Origin: Blepharisma japonicum
Taxonomy: Eukaryota > Ciliophora > Heterotrichea > Heterotrichida > Blepharismidae
Length of the DNA: 64,000 nucleotides
Assembly (NCBI GenBank): GCA_949751835.1
Contig: CATKHK010000006.1
Coordinates: 186,001-250,000 of the forward strand
Direction of reading: 5' to 3'
Part shown: in pieces, positions 1-64,000 of the stretch
Numbering within the stretch: the stretch's first letter is position 1
Layout: each line of letters starts with the position of its first letter
Notes under the pieces: model-generated
The model's input: the letters and a program-made list of their open reading frames with translations, nothing else
What the model was told of the DNA's origin: nothing
Database searches by the model: none
Position numbers and translations under genes: made by a program

Positions 1-1032
1 ACCTCTATATAAATCGTATAGACAATCAAGGGTGTCTAACTTTAGAAGCAACTGGGTTAAATCAAAATAAGAAGCATCCCCAATCACTTTTACAGCAATT
101 ATAGAGTTATCTGATGCAAATTTGGACAGAACCCATCTGAGGATAACTTCATTTACTAGTTCATTAACACCACTGAGGTCTGAGGTTAGGCAATAATGAA
201 AAGTTCATAAAATAACTTCAATTATGTTTGAATCTTCAATATATGTAAACTGGATAACAAAATTCCAAATCTTTTTCAGCAGGTCAAAAGACTTTAAGTT
301 AGATGCTATGTTTAGTATGCAATAAAATATTCCTTTTAGTAACTCAATATTATTTTCCTGTAGAGCCCACTGTCCATACGGCATTAAAAATTCAAAAAAA
401 TCATATTTTTTTATCAAAATTTCTTTAAATTCTTTGCAATCGCCCAAAATATTACTTAATGCATAAAATGAATATTCAGCAGTTTTCGGCTTTTGCATAG
501 AAATTGAGTTCATAAGATTTTCAATAAAATTGTTTTTAACAAGCTCTTCAGTCTGATTATGGCTTCCTTTAGTAATCATTACAAGCGATAAAGCAACTTC
601 AGATGAAATTTCATCAGAATACTCATAGCCTAAATACTTGGCTAAAGTTTGTAAGCATTCTTTATTGAGCATTTCTTTATAATTCTCTTCACTTGTCTCA
701 TTTAATATTTTTCTCAATTGTTTTAAATAGACCAAAGTATTGTAATCATTATTTATTATACCCATACTCAATATCAGCGCATTTAATCTCTCTTGTTGTT
801 TGAGTTTTCCATAATTTGGGATTAATCCAAAATCATTTTCTTCAATATTTGTGTCTGCAGATTTGAGTCCTCTTTTTTGAGCCATATGCTTAATTCTTTT
901 GTCTTTTCTTAGATTTACAGATAGAGTTTCAGCTCTCTTGATAAGTTCATATGTGTCTACTTTCATGAAATAGTTGTTTCTGTCTTCTAATCTTCCATAA
1001 TCGATTTTACCTCCAAAGTTAACATCAGTCAT
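1..1032 (-). CDS. importin alpha-like armadillo-repeat protein, 3' end outside window
   Basis: Partial gene running off the left edge; the frame is open from the ATG at 1032 to base 1 with one in-frame TGA (205-207) read as Trp. The first 60 residues are rich in Lys/Arg (LRKDKRIKHMAQKRG), resembling the importin-beta-binding segment of importin alpha. The rest is helical and Leu-rich with repeated ALSNILGD-type and ILNIASN-type segments typical of armadillo repeats. The likely role is a nuclear-import adaptor that binds classical NLS cargo. An ATG is preferred over the upstream TTG at 1050. A degenerate armadillo protein with another role remains possible, since the NLS-binding Trp/Asn pattern is not clear in the visible part. 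Confidence 0.5.
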
Positions 1033-1217
1033 TTTTATTATGAAATTCAAAGATTTTGGCTCTTTTAATAATACCCCTGTGGCTGGCTATAATTATTTTT
1101 ATGAATTTGCATTTAGTAAATTAATTTTTTTAAATTTAGATTAGAGGGTGTTATATTTAATGAGTTTTGATTAAAGAATGAAATATCATTAAAAGCAATT
1201 AATTGATAGAAACATTA

Positions 1218-1775
1218 TTACTTATGAGACTGGCTATTTTTGATACCAATTGCTATTTGTCTGAATAAAGCATCAACATTTTCTGCGCTTTTTGCTGAAG
1301 TTTCAATAAATTCCATTCCATGCTCGTCAGCAAAATCTTTGGCTTCTTGCTGGTTGACTACTCTTGGCTCCTTATCAATTTTATTTCCAACTAAAAATAG
1401 TAAACAGCCTGGTTCATTATTTTGCAGTTCTTTTACCCAATACCCGCAGCTCTCAAAAGATTTCCTGATTGTAATATCATAAACAATAGCTGCAGCTCTT
1501 GCGCCTTGATAATAAATTCTGGTTATTGACCTGAATCTTTCTTGACCAGCTGTATCCCATACGAATAGTGAAACACTCTCATTATTTCCTACATCAATCT
1601 TGGTTTCTTCGACATTGGCACCAATATTTACGTTCCAAGAATCTTTGAATTCGTGCCTTGTAAATCTATATACTACTGATGATTTTCCTACACCAGAATC
1701 TCCGAGAATAACAACCTTTGCACTTTCTGGTGGTTTTAAAGGAAGTGGCTTGGGTTTACTGCCTCCACAACCCAT
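1218..1775 (-). CDS. Rab-family small GTPase with N-terminal acylation signal (ARA6/RabF1-like)
   Basis: 185-residue Ras-like GTPase. The P-loop GDSGVGKSS lies near residue 25, switch II WDTAGQERF near 73, NKID near 130 and ETSAK near 158. The protein starts MGCGGSK, a predicted N-myristoylation and palmitoylation signal, and ends in SQSHK with no C-terminal prenylation cysteines. That arrangement is known from plant ARA6 (RabF1), a Rab5-group protein of endosomes, and WVKEL and FIETSAK also match ARA6. Endosomal membrane traffic is therefore inferred. In switch I the usual Thr of the TIG motif is Asn (NVNIGAN), which would be unusual for Mg2+ coordination in the GTP state. Stop is TAA at 1218-1220; no intron. 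Confidence 0.88.
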   Translation of the reverse strand: MGCGGSKPKPLPLKPPESAKVVILGDSGVGKSSVVYRFTRHEFKDSWNVNIGANVEETKIDVGNNESVSLFVWDTAGQERFRSITRIYYQGARAAAIVYDITIRKSFESCGYWVKELQNNEPGCLLFLVGNKIDKEPRVVNQQEAKDFADEHGMEFIETSAKSAENVDALFRQIAIGIKNSQSHK

Positions 1776-1974
1776 TTATAAATTGGTTGAAAAATTAAAA
1801 ATATAAAAATCTTCAATAAAAATAAAGATTTCTGTAAAGTGAATAATTTAATATGGATGCTTTTAGATATAATGATAGTTTAATCAAAAAGTGCTAAGGA
1901 TGCAAAATGGAAAAGTGTGGTAAATTTGATAGTTTGGCAATATAAAATAATCTGTTTATTTTATAAAATAACTT

Positions 1975-2046
1975 GCATCATTAGTCTAGAGGTTAGGATG
2001 GTTGCCTTCCAAGCAGTCGACCCGGGTTCGAGTCCCGGATGATGCA
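1975..2046 (+). tRNA. tRNA-Gly (anticodon UCC)
   Basis: The 72-nt sequence folds as a complete cloverleaf: acceptor GCATCAT pairs with ATGATGC, the D-arm stem is GTCT/GGAT, the anticodon loop CTTCCAA carries TCC, and the T stem CCGGG/CCCGG encloses TTCGAGT. The B box GGTTCGAGTCC is perfect. The discriminator base is A and no CCA is encoded. The anticodon stem has five pairs including two wobbles (G27-U43 and U28-G42), unlike the tRNA-Trp in this window. Confidence 0.95.
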
Positions 2047-2051
2047 TTTTT
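2047..2051 (+). terminator. RNA polymerase III terminator of tRNA-Gly
   Basis: A run of five T residues immediately follows the discriminator base of the tRNA. Confidence 0.7.
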
Positions 2052-2300
2052 ATTATTTAATTTCTTTTAGCTTACTTATTAATTTTTCTTAAAATATCTT
2101 TCATTTCTAAATAAAATCAATAAAATTGATATCAATTTATCTCAAATTTATATATCCTATATAAATAATTTAAAAATTATTCATTTTGGATTGAAAATAA
2201 CAAAATAAATTTACCTTTTTCTACGCTCAAGATTCCGAGAATTTAAGCGTTATTTCATTTAATAGATCATTTCTTTACAAGATTTTGCTAATTTAAAAAT

Positions 2301-5078
2301 ATGCAGGTCACTAAACTTATCCATCAAGATAAAGAAACTCTATGAGACTACAAATGGCACAAGGCACCACTCGGAGTAATTCATCCAGAGCACACTCCTG
2401 TCATCAAAGAAGACCCAACTGGTGACTTTTCTGATTTAGCTATAACAGCAGTCCCAATAAGGCCGCATGAAAGAAGTCCTCGTCACATCGAGCTTCCAGA
2501 GCACCTACAAAAGCTAGATCCCAGCACTCTCAAAATGTATCCAAAACAGCCTCGTCCTGAATCAGCAAAATCTTCAAATATTAATAGAAATTCAAGAGAT
2601 ATAGGAAACGAAGTTTTAATGGGAATTCCAAAGGCCCAAGAGCAGCGCAAAGCTTTTGCACGATTATCGCTAATAGCAGGAAAAGATTTAAAAAACAGCA
2701 TTTCAGATATGAAAACAAAAATCCAAAAAAATAAAATTGATGATAATACAAGAAGAAACCAAAAAGAAAAAATTAGATTTGAAGCAAAAAAAGCAATAGA
2801 AATGATCGATGATGCATTTATTAGCTCAAAAATGACTGATGTTGAGTTCAAAAAAGTAAAAGCAGAGCTTGAAAATATTAGAATTTCATATGATGGACAA
2901 GTTTGGAAACAAAAAATAATTACAAATTTCTTATCGTTAAGAATGGATACTGAATTTGATTTAAAAGAATTATCAAGAATGTTCGCAGAGCTGCAGCTCC
3001 AGCGAGAAAGAGAAGTCATCACAATTCAACAATTTATTCTTCGTATAAAAGAAGTTTCAATACAAAAAACAGGCGCCTTTGCCCCTCATGTAAAAATGGA
3101 AGATTTAAGCCAAATTATAGGCGCCTATTCATATGAAGCCCAAAAAGTTGAAAGGGATATTCTCATAAATTATCTTGAAAAAGTAAAAATCGAGCTTAAA
3201 AAGTCCCTCATGGCAAATGAAGTGGTAGAAAGTATCCCAATCACTACTTTAGAAGCAGCCTTAGCTTCAATTTTTGCTAAATGGGAGCGAGAAAAAGAAT
3301 TAATTTGAACTTTTACTCAAGATATAGCCAGAGCATTTTGCGAAGAATTTAACCTGACCAATGATGATATTTATTCTGATAAAATGAATAAGAAAAAGCA
3401 GTTAGAAATTAGGGTAGTCGCTGAGTTCATTAGTCAATATTTAGATAATCTTCACCTGAGCATTGAAAAAAAAATACGTGAGCTGGAAAAAATTAAATAT
3501 AAAATCCAATATGGAAAAGAAATGCCGAAGTCTTGAAGTGAAGTAATAAGGGAAGGAAAAGAAAAAAAAATAATTGAGGATAAAGAAGCATGAATGAAAA
3601 AAGAAGAGGAAGAAAAAAGGAAAAAAATTGAAGAAAGTAAAAATACAAGGTCAAGAACAAGGCCTGTCAGTGCAAAAAATAAATATGACCCAAAGAAAAG
3701 TATTGAAGAAGCCAAGAAAAAAGCAAGATCAAATGTAGGAAAAAACGCATCAAAGTTTACTAGTCAACAAGAAGAAGAAAAAAGGAGGTTTGAAGATAGT
3801 AAGCTATCATCAAGAAATACTAAATTTAGCCAGAGCATTTTGAGTAAGAAAAATCCATTAGATTCTTCAGATTCTTTCAATAAATCCGCAACTGATGAAA
3901 TGGATGATATTATTTCTGGGTTAAATCCTCCTAAGCCTGCCACAAATACTTTCTTTAGAAGTATGACACAAGTTGAAAGCTCATCGAAACCTGAACCTGA
4001 GCAGCCAGGCCAAATAAAGCAATCAAACCGCTATGATAGTCCTAATTTAGCTCGGTCTCGAAGTGACGTTTCTGGGATCGGCGAGACTGGTAAAGCTTGG
4101 GGAATTCTGAAAAATCGTGACCAATCTTTAGAAAAAATTGAAGAAGAAGGCAAAAGTTCTCCAGATACTTTTAATAAAACCAAAGGAAGCGCTGAAAATA
4201 GCCCTTCTATGAGTAGATTTAAACTGCATGACAGTCCATTTTCAAGTATCGACCTTTCAATTCCTAAAAAGAAAGTTACAACAGATAGAGAATCGCTATA
4301 TGAAAGTATTTCTCAGCTTGACTACGGCCGAGATATATTTAAGCCTATTACCAGATCTGAGCTTATAAAATCAGGGAAAGCTGAATATACTCCTTATTTA
4401 GACTCTGATGGGTCTATTTTCGATCCTAATGAAAGATTTGGTAAAGATGTCCCAATAGAGCCAGAAAAGCCTTTAATCGACCCACGATATGTGGAAGGGC
4501 TAGCTAAAAGTGCTCCACAGCCAAACGAAAACTGGTTTATTACTTCCCATCACCTTAGATCTATCACAAATCATCCACTTTCCACTAATGATGATCCTGA
4601 TTACTATAAATATCAATTAGAAAATCAATACATAGGAGCATCCTCAACAAATTATAATGGAGACTTAAGGGAAAACGCAATAGGACAATTAGAACAAACT
4701 TTAGCTGATCTTAAATGTGAATTAAATGAAAGAAAGCGCCGGGCATATGTAGACTCAATTAAATTAGAAGAAAAACCATTAGGATGGGTCGCAAAAGCAG
4801 CTGAAAATGTCTCATATGGCTTCTCAAATATCGAAAAAGAAGCTCTTGTATACAATACTTATGAGTCCATTCTTAGAGAGCTTCGACAAAGGGAGAAGGA
4901 CCTGCTTAACGTCCGTCGAGCTGAAGCCTATGACATTCATCGACCTCCTCAAGAGAAATGGTATGAAATCAAATCTGCGGAGTTCGCGTCTGAGATGCAT
5001 AGGAACCGAATGTCACTTAAGCCAAACGATGAGAATCGTAAGTTCTTAAATACATTGATAATACCAGACCTTTATTAA
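2301..5078 (+). CDS. large charged protein of unknown function (925 aa)
   Basis: Single open frame from ATG 2301 to TAA 5076-5078 once in-frame TGA codons are read as Trp (for example at 2343, 3306, 3534 and 3591); no intron is needed. The middle part is Lys/Glu-rich and probably coiled-coil (about residues 380-480), followed by a Ser-rich low-complexity segment. The C-terminal 200 residues look folded, with conserved-looking stretches such as KPLGWVAKAAENVSYGF and EKWYEIKSAEFASEMHRNR. I do not recognise the family. Length and composition would fit a cytoskeletal or ciliary protein, but this is a guess. Only 36 bp separate its stop from the V-ATPase gene on the same strand. Confidence 0.8.
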
Positions 5079-5114
5079 TCCTTTATCTAAATTTCAGTGG
5101 TCCATTAAAATTAA

Positions 5115-5576
5115 ATGACTGAAGCAACAGTAACAACTCAAGCCTTCTTTGGGTTCATGGGAGTATCAAGCGCTCTAGTCTTCGCTAACTTAGGAGCAGC
5201 CTACGGGACAGCCAAAAGTGGAGTCGGAATCTCATCAATGGGTGTAATCAAGCCAGAACTCATCATGAAGTCAATTATCCCAGTAGTCATGGCTGGTGTC
5301 TTGGGAATTTATGGGCTTATCGTTGCAGTCATCTTGGTACAGAAGATCAATGACAATGATTATAGTTTCTATGATGGATACAAACACTTAGCCTCTGGAC
5401 TTTGTTGTGGACTCAGCTCTCTGGCAGCTGGTATGGCAATAGGCATAGTGGGAGACGCAGGAGTCAGGGCAAATGCACAGCAAGACAAGATATTCGTAGG
5501 CATGATTCTGATACTCATCTTTGCGGAAGCCTTGGGTCTATATGGCTTGATTATAGCTCTAATCTTATCGCAGTAA
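5115..5576 (+). CDS. VMA3: V-type ATPase proteolipid subunit c
   Basis: 153 residues, the normal length of the family. The subunit forms the rotating membrane ring of the vacuolar H+-ATPase, which acidifies vacuoles and endosomes. Four hydrophobic segments are visible, and the proton-carrying glutamate lies in the fourth ([11 protein letters not shown], Glu near 138). The N-terminal AFFGFMG and [10 protein letters not shown] motifs are characteristic. Stop is TAA, there is no intron, and the start codon lies 36 bp after the upstream stop. The protein contains no Trp, so it says nothing about codon reassignment. Codon use is more GC-rich than in its neighbours, consistent with high expression. 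Confidence 0.97.
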
Positions 5577-5963
5577 TAGCAATTATGAGTTAGAATAAAA
5601 ACATTAAATTTAAGCATCAAATGAAAAAGCATTTCAGCGATGATTTGCAAGAATTGTATAAATTTGAACTATAAACGGTTTGGCAATTTTTTGGGAAAAG
5701 CGAATAAAATAATTTTTGTTAAATAGTTATTTCATTATTTTAATTTTAAATTTTGGGTCAGAAAATTATAAGTAAGCTATTTTCTGTAATCCAAAAGTTT
5801 TATATACAAAGAAATATAATTTCAGAATATTGTCATTAAAAGTAATTATTTTACATAAAAATGATAAATTCCCCCATTAAGAGTAGAACTATTATCTAAT
5901 TTTCAATAACGATAACCTATTTCTCACACAAAAACGACTCCCATTATAGCCAAACATTTAAAG
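5577..5963. other. intergenic space between convergent genes
   Basis: 387 bp of AT-rich sequence with stops in all frames. It holds the 3' flanks of the V-ATPase c gene and the Pex13-like gene. I see no RNA gene or repeat. Confidence 0.6.
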
Positions 5964-6578
5964 TTAAAACATTGTTGAATATTCAGGATATTCCTGTGCA
6001 TACTGCTCCATTGGTTCTGGATAATAATTTTCTTGAATAAAAATCGGCCTATCCGTATCCTCTTCACTTTTTCTTTCCATTGTCAGTTTTCCAGTAGCTG
6101 GACGCTCCTGAATATTTTCGCTAACCACATCTTTTTCTTCCTCTTGCATTTCTTCAACTTCAAATTCGTCAAGATCTTCCTCAATTTTCGCATTTCTTGC
6201 CTGTGCTCTTCTATAAACAACAAAAAGTGCAAACGCCAGTGCCAACATTACAATACCTTTGAGTATAATTGGCAATTGAGAAGGCTGTTTCCATAAGAGC
6301 TCCATTAGCTGCTCATTATTTATGTGATGGGAAAGTCCTGATGCATTTAATGCAGTCCCGAAGGTACTTGAGCTTAAGTGCCTTAAAAACTTCCAGGAAT
6401 ATTTGATTATTAGTTTTGAAAATTCCAGAACAGGAATACTTGAATACAGAATCTGTACAACTCGACTGAGACCTTCCATAAATGAATGGACATCGACTGC
6501 AAAGTTATTAGGTTGATTAGGTTGTGGCTGATTTGTTTGTGGTCTCATATATCTCATATTGTACATACCGTAGTTCAT
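5964..6578 (-). CDS. Pex13-like peroxisomal membrane protein (tentative)
   Basis: 204 residues. The N-terminus is rich in Met/Tyr/Asn/Pro (MNYGMYNMRYM, then repeated NQPQP), followed near residues 32-75 by an amphipathic region (HSFMEGLSRVVQILYSS). A strong membrane segment (ILKGIVMLALAFALFVVYRR) lies at about 105-125 and the tail is acidic and cytosolic-looking. A Tyr/Gly/Met-rich start, a VHSFMEG-type region and a membrane segment fit Pex13, a component of the peroxisomal docking complex. The C-terminal SH3 domain of yeast and animal Pex13 is absent, as in plants. It could also be an unrelated single-pass protein. Stop TAA; no introns. Confidence 0.4.
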   Translation of the reverse strand: MNYGMYNMRYMRPQTNQPQPNQPNNFAVDVHSFMEGLSRVVQILYSSIPVLEFSKLIIKYSWKFLRHLSSSTFGTALNASGLSHHINNEQLMELLWKQPSQLPIILKGIVMLALAFALFVVYRRAQARNAKIEEDLDEFEVEEMQEEEKDVVSENIQERPATGKLTMERKSEEDTDRPIFIQENYYPEPMEQYAQEYPEYSTMF

Positions 6579-6645
6579 TTCTTTTTATTATAATGTCATC
6601 AAAATATTTAAAATAAGCAATAAATTACTAAATCAATGAAGAATT

Positions 6646-8136
6646 TTAAAAGATTAAGCAGCGAGATTCAGGTTTTGCATTTTTTGGAGTGCACCAAAAA
6701 CTGCAACCTGTGAATTTGCTTTCTTTTTCAAAAATAATAGGTTCGGTTATATGAAGAGGTTCATGAACCTCTATGGACTGAATCATATCATTTTTGTCAT
6801 CTATTTGTCCAGCCTCTTCTTGCACTTTTTCTTCTTCTTCTTTATATATTTCAATTTGGCTTGCATCACGTTGCTCTTCTTCATATGCGTTTTCTGGCTC
6901 AGTGGAAGTATGTCTTCTCTTGCTTTTTCTCTTTTTCTTCTTTTTCTTGGGTACTTCTTCTACAACAATATCATACACTTCTGGGTCAAGGCTTTTGTCA
7001 ATTGGATCATCTTCTGGGGCAGAAAAGTTTATAGGATTTTCTCCTTCATATATTTCTTTGCCTTGATACTCATAAAATTCAGGCTCCCTATGTTTTTTCT
7101 TTTCACTAGGTTCATGAGATTTTTCAAAGGATTCATTATTGAGCTCATGAGGATCTGCTTCTCCTGTATGAATAACAGGGAAGAATTTGTGGTAGGTGTC
7201 ATATTCAGAGTTCGTCTCATTATCAGACCCTTTTATATCTCTTTTTGAAGGCAAGTAAGGGCCTTCAGGAACTACTGGAGGCCAAAATTGTGTCAAATCG
7301 GGAGCCGTGCCCCCATATTTCTGCTCTACTTGGCTTGGGTTGCAATGGGCAAACAGGTGAGTTAAATTTGCATCCCTTTGGAAGGTCATTTTCTCTTTAG
7401 CTGCGTCATCTAAAAACGGTGAAATGAGCTTATACATAAAAAAGAAGCTATTTGTGGCGTTTATGATATGATTGACTCCGAGCCTACACCTATAGTTTTC
7501 TTGGAGAATATTTGTGATTTTCTTTAAAGAGCCAAGATCAAGACTTCCAAATCCCTGCTTGGACATGTCACTGATGGCGACCCAGTTTTCTATTTGTCCA
7601 GGAATCATCATGTTTGTAACTACAAATTCCAAAACAAAAGCGGTATGCATCATATATTCATCAACAGTATGCTAAATAATAATTACTTTTTTGAAATTAT
7701 ATTTGGCGAAGTTCATTACAATAATAGGTCTGAATTGGTGATCTCGGCCATGTACATATAAACAGCCTTCATTCTAAATAAATATTACAAGCATTTCTTC
7801 TATTTTTGGGTATAATTCCATATAGCCATGAGGAAAATTTAATTCTCGCCACTTCAAGTGATTCAGCAGCACAGTTACTGCTTTTCTCGTTTTTCAGCCA
7901 GTCCCATAGCAGAAACGCAACAAATGGTTCCTATCTCACTCATCAGGAACCTTAATTTTGTATTTTTTAATTTCTAGCTCTAGCCTTGACAGTTTTTCAA
8001 GCTCAAACTCCGTCAATTCTTGGTACCAAAAAATATTTCGGTTAATTTTTTTGCCTTTCCCATGGATGATTTCATGAGGGGATGGACGAAAGCGATATGC
8101 GTCTCGTGGCGGATACACGCAATCAGGTATTTGCAT
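6646..8136 (-). CDS. CRAL-TRIO (Sec14-like) lipid-binding protein with C-terminal CaaX box
   Basis: 486 residues after removing two 15-nt introns (7774-7788 and 7672-7686); exons are 7789-8136, 7687-7773 and 6646-7671. TGA codons in exon 1 (VPDEW, GTGWK) read as Trp. The order is a CRAL-TRIO N-terminal helical domain (LLRFCYGTGW, NHLKWRE), then the lipid-binding domain (VHGRDHQFRPIIVMNF, IENWVAISDM, VLEFVVTNM). A long acidic and Lys-rich tail follows, ending RCLIF. CLIF is a CaaX box; a terminal Phe predicts geranylgeranylation. The likely role is phosphoinositide or lipid transfer at a membrane to which the protein is prenyl-anchored. The ATG at 8136 is the first in frame after an upstream TAA. 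Confidence 0.85.
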
Positions 8137-8219
8137 ATTATGATGCCATTATTTTGAATGAATTTCCATGGAGAAATTTTAATGAATATGAAATCTGTTT
8201 TAATCATATTTCTCTAAGT

Positions 8220-9209
8220 TTAGCCTCTTGGTCTTCTAGGTCTTCTTTCGCCCCTACCTCTTCTGAATCCTCGACCGCGAGGTCTTTCTGCTTCTGGTGG
8301 TGGTGGCTGGCGTTTAGGCTTCTTGCGTCCTACTTCGACGAAGCCTTCATCCTCAGGGTTTACTTTCTTTTCTTCTTTTGATTCCTCTTCTTTAGGTGAT
8401 TCCTCTTCTTCTTCAGCCTCGTCTAGTTGAGCCCAGCTATTGGTGATGGCTTCTGGCTCTATTATAACTTTTTCTTCTTCAGGCTTTGGAGGCTCTTCTA
8501 CTACTTCGACTGGGGCAGGCTCTGGTACTTTTTCTGGCTCTTGGACTTGCACAGGCTCAGCAATCTGGGTATTTTGTTGGGCAATGTGATGATGAACTTC
8601 TGTGGTCTCTAAAGAAAGCTCTGGCTTTGCAGGCTCTTCTGGGCAGAGTTGTGAATCGCACCATTGTTGAGCGCGCTCTGCAAATTCATAGAGGTTTTTG
8701 TAGGTATTGAGCGTCCCAGGAGCTACTTCTTCGCTTTTATTCAGATAATTCTTTACAGATTTTTGAAGATCAGCTAAAATTCCTGAAAATCTTTCTCCAG
8801 CTTGTCCTCTGGAGACGTTGTGGAATTGGAGGAATGAGTCTAAGTCACTTTCATCAGGATTTTCTTGTTTAAATTTTTCTTGTATGTCTGGATGCTTTAA
8901 GAATTCTCCTAAGGCCCATAAATTGACAGCATCAACACTTCTGTCTTCTTCTACTTTAAGCTGGACTGGCTTGACTTCTTTTGGAGCTGCTGGCTGTGGA
9001 AGCTTACAAAGTTCGATGATTTTTTCGACTTCTGCTAAGTAATCTTCTGTTTGAGTTTTAGAGTCTAACATTTTACGTTCCTCACCTTTGACCTCTTTTC
9101 CAGATGCTTTTATTTCAGCTTCTTTCAGCTTTATTCTATCAAGCTTTTTGGTGAGATTCCTTTTCCTCTTCTGTAGAATAGACATGAAGTCTTCTTGTGC
9201 GGGCTCCAT
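8220..9209 (-). CDS. Caprin-like RNA-binding protein with RGG tail
   Basis: 329 residues. The N-terminal 65 residues form a basic coiled coil (LQKRKRNLTKKLDRI, then TQTEDYLAEVEKI) that resembles homology region 1 of animal Caprin. The middle is a helical region with a strongly acidic, Pro/Glu-rich stretch at about 220-290. The C-terminus is an Arg/Gly tail (RGRGFRRGRGERR). Caprins bind mRNA and G3BP in ribonucleoprotein granules, so a role in cytoplasmic mRNA control is inferred. Its ATG lies 80 bp from the divergent FBXO3-like gene, so the two share a very short promoter region. Stop TAA; no introns. Confidence 0.55.
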   Translation of the reverse strand: MEPAQEDFMSILQKRKRNLTKKLDRIKLKEAEIKASGKEVKGEERKMLDSKTQTEDYLAEVEKIIELCKLPQPAAPKEVKPVQLKVEEDRSVDAVNLWALGEFLKHPDIQEKFKQENPDESDLDSFLQFHNVSRGQAGERFSGILADLQKSVKNYLNKSEEVAPGTLNTYKNLYEFAERAQQWCDSQLCPEEPAKPELSLETTEVHHHIAQQNTQIAEPVQVQEPEKVPEPAPVEVVEEPPKPEEEKVIIEPEAITNSWAQLDEAEEEEESPKEEESKEEKKVNPEDEGFVEVGRKKPKRQPPPPEAERPRGRGFRRGRGERRPRRPRG

Positions 9210-9289
9210 TTCTTAATTATTGTCCATAGTTAGCAAGTTAATTAACACACGAGGATCAATGATAATTAATATTTTAATTCCAATCAGAA

Positions 9290-10489
9290 ATGGTAATATT
9301 TCACATTGACTTGCTTGGGGAAATCTTGAAATTTCTGGAGCCTAAAGAGCTAGCTTTAATACTCAGGACTTCAAAATCATTTTACACGTATGGTACTATC
9401 GATTCAATATGGAAGAATTATTGCACTTTACTTTTCCCTTACTATACAAATGGGAATTATTATATTTTTATTGTGACAGAAATATGAAATTACCTGAAAA
9501 TTGCAGAGGCATTTCATCAAGTGATTTCTACTGTTAAATCACAGTTCCCTTCTCATTCTATTTATAGAAGTTTAGAAGAAAGAGGAAATAAACATATGAC
9601 AATGTTTTATAAAAATATTTATGCAAAGCCAGATTTTGAGATAAATCCTGAGACTATACTAAGAGAATTTAAAGAAGAGACTGGAGTTGATATGCCTACT
9701 GATTTATATCAGATTTATGTGACTTATGATGGCCAAAAGTATCCTGGGTTTTTTGGGACTTATAGATTTTATGAGAATCTCACATCTTTAACATTTTTGC
9801 CACTGAAAAAAGCGCTTATGAACACCGAAACACCTTTATTTTGTATAGGAGAGTCTCCCTATTCAGATCAGCAGTTGCTTTACGACTTGACAGGGGAACT
9901 TGGAAAAGGTATTGGTGCATTATTTTATAACATAGGCTCAAGGAACACTTATTTACACCTTTCTTCTAATTTAGGAGATTATTTGCATTCTTATGCAGAA
10001 AAAATAAGTTCTGGACTGCTAGAAATCGAGCCAAAATTAATCAACGCATTTGAATGAAATGAGTGCTGCAGTGACGTAACAACTGAGGGTATCAGAATTA
10101 CAGCAAAAAGTATATTTGTCCCATATCTTAGTAGCAGAGAAAGGTATACGTGGGCTTACCAAATTGGAATTGAGCCAAATAGACCTACTCAAAGATGGCG
10201 TTTAATCACAAGAACTTGAAATATTACTGACAGTAATGGAAGAGTTGACAGTATATATCGTCAGCCTGGCGTCATTGGACTCTTCCCTGAGGTATATCAA
10301 GGCTCTACAAAAGTCACCTACGAGTCCTGCTGCATTCTAGCTACCCCAGGGGGTACAATGGATGGCTATTTTACTTTTGAAAACATGGACGATGAGTCGA
10401 TCACAATAGACGCCACGGTCGGAGTTTTCATACATCAGTTGCCTCCAGGATCTTCCTTTGTGACCTATCACCCACAAGGCTTGCCATAA
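9290..10489 (+). CDS. FBXO3-like protein: F-box, SMI1/KNR4 and ApaG domains
   Basis: 399 residues in one frame with TGA read as Trp at three places; the one at 10217 lies inside the ApaG domain (RTWNITDSNGRV). Residues 1-45 form an F-box (LLGEILKFLEPKELALI), 75-215 a SUKH (SMI1/KNR4) domain (FKEETGVDMPTDLYQIY, YPGFFGTYRFY), and 264-390 an ApaG domain (TTEGIRITAKS, PGVIGLFPEV). This trio defines FBXO3, the substrate receptor of an SCF ubiquitin ligase. Stop is TAA; only 14 bp separate it from the next start codon on the same strand. Confidence 0.88.
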
Positions 10490-10503
10490 TTTATTAAATT
10501 AAA

Positions 10504-11607
10504 ATGGAAATTCTCTCAACTCTCAAAGTAATTCTTGAATCAAGAACTTATTCAATCCAAAATTTCCAATCATTTGGGTACCAAAAGCTTTATCAGTATT
10601 TATTATTCAGGTCAATTGCCGAATTTCTCGAAGATTCCAATCCATCATTCCAATTGAAATGTCCATATTTGCAGGATTGGGTTCTGATCAATGATGAAGA
10701 GACGCTGAATACGTATATAAAGCACAGTGTTTCACCGTTAGTTTATGTGGTTTATCCTGGTATTTTATAATTAGATGCCCCATGCGTGATTAGGATTGAG
10801 ACTTATAATTTAGCAATTTTTGGAATGCATGCCAACTGAGACCAAAGAGTCCATATGATTGCCCAGCAAATAAAGCAGATTAGTCCAGACATATTAGGGC
10901 TGCAGGAAGTTAGATATGATCCTTTTTATGGGCTGAGCAAGAGTGAAAGAGCATTAGTAGAAGAAAATGAAAAAATAAGGTTTGAAAGACACATGATGAA
11001 TGATATAATGGCGCTGCTGCCTGAGTATCCTTATTCGTATTGGTGTGATTCTATGCATTATGGAGATGGATCTATTGAAGGAATTTCTATTGTATCGCGT
11101 TTTCCTATTATTGATATTAAAGCAACTAAGCTTTCTTCTGCAAATGATGATGGAAATAAAAGATCGTGTGTAAGAGGGACTGTTAATCACCCTAAAAAAA
11201 GAATTTTTTTCTATAATACACATGTCACTTATGGGACTAATGGGCAAAATACCCAAGCTGCTGAAATTCTTCGGTTTATGGACTCAGAAAATGAGGGACA
11301 AATCCCTCAAATTTTGGTAGGTGATATGAACCTGTATCAGCGTTATCAATCGCCTGCTCATATTTTTGAAGGAAAATTAAACGCAGCAAGCCCTCCTACA
11401 AAGCTAAAAGACGCATGAAGCACTGTGAGAGGAAACGAAGATGGCTTAACATGACCCAGTTGAAATCCGGAGGATCGGCTTGACAGGATTTATTATAGAA
11501 ACCTTGAAGATCCTTTTATCTGCGAAATTTCAGGCTATGCTGAAAGCCCGACTGTATGGCCTTCAGACCATTGCACTTTATATGCTGATTTTATTATTTC
11601 AATTTAA
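10504..11607 (+). CDS. endonuclease/exonuclease/phosphatase (EEP) family protein
   Basis: 362 residues from exons 10504-10759 and 10775-11607; the 15-nt intron GTATTTTATAATTAG is phase 1. Four TGA codons near the 3' end read as Trp. The catalytic domain begins at RIETYNLAIF; the metal-binding Glu is in GLQEVRYD (about 130), followed by FYNTHVTYG, VGDMNLYQRY and a C-terminal SDH (WPSDHCTLYA), the full EEP catalytic set. The first 85 residues are a separate helical region with no recognised domain. The substrate (nucleic acid, inositol phosphate or sphingolipid) cannot be told from sequence alone. Its stop is 23 bp from the convergent Sey1 gene. Confidence 0.82.
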
Positions 11608-11630
11608 TAATTTGTGGTACTTAACTCTAA

Positions 11631-13760
11631 TTAAAAGAATGGAACTTTACTCAAGGCTTGCTTCAAAATAAACTTCGGCACTGCTCCCAGCCCCATAGAA
11701 AACATGAGGGCGACGACTGAAAACACAAATAAAAGTGGATACAAAATGATTGGACTTTTCAGTAGCCACATAAATTCATTCCACCCTAAAATGACGATAA
11801 TAAGCAAATACCATCCATTGACTTTATTTCTGGCATACCCGAACTCTTTAATGTGGACTGCTTCTTTGTAGGCCATTTCTGCATCTTTTAAGAAGCTTTC
11901 CATGATCAAGTGGAATTGTTCTTCGTCAATTAATTCTTCATAGTTGTGCTCTCCATGGTCAGTGTCCCAGTCACAGACAATTCTGAATAGTTTTAAGCTT
12001 TCTAAGGTCGCTAAAACTGTGTCTTTACTTTTAGCAAAAATTTCGTCAATTGGAGCATTTTTCCATTCTCTTGGAATACCATTTTCGTTTTTTAAGAAAA
12101 GTTGGTTGAATTTTTTAGTCAGTTGGTCGACTAAGCCGTCACACAATTTGGTAGCTTTGGATTTTAATTCGTTATAGCATTCTTTTCTGAGATCGACCAA
12201 TTTCTTGGAAATTTCTTCTTCAGGGAAATCTAACCCTCTAAGAACACTTGTATATCTGCTTTCAAGCTCTTGCATTGTGTTGGCTTGGAGTTCTTTAAGC
12301 TTGGACCACATTTCGCCATCAAATGGATTTTTTAGAATTAAACCAGCATTGTATGGTAATTTTGCACAAAGGGTTGATACTACTTCTCCTCTAAGCAGCT
12401 CGTATTGTTTTTGCTTTTCGACTGACTTTTTCTCTTCGATTCATTTCGTTAATTCTGTTCCATACTCTTCTGTTTGCCATCCACTATTTTCAATGATACT
12501 TGCTTGAGTGTTGACTGCAAAAAGACTAAGAGTTTGCTGCTCAACCTCATTTATTATGGTAGAAAAATCTTCTGTAGCTTGGCTTTTATTTATTTTACCC
12601 TCCAAAGTATCTTTGAAATATTTTGTACATTCTGTTACTACACACCTCATCTGAGAATGAAGCAAATCTTTGACTTGGTCTAACAACAGCTGATGCAGCT
12701 CATTTTTTATGCTTAGATATATGGTTTCATAATAAGCTGAGCCATTTTTGTCATACTCTGCCAAGGCTTCGTTGATTTTTTCAGAAAAAATCTTCGCAAA
12801 ATCTGGGACAACATATCTGCCAACAAGCTTTCTAGTTGGTTCAATTGCAGCAGTAAAAAGCTCTAAAGCTTCGAATTTGATTTCATTGCATCTCAAATTA
12901 GCCAACATTTCTTTTTGTGAAGGGATGTTTAGATCTTTATCATTCCCTATAACAGTCCAAATTTCTTGGAAGTACAATGGAATTCCATCAAGTGGGATAT
13001 CTGTATCTTTATATCTAAACAAATAATCCATCCTTTCTTCGTTGTGAAATCTGTCTCGGAGGTCGTCAATATCTGCTTTGAATTCTTCAGGCTTGAAATC
13101 TTTTACTGATACAGTCTTGAACTCGAAATCAAAGCAATCAAACACAGATAATAGGATATAGCTTTCTGGCTTCTTAATTTTGCTCCAAAGTTCCTCCAAA
13201 GTCCTGCTCATTTGCTGCTTTAGAACTGTAAGGTTATTTTGCTGATCGTTGAAGTCTCGTAACACAAATAAAATCCTCTTTTTCTTTTCTAATGTGAACA
13301 ACCTTAAATTGACTTCAAAAATTGTCTTAAGAAGCCCTACACTGGCTGCCTTGTATCTGCCGATTTCACTTGTCCACATATTTACCATAAGGACATCGGC
13401 ACAAGCTAAAGCGAATAAAGCAGACATGTGCTCAAAAGCAGCGCCATCATCACCTCTAATTTGACTATCAGTCCCTTCAATGTCAATTATCAGAGTCTTA
13501 CACTCCAAATTTGCTCCTAAGTGAATGCCTTTTGTTGTTTGGTTTCTTCCTTTATAGGCATCTAGGGTATCAAAATCAGTACCAAAAAGCATGTTTAAGA
13601 GAGTGCTTTTCCCTGTACTTTGGCAGCCTATGATTGCTACAATATGATAATCGGTGGACCGCAAACCGGAGACCTCAAGGAAAGGCTTCATGGCTTGGCT
13701 GAATAAAGATTACGTGAACTCGCCTTCAAAGGTGACAATTTGTACGGACTTCATCGCCAT
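11631..13760 (-). CDS. SEY1: Sey1/RHD3-family dynamin-like GTPase (ER membrane fusion)
   Basis: 704 residues from exons 13714-13760 and 11631-13698. The intron GTAATCTTTATTCAG ends in CAG. One TGA (12441-12443) reads as Trp. The GTPase domain has the P-loop GCQSTGKS (residues 40-47), TTKGIHL (switch), DIEGTDS and VLRDF, followed by a long helical bundle. A C-terminal membrane hairpin (two hydrophobic segments around FMWLLKSPIILYPLLF) is followed by a short cytosolic tail. This is the plan of Sey1p and plant RHD3, which drive homotypic ER fusion. The gene is somewhat shorter than yeast Sey1 (776 aa). Confidence 0.93.
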
Positions 13761-14495
13761 TTTACATAAGACATGTGAATTTGAATGATTTTAGATAGAT
13801 TAATAGTAAATATTAAAGGCATCTTTTAAATGCAAAGCAGAATGATGGAAAAAATATTATAAATCAGATTATTTTTTTTTTAATAAGCAATCTTATTGAC
13901 AAGAGATCACGATAAAATTGCTTAAAAATAGCAATATCTTTGGCTTCAAGAAGATTTATTTAATTGATTATATTTGCAATATGCTTAAGATGCAAAAATG
14001 TCGGTCACATTCTACATAATAAGCCAACACGATTTTTTTTTCACTTATATTTAAAAAGATATTTAATAGTTTTTACTCGATAGCTTATGACTGTTTCACT
14101 TAGCAGTAAATAAAATATATAAGCCTTGACTTAAATTATAGGTTAATTATTGTAATAAGTAATCAATTTTGAAGTAGAATAAATTTTTCATTTAATTTGA
14201 TTATAATTGGTAAATATTTAAAAAACCACTATCATAGTTAAGATTTATTATATATTAGAAGCATTCATTGAGAAAATAAGTTTTTTTCTGTTTTAAATAA
14301 TTTCATTTCTGACTGTTTTAAATAATAAATTTATTGTTTCTTTATTATAGTGCTGGTTGTAAAATTAAATGAATAATAAAGTATATAAATAATTACTTAT
14401 TTAATTTTAATTATACAAATAAGTAGATCTGCTAAGTAAACATACCAATTTCCTATTTTAATAAGAGCATATTCAGCAAATCATTATTTTTTAAA
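13761..14495. other. intergenic space between divergent genes
   Basis: 735 bp, very AT-rich, stops in all frames on both strands. It should contain the promoters of the Sey1 gene and the 98-residue acylated protein. I see no RNA gene or clear repeat. Confidence 0.6.
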
Positions 14496-14792
14496 ATGGG
14501 AGGATGCGTAGCTTCAAAATCAAAAGCATCAAAGACGATGCCAGAAATAAAAGAACATAATTCGGATGATTCTCAAAGGATTGTAGCCCCTCGAGCACCA
14601 ACGATCTCACTAACTGCTGAAAACGGACCACAAACTTTACCACATTCATTAAGAAAATTTTCCCTGTTTATTGTTGGTGAAGAAGCTTCAGCTCTAGAAG
14701 ACTCAGCTTTACCCCCTTCAGCTGCTGGAAACTTCCAATCAAGTTTAATCAGACAGTCACTACAAGCTAATCAAAGGACGTCTATTGCTTAA
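14496..14792 (+). CDS. small predicted acylated protein of unknown function (98 aa)
   Basis: The open frame begins MGGCVASK, a predicted N-myristoylation signal followed by a palmitoylatable Cys, and ends at TAA. The rest is Ser/Ala/Pro-rich and probably disordered, with a short hydrophobic patch (KFSLFIVGEEASAL). No domain is recognised. Codon composition is clearly less AT-rich than the flanking spacers, which supports a real gene. A membrane-peripheral adaptor is possible but unproven. Confidence 0.6.
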   Translation: MGGCVASKSKASKTMPEIKEHNSDDSQRIVAPRAPTISLTAENGPQTLPHSLRKFSLFIVGEEASALEDSALPPSAAGNFQSSLIRQSLQANQRTSIA

Positions 14793-15570
14793 ATTTTCAG
14801 AAATTGAGAAAATATGAATGAATAAATCAAAAAGTTCATGTAAAATTAAGTATATTAAGTTTCTTTAATATTTTGAAATAGTTCCTTAAGTTTGCTGATT
14901 ATTAAAGTTATTTTGCGTGAAACACTTTTTAATCATTTTTATGGTCAATCTATTGGCTTTTCAAAGATTTTATTGTTAAATAATTATGGTTCCTAAATTG
15001 TCCAACTTCTTTTTTATATTATAAAATATATATTTATAAAATAACGCAGTATAACTAAAAGCTTAAAAATTAGCTCCTTTAGAAAGCATAGCCTTTATCA
15101 TTCTGAATCTCGTAGAAGTTGCAATTTCACCCCTTATTTAGAGGCAAAAAATACGATAGGAGCTAAACGGGATGAACTATAATCTTTTTTTATGAAATAA
15201 TTTTAAAATTATGCTAGAAAATGAACTGAAATGAAGTTAAGTGTAGAGAATAAGTCTAATTATATATTATTTCCCTTTAAAACACAAAATACATATAGAG
15301 AGCATATATAATGTTAATTTAATTTTAAAAGCGAAGTAATTTTAATATTGAAACGCTTTTCTTTCTATTTTAAATCTACTAAGATCACTTGGCACTTTCA
15401 ATAAAGGATTGAATTCAATTTTTGGACAAATAATAAACGCTCCATCAAACTAAGCATCCTTATATTAAAAGCTTGCTGTTCACTAGCTTATTTTAATTTA
15501 GCAATAAAATTTGCATTTAATTGTGAAAGATTTCATATTAGTTATAAATGCAAAATTAATAATTTTCATC
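14793..15570. other. intergenic space
   Basis: 778 bp of AT-rich sequence. A slightly less AT-rich patch near 15100-15175 has no open frame, and I could not fold it into a known RNA. It holds the 3' flank of the 98-residue gene and the promoter of the LSm6 gene. Confidence 0.5.
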
Positions 15571-15786
15571 ATGACAGAGGGAAACTCTTCCAATTTTTTT
15601 AAAAATATTATTGGGAACCAGGTTTTGATAAAGTTGAACTCTGGAGAAGAGATGAAAGGAGTCCTTGAAGCATTAGATGGGAAAATGAACGTCGCACTAA
15701 GAGATGATATAGGACTCGTTATCATAAGAGGAAACAATATTCTTTATATTACAAGAACAGAAGCTCCAGCACAAAAGTCTAAATAA
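15571..15786 (+). CDS. LSM6: LSm6-like protein of the U6 snRNA/mRNA-decay LSm ring
   Basis: 71 residues. The Sm1 motif (IIGNQVLIKLNSGEEMKG, LDGKMNVAL) and Sm2 motif (IIRGNNILYI) are both present; IRGNN and KLNSG match LSm6. LSm6 is part of LSm1-7 (cytoplasmic decapping) and LSm2-8 (U6 snRNA). The loop between Sm1 and Sm2 is short compared with the human protein (80 aa), with the EEYVNGQ-type insertion missing. The ATG at 15571 is chosen because the preceding in-frame residues from 15511 are hydrophobic AT-rich translation of spacer. SmF is the alternative. Confidence 0.82.
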   Translation: MTEGNSSNFFKNIIGNQVLIKLNSGEEMKGVLEALDGKMNVALRDDIGLVIIRGNNILYITRTEAPAQKSK

Positions 15787-15822
15787 TTAATAAATCTTTA
15801 CTGTCTAAATTAAATTTCTAGT

Positions 15823-16536
15823 TTACATGACTTCACATTTCGCAGTACAATTTATTGTTTTGCTATCTTTTTCAAGAGAGGTGGCTTTTCTTTCATTCAT
15901 GTTCTGTATTAAATTTCCAAGTAACTCTTTCAGTTTACTATTTTCTTGTCTTTTAGCATAAAGTTTAAGCTCATTTTCTGAAAGCCTGGTTTGCATTACT
16001 TGTATATCATCATTAATTGCTTTCAATTGTTCAAGCAAATGATATTCATATGGGGAAGTGTCACAAAGGTCAATCCCTGATTTACTTATCTTCGTATCTG
16101 CTTTTTTTGAAAAATGTGAAAATTCACTAAATGCTTTTTGACTACTGTTCATATAATTATCAGCTTCTTCTCTGAGCTCTGCTAAACTTTCTTTTATTTG
16201 TTGAGTTAAAATATGAGTTTGAGAATTTTCTGGTAAAGAAATAGGGGATCTAGTTTGAGTGCTCAAAAATTTAGAAGTTATTTCGCTCTCACTGTCTGAA
16301 AGATCTTTTGGAGTGCTTTGCTTTGAATAATTTTTTATTCTTGGATTTAAAGTTAATCTTTTAGTTTTACGGTTGTTAAAAACTGCTTCTTTAGGTATGG
16401 TTGGGGATTGAATTTGGTTAGAATTGGACCTCGTTCTGGGATTTGAAGCTGATTTCTTTGAGTGCTTGAAAAAATGTATAGACCCGTTGTCGATTATGTT
16501 AGGACGATTCCGAAATTGAGGTGTAAGATTATTCAT
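15823..16536 (-). CDS. coiled-coil protein of unknown function (237 aa)
   Basis: The open frame ends at TAA 15823-15825. The first 110 residues are basic and Ser/Asn/Pro-rich (SASNPRTRSNSNQIQSPT), probably disordered. Residues 120-230 are helical with heptad-like patterns (LAELREEADNYM, LLEQLKAINDDIQVM, ENSKLKELLGNLIQNM), so a dimerising coiled coil is likely. The start at 16536 (MNNLTPQF) is preferred over an ATG 27 bp upstream whose extra residues look like translated spacer. The family is not recognised; a ciliary or cytoskeletal role would be a guess. Confidence 0.7.
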   Translation of the reverse strand: MNNLTPQFRNRPNIIDNGSIHFFKHSKKSASNPRTRSNSNQIQSPTIPKEAVFNNRKTKRLTLNPRIKNYSKQSTPKDLSDSESEITSKFLSTQTRSPISLPENSQTHILTQQIKESLAELREEADNYMNSSQKAFSEFSHFSKKADTKISKSGIDLCDTSPYEYHLLEQLKAINDDIQVMQTRLSENELKLYAKRQENSKLKELLGNLIQNMNERKATSLEKDSKTINCTAKCEVM

Positions 16537-16934
16537 CAATTTAATTTTTAAAATTATATGCATTAATTTTTATAATTACAACGCAATTCTATTGGATTCT
16601 TTGGTGAGGAGATATCTTTTTAAATAGATATTTCCTTCAATTTACATATCACATTGACATTTCGTCATGATAAAAGTCCTGAGCAATAGCATTATAATCT
16701 TTGTATTCAAGTATTATGAGATGCAGCTATATTATTTATATTCTCAATTAAGCTACTCAGAAAGCTAAATCTTATTTTTCAAAAATTGTATAGAAAATAA
16801 TGCTCAGCATAATTATTTTTTGTTCTAACAATTATATTCAATTATTTCTCAATAATTTAGCATATATCATGCCCAATTAAACTAAACTTCATAGAAACTC
16901 AAACTGTATTTTACATCTCTAATTATTTATTTAA
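16537..16934. other. intergenic space between divergent genes
   Basis: 398 bp, AT-rich, stops in all frames. It should hold the promoters of the coiled-coil gene and the CK2 beta gene. Confidence 0.55.
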
Positions 16935-17637
16935 ATGGAAGAACGCGGATGTAATTTTTCATTTAGCTGATGGAACCCCATATGAAGAAGAGCTTACTTC
17001 TGACGGGTGGATCCAGTGGTTTTGCAGTCTTGAAGGTCACGAATTCTTTGCAGAAGTTGACGAAGATTTTATTAGAGATGGCTTTAACCTTTACGGTCTT
17101 GCTACAAGAGTTCCTCACTATCGTGAAGCCCTCGAAATGATTCTATCTCCTGGGACTCCAGATGATGACGATCTACAAGATGAACGATTTCTTGAGCTTT
17201 ATCAAGAAGCAACTGACATTTATGGCTTGATCCATGCAAGGTACATATTATCACCACGTGGATTGGCGGTGATGAGAGAAAAATATTTATCCGGGAAATT
17301 TGGGACTTGCCCCAGAGTTATGTGTGAGCGGCAAAATGTGATTCCTGTAGGTATGTCTGATATTTTGAAGACTTCAAGAGTTAAAATATTCTGCCCAAGG
17401 TGCCAAGAAGCATATATTCCTAAACACAAATATGCTGATGTGGATGGGGCGTATTTTGGGACGTCATTTCCACACATTTTGCTGGAATCTTATAGTGATT
17501 TTTATGTTCCGCCACTTGCAGCTGAATACATACCTAAAATCAATGGGTTTAAAATATATAAGCATAAGGGGTCAAAATATTATCAAAAAGAGAAAGAAGG
17601 TCAGAAATGCGATGATAAGAAAATAAATATCCAGTAG
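16935..17637 (+). CDS. CKB: casein kinase II regulatory subunit beta
   Basis: 228 residues from exons 16935-16950 and 16967-17637. The intron GTAATTTTTCATTTAG is 16 nt and splits the sixth codon. The mature N-terminus is MEERGSDGTPYEEE, followed by WIQWFCSLEGHEFFAEVDEDFI, the classic CK2 beta start. The acidic loop (GTPDDDDLQDE) and the zinc finger (CPRVMCERQ ... FCPRCQEAY, near 120-155) that mediates dimerisation are intact, as is YFGTSFPH. It forms the dimeric core of the CK2 holoenzyme. Stop is TAG. The short first exon would be missed by a gene finder that does not allow 16-nt introns. Confidence 0.95.
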
Positions 17638-17872
17638 TGAATGTTATCTAAATTAAATTATTTGGCTTTAATTAGAAGAAATAAATCAACTGTCTTAATG
17701 CTAAATATCATTATAAAGATCTTACATAGTACTGCCTTGCCTCCAAATAAATCAAATATTGACAGGCTTTGATAATGTATTAAAACTAGCCTATTAAAGA
17801 GACAAAAAATTATTTTCTTTTATATTAATATGAAGTGTCAGTTAATAATTTGAAGGGATTTTTGAATTCAAA

Positions 17873-18914
17873 ATGGAAAATGTAAAAGTTTTGCTTTTTG
17901 TACTCTATGGACTGATTGTGAGCTCTTCTTATTTGTAAATGATAGCATAGACAAGATTGCTTAAACATCCCTTTTACACTATGTATGAACAAAAAAACAT
18001 ATGCAATTGCTGATTTAAATAAGATTAACACACTTATAGGCTGATGGACTTTTGATGATAAATTTGGGCACGACTATTCTCATCATGTAAACCCGCTTGA
18101 AACAGTTCCAATGGCTGGACCTGGGCTAAGTAATTTCTAATTAGAGAAAGGGTCTTCTTTATATTTTAACAGTACCAACCAAGGTGTAATCCCTCATATA
18201 TCTTACTACGAAATTTCTGAGTTTTCTGTAATGTTTTGAATATTTTTAACAAAAGATTCAACTGGAGCTTGAAGGACAATTTTTCATAAAGGACAAAATT
18301 CAAATGAACTTACCCCTGCAGTACTTTTATGGCCTAAAGAAAGACGGCTCCATGCAAGAGTTAGCACTGACTATAATTATAATGAAGGAGTTGACTCAAC
18401 TGCTATAATCAATATGAGAAAATGAGCTCATATTTCACTTGTGGGGAGTGGTCAATTATTACAGCTATATATTAATGGATATTTGGATAACCAAGTCATA
18501 CTACATGGAAATATTCAGTATAACCGAGGTGACATTTTTCTTGGAAAAGATCCATGGCATATGGGATTTTCAGGATATTTTGATGATTTAAGATTTTATA
18601 ATGCAGCAATTCATGAAAAAGATTTAATCGCTTTAGCAGAAATGGCTTCACCTATGGCTGCTGCGAACGGCGTGATGCTTGGCTGTCAGTCTTGCAACTT
18701 TCCTGATGCAACTTCTGGATGTATTGATAATTACCATATATGTTCACTTGAAGAGCTATATAGTGGTTCCTATGAAGTAGCAAGATCTATGGGATGATTT
18801 AAGGAGAATGCGGACATCTGGATACGAAACACCCCAGACAAACGTTCTACCAAATCAGAAGAAATGTATGATTCTGATGTATTTAAGCTAGGATTATGCT
18901 GTAGAGATTATTAA
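17873..18914 (+). CDS. secreted LamG/concanavalin-like domain protein
   Basis: 336 residues from exons 17873-17934, 17951-18129 and 18145-18914, with introns of 16 and 15 nt. The N-terminus (MENVKVLLFVLYGLIVSSS) is a signal peptide. A laminin-G-like domain follows (WWTFDDKFGHDYSHH, SEFSVMFWIFL, WAHISLVGSGQLLQLYING, GYFDDLRFYNAAI). The C-terminus is a Cys-rich module (LGCQSCNF, HICSLEELYSGSYEVARSMGW, LGLCCRDY) that I recall in secreted proteins of other alveolates without firm assignment. Six of nine Trp are TGA. Adhesion or cell-surface matrix is the likely role. Its stop is 10 bp from the convergent TTL gene. Confidence 0.85.
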
Positions 18915-18924
18915 TTTAAATAAA

Positions 18925-20451
18925 TTATAAGCACTCTTCTCCTAACAGCCCATGATATTTAGCAACGCCTTTATTTCTTTCATCAATAACCCATTCAAAT
19001 GAAGTATTATTCAAAATTTCATCAAATAAGCCTGGGTTGTATCCTAATGCATATTCTAATTCAATTATATCTATTAGCATTTTTGAATTCATAGCTGCTT
19101 TTGCTTTTGTGTTAGAAGTGACTCCTGGGTCAAAGTTTGCTTCGATAAATCAGAGCTTCATGTCAGCATCCATGATAAAATCTAGCCCAAATAGCTCAAA
19201 AAGCTGAGGATGTCTGGGAAGCCTATGAAGGGCTGCTCGCATAATGTGGATAATGGCTGATTTCACAGTAGGACGAAATTCTTTTTCTAGCCAATCAGAG
19301 CCAGCGTCGTTGTTTTCGACTAGATAGTCGACAAATTGAAGGTACATTCAGCCTAAATCTTCTAGGGTTTCTGAAATAAGCTCAGTTGTGTAGTTGTTGG
19401 CTTTAAAATAGCCCTTTGCTTGGCCTGTGTTTGTAATGTGCCGCCAACTGTCAGTTGATGTAATATTAAAATCATCAACAGAAATCCTTAAAAATCCATC
19501 GTGGTATAATACCATCAAGGGATCCATACTGGCCACAAACATATATGCTCTGAAATCGAATTTTTTGCCATTTATTAAGTATGGATTGCTGATATATTTT
19601 TGAGCAATTCGACTACTATGAGGGTTACAGCTGCCACTTTTCTCAAAATCTTCCAAAAACATATAAGACAATTTCTTATCTACTATTTTTACCCCAAATC
19701 CTTGGTTACTCTCTTTTGCTTCTTTATAAATCCATTGAAGTTCATTTTGCGATATATTTTCTTTCAGATTTTTCATAAAAAGAGCACACTCTTTTTCATT
19801 ATCCAAAATTAATGTATATGGAGTAAATTCCCACACATCAAAGCATTGTTTTCTACCACTAAACTGCTCAGAGTACTTTACTAAGTCTATAACACTCGCA
19901 TCTTTTGCATCAATAAAAGAATTCCCTGGAATATGATTATACCTCTGCCCAGGACATGCAAAATGTTTCCCAATTTCCATAAACTGATGTGTATTGTATA
20001 CCATATGGAAAAACATCGTAATATTTAAAGGCAGGTGCACAGGTTTATTTTTACGTACATTTGTCAAATAATATTCAGGATACACAACATTGTAATTTTC
20101 TATAAGAATTTTTTTAGTAAAATATCATTTGGGGAAATTCGAATAAATTATCTTGTCCTCATACAGAGGAAGTCCTCTTGAGTCGAGCTTAATAGGGTTA
20201 TTTAGTCTATATTCTTTAACACTATCACAATAATCATCATCTGCAAGGATTTTATGGAAATGAGGTTGATAATCTATGGTGCTTAAATAATATTTTCAAG
20301 CTTCAGATTCATCATAGTTTTTGTGTATGATTTCTTCATAGATTTTCTTTAAAAATGTTTCTTTCGAGATAGGGTGGCTTAAATAGATGCTCAAAATGTT
20401 CAAAAGCAGCAAAACGGATATGAGCGATACAACTACTGTAAATAATTTCAT
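18925..20451 (-). CDS. tubulin-tyrosine-ligase (TTL) family protein with N-terminal signal sequence
   Basis: 508 residues, one exon; TGA at 20296, 20125, 19348 and 19150 read as Trp. The TTL ATP-grasp domain is clear: AQKYISNPYLINGKKFDFRAYMF... region, HDGFLRIS, HITNTGQAKG and FGLDFIMDADMKLWFIEAN with the catalytic Glu. TTL proteins add Tyr, Glu or Gly to tubulin tails or other proteins. The start (MKLFTVVVSLISVLLLLNIL) is a strong signal peptide or anchor, odd for a tubulin-modifying enzyme, so the substrate may be lumenal or secreted, or the catalytic domain membrane-tethered. The frame was extended past the GTG at 20085 to the ATG at 20451. Confidence 0.87.
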
Positions 20452-20474
20452 ATTATATTTATAAAAAGTCTCAT

Positions 20475-21044
20475 TTACTTTAGAGCTTTATTTAGGATTC
20501 TCCAACTTAAGAACGAAATTATACATGCTACTCCTAGTAAGATGTGTATAAAAGATTTTATTCATACACTTTCTAGTTCTGTCTCAATGCTTTTCATGGC
20601 ATCTAATAACGAGTTTAGCTTAGCTTTGTACTCTTTATCAAATTTTTCAGCTTCTTCTGCAGTCTTTTTTATTTTTTGATGCAGGTCTTTTTCTTCATAT
20701 TCCACAATTTGACCCTCCAATGCAGCTAAATTTTCACCTAACTTGTCAAATGATGCAATAACATCATGGGTTTTATTTTCACTTATTTCCACAGTGTTTT
20801 TTGCTAATTCAGATGAAAATTTATCAAGAGTATCAAGTGATCTACCGATTCTGAATAAATTATCTCTGAGATTATTGATTTCAGTCATGACTGACATGAT
20901 ATAAGATTCTTGACTGATATCTTTGAGCGTATGCACCAAGTCGGACACGAAGCCTGCTTCAGTTTCGAGTTCTTTTTCTGTTTTAGACAGCTCAATTATT
21001 TCTTCTCCGTGACTGATAACTCAGAAAATGAAGAACCATATCAT
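20475..21044 (-). CDS. signal-bearing coiled-coil protein with C-terminal membrane anchor
   Basis: 189 residues with TGA read as Trp near both ends. The N-terminus MIWFFIFWVISHG is a short hydrophobic signal. Residues 30-160 are helical (LRDNLFRIGRSLDTL, LAALEGQIVEYEEKD) and probably coiled coil, and the C-terminus has a membrane segment (FIHILLGVACIISFLSW). The helical body is therefore likely lumenal or extracellular. The family is not recognised. It lies 23 bp upstream of the signal-bearing TTL gene on the same strand, and both products enter the secretory pathway. The ATG at 21044 is chosen because the shorter version would need a GTG start. Confidence 0.7.
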
Positions 21045-21177
21045 TTGATAAGATTTATTTAAAAGAGAACAATAATAAAAAGATGAGCTAGAAAAATGAA
21101 ATTACTAAGAGTGTTTGGGCTAGCAAAAAGTAATTTTTGTGATTGAGTTACTTATAGTGTGGTTGCAGAGGTGAAAT

Positions 21178-21183
21178 AAAAAA
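21178..21183 (-). terminator. RNA polymerase III terminator of tRNA-Trp
   Basis: Six T residues on the minus strand, one base after the tRNA discriminator. Confidence 0.7.
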
Positions 21184-21184
21184 G

Positions 21185-21257
21185 TGAACCCAGAGCGACT
21201 TGAACGCCCAACCTGCGGATTTGGAGTCCGTTGCACTACCAGTTGTGCTATGGGTCC
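21185..21257 (-). tRNA. tRNA-Trp (anticodon CCA) with a four-base-pair anticodon stem
   Basis: 73 nt. The acceptor GGACCCA pairs with TGGGTTC (one G-U), the D stem GCAC pairs with GTGC, the T stem GGGCG pairs with CGCTC, and the discriminator is A. The anticodon loop is CTCCAAA with CCA. The anticodon stem ACGGA/TCCGC has A27 opposite C43, so only four pairs form. Other eukaryotic tRNA-Trp genes usually have five. Work on Blastocrithidia and Condylostoma linked a four-pair stem in tRNA-Trp(CCA) to reading UGA as Trp. Here UGA is Trp and this tRNA has the same feature. No intron is present. Confidence 0.95.
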
Positions 21258-21507
21258 TGCTTATTTTTCTGTAGTCTTGGCACGAATTTAAAGTCTTAAT
21301 TTCCAATATAAAATACAAAAAGCTCTCCAAATTAGAAAAATTATGTTTCTGTAAAAATGTATGTACCTCTTTGTAAAATCCTTTAATTTTCCACGTTAAT
21401 TTATTTATCTATGAAATTCATATATGTTTTAGGCTTATTAGTATTCAAAGAGTAAATCAGATTAGCTTTATTTAAAATATATTTATATTTTACAAAAAAA
21501 TATTAAT

Positions 21508-22983
21508 ATGATTTTACTTCTTTTCTGTGCACTCGCAGCGGTAGCATCTGCGTGAAATCCAACACTAGGCACTATAAACGGTTATTATAACCTTACAGAA
21601 GTCAATAATCTCTTAGAAGAATGAACCAAAATTCATAATGGTACCGAAACTTTTACAATCGGCAAATCACTAAAAGGCAAAGAAATAAAAGCTTTTCATA
21701 TGAATTTAGGCAAAGGACCGGCTGTTCTTGTTATAGGCTGCCACCATGCCCGTGAGCTGATCTCAACTACTCAAGTACTATCAGTATTGAACTACATATT
21801 GCAAGAAGAATCTGAAGAAATAGATTATATAAGAAAAAACAGAGAAATGATATTTATCCCAGTCTTAAATGTTGATGGGCTACAAAAAATCAGTGAGCAT
21901 TATGATAAAACCCATACAATTTTAGATATAAGGAAAAATCAGAGACCTACAGAAGCTTGCATTGGAGAAGATCATGGAGTGGATTTAAATAGAAATTACG
22001 GATATATGTGGGGATACGACAATGAAGGATCTTCAAACAACTCATGCGGAGAAGACTACAGAGGAATTTCAGCTTTTTCTGAACCAGAAACCATAGCTAT
22101 TAAAGACTTGTTATTAAACAAATCATTTACAGTGGCTGTTTCATATCATAGCTGGGGTGACCTTTATGTGCATCCGTGGTGTTACAGGAATTCATTTAAC
22201 CCTTCTGATTTAAGGCCTGAAGATTGGAGTATTTACAATAGCATAAAAGCTATATTGCCAAGCACTGCTCAATTTGGGAATCCATATCAACTTCTTAACT
22301 ATGCTGTAAATGGCTGCTTTATAGACTTTGCATACTCATTAGGGACATTTAGTATGGCTGTTGAACTTGGGCTTGAAAATGATTTTCACCCGCCAATTAG
22401 CAAAGTTAAAGGAATTCTTGAAAGTCACCTTGCTCCTTTTATGTACTTACTCAAGAATTCAGGCCCAGTTATGAACTTATGGCTTCAAAATCTAACAATT
22501 CATGGCTCAGTTGTGGAGTTTTATTTAGAGATTTACAATCAGGGCATGCAAGACGCCGCAAACCAAACCCTCACATTTGAGCTATCCCACGACTACTCCA
22601 TTCATCATTTCTTCCCTTATAACACTTTCACGCATCACAAAAATGGCAAGCTCACAAATATCCATCTTCCAGCTATCTCTAAGCGTTCCAAACAAGCTAT
22701 AATGTTCAAAATCAGCCTAGACGAGTCTGCGTACGAATTTTTATACAGTTTTTACTTCCAGCCCCACTCCCCTCTTAATGCCCATCTTTCTAGCACGATT
22801 CGGCATAAAATAGTAAGAGGAAGTACTGCAGTTCTCTTATGAATTGTTATTGCCATTATCGCAATTATAGGAGTCTCAGTTGTTGTTGTCTTTAAATTCA
22901 CCAAGAAAAGAATCACCCCAATCAAATTTGTTGAACTTGATAAATTTAACAAAGCCAACAGTCAGGGTGCTCCTACCATTTAA
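21508..22983 (+). CDS. M14 metallocarboxypeptidase with signal peptide and C-terminal membrane anchor
   Basis: 491 residues in one exon; TGA read as Trp three times. A signal peptide (MILLLFCALAAVASA) precedes the peptidase domain. Catalytic features are intact: zinc HxxE in CHHARELIS (His80, Glu83), substrate Arg in DLNRNYGYMWG, zinc His in SYHSWGDLYVHPW, and the catalytic Glu in MAVELGLEND. A beta-sandwich-like region follows, then a membrane helix (WIVIAIIAIIGVSVVVVF) and a short basic tail. It should remove C-terminal residues from peptides outside the cell or in an acidic vacuole while anchored in the membrane. It resembles the secreted M14A group, not the cytosolic tubulin-deglutamylating CCPs. 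Confidence 0.92.
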
Positions 22984-23009
22984 GCAATAATTATAATCTT
23001 TTAAATATC

Positions 23010-23783
23010 ATGAGCTATATCAGAAGCTTCCAATCCCTTCATTTCCCATGGAGATTCAACGACAGAAGCCCATTTACCCTTTTACCTCTCACAGATGTAT
23101 TAACAAATGAATTGCAAATATACAAACAAGGCTTTATTACAGCATTTCGCGAAACCCTATGTGCTCTTGAAGAAAATGATACAGATTTCTTAAAAAGTGT
23201 AATGGAGCCACGGCTTTATTCAGAAGTTCACGCTGGGTTGGACACATTGAAGCGGAGAGGTCACAGTATAAAAAGGACAAACACAGACCAATTCGTATAT
23301 GCTTATTACTATAATGACAGAATATATCAAGGGGTGAATATAGATAGATCCCTGAATAAAGGAAAAGAGATGCAGAAAATCCAAATGATGAATATTGATT
23401 TTCGGATGGGGAAATCAAAAGAGCCAAGAATGTATATGGAAAATATGAAAGTTTTTACAGGAAAAGATGGGCTACTGACGAATAATCTGATTTTCAAGGT
23501 GGATGTGGTTTTCAATACTGCAGTCAAGCTGATTGTGCTGGATGAAAACGGAGAAAAACTCATTGGGGATCAGAATAAATCGCCTGAGACACACAAGTTT
23601 CGATTTGAAACAATGACTGAAGTGCCGAGTGGGGTAATGACACAAGCGTTGACGAATTTCCAGATCTCGCTTTATTATTTGAATTGTATGGGAACGAATC
23701 CTATAAAAGTCAATGAATGGATTATCACTGATATTGACGATCATTTGAAAGGAAATCCGTTTATTGAAGATTCTGGTAATTAA
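23010..23783 (+). CDS. Tim44-like domain protein, probably mitochondrial (tentative)
   Basis: 257 residues, one exon, TAA stop, starting 26 bp after the M14 gene. The N-terminal 45 residues are poor in acidic residues (MSYIRSFQSLHFPWRF), which would fit a mitochondrial targeting sequence. The pattern FLKSVMEPRLYSEVHAGLDTLKRRG, the later FNTAVKLIVLDENGEK and the closing EWIITDIDDHLKGNPF resemble the Tim44/mL45 fold (NTF2-like cone). It may be an import-motor component or mitoribosomal protein mL45. The assignment rests on pattern recognition and could be wrong. Confidence 0.45.
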   Translation: MSYIRSFQSLHFPWRFNDRSPFTLLPLTDVLTNELQIYKQGFITAFRETLCALEENDTDFLKSVMEPRLYSEVHAGLDTLKRRGHSIKRTNTDQFVYAYYYNDRIYQGVNIDRSLNKGKEMQKIQMMNIDFRMGKSKEPRMYMENMKVFTGKDGLLTNNLIFKVDVVFNTAVKLIVLDENGEKLIGDQNKSPETHKFRFETMTEVPSGVMTQALTNFQISLYYLNCMGTNPIKVNEWIITDIDDHLKGNPFIEDSGN

Positions 23784-24264
23784 TGAGGTTTTCTTTTATA
23801 GCATTTAATTTGTCTATTAAATTACTAATAAGCTAAACAATAAAAATAAGTTTAATAATTTTATTATATATTGATACCCTTATTAATCAAAATTAAAATC
23901 ATTATTGAGCAGCCCCAAAATAAATTTTTAATTTCCTACAGATAGCTTGAATAAAAGATATCTGCCTAATTCTTAGTATTAATCTTATATTATAACAATT
24001 TTACTGGGATTATTTACAGATAAAAGTTCAATTTCCATCAATCTTATGCTCATGCACAAAAATGTAAAGCTTTATTGACTCCTCATCAAAAATCAAAATT
24101 ACCCGCAAAAATAATTATTTTTTAAAGCAAATTAATAGCAGCAGCAATTTTCAGTCTACTTATAAGTCTTTCTTATCTCTCTCACCCATCCCGGCAACCC
24201 TAATTTGAATTTAAATCAATGGCAAAAAAAGTGCGAAAAATACCTTTTCTTACATTATTTATTC
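23784..24264. other. intergenic space
   Basis: 481 bp, AT-rich. Part of 24205-24264 is open in the frame of the zinc-finger gene but has no ATG, so it is taken as 5' flank. Confidence 0.5.
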
Positions 24265-25011
24265 ATGTTTAAAGAAGACCTTTCAAGCCAATTCACTCCA
24301 GCAAAATCCTCAAAAACTGAATTTTCTACAGACTTCCAAACCCCGCAGCATTCAAATCTCTATTGTCTCCAATGTTCTGCCTTAATTTCCGGCCCATTTC
24401 CAAGCTCAGAATCAATTTCTATCATCAATGTTTCAGCATCCCCTACTATTTCCACCTGTCCAACCACTCCAGAACTTTTCTCTCAAAAGAAATTCTTCAG
24501 CTGCGAAATTTGTGACCGCAATTATACGCGGCCGTCCACCCTTAAAGTCCATATGCGTAAGCATACTGGAGAAAAGCCTTATTCTTGTGACATTTGCCAC
24601 AAGTCCTTTGCAGAGAAAGGAAATTTAAAGACCCATATGAGAATTCATACTGGGGAAAAGCCTTTTGAATGCAAAGAGTGCGGAGGGAGGTTTACCACCC
24701 AGGGACATCTGACGGATCATAGTAGGAGACATACAAATTTCAGACCTTTTCAATGTGAACAGTGTGAGAGTAGCTTTATGAGGTCGAGTACGCTAAAAAT
24801 ACATAAAAGAAGACATACAGGGGAAAAACCGTATAAATGTGACGCTTGTGATAAGTGTTTCAGTGAGTCAGGGAATTTAAAGACCCATATGAGAACTCAT
24901 ACTGGGGAACGCCCTTATATGTGCAATGTAGAGGGATGTGGTAAAGCGTTTAAGACGAAGGGACACCTTGCTGATCATTTGAAGACTAAGCAGCATCAAG
25001 AGTCTCCGTAA
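24265..25011 (+). CDS. C2H2 zinc-finger protein with six fingers
   Basis: 248 residues. Six tandem C2H2 fingers fill the C-terminal two thirds (starting FSCEICDRNYTRPSTLKVH), joined mostly by TGEKPY/TGERPY linkers, so sequence-specific DNA binding is likely. The linker between fingers 3 and 4 is TNFRPF. Fingers 1 and 4, 2 and 5, and 3 and 6 are most alike (RPSTLKVH/RSSTLKIH, GNLKTHMR/GNLKTHMR, QGHLTDH/KGHLADH), pointing to duplication of a three-finger block. The N-terminus is Ser/Pro/Thr-rich with an extra CLQC pair. The ATG at 24265 is used; upstream in-frame sequence has only a TTG. Stop is TAA. Confidence 0.9.
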   Translation: MFKEDLSSQFTPAKSSKTEFSTDFQTPQHSNLYCLQCSALISGPFPSSESISIINVSASPTISTCPTTPELFSQKKFFSCEICDRNYTRPSTLKVHMRKHTGEKPYSCDICHKSFAEKGNLKTHMRIHTGEKPFECKECGGRFTTQGHLTDHSRRHTNFRPFQCEQCESSFMRSSTLKIHKRRHTGEKPYKCDACDKCFSESGNLKTHMRTHTGERPYMCNVEGCGKAFKTKGHLADHLKTKQHQESP

Positions 25012-25344
25012 TTTAATAGTTTGAAATATTCTCTTATAATAATGGTCTTCCTTCAGTATTTGTTTTGTATAAGTAAAATCCTCAGATTTTTATATTCATA
25101 TTCATAAACTATGGTTTGATTTGCAGATTTTAGTAAATTTGTGGCAGTTTTCTGTTGATGATTTGTCATATTTGAATGCCATTTAAATTTTGATTTTGTG
25201 ATTAATATAATTCCAATCAGTTAGAATATAGATTTAACTATCCCTAAAACTAATTTTAGAATTTATATTTTATAAATAATTACAAAAATTTATTTAAATA
25301 CCTTGGCACTAATCTTTGCTTAAAATCGATCTTCGTATTATTAC
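25012..25344. other. intergenic space between convergent genes
   Basis: 333 bp, AT-rich, stops in all frames; 3' flanks of the zinc-finger and IQ-protein genes. Confidence 0.55.
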
Positions 25345-26757
25345 TTACAATAAATTTTCCATTCTGGAAAGTCTGATGTTATTATCCTCGGTCTCTGCCA
25401 TCGTTTTCCATAGCATTTTTTCTGATTGTGCTTTTAGAATGTAATCATTAATAACATCACTCGAAAACTCTTTATAAAAATTAATCGGGACAGGAGGCTT
25501 CTGAGTTTCTTCATCTTCATTTCTTCATTGACTTACATTAAGTGTCATAAAGACTTCTATACCCTGCCTATAAAACTTTCAATCTAATGTGTGTTTCTTA
25601 ATTTTATCCTTTTTAAACTCTCTAATATAAAGAACTTTTACATACTCAGGAGTAATTTCTTTTTCTGGAGGTCTTGTAACTCTAATCACTCTGTTTGTTT
25701 GTGATTTTTTGCGTTTCTTTGTCCTGCTCTCTGGCTGTCTTTTCTGGTCTTCAATTTCTACTTTATTTCATTTTTCTAGTAATTTCAAGTTAAGAATTCG
25801 GGAAGACACCAAACAGCGTTTTCATGTCCTCTGGATTTTTAATATGGCCTGTTTTCAGTCGCTCATTAATTGTAGAAATGTATGGCGTGCAATCACTTTT
25901 TCAAATAATGTAACTTTCATTCTTAAATAGCGTTTTCTTCTCCTTATGAGTCAACACTTTAAGTGGAATATAAACCTCAATTTCAAAACCTATGTAGAAG
26001 ATACTCTGATGCTCCGCTTTCTTCTGATTTCTTTGAGGACTGTTTTGATCTTCCCTACAGCACGACTAAAACCTTTGAGTCAAGTTAATGACTTTTCGGC
26101 CCTTATATGTAATCTTCAACGATTTTTTATAAGATTTGATATCACTCAAGCAACTCCTAAACTCGAATATAAAGCTACTCAAGCTACTTTCAGCTGTTTA
26201 GCTTCCTATATTATTTTTACTTCTTTTCTTACTCTCATATCATACCTCCTGAACTTATCAACCCACGCTTCCTGCTTCTGCTGTTTTACTTCTTTCAAAA
26301 TTGCGGAATGGGCTCTTTTGGTGATCTCTAAATGCTCCCATTTCTTTCTAAATGTTTCCTTCATAGCCTTTTCTTTATTTATAGGTATATATACAGTCAT
26401 ATCTTTATTCTTCTTAATCCTCTCATTTAAAGATTTCCTTTCATCCTTCGTTTTTCTCTTAATCACAGGTGAAACTCCTTAATAGCAAATACAGTTATAT
26501 TTAGCCAAGAATCCTTCTTCAAATCTTGGGGTTGTAGAAAATTGTAAAGTGTTGTCTTGCGAAAAATGGGTACGGTGGGATCGTTGACTTGTATAAGATC
26601 TTTCTTCAAATATATGGGTTTTAGATAATATAGGAATTTCATAGGATACACGACGACTTGTACTTTTGTGTGAAATTGTGTCTAAAAGTGGTTTCCCATG
26701 TGAAAAAGAATAGGAGGCCTTATGATAATCAAGGTTGATCATAAGAATTATTGCCAT
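25345..26757 (-). CDS. basic IQ-motif-containing protein of unknown function
   Basis: 455 residues from four exons: 26493-26757, 26221-26477, 26005-26205 and 25345-25989. The three introns are all 15 nt (GTATTTGCTATTAAG, GTAAAAATAATATAG, GTATCTTCTACATAG), and many TGA codons read as Trp. The protein is strongly basic and helical, with repeated Trp/Arg-rich stretches and one good IQ-like element (AILKIQRTWKRCLVSSR) that could bind calmodulin. The C-terminus contains a Pro-rich linker (QKPPVPINFYKEF). Such proteins are often ciliary or cytoskeletal, but the family is not recognised. Without 15-nt introns and UGA as Trp the gene falls apart into short fragments. Confidence 0.72.
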
Positions 26758-26772
26758 ATTAAGATTTGGTAG

Positions 26773-27494
26773 AATCTGATAGATTTTGAAAATATTTTAA
26801 TATATTGAGGTCTTTTTTTGAAAGATCTACTAATAAAAATAAAGATATTTATACTTGATATTACAAAAAATAGAGTACTTGCACTTCAAATTGCATTATT
26901 TTTTGTTATAAAAATAGACATCCTTTTGCAATCCCCTAGCGTAGTTTTTCTATTATTCAAGATAGCGTTGATTCAAAATCAAATCTTATATAAGAAGAGA
27001 ATTCAAGATAATTTAGCTGGTGTAAAGGCTGCATATATAAAGCTACATATCTTTCAGAAATTGTTATCCAAGTATAAGTGATGATCAGAAGCAAATTATG
27101 TTTTAAATATCAACGAAGAACTAAAGAGCCTTTATTTGACAACTTTAAAGTTGAAATAATGATAAAATAAGAAAAGGAAAAATTAAGCAAAATTTTGTTT
27201 GAGTATTCAAGTATACAAGACAAAGAAATTATTGTAAAAAAATTCTTCAAACTTTCTAATTAAATTGCAACTTTGACGAAAATACTAAGGTTATCTTTAG
27301 CATCATTTAAGAGCCAATTTAACTTCTCAAGGAGTGAGTCTAAATTTGGCCAACAGATCATGCTTAAGGTGCAATCCTATATTTTGGCCAAAATCCCCAC
27401 TAATTCAGGGAAATCTGCAGATTTAGCTCCAACAACATCTCAAATTCCTCTTAATAATAAAAACTTAACTAAAGGAATATTATTTAGAATCTAA
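26773..27494 (+). pseudogene. probable decayed protein gene
   Basis: On the plus strand a frame is open for 128 codons (26773-27156, TGA as Trp), far longer than expected in such AT-rich DNA, but it has no ATG. After TAA at 27157 the best coding-like text continues in another frame (EKEKLSKILFEYSSIQDKEI from 27171), hits TAA near 27261, and resumes in that frame until TAA 27492-27494. No 15- or 16-nt intron reconciles these breaks. The end overlaps the last 11 bp of the eL27 gene on the other strand. No family is recognised. Alternatives are an unusual long intron, assembly errors, or chance. Confidence 0.35.
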
Positions 27495-27933
27495 GCTTGC
27501 TGAATAAGAACTTAGTATGTTGGCTGGCTCCTTTTTCTGCTTTCTTCGCAACAGTCTGTGATGTATATTTCTTGGTAAGCATATTTCTGAGTTCCTTGCG
27601 AAGCTCTTTCCTGGACTTGACGCTTGCCATCTTTTCATCAGTGACGACGCCTTTGAGATCAATATCGGTCGAAACCAAATATCTAGTTGGTAAGATGTGT
27701 TGATAATTCACATACTTTACGAAAGCCTTGACTCTTGTTCTCCTTTCTTTTTTCTTCTCGTGCATCTTTTCTGTAATGAAAAGTGGAGCTTTGGCTACTC
27801 CTGCGACCAGAGCGTGAGGGAATTTTCTATCCTTTGTACCTTCATCATAGAGCTTGGCGATGACTGCTTTTTTGCCTGCATATCTTCCAGTTAAGAGAAT
27901 CACGACTCTTCCAACCTTTATTGGCTTCACCAT
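27484..27933 (-). CDS. RPL27: 60S ribosomal protein eL27
   Basis: 149 residues, one exon, TAA stop. The N-terminal KOW-type region (KPIKVGRVVILLTGRYAGKK) and the downstream HALVAGVAKAP and ILPTRYLVSTDID segments identify eL27 of the large subunit. The length is a little above the animal protein (136 aa). Codon use is less AT-rich than neighbouring genes, as in the other ribosomal genes here. It contains no Trp. Confidence 0.96.
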   Translation of the reverse strand: MVKPIKVGRVVILLTGRYAGKKAVIAKLYDEGTKDRKFPHALVAGVAKAPLFITEKMHEKKKERRTRVKAFVKYVNYQHILPTRYLVSTDIDLKGVVTDEKMASVKSRKELRKELRNMLTKKYTSQTVAKKAEKGASQHTKFLFSKLRF

Positions 27934-27996
27934 TTACCAATTATAGCCACAGACATTTTTAGAAAAGAGATTAGTTATATGAAATTCCTATTAAAA

Positions 27997-29346
27997 TTAA
28001 GGATTCTGGCTGGAAAGAAAAGATGTGAACATATGGTAGCCTTCAGGTCTCTTCCATTGAATTGACATATGTCCTGTTCCTTTAATAGTCATAAAGGTCA
28101 AATTGTTTTGGTAAGTAACATAAAATCCTCCCACTTGTCCGTTCAAGTACCATGGAGTCCAGTCTTTAATTATTGGCAAGTTAAGATTAGTGATCCATTT
28201 AATTGTACCGGTAACTGGGACCACTGAATCTGTATCCCCTGAGTAAATCCTGATTTTGATTCCTGACTTAAGAAGATAAGGATACACATAAATTGAGCCT
28301 CTTGCGTAGTCATATTGGTAATCTAAATTAGCACAGGAGCCCCAAACAATTGTAATATTGTTTGGAATATTAAAAGCAGCTCTAACTTGAGCGTTATTAA
28401 AGTAATGGGTCAGTCCTAAAGAATCTACACAAGGCGAAGAAAGAGCCCCTAATCCTGCATGCATCCATGGGGTGTACATGTGCATGTTTCCAATAGGATC
28501 ATAAATACATGTCCTATAAATATCATAAGGATTAATATTGTTCATTAAGTTCATCATAGTGTTAAATGCGTTCATGCAGACTGGGTCATTTGTATAAGGA
28601 TACTCATCAACAATTGAGCAGTTATTATTAACCCATGTATTTCTCAATGGATATCCATACATAGTATGCCACCACAACAAGTCAGGAAGGGTCGTTATTT
28701 GATCTACCTTCCAATCTGTAATTCCATTTCCGACCATAATTCCTTGGAGATTGATTTTAACTGCAGGATTTCCTGCGTTGTATTGCAAAATAAAGTAAGC
28801 CAAGGTCGGGACGTAGATGCCTGCATAACTTTCTCCCATTATATAGAATGGTAAAGTGTTCAGTTCTGTGAAATAGCTTGAAAAGAAAGTTACAAGGGCG
28901 TTCAAGTTGTCTATGGCAGTCTGGTTGTCGCTGGTAAAGTTATTTGCAAGGGAGCCCATAGGAGAAAAGCCTACACCAGCTGGAGCTTCGAAATAAAGCA
29001 TTGAAGCATTGAGATTCCAGGAATATGGGTTCTGGAGCATTTTGGTGCTTTGAGTTTGGAAATAGTATGGGCCGTTTTCGTATAAAAATCCTTCAAGTGA
29101 GGAACAACCTGGGCCTCCGTTAAGCCAAAGGACCACTGGATCTTTTGCAGGGTTTCCAGCACTTTTGGCCAAAACATAGTGGATCTGTCTGCCTCCTGTG
29201 TTTGGCAGTGGGATAAATCCAGAGTACATAGGGAAGCTTGGTTGAGTAGGTGCCCAAGGAAGAGTTTTTATCTTGTCTTGTGCTCTATCTGCAGAAATGA
29301 AGACGGAGAGAAGAGTCAACCAAAGAAACTTCATATTTTTCACCAT
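27997..29346 (-). CDS. S10 serine carboxypeptidase (carboxypeptidase Y/cathepsin A family)
   Basis: 449 residues, one exon. A signal peptide follows the start (MVKNMKFLWLTLLSVFISA). Family signatures are WLNGGPGCSSLEG (oxyanion hole), GESYAGIYVP with the nucleophilic Ser, the catalytic Asp in YSGDTDSVVP, and the catalytic His in GTGHMS. It should be a lysosomal/vacuolar or secreted exopeptidase with acidic optimum. All 14 Trp codons are TGG and none is TGA, unlike most neighbours, which suggests selection for fast or accurate decoding. The first ATG (29346) is chosen; the ATG at 29334 would give an equally good signal peptide. Confidence 0.95.
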   Translation of the reverse strand: MVKNMKFLWLTLLSVFISADRAQDKIKTLPWAPTQPSFPMYSGFIPLPNTGGRQIHYVLAKSAGNPAKDPVVLWLNGGPGCSSLEGFLYENGPYYFQTQSTKMLQNPYSWNLNASMLYFEAPAGVGFSPMGSLANNFTSDNQTAIDNLNALVTFFSSYFTELNTLPFYIMGESYAGIYVPTLAYFILQYNAGNPAVKINLQGIMVGNGITDWKVDQITTLPDLLWWHTMYGYPLRNTWVNNNCSIVDEYPYTNDPVCMNAFNTMMNLMNNINPYDIYRTCIYDPIGNMHMYTPWMHAGLGALSSPCVDSLGLTHYFNNAQVRAAFNIPNNITIVWGSCANLDYQYDYARGSIYVYPYLLKSGIKIRIYSGDTDSVVPVTGTIKWITNLNLPIIKDWTPWYLNGQVGGFYVTYQNNLTFMTIKGTGHMSIQWKRPEGYHMFTSFLSSQNP

Positions 29347-30474
29347 GTTAAAGTTTGGGTTTCTTATCACAAAATTGGCAGCATTTGATTCCACAGTGAA
29401 AGGGGAGATTTAAGTAAATTAATTTCGAAATTAATTATGCTTGTGTGAACAAAATTTTTAGTAGAATAATTTTAATCAAAAATTTAGCTTTTTCTTAATA
29501 TAAACTCTTCATGTAGTAAGAATGGCAATACATCGCATTTTGTGATTATTTGATTTTATTTCTCTTATAGTGTTTAACTCTTATTGATTATTTTTATGAG
29601 ATTTTAAATAATTAACTATTTTAGGAATAATGACAACTTAATTGGCTGCTTTACTGATATTCAGTTTTTAGTGCAGCTTAGAAATTAAGATGTGTATGTT
29701 GTTTATAATTTTTTAAAAAATATTAAAATGTTTAAACTCTGGTAATTTTCATCTATATTCTTTAGTGATTGCTATTGCTTCACCCTAATAAAGTGAAACT
29801 GATTATTAATAGAAATACTTCATTAATAAAGATACCTCATCATCGAACTTTCTCAACCATATTTATTTGATTATCATAATGCAAATTGCCATCTGACGGA
29901 ATTTTCAATTTGCTAATATTGATTTCTTTGAAATATTGGACTTAAGGAACTTTTTTTGTTATAAATTTCATCATAGTTTTGGGGATAAAATTTAAGTAAA
30001 AATCAATTTTTAATAAAAATTATAGTTAAGATTATTTAAAAAAACACAAAAAAGCAAACTTATATAGGTATATCAAACAATTTTTTTCATTTTTTCTTTG
30101 AATTTATATGCTAAACATAGATTTTAAAAAGAAATAAAAATTCCTCAACTAAAAATATAGCTAGATTCAAGAGAATTGGACTATATTTCTATTTTTTTAT
30201 ATCAAAGTAATATTAGAAAAATCACTTTTCTTGTGTTTTATAATATAAAATAGCTCATTCTTTCACTAGTATATTTGTAAAATAATATTAATTAATTTAA
30301 TAAATAAATGTCACTTTTTGCAAAAACCTCACAAACTATAAAATATGTTTCTACGTTCTTCAAATTTCTACACCTGCTTCAAAAATTAATTTTAAAATAT
30401 TACTCTTTCTACAAAGTCCTATCAATATTTTTATTTCCTTAGAAAAGTCGGAGTCTTTAATTATAGTAAAAATT
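29347..30474. other. long AT-rich intergenic space between divergent genes
   Basis: 1128 bp with stops in all frames. It must contain the promoters of the S10 peptidase and the PHD protein. I find no RNA gene, repeat array or open frame worth calling. Confidence 0.6.
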
Positions 30475-32745
30475 ATGATGCAGATTCCTTTACCTGAAAA
30501 ATTCGACACATACACCGATGAAAATCATTCTGTTCGAACCACAGCAAGTCTTTCTCCTGAATCTCAATATATCCAGTCAGTGTGTCTTTACTGTGGCAAA
30601 TCTAAAGGAACCCTTGTGCCACTTCCAACAGGAAATCTCGCACATGTATTTTGCAGAGAAAATCGTCAATGCTGCATTTGCGGTACTCCTCATATGTGCC
30701 TACAATGTAAGCAGCCAGATTGCCCCCAAGTGTTTCATCCTTTTTGCCTTAAAAGGCTTATTCCTTCACTTTCATCCGTCGACCAAATGGCCTATTGTGA
30801 TCTTCATTCTTTAAACATAGCCAAGAAAAAAAGATACCTGAAGATTGGTTCAGCAAAGCAAATTATCAATAGGATCGGAATCAATGAAAACGTCTTAAGA
30901 ACAATAAAGGCAGCGCAAGAGAGGCATAAACAAGAAAACTTTTGGGCAGGAAATTTGTTGTGGCTCAACATTGGGATTCAATACTTTTGAAGTGAAGCAA
31001 GTACATGCAGTCTTCCGATTCTGGAGGTCAAAGAAGAGAAAGAACTGAGATTCCGCAGCCCTAAAAGTGATCATTTTGTGGACGATTTAATTGAAAAATA
31101 TGAAAAAAAGCTGCAAGAAATAGAAAAAGAAAAAAATCGTCTTTGGCCAGTTAGAGGGGCTTGTGAAGAAGAGTCATTTATTGAGTCTCCATATGATTAT
31201 ATTTTCAATGAAATTAAATCTCTTAAATTCAGAGAAGAGCATGAAAATTTTTTAAAATATGTTGAGTCGAAATCAAGGCAAAATATAGTTGAAGATGAAG
31301 CTATACAAAGTAAATGCAAAAACGAGGTAGACTTATTATTCAGCGAAAACTCCAACCAATCGGTAGCTGGGGAAGGAAAAGAAGTAAATAAAACAGAAAA
31401 AAATAAGCCAAAATCAGATAATGATACTATTTGTGAAGTGTGCGGAGATGGAGATTATGAAGACGACGATTTAATTGTAATCTGCTCAAAATGTGACATG
31501 GGCGTACATGCAAAGTGCTATGGAATTGTCACAGTACCAGAAAATGAGTGATATTGTAAAGCTTGTGAAGAAAACGTCGACCAGAAATCATTACGATGTG
31601 CATTATGCCCGATTAAAGGCGGAGCATTAAAACCTACAATTAATTCTACAGATTGCTTTGATAAATACCCGAACTATGACTGGTGTAGTGACACTAAAAC
31701 AATATGGGTCCATTTATACTGCATTATGACCATATCCCCTTCAGCAGTTGGGGACAAAATTTCTATGTCAAATATAGATATATCAAAAATCGACAAGCAA
31801 AAATTCACCCAAAAATGCAATATCTGCAATACCATGAATGGCGCTTCTATTCAATGCCAGCAATCAAAATGCTCTACTACTTTTCATCCGATATGCATAA
31901 AAATGAAGCTGCAAAGCACAGGCTACGACGATGACAGTTCATATTGTTTAAAGCATAAGCCTTTAAAGCTGAGAAAATTAATTGAAAATAAAGATAAAAA
32001 GGCTATAAAGACCATAATGACCTTTACTAAAATTTATGAGAAGTCTGGAACTAAAGTGCAAAGGACTGAGGTTGTTGAAACTGCAAAGAAAAAATTCCAA
32101 AATGGGAAGCCTTTTAATTATGAGGAAAAAGCTTTGCTACTTTCGACAATTGAAGAAAGACTTCAAGAAGAAAGGAGAGATGGGTTCAGCTTTGTGTTTA
32201 AAGCAAATCAGCCGCAAAAAAGCTTAAGGTGTAAAATTGACACCAACATTCCTTATTGATTCACACTGATAGACCCACAGATTATTATTGCTGAAAAGTT
32301 GACTATTCCAGGGAGGAAGCCAGAGGATTGTTTAAAATGTTACACAGATTTAATACTTCCTCTTCTCAAGAAAGAGCTACAAATTCTCCAACGCCCGAAA
32401 AACGTATTTAAACTTTCAAATAAAGGAAAAAAGAGACCAAGGGCCGAAAGAAAAACCAAACGAAAGGCCAGCCCATTCTTAGAAATAAATCAGCCAGTTT
32501 TAGATGAAATTGTTACTGAAGAACTCCATTGCATTTGCAGAAAACCTTTTATAGAGGCAGCACCTCAGAGACCTGGAGAATCTGTAGAAGAGTGGGAAAA
32601 GAGGGTTGCTGAGAATGAAATGATTTTATGCGACCAGTGCGAAAGTTGGTACCATCTAAAGTGTCTAGGAATCAAACCTACTCAAGTCCCGGAACACTTT
32701 TTCTGCTCAAAATGTAACCCTAAACGAACTGAGCTGTGTGTATAG
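30475..32745 (+). CDS. multi-PHD-finger chromatin protein (BRPF/JADE/AF10-like plan)
   Basis: 756 residues in one frame with TGA as Trp at about 30988, 31549 (ENEWYCKAC, the invariant PHD Trp) and 32257. Four Cys/His zinc modules are seen: an N-terminal extended-PHD-like block (37-107), a canonical PHD (about 319-368, ICEVCGDGD to CKAC), an extended PHD directly after it (about 374-491), and a C-terminal PHD (about 686-755) interrupted by an acidic insertion. PHD followed by extended PHD is the histone-H3-reading unit of BRPF, JADE and AF10 proteins. No bromodomain or methyltransferase domain is present. The likely site is the nucleus. Stop TAG. Confidence 0.9.
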
Positions 32746-32891
32746 GTTTAATTAATTTATCTATAATTCGAAGTTAGTAACATTAAGATCTAACTAAGCT
32801 ATATCTAAAATTTTACACTATTTTAGAGATTATAATCATTAAATATTAAATTTGGCTTAGAATCGATTTTATCGTTTATAGATATCGAAAT

Positions 32892-34389
32892 CTACAAAAA
32901 TCCCTTATTTTCAAGATAAACTTTAAGCTCTTCTAAGTTTATTTCTCCATCCCTATCTCTATCAGCTTCAATTAAAAACTGATTCCATTCAGTGTTTTCT
33001 ATTCCTGGGACATGAGATTTTAAGTCATTTATAGCAATTTTTCCACGAACCCCAGAAGCATATTTCACAAAAGATTTTTTAAGTTGATCTTTATGAGATT
33101 TTTCATCCCAATTAGAAGCTGCATTAAGAAATTCATTGTAATCAATATACCCTCTCTCGTCCATGTCGCAATTTTTCATAACCCCTTCAACATCAAGATA
33201 GTGGCTCAACCCTAATATTTCCGAGCCGTTTGCAAGGTCAGCTTTAGTTAATTTTCCGCTTAAATTATTATCTAGACTTCTGAAAACACTTTCTAATTGG
33301 GATCTTTCTTCTTGATTTGTTACTTGAGCAGCAATAAAAGTATAAATTGATTTTTTCAGCTTTGTTTGAGCCTGTATAAATATTTACACTGAATTTTTCT
33401 AGCTCTTCTTTTGCTTCTTCATTAATTGGGATTTCAGCAATATTGTTGTTAATGTGAGATCTGATTCAAGGGTGATTTAAAACTTCTTCTGCGTTTAATC
33501 TTTCGGCAGGATTTACGCAAATCATTTTATTGATAAGGTCTTTGGCTTCGTTTGAGATATTTTTCCAATACCCTTTATCCATGTCAAGCTTGCAAGCTTT
33601 TATTGAGTTTATTTTTTCTTTATCAGTTATACCTACAAAGGGAGGTCGACCGCCTTATTAGAAATTACTAAGCATGAGATATAAAATAACTCCTGCACTT
33701 CAGATATCGCATTTATGATCATATGGCCCTGAAAATACTTCAGGAGCCATGTAAAGTAAGGTCCCTACTGCATTTGTAAATTTGGATCCAGGAATAAGTC
33801 TTTGTGAAATTCCAAAATCAATAACTTTCAAAGGAGCACCAGGATTTTTTGTAGCTAAAAGCAGATTTTCAGGCTTCAAGTCTCTATGAACTATTCCTTT
33901 AGAATGGCAATAACTTATTGCATTCATGATATCTCGGAAATATTTAGCTGCCTTATTTTCACTGAATCTCATTTCATTGAGAACTTTTTCAAACAATTCG
34001 CCACCTGTTAAGAGTTCAGTTACTATATAATAGCATGTTTCTGAATCTAAAATCGCATAAACCTTCATTATATTGGGATGGCTCTATTTAGAGATTACAA
34101 TGTCTTTCAATATTTCTATTTCTTGTATCATTTTTCTCTGATGATCAGAGCCAATCTTGGCTTTAGGAATTTCTTTCAAAGCCCTTTCAGCGCCTAAATG
34201 CCTGTCTATGACTTTAAAGACTGTCCCAAATCCGCCTGTTCCTATTGTTTTTACAATGTCATAATGATCTCTAATCGTGCCCCTCCTCAATTGAATGCTT
34301 CCTCTCCTACCTTCTTGATTTCTATTATGATTGCCCCTCTTATTGGGGATGCTTTCAGGAGCTCGGGAGAAACAGAAAAGACAGCCCAT
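32892..34389 (-). CDS. calcium-dependent protein kinase (CDPK)
   Basis: 483 residues from exons 34099-34389, 33669-34083, 33388-33653 and 32892-33371. Introns are 15, 15 and 16 nt; the second ends in AAG. The N-terminus MGCLFCF is a myristoylation/palmitoylation signal. The kinase domain shows IGTGGFGTVF, the catalytic HRDLKPENLL, DFGIS and APEVF; TGA at 33700 is the Trp of DIWSAGV. The junction segment (AQTKLKKSIYTFIAAQ) is followed by four EF hands, of which the second (CDMDERGYIDYNEF) and fourth (ADRDRDGEINLEEL) are canonical while the first and third have lost ligands. A membrane-associated Ca2+ effector is expected. Stop TAG. Confidence 0.95.
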
Positions 34390-34628
34390 ATTTTATGTAG
34401 CTAATAATTAGGGTTTTATCATCTGCATTCTTTAAAACAAGAATTATACTTAAAGCATTATCTCCTAAAATCATGTGGTAATAAGCAAGGTTTTATTATT
34501 TATGATGGTTTTCTGCATAATGAAAAAAAAGAGGAACAGTTATCTATAATTTAGCAAAAGATATAAAATTTCATTAGGGTTTGAGATTTTTATTTGGATT
34601 TTAATGGATTTTCAAAAAAAATAAACCA

Positions 34629-35531
34629 ATGGGAAACTGCTCAAGTAAAAACAAAATTGTAAATAAACAGGCAATTATTTCAACAAAAAACAATCCTTCA
34701 AGCACTCTGCATGAGTCTCAAGATTCTGCTGAAAATAAAAATCCTGGATTTGAGAAAGGAAAAAATAGCATAAATGCTTCAGGAAATTTTGATAAGAAAA
34801 AAGGAATAGATACAGAAACCTCATTACCATATCTTAATGATACCAAATTAATTGCTTCTGTACGATCTCCTGACAATTTTGAATATGCCTCGAAAAATTA
34901 CGAGCTTAGGAGATTTGAACTGGATATAAAAATTACTATTAATTTGTTAATTCAAAAAGTTACGAATGGGATAGGCAGCTATAAAGCCTACACAAGTAAT
35001 ATCAGAACTTTGGTAGGAATAGCAAGGCTCTCAGACTATGTGATAAAGCTTGGCCAATGTATCTATATCTGCCCTGATTTCCCTGAGAAAGAAAATTATG
35101 CAATTTTTCCAACTAATAATTGCTATGATGAGCCTTACCAATTGGCTGAGGTAAAAGAAGGGATTAATTTTTTAGTGCAATGCTGCAATGAAAGATGCAA
35201 AGCTTATGAGAAATTGGTCGTCTGCTCTTTAGGATTTGGCACTATTTATTATTCTGATTCAGTTGAAAATCTAAAATGCCCTTATTGCAAAAAATTTATT
35301 GATAAGGTTGAGTCAGTAGGATTTTATAAATGCTTTTGGGTTTTAACAAAGAGAGATGCTTTTAGTGGAAAAATAAGTGATGTTGAGGAGCAACTGGCGT
35401 GGAATCAAACTTTGGTTGAAAATTTTGAAGAGATTGGGCAAATGGATTTGAATTACTTAGTTATTAAAGTGAGAAAAATTCCTGAATATGAGGTCTATCT
35501 CTTTAAAAGTGAGGATATTTCAGAAAATTAA
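34629..35531 (+). CDS. predicted acylated protein with C-terminal cysteine motif, unknown function
   Basis: 300 residues, no intron. It starts MGNCSSKNK, a predicted myristoylation/palmitoylation signal, followed by a disordered Ser/Asn/Lys region to about residue 85. The C-terminal 120 residues carry CCNERCKAY, then GFGTIYYSD, CPYCKKF and GFYKCFWVLTKR, a Cys pattern that resembles a zinc-binding module found next to ubiquitin-like proteins in other eukaryotes; I cannot name it. The gene is divergent from the CDPK, whose product is also N-acylated; the shared spacer is 239 bp. Confidence 0.75.
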   Translation: MGNCSSKNKIVNKQAIISTKNNPSSTLHESQDSAENKNPGFEKGKNSINASGNFDKKKGIDTETSLPYLNDTKLIASVRSPDNFEYASKNYELRRFELDIKITINLLIQKVTNGIGSYKAYTSNIRTLVGIARLSDYVIKLGQCIYICPDFPEKENYAIFPTNNCYDEPYQLAEVKEGINFLVQCCNERCKAYEKLVVCSLGFGTIYYSDSVENLKCPYCKKFIDKVESVGFYKCFWVLTKRDAFSGKISDVEEQLAWNQTLVENFEEIGQMDLNYLVIKVRKIPEYEVYLFKSEDISEN

Positions 35532-35664
35532 TTCATAAAATGATTGCCTTATTTATCTATAAAATCAATTTTCTAACAAAAAGGATTTTTTCATCTTTTT
35601 TACTATATAATATTTTTATTAATTAAATATTTTTTTGAATTTGATCTATACTTGTTGTAGTGGA

Positions 35665-36360
35665 TTAATTACTTACTTTTGGTTTGAATATTTTATATGA
35701 TATTAAAGCTGTCACAGTAGCAGCAATAGCTGCTCCAATTATCACAGATTTAAAATTCATTACCCCTTTAAGCAATCCATTTTCATTTTCAGTCCTCACA
35801 TTTTCAAATCGTGCTTTTTTCTTTTTATTTTCATATTTTAATTTAACTTCCCCTTCAAATTCTGTTGTCCTTGGAGATTTTAATGCTGATTTCAATTTTG
35901 ATGGTTTCGGAGTCAATGATCCTTCATAAACTTCGAATTCTTCTTCTCCATCTCTTTTATGACTGACTCCAGGAGTTCTTGGCGATTTTTTTTTTAAAAC
36001 TCCTTGGCTTGTATAAGTCTCATACTCTGATGAAGATTCAGTAAAGGCACCAGTTGGAGACAACAAGCTACTGGATGGAGCATACTCATATTCATTTGGA
36101 AGAGGCATGGTTAAGTTTAAATCATATTGTGCATAGTATTTCTTTTTATGTGAGTGGCTGAAATTTGAAATATCAGGGGTTAAAGTTCTTTCAGTGTCTG
36201 ACCCATTTGATGAGGTCATATCTTGATAATCAAAAGACGCTGATAATAAATCTGAGGAAGAATTGTCTAGATCAGCAGATAGATTCTTTCCTTTTCTAGA
36301 TTGACGTTTTCGCTCAAGATATGTGCTCTTCTTATGTGGCCGAGCTTTATAGTAAAACAT
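35665..36360 (-). CDS. predicted C-terminally anchored protein, unknown function (231 aa)
   Basis: The first 200 residues are polar and disordered, rich in Ser/Glu/Lys with basic patches (ARPHKKSTYLERKRQSRKG). Near the end lies a single membrane segment (SVIIGAAIAATVTALISYKIF) followed by KPKVSN. The plan suggests a tail-anchored protein facing the cytosol; the weakly hydrophobic anchor and basic tail would fit mitochondrial outer membrane or ER. No domain is recognised. TAA stop, no intron. Confidence 0.65.
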   Translation of the reverse strand: MFYYKARPHKKSTYLERKRQSRKGKNLSADLDNSSSDLLSASFDYQDMTSSNGSDTERTLTPDISNFSHSHKKKYYAQYDLNLTMPLPNEYEYAPSSSLLSPTGAFTESSSEYETYTSQGVLKKKSPRTPGVSHKRDGEEEFEVYEGSLTPKPSKLKSALKSPRTTEFEGEVKLKYENKKKKARFENVRTENENGLLKGVMNFKSVIIGAAIAATVTALISYKIFKPKVSN

Positions 36361-36577
36361 TAATTTTATAATTAAAAAAGCATCTTTAAATACTCAAAAC
36401 CTACTATTTAAAAGAAATTAAAAAATACTTAGCATTTAATATAAAGAACTATATTCTATATGAACTTGGTTGTATGGAAACTGTAAAATGTTTGCTTTCC
36501 ACTCAGATTTCGAAAACCAGGGAAAGAATCCTTTCAAATTCCGAAAAGTTAAAACAATTATTACAGCTAAGTACAAT

Positions 36578-37105
36578 TTAACTAACACTAGCAAGCTCAT
36601 TGCTGATATGAGCATTTTCCATGATTTTATAATTTTGCCTTCTAATGGCGCGTACCGTTGATTTTATTGTGTCAGTGAAATGTTCATACTGCTCATTCGA
36701 AATATATAAATCGAATTCCAGCAGCATCAAAAATTTCTTTTCAAGATTATTAAAATCTGATATTTGTATACCTCCTACTTTTGCATAATAGGAGTTTTTG
36801 TAATATTTATCTTCGCTATATTTCGCGGCAACAACAAGGCCGATTAAAAATAGTTTATGCAGGGAAATGTTATCAAAAATGTATTTTCTGAAGTTTGATA
36901 TAAGTTTCTCTACATATATCAGAGACAGAACATAACAATGTTCTGAACAGTGCATGTATGAATTTAAGTATGCCAAGTAATCATACATAGAAATAGATGG
37001 AATTTTAGCTTGCTCGAAGAAAAGACGCACATTCTCTTCAGAGCAGCTCGAATACTTTGAGTAGTTTTCAAGAATAAAAGCTACTGCTTCTAGTATTGAT
37101 GACAT
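36578..37105 (-). CDS. cyclin (PHO80/U-type cyclin-like)
   Basis: 175 residues. A cyclin box of the PHO80 group is visible: SISMYDYLAYLNSYMHCSE, CYVLSLIYVEKLI, FLIGLVVAAKYSEDKYYKN, and the closing NNLEKKFLMLLEFDLYIS. Small cyclins of this kind bind Pho85/CDK5-like kinases and act in nutrient or cell-cycle signalling. The ATG at 37105 (MSSILEAV) is used since upstream in-frame sequence offers only a TTG. Stop TAA; no intron. Confidence 0.85.
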   Translation of the reverse strand: MSSILEAVAFILENYSKYSSCSEENVRLFFEQAKIPSISMYDYLAYLNSYMHCSEHCYVLSLIYVEKLISNFRKYIFDNISLHKLFLIGLVVAAKYSEDKYYKNSYYAKVGGIQISDFNNLEKKFLMLLEFDLYISNEQYEHFTDTIKSTVRAIRRQNYKIMENAHISNELASVS

Positions 37106-37204
37106 TTTATTTTGATATAAATCCAATTATGGCAAACTAAGGGATTCACCAATTATACCTATATGTACTGGAAAAAATAAAGCTAAATTGGCTTGATTTT
37201 AAAG

Positions 37205-37708
37205 TTATTTAAGGTTACGAATGAAAGCGAATTGGTCTAAAGTAAACATGTCTTTGAGGATGCCAGCTGTTTGCCTTCTCAGCTCTTGAAATTGCGCAAC
37301 AGTCATGTGGAAAGATATTTCTTTTTCTCCATTGGTCATTTTTACTTGAACTTCTGGCCTGAGAACTTTGCTGAATGAATTAGTAGATAGGGATACATCA
37401 ATTCTTCAATTTATATCAACAAGTCTTTCTTTTTCTTGTCGACGGTGGAATTCAGTATCAATTTCTGTAAGATTTCTAATAACTACTTCTTTCAATGCAG
37501 AAGGCCAATTTTCTTCTTCGATTTGGTGAAGATATTCAGAAGAATGCTTGCCACATTTCTTTCTAAGATAATCTATGCAAATACTAAAGTTTTCCCTTTG
37601 AGAAAAAGGAATTTGCTTTAAGACTGTAAAATCTTGTAAAAGATATTTGGACGACAATCCAAATAAGGCAGATAAATTATCAGCTGACAAAGTTTTCAAA
37701 GACTCCAT
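37205..37708 (-). CDS. COMMD-family protein
   Basis: 167 residues; TGA at 37406 supplies the Trp at the start of the COMM domain (DINWRIDVSLSTNS). The C-terminal domain continues LRPEVQVKMTNGEKEISFHM and AQFQELRRQT, matching the COMM consensus of a Trp, alternating strands and a final helix. The N-terminal 95 residues are helical (LSADNLSALFGLSSKYLLQ), as in other COMMD proteins. COMMD proteins form the Commander complex that recycles endosomal cargo. Which of the ten human members it matches cannot be decided by eye. Stop TAA. Confidence 0.8.
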
Positions 37709-38204
37709 TTATTAAGTGAAGCTTTGCTATATAAAAGCTTCTAAATTATAGCATGACAAAAGAACCATTAGCCTTAAAGCAACATTGCTATGATTAGATT
37801 TTACAATGAAAAAATCTTTGTTTTTAGTTCACTTTGATCAATATTTGAAAATTACCAAACTTAAAAACTATCAAAAAGAATGAATGAAGAAAATCTTAGT
37901 GAGATTCGTTAAAGAAATTTATCTTTATGCCTTAATTATTCGTAAATGAAAAGTCCTTTTTGTTAGTTAATTAGAGTAAATAATTCACTTGCCGAGTAAT
38001 ATGTCGAAATATGAAGTTTTTTGAGTCTTAAATTTATGCATTAAAATATTGAATAAGCATCTATTTATGTATTTATTAAGCCCTAAAATTGTTGCTTAAG
38101 TATAAATCTCTTCAAAAAAATAATAAAGCACTTGTGCATAATAAAATTAATTAGTCTACATTTACCCAAAAAATGATGATTTAATCTCACAACTTTTATA
38201 AATT
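37709..38204. other. intergenic space between divergent genes
   Basis: 496 bp, AT-rich, no open frame; promoters of the COMMD gene and the membrane protein gene. Confidence 0.55.
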
Positions 38205-39059
38205 ATGGAAAATAGAAAGGCTCGATACTGAATATCTCACTATATATTTTTTATACTATATTTTACTGTTATCCCTCTAAAGATTGCAGCCATGAGTGTC
38301 GAAGACTGATATAGACAAGGAGAAGATATAAATAAGCCAGGTCAAAACAATACGTACTGGGAAGGCTCACTTTTTAAGGTCTATCATTCCAAAAGTGCTT
38401 ACATTAATGGTGAAAAATCTTATAGCAAACTTTGTGATATTAATTGCAAATACGGTGAAAATGATTGATATAAAAAGGCCGCTTGTGAAACTTATACTAA
38501 TTTAAATGGAGGTGGTATTAGCTTTATTGCATTTAGTAGCTTAGAAATCGTATTTATTATTGCTTATCTGATATTCACAGCATTAACTACATATCAAAGA
38601 AGTTATTTATGCCTAAGGGTGTTTTTTTCTATAATAGCAACTCTTTGTGGCTTTTTTGGGTTTGTCATTATGGTCGGCACTGCGATGGTCACTTATTCGG
38701 ATGCTTGCCATTCTGTGGCTGGGTATTATTCAACACAAAGCAACACTTGTGCAATGACTGGACCTCAGCTGGATCTGTTCAACTTTTTATATATCCTTGC
38801 TATATCATTTGGATTTTGGGTCTTCCAATGCTCAACAAAATGCGAAAATAAAATGGCTGATGAAAACACTAAAGCCAGCTTAGTGAGCAATAATCACCTA
38901 AATCAAGACCAAGGGCAAATCCAAACTCAGCCTTCTCCTATTAAGCAATTGAGCCCTGCGACAAATCAAGATACTCCACAGAACCACCGATTCGAGCATG
39001 ATGAAGAGCCTGATTTAAAATATAGGGATAGGTCAGAAAATGATCAAATAATTGTCTAA
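38205..39059 (+). CDS. four-pass membrane protein of unknown function
   Basis: 284 residues with several TGA read as Trp. The first hydrophobic segment (YIFFILYFTVIPLKIAAM) is near the N-terminus. A loop of about 90 residues with four Cys (KLCDINCKYG, KAACETY) follows, then three membrane segments (SSLEIVFIIAYLIFTALTTY, VFFSIIATLCGFFGFVIM, LFNFLYILAISFGFWVF), the last preceded by a small Cys-bearing loop. The C-terminal 65 residues are Gln/Pro-rich and probably cytosolic. The topology recalls tetraspanin/claudin-like proteins, but signature motifs are missing. Extension upstream of the GTG at 38619 to ATG 38205 relies on UGA as Trp. Confidence 0.75.
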
Positions 39060-39219
39060 AGTATGAGCTTATGAGAAATTAGTTTAATTAAAAGTATATC
39101 ATTAGTAAATATTAAGCATTTTTAATCGAAATTTTATGCAATTCTTCAAGATTTGACATTTTGAACAGGATTCTGGACGCAACTGAAATATTAATTTTAT
39201 TAATAAAGTTTGTTTAATA

Positions 39220-41274
39220 ATGATAATTTTTATTAAAAGAAGAGATAACTCAACCCTTGAACTTACTGTAGATTCTAAACTTCCAATTTGGGATTTTAAG
39301 AATATGATATCTATTTATACTAAGGTTCCTCCAGAAGACCAAATTTTAACATTTACACTGAATAGTTCTGACATTGTCCTAGAAGACGACTATAATCTAG
39401 AATTTTACGGAGTTTTTGATAACTCATGCATTGTTCTTAACCGTGTCAATGAGCATTCATACAGTGCTGAAGTCAAATATCAATCAGATATTACCAATAC
39501 ACTAGAAAACATCAGAAGGCATACAATTGATGCCTGTTGGAAAAACGACCCATTTGACCTGTTTTTCGAATTATGCTCCAAAGGAGACTGCGATGCCATT
39601 GCAAGAGAGCTTGAAATAAATGAAAGACTCGTCACAATTTATTCAAGTGAAGGATGGAATGCTTTGCATTATGCAGCGTTTCATGGAAATCATATCCTAA
39701 TTGATTTTCTTTTTGATTATCCTATCGATGCAAATCAATTAACAAAAGATAAAAAATGAAGCGCTTTGCATTTAAGCTGCATTCAAGGGCATTATAAATG
39801 TACTGAAGCATTATTAAAGCATCAAGAAATTTTTATTGACGTTTTCACTGAATATGCAGGGACACCTTTACATTGTGCATGCTTAAGCAATTCAGCTGAA
39901 AACGTAAAATTATTGCTATCAGCAAAGGCAAATTATGAAATTGAAAATAAAGATGGAAGAATTGCTATTGAGCTTGCTTTTGATGCAGGCATAAAAGATT
40001 TATTAAATAAATATATGGGGAATAATGATGAGCTGGCAGATATCTTTGAAAGCCCACTTTATATTCCTCACTTTTTTGGAGATAGACATGCATGGGGGGT
40101 TCTAAAACACTCAGAAGGTGTATTCCAAATATTCAGAAGCAGAGAAGATTATCAAAGTCAAAGACAAAATTTAAAATCATATAATTTGAGAGAAATAAGA
40201 GAGGCAAGAAGATGCAAAAATAAGTTTTATCATAGTGACCAATATTTTTATTTTCATATAATTACAAATAAAAAGGGCACAGATATATACTACTGTAAAG
40301 AAGAAGAACTTGCTAATCGATGAGTCAGATCTATTTTTGCATCTCTTCTTTTACGAAAAAATAGATCTCACTCTTTTACTGCTAAAAAAGCAATTTTAGA
40401 AGAATTTCCTGTGTCTTCATCTGATATTGGGTATTTTTCTTTTGATATTGATAAGCAGATTGGTGTCGGATCATTTGGGCAGGTTTATTTAGTAAAAGAA
40501 AAAAGCACAGAAAACATTTATGCTTTAAAATCTCTTTCAAAAGAAAAGATTATCAAGCAAAATGTAATGAAACATATTGTTAATGAAGCAAAAATAATGT
40601 ATAAGATTTCATATCCATTTATTGTGAAATTAATTCATTCATTCCATTCCCCAAGGACCTTATATCTTGTACTTGAATATTGCCAAAACGGATCTTTGAG
40701 CTCTTTATTAAAAAAGCTGGATAGGCTTCCTTTGAATTTCGCAAAAATTTATGCAGCTGAACTTGTAGTGACAATTGAATATCTTCATAGCTTGAATATT
40801 ATTTATAGAGACTTGAAGCCTGAAAATATACTAATAGATTCAAATTGGCATATAAAACTTGCTGATTTTGGGTTAGCAACTGAGGTTACTCCTGAAAATC
40901 CATTATCAAAGTCATTTTGTGGGTCTCCAGCTTATCTTTCTCCTGAAATGCTTTCGAATCATGGTGTTGGCAAATCAGCTGATATTTATGGGATTGGATG
41001 TATAATATATGAACTTCTAGCAGGCTATTCACCTTATTATTCTGATAAGTTGCCTGAACTGATTCAAAGGATTCAAAGTTCAAAATTAAAATTTCCTTAC
41101 TATGTTGATAAGATAGCTAAGAATCTTATCAAAAAATTGTTAATTAGAGATCCTGGCCAAAGGCCGAGCTTTGCAGAAATCAAAAGTCATGCCTTTTTTG
41201 AAGGAATTGATTGGGATTCTTTAGCTCTAGGACAATTGCCAGAATTTGACCCAGGAAATCTACAAATTAACTAA
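39220..41274 (+). CDS. ubiquitin-like, ankyrin, PH and AGC-type kinase multidomain protein
   Basis: 684 residues in one frame with TGA as Trp at two places. Order: ubiquitin-like fold (1-77, MIIFIKRRDNSTLEL), ankyrin repeats (about 140-265, WNALHYAAFHGNHILIDFL, TPLHCACLSNSAENVKLLL), a PH-like domain (about 285-375, HAWGVLKHSEGVFQIF ending ANRWVRSIF), and a protein kinase from about 404 (IGVGSFGQVYLV, ALKSL, YRDLKPENIL, ADFGLA, GSPAYLSPEM). YRD instead of HRD at the catalytic loop points to the AGC group. The PH domain suggests recruitment to phosphoinositide membranes. The hydrophobic-motif tail of AGC kinases is not seen. Confidence 0.9.
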
Positions 41275-41555
41275 TGCTAAAATATCTTGTGCATAATTCA
41301 TTATTTTTTTATTCTCAATTTTATAAATTAGTTATCGAATCTAAACTTCATGCAAACAATAATTTTTGATAATTTACCTAAAATTCGTCTTGTTTAAATA
41401 TCATTATTTTATGTTTGAATTCTTGTCTTTTAATTTTATATAGAATTCATTTTTAAGGTCTGTTTATTATTACAATAAAACTTTTACATTGACAATCAGT
41501 TTATTCTTCAAGTTCAAAGCTTTTTTAGCGCATATAAGTATAAATTTTGACAAAT

Positions 41556-43355
41556 ATGTCAGAAGATTCATTAAGAAAGCGATTCAATATCTTCAAAAAG
41601 AAAATACAGAATGACCCAGAGACTACTACAGAGACTCCGCCCAGTACATTTGATGAAACTTCAATAAACTTTGAATTAAAAGGAGGACCTTATAACACAA
41701 ATTTAATTGAAGCATCAGCTACAGTAAAAAATGGTCAAAATGCAGGCATGCCGCTTCCTCTTAGATGCACGTGATACAGGTCCACAAACGAAAAACAATT
41801 CGTTACCATTGAAGGAGTCAATGGTGCATTTTATCAGCCAAACGCTGACGATATAGGTTGCAAAATTTGTGTTCATGCAGTCCCTGTTAGCGAAGTAGAA
41901 GAATATACAGGAATGCCGGCTTTTAATGAAGTCGGTCCTGTCCAAATCGACCCTGATATGCAAAAAACAGTGCAAGAAATCTATGAAGCCAACTATGCAG
42001 AATTTACAACAAATCTTGTAGGAGGGACAATAGGGAATTTGGTCCCTGGAGCAGTTAGTATCAAGCTGAGCGGGAATCTTATAAATATAGCTTACAAGGA
42101 CGGAAGCGATATTTTAAGTTCCAAGCTTGGTATGGGCTCACCGATCATAAATCTGTCACAGAAGACAAATACTTCTTTTTCAATGACTTTTGAGAATGAA
42201 AGAATTGATTTCAATGCAGAAAAACACACTGAAAGAGATATAATGGCCATCACTATAAGAATGTTTTGCTCAAAAGTAAGCACTGAAAATCAAGCTGACT
42301 GCTTAATTAAAATAGAACAGCTTTCTACAAGACTTTTAAATCTAAATAAAGACTATGAAAGTACAGTATCTGCTTTTAATTTGCTGAAAGAGGAGCATAA
42401 AATCAACATTAAAAAGATTGAAAATGATAAGGCAAGAATTGAGGAATTAGAAGAAGAAAATTCCAGCTTGTTAAATCAAGTAGCAGCACAAGTTGCTGTG
42501 TTTGAAAAAAATGAAACTGAATTGAAATTCCTCAGGCAAGACATTTTGGTATATAAAACCCAATGTGAAGCTTTAGAAAATACAATTAACCAGAGAAGAA
42601 TCAATGATAATAATTGGGAAATCTTATTAAGGAGTGTTAAAGAAGATTTAGAAGAAATTTTAAAAAAGCATAAATTTTGCGAAAATTGCAAAAGAATTGA
42701 AAATATTATTATTGATGCTTTAGGAAAGCTAGATGGAAGGGTAATAAATTCACATCAAAGCTCAGCAAATTCCAGTGCAAAATCGTATCAGGATGAAGGC
42801 TCAGAAAATACAGAAGATCATGAAAAAGAAATAAGAGAGTTTAAAGACCAAATTTTAAAATATAAATGCAAGCTTAAACAATTAGCGATAGAAAGTGCTG
42901 AGCTTGTAAATAGAGCTGAAGCTGAGAAAAATTTTTATAAAAGAAAAGCTGATTCCTTGGCTTCTGAAAATGATAAATTGCTGTCAAAGCTCGGAAAAAA
43001 TCCTAAAGAAATCACTTCATTTGCTAAAGAAAGACAAGAATTCGAAGCAGAAAAAGAAAAAATCCTACAAGACTTAAAAGAAGCCCAAGAAAATGCTTTA
43101 AATTATGAAAAATTAGGCAAGATAAACAAGAAAAAGCTAGAAGAAGAAATAGAAAGAAATTTTGAGCTGAGGAAAATTCTCTCAAAAAAATCCAAAGCGA
43201 TGACATCTTTAGACTATCAAAAAATCATCAATTCATTAACAATGAGTGTAGCTGATAGAGAAGAAGAATTATCCCAACAGAAAAACATAAATAGAGAGCT
43301 AATGAATCGAGTTCAAGAACTAGAGTCAATATTGAAGCAAACAAATGTAAATTAA
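41556..43355 (+). CDS. coiled-coil protein with N-terminal AIR9-like domain
   Basis: 599 residues. Residues 40-115 resemble the Ig-like A9 domain of AIR9 proteins (CTWYRSTNEKQFVTIEG, YQPNADDIGCKICVHAVP); the Trp is TGA. A second beta-rich stretch (about 120-240) is followed by long coiled coils (about 250-595) broken by a Ser-rich hinge near 410. AIR9 proteins associate with microtubules in plants and trypanosomes, so a cortical cytoskeleton role is inferred. The ATG at 41556 is used instead of a TTG at 41547. Its TAA stop is 3 bp from the stop of the next gene on the opposite strand. Confidence 0.8.
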
Positions 43356-43358
43356 CTA

Positions 43359-43757
43359 TTAATTCGAATAAGGAATTCTCACTTTAATATCATATTTCTC
43401 CTGAATTAACTCAATCTCTTTTCCATAATAAGAAAATGCATAATAAACTTTAGCAGCATCCATTGTCCCTATAAAAAGAGCAGCAGAAACAGAGAGCTGG
43501 GCTATAGCTGTAATTGCATTCATTCTAAAGAAAATTGCTCCAGTTGAAAAAAGTAAAGTTAAGGGAACCCCAAAAAATAAAATCGGAGCACTATCATAAG
43601 CTTTGAATGAGTTGTGGATTTTTCTTGCAATTCCTCGCTCAGGCCTTTGGAACGTATTCCACCTCTTTGCAATTTCTTCAGAAATCACCCTTTTCCTTAC
43701 AAATTCCATAGAAATTTTTGAATAAATATAGTTTTTTACACTTGCATGATCCTCCAT
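43359..43757 (-). CDS. small two-pass membrane protein of unknown function (132 aa)
   Basis: Residues 1-60 are basic and hydrophilic; two membrane segments follow (APILFFGVPLTLLFSTGAIFF, AQLSVSAALFIGTMDAAKVYY), then a 25-residue tail. A helical hairpin in a mitochondrial or ER membrane is plausible, but no family is recognised. It begins 16 bp after the stop of the transposase-like gene on the same strand and ends 3 bp from the convergent coiled-coil gene, so its 3' untranslated region must lie antisense to that gene. Confidence 0.7.
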   Translation of the reverse strand: MEDHASVKNYIYSKISMEFVRKRVISEEIAKRWNTFQRPERGIARKIHNSFKAYDSAPILFFGVPLTLLFSTGAIFFRMNAITAIAQLSVSAALFIGTMDAAKVYYAFSYYGKEIELIQEKYDIKVRIPYSN

Positions 43758-43773
43758 TTATCAAATATTAAAA

Positions 43774-44988
43774 TTAATTAGCAGACATAGCTTCAGCGTC
43801 CTTGTCGACCTTTTCCATGCCCAAGTTCTTTTGGTGTGCGCTTATTAATTCCAGTAGAGCCTTCATGATATCTCCAATCTCGGCTATTTTATTTTTATTG
43901 TTCTTGAACTGTCTTTTCCAGCAGAAAACGTTCAGGTATTCTTGAAGGCAGCTCATTTTTCTATATTTTCTCTTGATATCATATTTTGCCCAACACCAAG
44001 AAATTTCGATATGCTGAGTATGAATTTCTCTGCTGTGAGGATTCACAAAAAACCTTGAGTGGTCAACTGTAAAATGAGGAAATCCGAGCTCTGGAAGTTT
44101 ATTATAAGCAGCCCATTGATCTGAAATTATTGTAGTGCCCATTTCGCAATGGCTCTGAATTATTGGCAACAAATAAGCAGTTGTTCTTTTTGAGACGACC
44201 TCCATATAAACTCTTTTTGACTCTCTCTCATACAGCCCGAACACCCACTTTTCAGGAGCACTTTGCCCAAATGAAAGAATTTTACTTGAATTTCTAAAGC
44301 AAGACTCATCGATTTCTACGATTCCTTTGAATTTTGGAAGAGTTCTGATAAAATGTTCTGAGACAATTTTTCTAATTTTTGCATCAATGCACATAGCATC
44401 TATTTTATTGATATCTATAAGCTGGGTGATTTCTTTATCACCAAGGTTCATCGCCCATAGGAAAATATATAACAAAATTTTATCTTGGGACAGTCTGGTG
44501 CCCTGCCAAATGCTTCCTTGGATAAGACTTTTTTGCTTGCTGCAGTCACATATGAAGATGTATTCATTGCGCATATCATCGTGAGCAAGGACCATGTCGT
44601 TCCCACATTCGCATTTCTTTTCGCTGTCAATTGCACCTGTTTGAAGGAGGAAACTGATTGAAAGCTGCTGGTCTCTTATGATTGTGAAAAAATTGGTGGG
44701 AACTTGCATGTCGAGAAGGAAGTCTTTGAGAGAGTGCTTTTTGACGTAGGAGATTGGAAGTTTGGATTCTGGGAGTAATGAGTTTTTGGGCATGTCTGAG
44801 AAGGCTAACTCAAGATTTTTCAGCTTTTCTTCAAGATTGAAGGTAAGGGATTTTATATGCCGGAGATCTTTTTGGAGCTTGCGGTTGTCTTGTTCAAAGG
44901 ACCAGACTGCAGATGCTGTTTCTAGGCAAGGACCACAAGTGAGCCAATTTTCTCTGTGAGTGGGACAGATATCGAGAAACTCTGACAT
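43774..44988 (-). CDS. Merlin/IS1595-type (ISXO2-like) transposase, possibly domesticated
   Basis: 404 residues, uninterrupted. The ISXO2-like catalytic core is complete: Asp227 in VEIDESCF, Asp290 in IISDQWAAY and Glu328 in HTQHIEISW, spacing close to the DD36E of Merlin elements. EKWVFGLYER and VDHSRFFVNPHSREIHTQ are family hallmarks. A zinc-ribbon-like Cys set (Cys126/128 and Cys147/149) lies before the core, and the N-terminus has a coiled coil and three further Cys. I see no terminal inverted repeats or target-site duplication within the tight flanks (16 bp on one side), so a domesticated host gene is more likely than an active element. All nine Trp are TGG. Confidence 0.85.
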   Translation of the reverse strand: MSEFLDICPTHRENWLTCGPCLETASAVWSFEQDNRKLQKDLRHIKSLTFNLEEKLKNLELAFSDMPKNSLLPESKLPISYVKKHSLKDFLLDMQVPTNFFTIIRDQQLSISFLLQTGAIDSEKKCECGNDMVLAHDDMRNEYIFICDCSKQKSLIQGSIWQGTRLSQDKILLYIFLWAMNLGDKEITQLIDINKIDAMCIDAKIRKIVSEHFIRTLPKFKGIVEIDESCFRNSSKILSFGQSAPEKWVFGLYERESKRVYMEVVSKRTTAYLLPIIQSHCEMGTTIISDQWAAYNKLPELGFPHFTVDHSRFFVNPHSREIHTQHIEISWCWAKYDIKRKYRKMSCLQEYLNVFCWKRQFKNNKNKIAEIGDIMKALLELISAHQKNLGMEKVDKDAEAMSAN

Positions 44989-45014
44989 TTGATGATTATT
45001 TTATATTGCTTTGA

Positions 45015-45023
45015 CCCCCCCCC
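45015..45023 (+). repeat. C9 homopolymer with telomere-like flank
   Basis: Nine C residues followed by TAAAATCCTAAATAAA, 27 bp upstream of the transposase start codon. It stands out in AT-rich DNA and loosely recalls a degenerate C-rich telomeric repeat. Function unknown; it may be a simple homopolymer. Confidence 0.5.
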
Positions 45024-45158
45024 TAAAATCCTAAATAAATAATATTGCATGAGAATTTATCTAAAGGCCCTAGAAATTTAAATTTAAAATAATAGTTGCT
45101 TTAACCTTTAAATTAAGAAAATTATTATAAATTAATATCTTTTACTACTAAAAATAAT

Positions 45159-45413
45159 ATGGATGAAGAAAGCGAAGAGAAATTCATCATAGAAAATCTG
45201 GTTAAGCATCAGTATAAAGGATTGATTGAAGCATGCTTTGATAGATGCATCACAAAGTATGAGGCATCATTAACAGAAAGCAACAAAATTTGCTTAGCCA
45301 TGTGCCAAGATCGATACCAAGAAGCTTTTAGCTCCACATTTCTAAGAATTTATGAAAAAGTAGTAAAAGGTATGAGAGAAGCTATAAATCCAAGCGAAGA
45401 TCAGACTAATTAA
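45159..45413 (+). CDS. small TIM-family chaperone (Tim8/9/10/13 type)
   Basis: 84 residues with the twin CX3C motif (CFDRC and CLAMC, 14 residues apart), which forms two disulfides in the mitochondrial intermembrane space. A helical tail follows. The proteins form hexamers that escort hydrophobic precursors to the TIM22 and SAM machineries. The exact member cannot be told; the spacing and a CFDRC start fit Tim9/Tim10. TAA stop; no intron. Confidence 0.85.
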   Translation: MDEESEEKFIIENLVKHQYKGLIEACFDRCITKYEASLTESNKICLAMCQDRYQEAFSSTFLRIYEKVVKGMREAINPSEDQTN

Positions 45414-45460
45414 TTGATGGAAATGATTATTTTAGATTATGATGAAGAAGAAAGATAAGT

Positions 45461-45943
45461 TTAAACATCAAATTGAAAATCAATGCAAAGCTGGTCTAAT
45501 TGGTTCTTTAAAGTCTGTATAAATCATCCCATTTCATATAAATCCACAGTTTTTCTTTCATAATCATCCAAAGGATCTAATGATTTATTTGCAAATACAA
45601 AAGTCATCACTGTTGGTTGACTTTTTTTGATCTCAATATTCAGAAGTCGGCTGAGAACCCAGACATGCCGAACAATGAGTTTTCCTTTTTTTCTTTCATA
45701 AACATACATAAATTCGTCTTCAAAGCTAATTTCTCTTTCCAGAATTTTCGGTTTATTCTTGAGGATCATCCCTGTCAAGCCTTTTCGTTTTTTGATTTCT
45801 TTGCATGGAAACAGCTGTGAGGGGAAATCAGTTATTACGCTGCCTTTAGGCAAGGATAGCTTGGGTAATATGTTTGGCATAAACGCAGGGTGCATTATTT
45901 GCTCTTCTTTTTCTTCTTCATCACCTATAGCAAAAAGATCCAT
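45461..45943 (-). CDS. unknown protein (160 aa)
   Basis: The frame passes one TGA (45524, YEMGWFIQ) and ends at TAA 45461. After an acidic start (MDLFAIGDEEEKEEQ) the protein looks like a compact mixed alpha/beta domain with alternating strands (RKKGKLIVRHVWVLSRLL, PTVMTFVFANKS) and a closing helix (WFIQTLKNQLDQLCIDF). A PH-like fold is conceivable, but I do not recognise it. The convergent small-TIM gene ends 47 bp away. Confidence 0.7.
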
Positions 45944-46097
45944 TTTAGCTGAAATTTTCTAAATTTATTCACTAGATAGTTGTTAATTTATTATGGTATT
46001 TCTTATGGTATTATACGTAAATGATTTATGAGATTGGAGAGACTAAATTAATTATAATTCTTTAAGAAGGGGATTGAAACGCCAGATTAAATTGAAA

Positions 46098-46784
46098 TTA
46101 CCTTGGCTCCCTTTCTTTGATACTCCCTATTTTACTTGCAAGTAAAAACAAATCAATTTCTTCATATCTGCTGCTATATTCTTCATTGCTGCATTTTGAT
46201 TCTTCCCTTACATAAGGCGGCATAAAATTTTCAGTGATTTCAGTCAGCTTATAAATTTCCCGATGCTCAAAAGTAATTTCAATAAAATTATCAATAGCCT
46301 CGATAACCTTATCTTCGTTAACATTAAGTGAAAATCAATCTGTATTGCTTAATGATGCTTTAACCTTCTCAAAATCTTTCAAGATTGATTTAAAAATTGG
46401 CACGTCGGTATTTTTATTAATTCTTGTCATTCTTGCAGTCTTTTCTAGGGCATTAATAAGTCCTTGCTGCATAATCATAACTTTCCTAAGCTCTTTATCC
46501 ACCTTTTCATGAAAAGTTTCAATAATTGCCTTGGAGGCTTGGATAACCTTTGTGAGCTCTTCATCGATTTTTTTCTTGGCCAAATCGATTGTTTCTAAAA
46601 TAAAATCTAAGTCTGATTCGTTAATTCTCATGTACAGGAATTCTACTTTATGGGGATTTTGGTAAATTTCTTCCATATGAATCATTAGATGGCCATGACA
46701 TAGATAAGTGCCGTTTGAAATGCATCTGCAGATAGCTTCGACCTCTTTTTCGCAGCCCTTAAAATCGCACCTTTTGGCATTCAT
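46098..46784 (-). CDS. B-box-like zinc-finger coiled-coil protein
   Basis: 228 residues with TGA at 46335 as Trp. The N-terminus holds one B-box-like zinc site (CDFKGCEKEVEAICRC, LCHGHLMIHME). A long helical region follows (about 60-150, AKKKIDEELTKVIQASKAII), then a less helical C-terminus. B-box plus coiled coil recalls TRIM-like proteins, but a RING domain is absent. Many ciliates have expanded families of this sort, with unknown roles. The ATG at 46784 (MNAKRC) is used, as the longer version needs a TTG. Stop TAA. Confidence 0.75.
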
Positions 46785-47454
46785 ATTTCTCAAATAAATG
46801 ATATTGGAATATAATAATAAAATAAATGTCTAAAGTCAGCTTAGGGCTCCTTGGCACCATAAGCGTTACCATAGACTGAAATAGAAGCACTCTTACCACC
46901 TTAAGGTTTTCTTAAGGCTTTAGATGTGCGCAGATTTCCAAAACAAAGCCAATCTGATGGCTAAATTTTCACTTGTGAGAGAATAAAAATTTATGATTTA
47001 GAGAGAAAGTAATTAGCTAGGCACATAATTCTATCATTGAAATCCTTATTAAATAATTTTTTAAGCTATGCTACTACTTCATATCACTAGCATCTAGAGC
47101 TGCAGAATTTTTGTCTTTTTCAGGTAGCATCTCTTAATTTAAATTAGACTTTTAAAAGCGAGAAAAGCTTACATTTATAATTGTTAACCTTAGGTTATCA
47201 AAGAAATTATTTGAAAGTTCTTACCTTATAAATAATTAAAATTAATTGAAATTTTTTGAATCAAATATATGCGATAGCAATTTCTTAAGAGGAGCAGATT
47301 TAGAATTAAGAGTAATTATTTGGATGAAAATATGGCAAAGTGAAATTCTTCTTTAACATTATTCGAATTGTATTTTCAAATAGCTAAATTATGCTAGTAA
47401 TATACCAGAGATTTATACTCTCATTATAACATTATATTTATACCAGAAAGGAGA
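46785..47454. other. intergenic space
   Basis: 670 bp, AT-rich with short less AT-rich patches near 46850-46980, no long open frame. It holds the promoter of the B-box gene and the 3' flank of the RING gene. Confidence 0.5.
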
Positions 47455-48600
47455 CTACGGACTTGCCATTAATTCAGATTGGTCGCAATTAGTATTAAAT
47501 GGATTTCCCTTACAAACCGGACATCTGGGGATATCCCTTGACCCTTTAAACCATTCTTCAATACAAGTTGAATGATATATATGTTTACAAATCAATTTTC
47601 TTACCTCATTTCCATTCAAAAAGCTACATAAAAATTACTCCTCAAAGCAAATGCAACAAGTTTTAACTCCTCACTCGCTTAGAGATTCATCAAAAATCAC
47701 TTTAGGCAAATGCAAATCTAATAAATCGTCTGAAATGACCGAAATCGATTGATTTTGAATAATCATTTCATATTGTCTTGCCCTATCTGCATTAAAATTC
47801 GCAATATTGTGAATTCTTGCATTTCTTATAGTTGACCTAATTTTATATATGCAAGCAGAGCAGCATGAAAAAAATACCACAGACACCACAATTACCACAA
47901 CAATAACTACAACTTCATTTGGCGGTGCACTTGAAGAATATTTATTTATCCTTCATTTAAAAGTTAGCCCAGAATAAGTTTTATAGTCATCTCCGGTAAA
48001 ATAGCCTAAAACAAAATAGTTTCCGTCATCAATATTGTAAGTGCTTCTATATCCTATATTATTTATAATAATTTCTGTTGCAGAATACTGGTTTTCATTG
48101 GTACTGTAATCTGGTAATAAATTGTAATAAAGTAACTTTAAAGACCCAGTTTTGTAAGTCGTTGAAAAGAAAAATGCTAATGAAACGTAGTTCGTTGAAT
48201 TTGTAGTTTTATATTTGGTTAAATCAAGAACTCATAAGCATAGAGTCCCTTGAGAAAATGGGCCTCCTGTTTGAACTAGGCCATCATCACTTGTAAAAAC
48301 TTGAGATTTCCCACAAGTAGACTAATTAAAAAATACGCTAGTAGAACTGCATAGAGAATAATCATTGCTTTGACTGTTTAAGCAGTAACTTAAATTTGGC
48401 TGACGGTCACAATTAAGACAAGAGCTTGAGCAAGACTTGTCAGCTTTAGAGCAAGTCATTTCAGTGCAAGTGTCGCTATATTAAGGTTACGTATATCAAT
48501 TTAATCCAAAAGCTGAGCAAGATGAGCATTGGGTTTCACAAGCTAAAGAATAAGTAAATAAGGCTAAAAGTACAGTAAATTTAGAGACTAGGAAGTGCAT
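47455..48600 (-). CDS. single-pass membrane RING-H2 ubiquitin ligase
   Basis: 366 residues from exons 48491-48600, 48337-48475, 47639-48321 and 47455-47623, with three 15-nt introns (GTAACCTTAATATAG, GTATTTTTTAATTAG, GTAATTTTTATGTAG). A signal peptide (MHFLVSKFTVLLALFTYSLA) precedes a Cys-rich ectodomain (12 Cys in the first 90 residues) and a beta-rich region. A transmembrane helix (VVVIVVVIVVSVVFF) leads to a cytosolic tail with a RING-H2 finger (CCICFED, LICKHIYHSTCIEEW, CPVC). It should ubiquitinate membrane or vacuolar cargo, as do GRAIL/RNF13-type proteins, though no protease-associated domain is seen. Stop TAG. Confidence 0.9.
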
Positions 48601-50050
48601 AGCTTACTCACTTAGTATTTGAAGCTATTATAATTTATTTCCTTATATTAAAAAATAAGCATATTCATAATTATTTACAAGCTAATACGTTTTCCTAAAC
48701 CAAACTAAATAAAGCTAAAAGAGTGCAGTTTTGTAAAAGGGAAAAATGCTATTATTGCATAATAAGTAGCATAATTTTAACCATTTATTGAGATCTATGA
48801 TATCAACTGGAAAGTTTTCTCTTAGTTTAGGATAAATCAAATAAAAAAGTATATAGATTCTTAGCTAGCTATGATTAAATATTTTAATTTCTTTAATTAG
48901 AAGCTTTGAGCTTTAATGCTTTTATTGAAAACCTAAAATAGGATATTTCATTTTGGCTTCTAACTCTAAATAGCCATAAAAATGAAGCCTTCAAATAATA
49001 ACTTATCCCTAAAATTGATCAAGCTGATCTCTACACTTCAATGAGCTTTAGGATTTAGTTAAACAAGCTCAAAATTAGAATTCCAACCTAGGCTTCAAAG
49101 TACACTTTGGCAACTTCTAAGGACATCAGGTAGCCAATTCATACTTGAGATATAAGTATACTCTAGAAAATCTCTTTATAAAAAATTTCGAAAATAAATT
49201 CTTTGAAAGAGTTTTTTAATATTCTCTATTATATTTTATAGCATAAATTATTAATTGACCAGTTGAGCAGACTCAAACATTGCTAAGGCAAAAATATTAA
49301 GTTTAAATGAGCTATTCAAAGTTATTCTAGGCGTATAGATTAAGTGTGATAAATTTTTCAGGCACATGAAAAGTATTAGTGTCCTAATAATAACTGTATA
49401 AGTGTCTATAAGTTCTAATTTTAATAAAATATAAAATTCAAAAAAAATAAAGCATCTATCTCACTATTCTTAGAGATTTACTAGCTTAAAAATTGTTGAT
49501 ATTAAATCTCTCTCTGCTAAGTCTTAGAAGTTCTTTGTCAGTCCTTTTTTAGTTAAAATTAAAATTTGTCCATCATACTGGGAGAAGCATAAAACTGCAA
49601 AAATTCAAATTCTACAATGAAGCAAAGGTGATATTTCTTATGGAATACTCCTTAATATTTTCTTAATTATCACTAGGAATTTAGGCAAAGAATTCTACTC
49701 GGTTCATATAAAATTTTAATTGGGTCCATATGCTTAAATAAACTTCAATAAAACATTGAAAATGGCTAACATATGTTCTGGTTTAAATATTCCCTCTTAC
49801 TATGGCCACTTTCATCAAAAACAGTCTTTTACTAGCTCCTGATGTTATCTAATAATCTCATTATGATTTTGAAACTTTAAAATTAAATATGAAAAAATTT
49901 GATTTTTTCTGTAATCATAAAATTACTAAAAATTGTTCTTTGAGTGAAAAATTTCATCAAATAATCACAAGAAAATAGAGATTCTGTCATAAGTGTCCTT
50001 CTTTAATTGATTTCTTATTAAAAAAATATATAAGATGGTAAATAATAAAA
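48601..50050. other. longest gene-free stretch
   Basis: 1450 bp with stops in all frames. A less AT-rich patch at about 48950-49150 has only a 38-codon open frame and is not called. No tRNA, repeat array or CRISPR-like structure is visible; an unrecognised non-coding RNA cannot be excluded. Confidence 0.55.
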
Positions 50051-50368
50051 ATGAAAGCTTATAGATGCAGCTACCAAGGCTGTAACCAGAATTACTCAAA
50101 TAAGTACAATCTCAGACGTCACGTATCAATAAATCACTATAAAGTTCGATTTACATGCCAAATTTGTGACAGAAAACTCTCATCAGCACAAGGATTAAGG
50201 GATCACGTCTATTGTCACACAGGTGAGAAGCCTTATGCTTGTAAGTTTCCAGGATGCACCAAAAGATATAGACAAGGAAGTCAATTATCGGTACATAAGA
50301 GAAAACATGCTAAACAGCTTGGAATGAAAGATTCAGATTTTGCAGAATTAAAGGTGTTTTTTATGTAG
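50051..50368 (+). CDS. small C2H2 zinc-finger protein (105 aa)
   Basis: Three C2H2 fingers fill the protein (YRCSYQGCNQNYSN, FTCQICDRKLSSAQGL, YACKFPGCTKRYRQGS); fingers 1 and 3 have the four-residue CX4C spacing seen in TFIIIA-type and GLI-like fingers. The linker TGEKPY is present between the last two. It ends with a short tail and TAG. A DNA-binding regulator is likely. The gene is isolated in AT-rich spacer with more than 1 kb on each side. Confidence 0.85.
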   Translation: MKAYRCSYQGCNQNYSNKYNLRRHVSINHYKVRFTCQICDRKLSSAQGLRDHVYCHTGEKPYACKFPGCTKRYRQGSQLSVHKRKHAKQLGMKDSDFAELKVFFM

Positions 50369-51459
50369 TTAACTTGGCTTATAAAAGATGAGATTCAAAA
50401 GATTTATCAAGTACCAACCAGTCCATTTACAAGTTCTAATGCTATTTTGCCACCATTGAGGGCATTTTTCGGCATTACAGTTTAATTTCATAATATAATC
50501 ATCATAACTAAAGACTTTAAAAAGTTATACCATTTAATAAGAATGATGATTTTTGAGTGTTGAATTTATTAAAATATTTTTCAGGGGCAAAGAGGAGCTT
50601 ATAAATAAGAAAATTTGACGCAATTAATTTACAGAATTTTTAAAAATTTGATGAAAAACCTCAACAAAACTATAGGGCTGCAAATTCTGTTGGAAAAAGT
50701 CGGAATTATAATAGAAAATACAATATTAAAAAATCTTTGAGAATTCGTTTAAATTATTGTTCTTTCAGAGTTTTGGCATTTAGTTAGCCTAGGCTAAAAT
50801 TCACCACACTTCATCTGATAAAATATTTCATATCTAATTAATGCATTATATTTTGATGTGAAAAAATAGATCTTTAAATGATATGTTTTCCTATTCTTAA
50901 ATATATTTGATATGTGATGCTTTAACACAAATATTATAAAGAAAAGATAAAAAATTTTAGTTAAGTTATATCATTTTGGTATTTGACAGTTTCATTTATG
51001 ACATTTTACTTGAATTTTTTCTCTATTTCAATAATGTACGATTAAAGAACAAGTTCATTAATAAAGATTTCTTATAATGATATAAATTCTAAATTATATC
51101 TTGCAATTCAGTTGATAACTTAATGTGCAATCATATCCACTAAGTAATATTATAGTCATAAAATTATAAATAATCTTCTCAATCGCTCAGACTAGTAAAT
51201 ACTAAGCACTTTTTACTTCTTGCTAGCTCAGATAGCAAATAAGATTCTAACTAGCTTATAATAGAAAAATCTACTACTCTCTATTATAGCTTAAATATAA
51301 AAAAAATAATTATTTTATTTTGATTATTGATCTCTTAAATATATTATTACTTTAATCAATATTAAACCATGAGCGATATTACCAAATCTAGTTGCTCTTA
51401 AACCAATTTAGGATTTACTTGGGACTTAAACTGTTAGTGAAACCTTTTTAAAATTAATT
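50369..51459. other. AT-rich intergenic space between convergent genes
   Basis: 1091 bp, stops in all frames, no RNA gene recognised. Confidence 0.55.
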
Positions 51460-52452
51460 TTAATCTTCAATCTCTGCCCATTGCGGCAGAGGCACTCTGA
51501 AATCTAAATTTTGTGTGAGCTTATACCTGAACGCATGCAATCAAATTTCAAGCTGCTTCTGGTTCTTTTTTGATCCCTGAAAATCATCATTTAACTGCTC
51601 AGCCTGAGCTTGTTCAGCATTAGCTTGATTTATAGCCTCTCCTCCATAGCATACATCATTAGCTATAGGATATCCTAAATGCATCAAATGAACCCTTATT
51701 TGATGCGTTCTTCCTGTAAACGGTCTACAATATACAACAGATTGATTTGAAATTGCATCAAATCCTTTTTTCTTGAAATATGTGCGGCTTGCTTTTCCTC
51801 TCTCGTCCACTTGATAAACTCCCTCTTTATGGCTTTTACATGAGATTCCAGCATTTACTTCTGTTTCACTATAAGGGAAATTTCCTTTTACTCTTGCCAC
51901 ATATCATTTTTCTGTTGTATGAGTTTTTAATAAATTAGTTAAATTTTTTGCCATTAGGGCATTTTTTGCCATTATTACAGTTCCTGAAGTCACTCGGTCA
52001 AGTCTGTGTATTAAATTTAGATTTTTGTAGCCAAAATCATCCTCAAGTATCGAAACAAGTGAATTTTTATTGTACATTCCAGTAGGATGGCAAGGGATTG
52101 AAGGTGGTTTATTTACAACTAAGATATTGGGGAGATCAGCACAGATTGTAATTGGAACATCAAGTACAAGAGGCTCTCGACGAATTGTTTTATGAGTAAT
52201 ACAATCTCCATTCTTAACTATGTAATTATGATCAACTGTAAGGCCATTTACTAATATTGAGCCATTCACAATTGCATTGAAGTAATACTGCTCGTCAAAG
52301 GCTTTGAAGTCTTTTGTAAAAATTTCTAATATTGGTTTGTTTTGCCACCTTTCTTTACAGTATGTTGTATAAACGTATTCATATGGCTTAATGTATCGAA
52401 ATCCGATACCTCCTATTTCGACATGCTCGTATCCGGCCATATTCGATTGCAT
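51460..52452 (-). CDS. RluA-family RNA pseudouridine synthase
   Basis: 330 residues with TGA at 51904 and 51541 as Trp. An S4-like N-terminal region (GSILVNGLTVDHNYIVKNGD) precedes the catalytic domain: VVNKPPSIPCHP, HRLDRVTSG with the catalytic Asp, and RPFTGRTHQIRVHLMHLG. The closing LHAFRYKLTQ is typical. Its plan matches eukaryotic Pus8/Pus9/RPUSD enzymes that modify tRNA position 32 or mitochondrial RNA. An acidic Gln/Ala-rich insert (NQANAEQAQAEQ) sits before the last strand. Start at 52452 or 52440 cannot be separated. Stop TAA. Confidence 0.92.
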
Positions 52453-52544
52453 AATAAGTTAGCTATTTCTAATTAATTATAAGAAATTAATTTATCACTC
52501 CAATTATAAAACAAAATATTTAAGCTTGATGATTTTTTCCTCAA

Positions 52545-53618
52545 TTAAGCTACTCTCGACTCTCTTACCCTAGATTTTATTTGTCTTTTCGGAGGATTCA
52601 TTAGCTCATTTATCTTACGATAAAGTTCAGTGTTTTCCTTTCTCACTTCTTCAATGCTTATTGCAAGTATATTTTTTTCCTCAATAAGCTGATTTACCCT
52701 GCTCATACTCATTTTCATATCCTCCACCTCTGTCTCGAGCCTGACATTTTCTCCGTTCAAATAATCAATTCTATCATTCAAAACTTTTACAGTCTCATTC
52801 TGCATTTTTCTTTCAGATTCCAAAGGTTTTTGCACATAATCCCCCACGCCTAAAGTATTTGACAATCTTTCGATTTCTTCTTCTCTATGTGCAGTCAGTA
52901 CTTTATATCTCTGCAGCTCATCTTCCAGGCTATTTTTATTGTTATACAGTTCTTCAAGCTCTTCTTGATATTTCTTAGCTCGATCGTCAGCTTTTCTCAA
53001 TTCTTCAGCCCAGTCTTCATTAACCCTTTGAAATTGGCTTACAATTTCTCCGCTTCCTAATTCTCTTTCAATTTCAAAACCTTGGACTCTTCTCATTACA
53101 TTTCTTTCACTTGGTGGCAAATTGGCATTTTTTATGCCTTTTTCAAAGCTTGACAAATAAGTTTTAGATAAAAGTAAATCCACTTTGTTTTTGAGCTGCT
53201 CTTTGTCGTTTTCAAGATTTGCAATGGTATCTCGTGTGTGCTCTATTAAATACCGCATATCTGAGATTTCACCTTCAAGTTTCCGGACACTTGCCCGCCA
53301 AGCTTCTTCTTTTGCGTTGTATTGTTCTTTGGTTTTCATGAGCTCGATGTGGAGATCGTTTTTGTCTTTGTTTAAACGGACAACTTCTCGCTGAAGAGGG
53401 GATTTAGAGAATTCTGTTTCTCTTGAACGCTTGGAGAGCTGCTCGTTTTCTTGTTTTAGAGATTGGCAATCGTCTTTTATTTTTACCAAATCATTTAGTA
53501 AGGCTTCAACAAGTGCGACTGATTGAGGAGCGAGGGGATGGCAGTAATGAAGGGCATCCAGACGATTTTTTAGAGCTGGCTAGATCTTACTTTGGTATTT
53601 TTTCTCAGCTATGTCCAT
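52545..53618 (-). CDS. CEP135/Bld10-like centriole (basal body) coiled-coil protein
   Basis: 352 residues from exons 53591-53618 and 52545-53575; the 15-nt intron GTAAGATCTAGCCAG ends in CAG. The N-terminus (YQTLKNRLDALHYCHPLAP, VALVEALLNDL) matches the conserved start of CEP135/Bld10 (LRKRLDQLGYRQPL type), which binds microtubules at the cartwheel tip. The rest is coiled coil, including ENVRLETEVEDMKMSMSRV. Human CEP135 is over 1100 residues, so this is a short form or a paralog. A ciliate needs many basal bodies, so expression should be strong during ciliogenesis. Stop TAA. Confidence 0.75.
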
Positions 53619-54048
53619 TTAAATAGTTTTGTGTGTATGAAAAAATTAATAAAACTACTGTAAAAAGCACAGTTGATCTATCCTTAGTCATTATATTAAA
53701 TATTGATATAGCTTCGAATTATTTTAGCTTGGGAAATATTGTACATTGAAGTTAACTAGAATAGCAAGAAGCTTCCCATTATTTCAAAGACATTGTACTG
53801 TCAAGGGCAAACTAAGAGCAATTCCGGGTAATAAAAAACTTGACTTTGACTTAAAAAGCTTATACTTTCTTATAAATTTTCAATAAATTTTAGTCGTCCT
53901 TACATTATTATTGCTTCAAAAATTTTATTATATAGAAAAAATAATTACAAATTGATTTGTTTTGCACTCTTATAAAATAGTTCGAGAAATTTATTCATGT
54001 GAATAAAATAAAACCTTATAATTTTTTGATATCATGATCGAATAATAA
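53619..54048. other. intergenic space between divergent genes
   Basis: 430 bp, AT-rich, no open frame; promoters of the CEP135-like and RNase T2 genes. Confidence 0.55.
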
Positions 54049-54678
54049 ATGGTGGCTTTATTACTTCTCCAACTAGCAGTAGCATCTGCTAGTTTTGCGT
54101 TTCTTTTTGACTCAGACTATGATTACTACCTCTTTGTGGTGGAATGGAAGCCTAGCCAATGCTACTCAAGGAAATGCCCTGTCGACTACCTCAATAGCAA
54201 CTTCAATATCCATGGACTCTGGCCTGAGAGATGGTCAGGAACTTACCCAGAAAGCTGTGGAAGCGATTATCCATTCGAAATCGCTGAAGAGACCTCAGAA
54301 TCCTTAATGGCTTATTGGCTCTCATATAATGGAGACCAAAAAGTGTTTTGGGAACATGAATGGACAAAGCACGGAACTTGCGTTACCCCAGCAATTACCT
54401 GCAATACTTATTTTGAATTGGGGGTTCAGATGTATGAGGACTTGGAAATTCTTGAAACCTTACAAAGCAAAGGAGTCATTCCAAGTAATACAATTGAGGC
54501 AAATAGAACTGCTGTTCAGACTGCATTTAGCAATAAAATTGATCTTTTATGCTTAACGTACAATAAGAAGCAATATCTTTCAACACTTAGGTTTTGCTAT
54601 GATAAAGATTTCAACAAAGTAGACTGCAAAGGATCTAACAGCTGTAAGGCATCATTTTTGTTCCCTCTTGCTGAGTAA
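54049..54678 (+). CDS. secreted ribonuclease T2
   Basis: 209 residues. A signal peptide (MVALLLLQLAVASASFAFLF) is followed by the T2 catalytic motifs CAS I (FNIHGLWPE) and CAS II (WEHEWTKHGTC), with His and Glu/Lys residues in place. The Cys pattern fits the conserved disulfides. RNase T2 degrades RNA in lysosomes, vacuoles or outside the cell and probably serves digestion here. All six Trp are TGG. TAA stop; no intron. Confidence 0.95.
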   Translation: MVALLLLQLAVASASFAFLFDSDYDYYLFVVEWKPSQCYSRKCPVDYLNSNFNIHGLWPERWSGTYPESCGSDYPFEIAEETSESLMAYWLSYNGDQKVFWEHEWTKHGTCVTPAITCNTYFELGVQMYEDLEILETLQSKGVIPSNTIEANRTAVQTAFSNKIDLLCLTYNKKQYLSTLRFCYDKDFNKVDCKGSNSCKASFLFPLAE

Positions 54679-55714
54679 GTCTATTTAATAAAATCATTCT
54701 CTTCTGATAAGATAAAAATAAAGCATACCTTTATAAAGACTTTTAAATGTAAAAATTTTTAAATTATTGTTTCAAATTTTGCTTACTAGCAAATTTAACC
54801 TGCTATTGTGAGTAAACGACTATTTAATGATTTTTTGATTAATTTATAAAATATAATCCTTAATATTTGATAAAAGTAATTTTTTTCATTCATAGGCTCA
54901 TAGCTTATTTTTCTGTACAATATAAATAATTTATAGTAATAAGGATTCTGCTATGATTCATGAAAAATTTTAGAAATCTCACTAATCAATGGCTTTAATA
55001 TCTCTTAATTTTAATATTTTATTTTTTATCTAAAGACTTGCAGTAAGGTGACAGCAAAAATATATTGGATCTTTTAACTATCAAAAATATGATTTAGTTT
55101 GGGTAATAAACTCCTGACTAGAGTTATAAGATGCTCATGTAAAATAACTTTTTAGGCTAATCAATATAATATGATTACAATACGAATATCATATAATCTC
55201 GTTTTCTAGCAAAAATGTGATATTATCGAATCGATCATTGAATAATGACTCGTTTATACAAGATAAGGTTTTATAAGTTAATGGATTATGTTTAATATAA
55301 AGATTATCCATTCACAAGTTATTACCCCCATAAAATATTTTGATGTAAAAATTTGCAAGCTTGCATTAAATTTTTTTTAGCATACCAGCTCAATGTGAAA
55401 TAAAAATATATCCTGCTTACATTTTATTTATTGTAAAAAAATAGTGACTACAGAAGCTTTATTTACTATAAATAGCTCTATTTCAAAACATAAAAGAATA
55501 AATAAAAATAGTAATTATATAATTATAAAAAAAATACTGGCTGATTTCTAAATTTTTAGATCATGATGCAGGATTTACTTCTTATATCTATTATATGTTT
55601 TACGAAAATTTAACATTATTATAATATAAAATCAATCAAATTAGTGTAATAATTAATAATTTAACTAATTTATTACTGTTTTAATTTGCTTTTAAAATTA
55701 AAAACTGTAAAAAT
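54679..55714. other. AT-rich intergenic space
   Basis: 1036 bp, stops in all frames, no RNA gene or repeat recognised. It includes the 3' flank of RNase T2 and the promoter of the lipin gene. Confidence 0.55.
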
Positions 55715-57229
55715 ATGAGTACCTTAGGGAAGTTCTTCACAAATCTATCAAGCGCAATGTCAATGAATAAAGCAACCCTATCTGGCGCTCTAGACGTAAT
55801 AGTCATACAACATCCAGACGATTCCTTTCATGCTACTCCATTTCATGTTAGATTTGGTCGTCTAAAACTGTTGAAAAGCAGTGCAAAAATTGTAAAGGTC
55901 TATATCAATGGAAAACAAACACACATTCGTATGAAGCTTGACGAAGAAGGAGAAGCCTACTTCGTTGAACCTTCAGCAGGAGAAATTGAAGAAGATTTAA
56001 AATGTTCCCCAATTTCTAGCCCAAAGTTAATTAAAGGAGAAAAAACTGGTGACTTAAGCCCTGTAAAGATTGAAGAAAGTCTTGGGCCTGTAAGAAAAAG
56101 TGGGACATTTGAAAGATTAAGACTCACCAAATTATCTATAGGTGGACAAATTTTGCCGATGCGAGGAGATGATTGTGAAGAAGTTGACCCAGGCGAAGAT
56201 CTAGAACCATCTACTGATAATTATGAATCTGATGGAAACCAAGTTGATATCTCACTTTGTGGAGATTTGGTAAAAAGCCCTGATATCGATTTAGAAGAAA
56301 TTTTTATAAAGCATAGAATTCCATTCAGTGAATTTAAAACAAATCCATGAGCAGTCATCAATGATCCAAGACTTATGATAAAAATTGATAATAAACTGTA
56401 TAGTAAAGAAGAAGGAATTCCTCTGGTTCTGGCTTTGCTTATTTATAAACAATCTCTAAATGATGAAGAAGACTACATTGTAGAATCACCCAAAAAGGAA
56501 TTTGAAGTCCAAAGACCAGCTGATTCTGGAGTTTACAAAAAAAGTATTGTGCTAGATTCTGATAGTCTTCGCTTATTGGGATTAAAAGCGGGCAGCAATG
56601 ATGTTACTTATATAGTAGAAAGTAAATTGCAAGGAATGCAATCTATTCAAGGGAAAATATATTTATGGGATTCTAACTCTAAAATCGTTATTTCTGATGT
56701 GGATGGAACAATAACAAAATCTGACGTACTTGGACAATTGTTGCCAATTATTGGAAGAGATTGAAGCCATCCAGGGGTTGTGAATTTATATAATGATATT
56801 ACAGCAAATGGGTATAAAATTCTTTATCTCTCTTCAAGGGCAATTGGACAAGCTGTGAAAACAAAAGAATATTTGGCATCTCTTAGAGAGAATGATCGTG
56901 GGCTACCGGAGGGTCCAGTTATATTATCCCCAGACCGTCTTTTTAAATCTTTCGTAAGAGAAGTCATCAAGAGAGAGCCACAAAATTTTAAGACACCAAC
57001 ACTAACAGAAGTCTTAACTCTATTTCCAGAAGATGTGAACCCATTTTATGCAGGCTTTGGCAACCGTGACACCGATGCTATTTCATACAGAGCAGTTGGT
57101 ATACCTATGGAGAGGATTTTTATAATCAATCCAGTCGGTAAAATCTTTGTATTTGACAATTCATATATAAACTCCTATCCAGAACTAAATGCAGCAGTTT
57201 CAGAGAAGTTCCCTTTAATTGTGTGTTAA
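55715..57229 (+). CDS. lipin-type phosphatidate phosphatase
   Basis: 504 residues in one frame with two TGA as Trp (56348, 56762). The N-lip domain (SGALDVIVIQHPDDSFHATPFHVRFG region) and the C-terminal HAD phosphatase domain (SDVDGTITKSDVLG with the DxDGT nucleophile, then YLSSRAIGQA) are both present. The enzyme converts phosphatidate to diacylglycerol, a step in triacylglycerol and phospholipid synthesis, and moves between cytosol and ER/nuclear membrane. The linker is short compared with animal lipins, giving a protein about half their length. Stop TAA. Confidence 0.95.
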
Positions 57230-57334
57230 TTAAACTAGATTATGATATATACTTTTCTATCATATTCCACATCAGCAATTTCTTAAAATTACCCCTAGTT
57301 AATAACTCTTTTAAAAGTAAATTAGTATCCATAA

Positions 57335-57763
57335 ATGGCAGGCAAAAAAGGTGAGGCCAAGAAGACAGCGAAAGCAATCCGCAAAGGAGACAAACAACAA
57401 AAGCACAAGAGGGTAACAAGCGTGAGGTTCAGAAGACCAGACACCAAAGTTGTATCACGAACCCCTAAATACGCCCGCAAGAGTCTTCCAGGCAAGACAA
57501 GACTGGACAAGTTCTCAACCATCACAATGCCACTCGCCACTGAAAAGGCCTTAAAGACAATTGAGGATCACAATACTTTGGTTTTCTTAGCTCATCCTAT
57601 GGCTAATAAGAAGCAAATTAAGGATGCAGCAGAGAAACTTTATAACATCAAGGTTGCCAAAGTCAACACTTTAATCAGGCCTGACGGGAAGAAAAAAGCT
57701 TTCATTAAAGTGTCACCTGAATACGAAGGACTTGATATCGCAAACAAGATAGGCATTATCTAA
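57335..57763 (+). CDS. RPL23A: 60S ribosomal protein uL23 (L23a)
   Basis: 142 residues. The N-terminal Lys-rich extension ([18 protein letters not shown]) and the conserved body ([36 protein letters not shown]) identify eukaryotic uL23, located at the peptide exit tunnel where SRP and chaperones dock. Codon use is less AT-rich than the neighbours. No Trp. The gene starts 105 bp after the lipin stop on the same strand. Confidence 0.97.
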
Positions 57764-58026
57764 TTTATAGAGTTATTTGGGCTTATATAAGTTTTACTGT
57801 TAATTTAAGAATAAATCAGCTGGATCTTGCTTTTGATATGATCAGCTAGTTCTTAACAAGAATGCTTGTACCACAAGAATTCTTTTTGGTGGATTTTAGC
57901 ATGGATATGACGTACATAATAGAGTGTTTTCTGTTAATTAGCTGCTTTAAATGAGCACTTCAACGATCTTTGATTAAATCGCGTAGTCAATGTCTTAATA
58001 TTCCTCACCATATCAACCATTAATAA

Positions 58027-58416
<390 letters not shown>

Positions 58417-58915
58417 ATTTCTCGTCTTTATCTTATTTTAGGCTAATTATAAAATAATGGGCTGATCAGGAGATTTCTTTTGTTGAGCCAGTCCTTTATA
58501 ATATAGGATTTAACTGGATCTTTGATTTGAATTTTTATGCGATATAAATTGTTATGAAATCATTATAAATGAAATACCTGCTAGAAGAATCAAGCTCTAG
58601 TACTTTAAGTTTTGGTATGTGAAAAATAAATCATGATAAAATATATAAGAAGGAGTGTGAAAACTGAAGAATAAAAGAATCTTTAAGTTTTCTTTATAGA
58701 CTATGTGCTTGATATTGAAGACTTAATTATCATGCTTTAAATACAATGAAGATAAACAATATATCAGAAAATTAATATGCAAGTGGCATCGCTTAGAAAG
58801 CATTGATATTTCCTTTTTGGGATCTTATCCGAAAGATCATATACTAAATTTGAAAAAGTTATGATTTTTTTAGTATAAAATCTAAATGATGATAAATAAA
58901 TCTCAAAACTAAAAA
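58417..58915. other. intergenic space
   Basis: 499 bp, AT-rich, no open frame or RNA gene recognised. Confidence 0.55.
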
Positions 58916-59836
58916 ATGGACTTTCCTGCAGATGATTCATTGTGGAAAGAAGAGACTATTTTGAATTTAAATAAGCAAGCCCTAGAAAACTTGCACAATC
59001 CAAACACTGCTTTATCAAATCTCCAACAAGCAGAGAAAATTTTGCTTGAAAGCGAACCACAAAATCTTAAAAACCGTTTGAAGCTTATGGCTATAACATA
59101 TAATAACTTTGCATGCTACTATAAGCGAATGAATCAGCCAAATGTGGCTTTGCTATATTTAAACCAAGCATCAAAGCTAGAATATCAAACTTTATCAAGT
59201 CCTCTTGATCTGGGATCGACACAACTCAATTTATGTGCAATAAACTCACAATTAGGCAGGCATGCAGCTGCTCTTGAAAATGCTAAACAAGCAATAAAGT
59301 TCTTTAGCCAAGTTAATGAAAACGAGCTCAGTAGCAACGAAATTAGTAAAATTGTTGCTGCTTATTTTAATGCTGGATCTGAATTTGAATATACTTATAA
59401 CCTTGAGGAAGCTTTTGAACATATGCAGAAGGGATTTGAACTGGGAAAAAAATATTTGCATTTAAATCATCCTTTAGTGAAAAATATATGCAAAAGTTTA
59501 AATAATCTGAAGGAAAGAAAAGAAAGACTTAAATTATTGGCTGATGAAAGAAAAACTGAAAGAAAAACGCATAAAGTTATATCTCACAGCATTAGCCCTC
59601 CTCCGTTAAATAGAAATACAGGAGAATTATCAAAAAAATCGACATCAAAAAGACATTTTGCATCGTTTGGCCAAACAATGGTTTCGCCAAAATATAACCC
59701 TTTGAAGCTTCCGATTACTATGACAATGAGACATGATAGACTACTTAAGCGAGATATTGACGCTGGGTTAAAGGTATATCTTATGGATAATGATTCAAAG
59801 CATAGGACTCCATACAATATAAGAAGTATCGAATAA
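58916..59836 (+). CDS. TPR-repeat protein of unknown function
   Basis: 306 residues. Residues 20-200 contain about four degenerate tetratricopeptide-like helix pairs (NPNTALSNLQQAEKILLES, TYNNFACYYKRMNQPNVAL, STQLNLCAINSQLGRHAAA, AYFNAGSEFEYTYNLEEAF). The C-terminal 100 residues are basic, Ser/Pro-rich and disordered. TPR domains bind partner proteins; no other domain is seen. A ciliary or trafficking scaffold is possible. TAA stop; no intron. Confidence 0.8.
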   Translation: MDFPADDSLWKEETILNLNKQALENLHNPNTALSNLQQAEKILLESEPQNLKNRLKLMAITYNNFACYYKRMNQPNVALLYLNQASKLEYQTLSSPLDLGSTQLNLCAINSQLGRHAAALENAKQAIKFFSQVNENELSSNEISKIVAAYFNAGSEFEYTYNLEEAFEHMQKGFELGKKYLHLNHPLVKNICKSLNNLKERKERLKLLADERKTERKTHKVISHSISPPPLNRNTGELSKKSTSKRHFASFGQTMVSPKYNPLKLPITMTMRHDRLLKRDIDAGLKVYLMDNDSKHRTPYNIRSIE

Positions 59837-60078
59837 ATATTTTCGTTAAAAATTGATTATATTGAAAAAAATACTTCGATCGAAGCTATTTTATAAATTG
59901 AATAGAGATAAATTATATAAAGCTCTTAGCGTTAACTGCATTTATATTTTTCATCCTAGATTATATGCGGTTTTATAAAGATTTCAATAAAAATGTACAC
60001 TATTTTATAGATTTCTAATCAGTTTAATATTAATTTACATGTTTGCGAACAAATTACTTCGCGATTATTTCATTAGTC

Positions 60079-61209
60079 CTAAATCTTATCAATCAATTTT
60101 GCACTATCAATCTCAACCATAATTGGCACAGGTGAAAAAGGAGATTCATCTCTTGCTGAAAGGCATGGGCTTTTTTCAAATTTTTTAAATGAACTTGATC
60201 TTGAAAATGAAATCTCATCAGAAGTCCCTTGAAACCCTTTAGGTGGATTTTCATCAGCATCAGCCATCATATTCAGGATATCTAAGCGTTTTTCACTTTG
60301 AGTCGCATCAATAATAGGTGGTGGCCGATTTTTCAGTTTTTTTCCATCATGCTGTTCAAGTTTCCTTACAGCAGCTCTGATCCATTTAATGTAATGATAT
60401 TGTGGCCATTTCTTTTGAATTTCTCTGACTTCTTCTCTCATAGTGGCTTTTAGTCTTCTCCATGTTTGCTTTAATAAAGACAGCGCAGGTGGCTTATCTT
60501 TGAATTCTTTTAAAATCTTATCCCAATCTCCCAAATGTTTTTGGATTGCCCTTAGTAGGGTGATTTTATCTTGATTTCCAAGCTCATCATCAATAGGTGG
60601 ATCAAGGGCTACTATTTCTGGTACAATTTGTTTAGCTACTGATCTATAACTGGGGAATTGTGGCATAGGAGATTTTGATAACTCTTGAGCCCTCTTTATA
60701 ATTTCTCTTCTACTGAAATGATTGAGAGAAGAATTTGCTTGAACCTCCTTTAAGAAATCTAGAATATCCAAGGTACTTTGTGATACAGGGGTGTATGTGT
60801 TATAAATTTGAAACCTGGAATTAGCCAATTCCTCTTGCTCTATGTCCTCTCGATTCCAAACCAAATCAAATCGCTTTTTACTTTCCGCAAACTCTGCTTA
60901 TCTCTTACTTTTTTTGTGCTTATGAGGGTCAAGAATGAATTCCTGAAAGAGTTCTTTGCATTCATTTTTGGAAATCTGGCCTCCAGTTTGCTCTGACACC
61001 TGAGAGAGGGCAATTTCGATATCTTCAGTGGTGAATGGGTCCACGCTTTTGATGAGAACTTCCATAAAGGTGCGAAATCGGCTGAGTTTTTGAAGATCTT
61101 CAGCTGTGGCGACTCTTTTGCGTCCCTCTTCGTCTTTTTTGGACCAGCGGCCTCTCTACTTGAAAGTCACCTTCTTAGGGAGTTTGCCTCCTTTGTCACT
61201 TTGGTTCAT
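60079..61209 (-). CDS. basic protein of unknown function with two small introns
   Basis: 366 residues from exons 61171-61209, 60909-61155 and 60079-60893. Both introns are 15 nt; the first, GTGACTTTCAAGTAG, starts GTG where all others start GTA. The N-terminal half (RGRWSKKDEEGRKR, FMEVLIKSVDPFTTEDIEIAL) is followed by a helical region (HLGDWDKILKEFKDKPPA, SLLKQTWRRLKATMREEV) that weakly suggests a SANT/Myb-like or other helical fold. The C-terminus is Ser-rich. A nuclear role is a guess. Without splicing the frame breaks at TAG and TAA. Stop TAG. Confidence 0.7.
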
Positions 61210-61665
61210 GGTTAAATATGGTGAATCTCGACTGTTTCCTTTCTAGGAGTGCTCAGAATAGTAATTGGAATCCTAAAATGCATAAAGGGACTTTAGGATA
61301 ATATTCGAAGATTTGTAAAAAAGGAATGAAGAGGGTGAAAATTAGATTTTTGAAAAACAGAAAAAGAATTATGGACCCTTTCCACGAATTTTGAGCAAGA
61401 AATAAACACTTACTGGCTGCTATAAGCTTAGCCAAATTTTTTGGGCAACATTGGAATTATCAGAATCGCAGTGATTAAGAAAAAAAGAGTCGGCCGAAAA
61501 GGATTGCTAATAATCGAGGAACATATAATTATTACTTAATTTAAACTATGAAGCGATCAGCAGAAAATAATTGCCAAGCTTTTAAAAATGGAAAACTCAG
61601 CTCAAAGGCAGAGTTTAGGCATTTTTCCAAAAATTAAAACTGCGTAGTTTTAGATTAAATTTATC
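61210..61665. other. intergenic space between divergent genes
   Basis: 456 bp. A 60-codon open frame on the minus strand (61253-61435) starts at TTG and is not called. Promoters of the two flanking genes should lie here. Confidence 0.5.
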
Positions 61666-63324
61666 ATGGAAGTAAAAACGGAAGAAATTTCTAAAGATGA
61701 TCCACCAACTCCTATGAGTTTACCATTCAAACCAGCAGAACTTCCAAAAAGACCTACAATTCCTCACTTGCCTCTTGAAAAAGCAAAAAAATACATCCAA
61801 GAATCAGGCGGCTCTGCACCAAAATCTTCTGGAAAGCCTGTTCAATTAGAATCCTCACTCAAAGACTCCTCAGACTGATCAATTGATAAGTCTCCTTGGG
61901 GATTTGACCCAAATTCAATAATGAAAGAGACTTCACCAATACTAAAGAACACAAAATCTGACCAAAACTCCACTGAGCTTATTAACGAAATTGAAGCTTT
62001 CTTGCATGATATCAAAAAACAGACAACTGAAAGCAAGTCTTTATCGTCTGGGTCTTATAGAGACAAGCTTAATCAATTTAGAAAAGATTTAGAAATAAAA
62101 CGGCAAGAAAATAAATATAAAAAACCAGAAAAACCAGGGGAGAGTAGGCTGCTTAAGCATTTGGAGCAAAATATTAAAGAAGATTTTAAGGAACTTCACC
62201 AGGCTGTTTCTCAAATTTCGACCAAAGATATAGTGTCAGTTAGAGGGATAACAAATCCGAACTCAAGCATTGAAATGATTGGGATCATATTTTTGTTGAT
62301 TTTTAATCAGCAAATACCTAGATTTCACCCATGGGAAGCTTTTGTACCTTTTATAGCTCAGCCAGGACTTGTGATTCAGAGGCTGAGGGCTTTACCATTA
62401 GCAATTGATAATAAAGAAATAAGCGATGATACGATGTATCAAGTAAAAAAACTTGTTAAAGAAATAGATAAAAAGGACTTATCCGAATACATTTCTGCTC
62501 AGCTCTTACATCAAATCCTCATTGAAATAAGTAAGCTTTGCAAAGTTTCTGAATCAGATTCCAGCATCCCACTTTCTTCAATTGCATCTAAAGATATTTC
62601 CAAGCCTACCCCTAAAAGCCAATTTAAAGAAAGACCAAAGCCTCTACAAATCAATTCTAAGCCTCGACCTCAATCAAAGCCCGTATCTCCTGCACAACCT
62701 CTCAGCCCCAAAGACATATTGGACTCAGAAAACCCTGACCTGATAAAAAAACTGATCCAAGAAGAACAACAAACTGTAGTAAAATTAAAAGGAGCTCAAA
62801 AAAAAGCTTACTGGGACGAGAAAAGGTTAACGAAATCCGAAATTGTTCTTGAAGAGAAGCTTCAAGAAGAACGAGAATTTCAATATGATAAAGCTATGAA
62901 AGATCATTATGAAAAACTTGACAGAGAAAATGAATTCAAAATACAGAAAGAAACCAAAGAATTCCAAGATGAAGAATTTTTGGATAATAGGATGATCAAA
63001 AGCTTTAAAAAAGAAGAAGAAAAAATGGAAATGCTTGATGATATTCAAAGAGAAGAGGAGAGGATTAATTGAAATTATGTGAAACAGAAGAAAGAAAAAG
63101 AAAAGAAAATAAAAGAGCTCAGAGAAGTAGCAGAAAAAGTGAAAGAGGAAAGAAAAAGTAAAATAGATAGTGCAAAAATTAAGAGAAAGGAAGAAAAAAA
63201 GGCCAGAAAAGAAAAGGAGCTGTTTGAGCTGAAGTATTTGTATATGAAAACAATCCAAGAGAAGGAGCAAATTTCGAAAGAATTAGAATTATATAATAAA
63301 CAAAATAGAACAAGTTTAGCTTAA
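61666..63324 (+). CDS. coiled-coil protein with a dynein-stalk-like segment (tentative)
   Basis: 552 residues with TGA as Trp at 61876 and 63070. The N-terminal 140 residues are disordered and basic. Residues 165-280 form a helical domain (DIVSVRGITNPNSSIEMIG, HPWEAFVPFIAQPGLVIQRL, DTMYQVKKLVKEIDKKDL) whose spacing resembles the microtubule-binding stalk region of dynein heavy chains, though this is only by eye. A Pro/Lys linker follows, then a long, highly charged single helix or coiled coil (about 370-550). An axonemal or cortical microtubule role would fit. Stop TAA. Confidence 0.75.
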
Positions 63325-63830
63325 AACTAATTTTTTATTAAAATTAAATAATAATGTGCTTCTTATTGGAAATATTCTCAATTTTCCATTTTTGTGTGAA
63401 TTTCGCACAAGTCCCTCTAACCTTCATATTTTCAGATAGCTCTACTGTGAAAATGTTCGTGGAAATTTCATGATGATCTGGCATATATACCAAATAAGCT
63501 TAAAATGTTTAGGTATCAAGAATTTTTACAAAATATTGATTTAGTATATCATTTACATTTTCATTCTCAAGTTATTTCTCTAATTTTTAATTAAAACCTA
63601 TTTGACCTAATTCACCCATTAGAAGCTTTCTATACCTATAATTTTCATCAGAACAATTAATAAGTTATCATACTAAAGTTGATTAATTACTTGAATAGAA
63701 AATTCCAGTGAAATGGAGTTGATTCTCGCCGCGCCACTTTCAAGCCTCAATAAGTATAAATGTTAAAAAGGAAATCCTTCACAATCTTTTACTTAATGAA
63801 TCTAATTACTTACCAACACGCTATTAGAAT
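63325..63830. other. intergenic space between convergent genes
   Basis: 506 bp, AT-rich, stops in all frames, no RNA gene seen. Confidence 0.55.
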
Positions 63831-64000
63831 TTATTGATTTGCCATAAGTTCTAAAACTTGCCTGATCAAAACTTTAAACTCATCTAAACTGATCCTTCCA
63901 TCTCGATTTGTATCCAGCTCCCTGAGAACGTCCCTTACATCTGAATCTGAGGGTGAATCCATGCCAATATCTCCTGCTACGCTGCACATGACTTGTCTAA
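63831..64000 (-). CDS. EF-hand protein, C-terminal fragment
   Basis: The last 55 codons of a minus-strand gene that continues beyond the right edge. The fragment contains one canonical Ca2+-binding loop (DTNRDGRISLDE) flanked by helices (VRDVLREL, FKVLIRQVLELM), and ends MANQ then TAA. It could be the C-terminus of a calmodulin-like protein, a centrin-like protein or a CDPK; the visible part cannot decide. Confidence 0.75.
   Translation of the reverse strand, partial: RQVMCSVAGDIGMDSPSDSDVRDVLRELDTNRDGRISLDEFKVLIRQVLELMANQ

Follow-up and report, generated by a model that had tools for sequence, protein, structure and literature searches.

The locus described here raises the question of how UGA is read as tryptophan in the nuclear genes of Blepharisma japonicum, given that a tRNA-Trp gene with the anticodon CCA carries an anticodon stem of four base pairs. 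The best explanation, which is considered likely, is that this nuclear tRNA-Trp(CCA) itself reads UGA as Trp, with the release factor eRF1 competing weakly for the codon. The gene lies on contig C6, in a window of 64 kb (the whole stretch of DNA that was analysed).

The tRNA-Trp(CCA) gene and its copies

The features of the gene and of its immediate surroundings are as follows:

21185..21257, minus strand: tRNA-Trp(CCA), 73 nt, four-pair anticodon stem (ARAGORN, Rfam, fold and sequence)
21222..21224, minus strand: anticodon CCA, positions 34-36 (ARAGORN and sequence)
21231..21231, minus strand: A27, unpaired, top of the anticodon stem (ARAGORN drawing, Rfam)
21215..21215, minus strand: C43, facing A27 (ARAGORN drawing, Rfam)
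21286..21292, minus strand: TTTAAAT, a TATA-like element lying 29-35 nt 5' of the gene (by eye)
21178..21183, minus strand: T-run directly 3' of the tRNA, Pol III-type terminator (by eye)

The gene is located at 21184-21257 by ARAGORN and exactly at 21185-21257 by the Rfam model RF00005, in both cases on the minus strand and with an Rfam score of 62.0 bits (cut-off 29). In its anticodon stem, ACGGA/TCCGC, positions 28-42, 29-41, 30-40 and 31-39 are paired and A27 stands unpaired opposite C43. The initial annotation had read the four-pair stem from the letters, and this reading is borne out in three ways: ARAGORN draws four pairs, the Rfam alignment marks 27-43 as non-standard and the minimum-energy fold of the bare strand contains four anticodon-stem pairs. 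This fold (ensemble frequency 0.145, energy z-score -1.83) is not dominant, and the centroid structure departs from it. The annotation was equally right that the anticodon is CCA, not UCA, and that the remaining stems are sound, as ARAGORN and Rfam agree on a tRNA-Trp(CCA) gene whose other three stems (acceptor, D and T) have all their pairs, those at 2-71 and 50-64 being G-U in the ARAGORN structure.

A DNA search of the whole genome (45,185,585 bases, 45.19 Mb, in 224 contigs), carried out with the gene and its flanks as query, revealed six tRNA-Trp(CCA) loci: the gene at 21185-21257 on C6, one on C14, one on C49 and three on C47. The 73-nt sequence is identical in all six copies, so A27 faces C43 in each of them. 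It had been asked whether other tRNA-Trp genes keep a normal five-pair stem; none was found in this search, which retrieves close matches and could be escaped by diverged copies. Judged by eye, five or six consecutive T directly follow the 3' end of each of the six copies, and the five copies other than that on C6 have candidate A/T-rich TATA-like elements some 28-35 nt upstream. Related to the arrangement of these genes, three of the six fall within about 4 kb (C47:94412-98157), and two of these three have flanks that look similar by eye, which points to local duplication.

The frequency of this type of mismatch was estimated from a sample of 69 tRNA records, corresponding to 27 distinct anticodon arms (Trp is represented by eight records from overlapping loci); the sample derives from the 63 of 2,483 first-look candidates that were scored with Rfam, part of which was used. 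Two of the 27 arms are mismatched at 27-43, namely A.C in Trp(CCA) and U.U in Ser(CGA), and the Met(CAT) arm has its mismatch at the bottom pair, 31-39. The mismatch at 27-43 is thus unusual in this genome, yet not limited to tRNA-Trp, and its occurrence in Ser(CGA) means that the mismatch alone is no proof of a function at UGA. The U.U of tRNA-Ser(CGA) is found in two copies (L076, C2:806294-806375; L077, C100:42178-42259); the Ser(UGA) and Ser(AGA) tRNAs have an ordinary A-U at 27-43.

Tryptophan at UGA codons and the competing release factors

The use of UGA was followed in the 28 non-overlapping ORFs of at least 200 aa present in the 64-kb window, introns being ignored. Their 11,243 codons include 142 for Trp, and UGA accounts for 41 of these; TAA terminates 27 of the ORFs and TAG the remaining one, and 13 have no UGA. 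Two of the ORFs that do have in-frame UGA could be compared with homologues around these codons:

18925..20451, minus strand: tubulin-tyrosine-ligase-like ORF, four in-frame UGA (homologue alignment)
21508..22983, plus strand: M14 carboxypeptidase ORF adjoining the tRNA, three in-frame UGA (homologue alignment)

In the ligase-like ORF both aligned UGA codons, 368 and 434, fall on Trp of 5vlq, the best solved homologue. Two placements speak against Trp: UGA 368 lies opposite Met in a second solved homologue, and the sole aligned UGA of the carboxypeptidase, codon 39, is opposite Ala of carboxypeptidase T, and in a kinase ORF all four UGA are beyond the aligned range of the homologue. Outside the window, two eRF1 genes have their aligned UGA codons where the best solved homologue has Trp (1/1 on C29 and 2/2 on C9). 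It is therefore confirmed that UGA means Trp in the nuclear genes, and UAA, rarely UAG, behaves as the stop.

Three full-length eRF1 genes are present in the genome:

L038:1456-2763, contig C121, plus strand: eRF1 with KSSNIKS
L039:616-1920, contig C29, minus strand: eRF1 with SATSIKS (N61S)
L040:1453-2748, contig C9, plus strand: eRF1 with SATSIKS (N61S)

By comparison with human eRF1, the C121 protein has KSSNIKS, YICDNKF, Ala70 and Ile126. The copies on C29 and C9 are 68% and 61% identical to it, respectively; the former has YICNNVF and the latter retains Ser70, and Leu126 is replaced by Ile in all three. Similar ORFs near the C29 and C9 genes, noted by eye, suggest a segmental duplication. 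Two candidates were discarded during this survey. The first is the idea that the C121 gene, which has no UGA codons, is a contaminant, since neighbouring ORFs on the same 10-kb stretch have in-frame UGA. The second is the highest PF03463 match (L037, on C4), which by its sequence is presumably Pelota/Dom34-like and not an eRF1.

The initial annotation had proposed that eRF1 be inspected for changes that weaken UGA recognition, and Ala70 and Ile126 are changes at sites said to have this effect; Leu126Ile is said to increase UGA read-through in yeast (PMC4695839). In a table of that paper, KSSNIKS, YICDNKF and Ala70 are printed for the eRF1 of B. americanum, B. japonica and B. musculus. The C121 protein agrees with them in all three features, whereas the SATSIKS copies differ, KSSNIKS being the only form shown there. 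No literature title on eRF1 paralogues in Blepharisma was found, which is weak evidence of absence; in PMC4967479 the word "paralog" is used twice, for histone H4 and for tRNA-Trp. Pairs of NIKS and SIKS eRF1s are listed for Euplotes (PMC4695839). It is conceivable, albeit rather unlikely, that the reading of UGA is shared among the four-pair tRNA-Trp(CCA), tRNA-Sec(UCA) and three eRF1s among which the work is divided. By way of example, one eRF1 might be general while the two SATSIKS copies fail to see UGA, much as in the Euplotes pairs, a division that is likewise doubtful.

Returning to the explanation preferred here, the loss of the top pair would leave the upper end of the anticodon stem unpinned, so that UGA, in the A site of the ribosome, could be taken by CCA as near-cognate, as others have demonstrated for Blastocrithidia and Condylostoma. 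An eRF1 with Ala70 and Ile126 would compete weakly at this codon, and UGA would be read as Trp. Against this, assays cited in PMC4967479 suggest that the eRF1 of B. japonicum still recognises all three stop codons, UGA included, so that tRNA and eRF1 may compete. Decoding of UGA by the four-pair tRNA-Trp(CCA) is plausible. The suggestion of the initial annotation that the same trick is used here is partly supported: the meaning of UGA, the changed eRF1 and the exclusive presence of the four-pair form among the copies found all stand, whereas what the tRNA itself does is inferred.

The chemistry of the mismatch has also to be taken into account. When protonated, an A facing a C can pair by wobble, and the opening of the stem may then be smaller. 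It also counts against the preferred explanation that A.C is unlike the C.U of Blastocrithidia and Condylostoma or the U.C of Amoebophrya. The A.C mismatch could also be neutral, weak eRF1 activity at UGA and ordinary near-cognate reading by tRNA-Trp(CCA) being sufficient; this alternative overlaps with the preferred explanation, as the eRF1 part is common to both. It agrees with Ile126 and Ala70 in eRF1, with the read-through caused by Leu126Ile in yeast (PMC4695839) and with the mismatch that tRNA-Ser(CGA) likewise has at 27-43. Nevertheless, A27.C43 is kept in all six Trp copies found, and the four-pair tRNA-Trp(CCA) recurs in lineages with UGA = Trp while Stentor and Fabrea lack it, according to PMC13092985; neutrality appears improbable. 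It is highly unlikely that a fraction of the tRNA-Trp(CCA) undergoes editing or modification of C34 and reads UGA in this way. In the mitochondria of trypanosomatids, imported tRNA-Trp is subject to C-to-U editing (titles cited in PMC13092985), but in Condylostoma no significant editing was seen by RT-PCR and small-RNA reads, as stated in PMC4967479.

tRNAs with a UCA anticodon

The most direct alternative to a four-pair CCA tRNA is a tRNA-Trp with the anticodon UCA, and the initial annotation had supposed that the organism manages without one. In the nuclear contigs none was seen in the DNA search with gene and flanks, among 47 of 77 B-box pattern matches or by the tRNA-Sec route; a mitochondrial one, however, exists. 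The two UCA tRNAs found in the genome are a tRNA-Sec on C60 and this mitochondrial tRNA-Trp on C204. The C60 tRNA is called tRNA-Trp(tca) by ARAGORN under table 4 and SeC under the standard code, and it is assigned to tRNA-Sec on the strength of 75.6 bits against the Rfam tRNA-Sec model (cut-off 47). The tRNA-Trp(UCA) on C204 (L108:182-252; contig of 14,765 bases) has a complete five-pair anticodon stem, and the same contig encodes COX1 with 12 in-frame TGA, therefore the tRNA is regarded as mitochondrial.

This mitochondrial tRNA could also serve cytosolic ribosomes at UGA, in which case the four-pair stem of the nuclear tRNA would be incidental. Its full stem, the COX1 gene read through 12 TGA beside it and the discussion of such cytosolic use for Condylostoma in PMC4967479 lend it some credit. 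Nonetheless, the tRNA would have to reach cytosolic ribosomes and be charged there in quantity. Moreover, it has G at the discriminator position, where the nuclear tRNA-Trp has A73. A discriminator G is more in keeping with a synthetase of bacterial type than with one of eukaryotic type. For these reasons a cytosolic role is judged highly unlikely.

A diverged nuclear UCA tRNA might, on the other hand, have been missed, given that the search was confined to B-box patterns of canonical form and to sequences closely matching the gene, and that stem scoring left aside the 30 of the 77 pattern matches in which position 60 is a purine. The anticodon and T stems were scored in the other 47 (7 in known loci, 39 in small pieces and 1 mitochondrial), and both were complete (10/10 pairs) in the mitochondrial tRNA only, the next best reaching 8/10. 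Neither B-box pattern is enriched against its reversed control (320 vs 660 matches and 77 vs 120, the latter for the pattern just described), and ARAGORN identified only tRNA-Arg and tRNA-Glu in 30 loci of the first pattern. As the search with gene and flanks also gave the six CCA copies only, an overlooked tRNA of this kind has very little probability.

The presence of tRNA-Sec leads to a side observation. One glutathione peroxidase gene (L089, C59:43700-44500) has a UGA in the context NVACE-UGA-GLT, at what we take to be the catalytic Cys/Sec position, and is the sole UGA carrier of eight such matches. As SepSecS is encoded on C173 and tRNA-Sec on C60, UGA probably also stands for selenocysteine in this gene. 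A search for a SECIS element 3' of the gene gave no Rfam match up to E 5, and the hairpin of the 3' stretch is not clearly above shuffles (z -0.98, 30 of 200 as good). For Condylostoma, tRNA-Sec and selenocysteine in thioredoxin reductase are reported in a legend of PMC4967479. If UGA were both Sec and Trp, the genome would offer a natural example of a single codon to which two tRNAs give two different sense meanings.

Comparison with published Blepharisma and other four-pair tRNAs

The genome shares several traits with those described for the genus. The triple CCCTAACA telomere repeat gives 168 matches in the genome, compared with 0 for the control, and among the matches listed it is placed at contig ends on C4, C5, C6 (the contig of the window) and C17. 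The B. stoltei genome paper gives the same telomere repeat, 41 Mb, 66% AT and UGA = Trp; the telomeres, an AT-rich genome, UGA = Trp and mainly UAA stops are therefore common to both. Together with the C121 eRF1, these traits lend good support, short of proof, to the placement in Blepharisma. UGA makes up 41 of the 11,243 codons in the window ORFs, compared with the 0.059% given for B. japonicum in PMC4967479.

The initial annotation had suggested that this gene would be a clear case of its own. This is not news, since Blepharisma has already been credited with a four-pair tRNA-Trp(CCA) in the literature (PMC13092985, PMC12005148); the finding is real and is already known at genus level. PMC13092985 (2026, citing Swart et al. 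2024) reports four-pair tRNA-Trp(CCA) from the genera Blepharisma and Loxodes and states that Stentor and Fabrea lack it. Compared by description, the published Blepharisma tRNA-Trp and the present one have in common CCA, the four-pair stem and UGA = Trp (PMC13092985, PMC12005148).

The precedent on which the annotation relied, the four-pair tRNA-Trp(CCA) of Blastocrithidia and Condylostoma, is indeed described in PMC13092985, where a C.U mismatch is given for Blastocrithidia nonstop and Condylostoma magnum (Kachale et al. 2023). As in these two organisms, the top pair is lost in the only nuclear form of tRNA-Trp found, UGA is Trp and a cytosolic tRNA-Trp(UCA) was not found, here within the patterns and close matches searched. 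The differences are that the mismatch is A.C instead of C.U, and that UAA and UAG act as stops (27 TAA and 1 TAG in 28 ORFs). The likeness to Amoebophrya sp. ex Karlodinium veneficum, as reported in PMC12005148, lies in the four-pair stem and the proposed reading of UGA as Trp; there, however, only a single copy among the seven tRNA-Trp predicted has the short stem, its unpaired bases being U and C, whereas all six copies have A.C in the Blepharisma genome. Taken at the scale of the genome, the copies described here support the published link in which a ciliate with UGA = Trp has a short anticodon stem, and not a new UCA anticodon.
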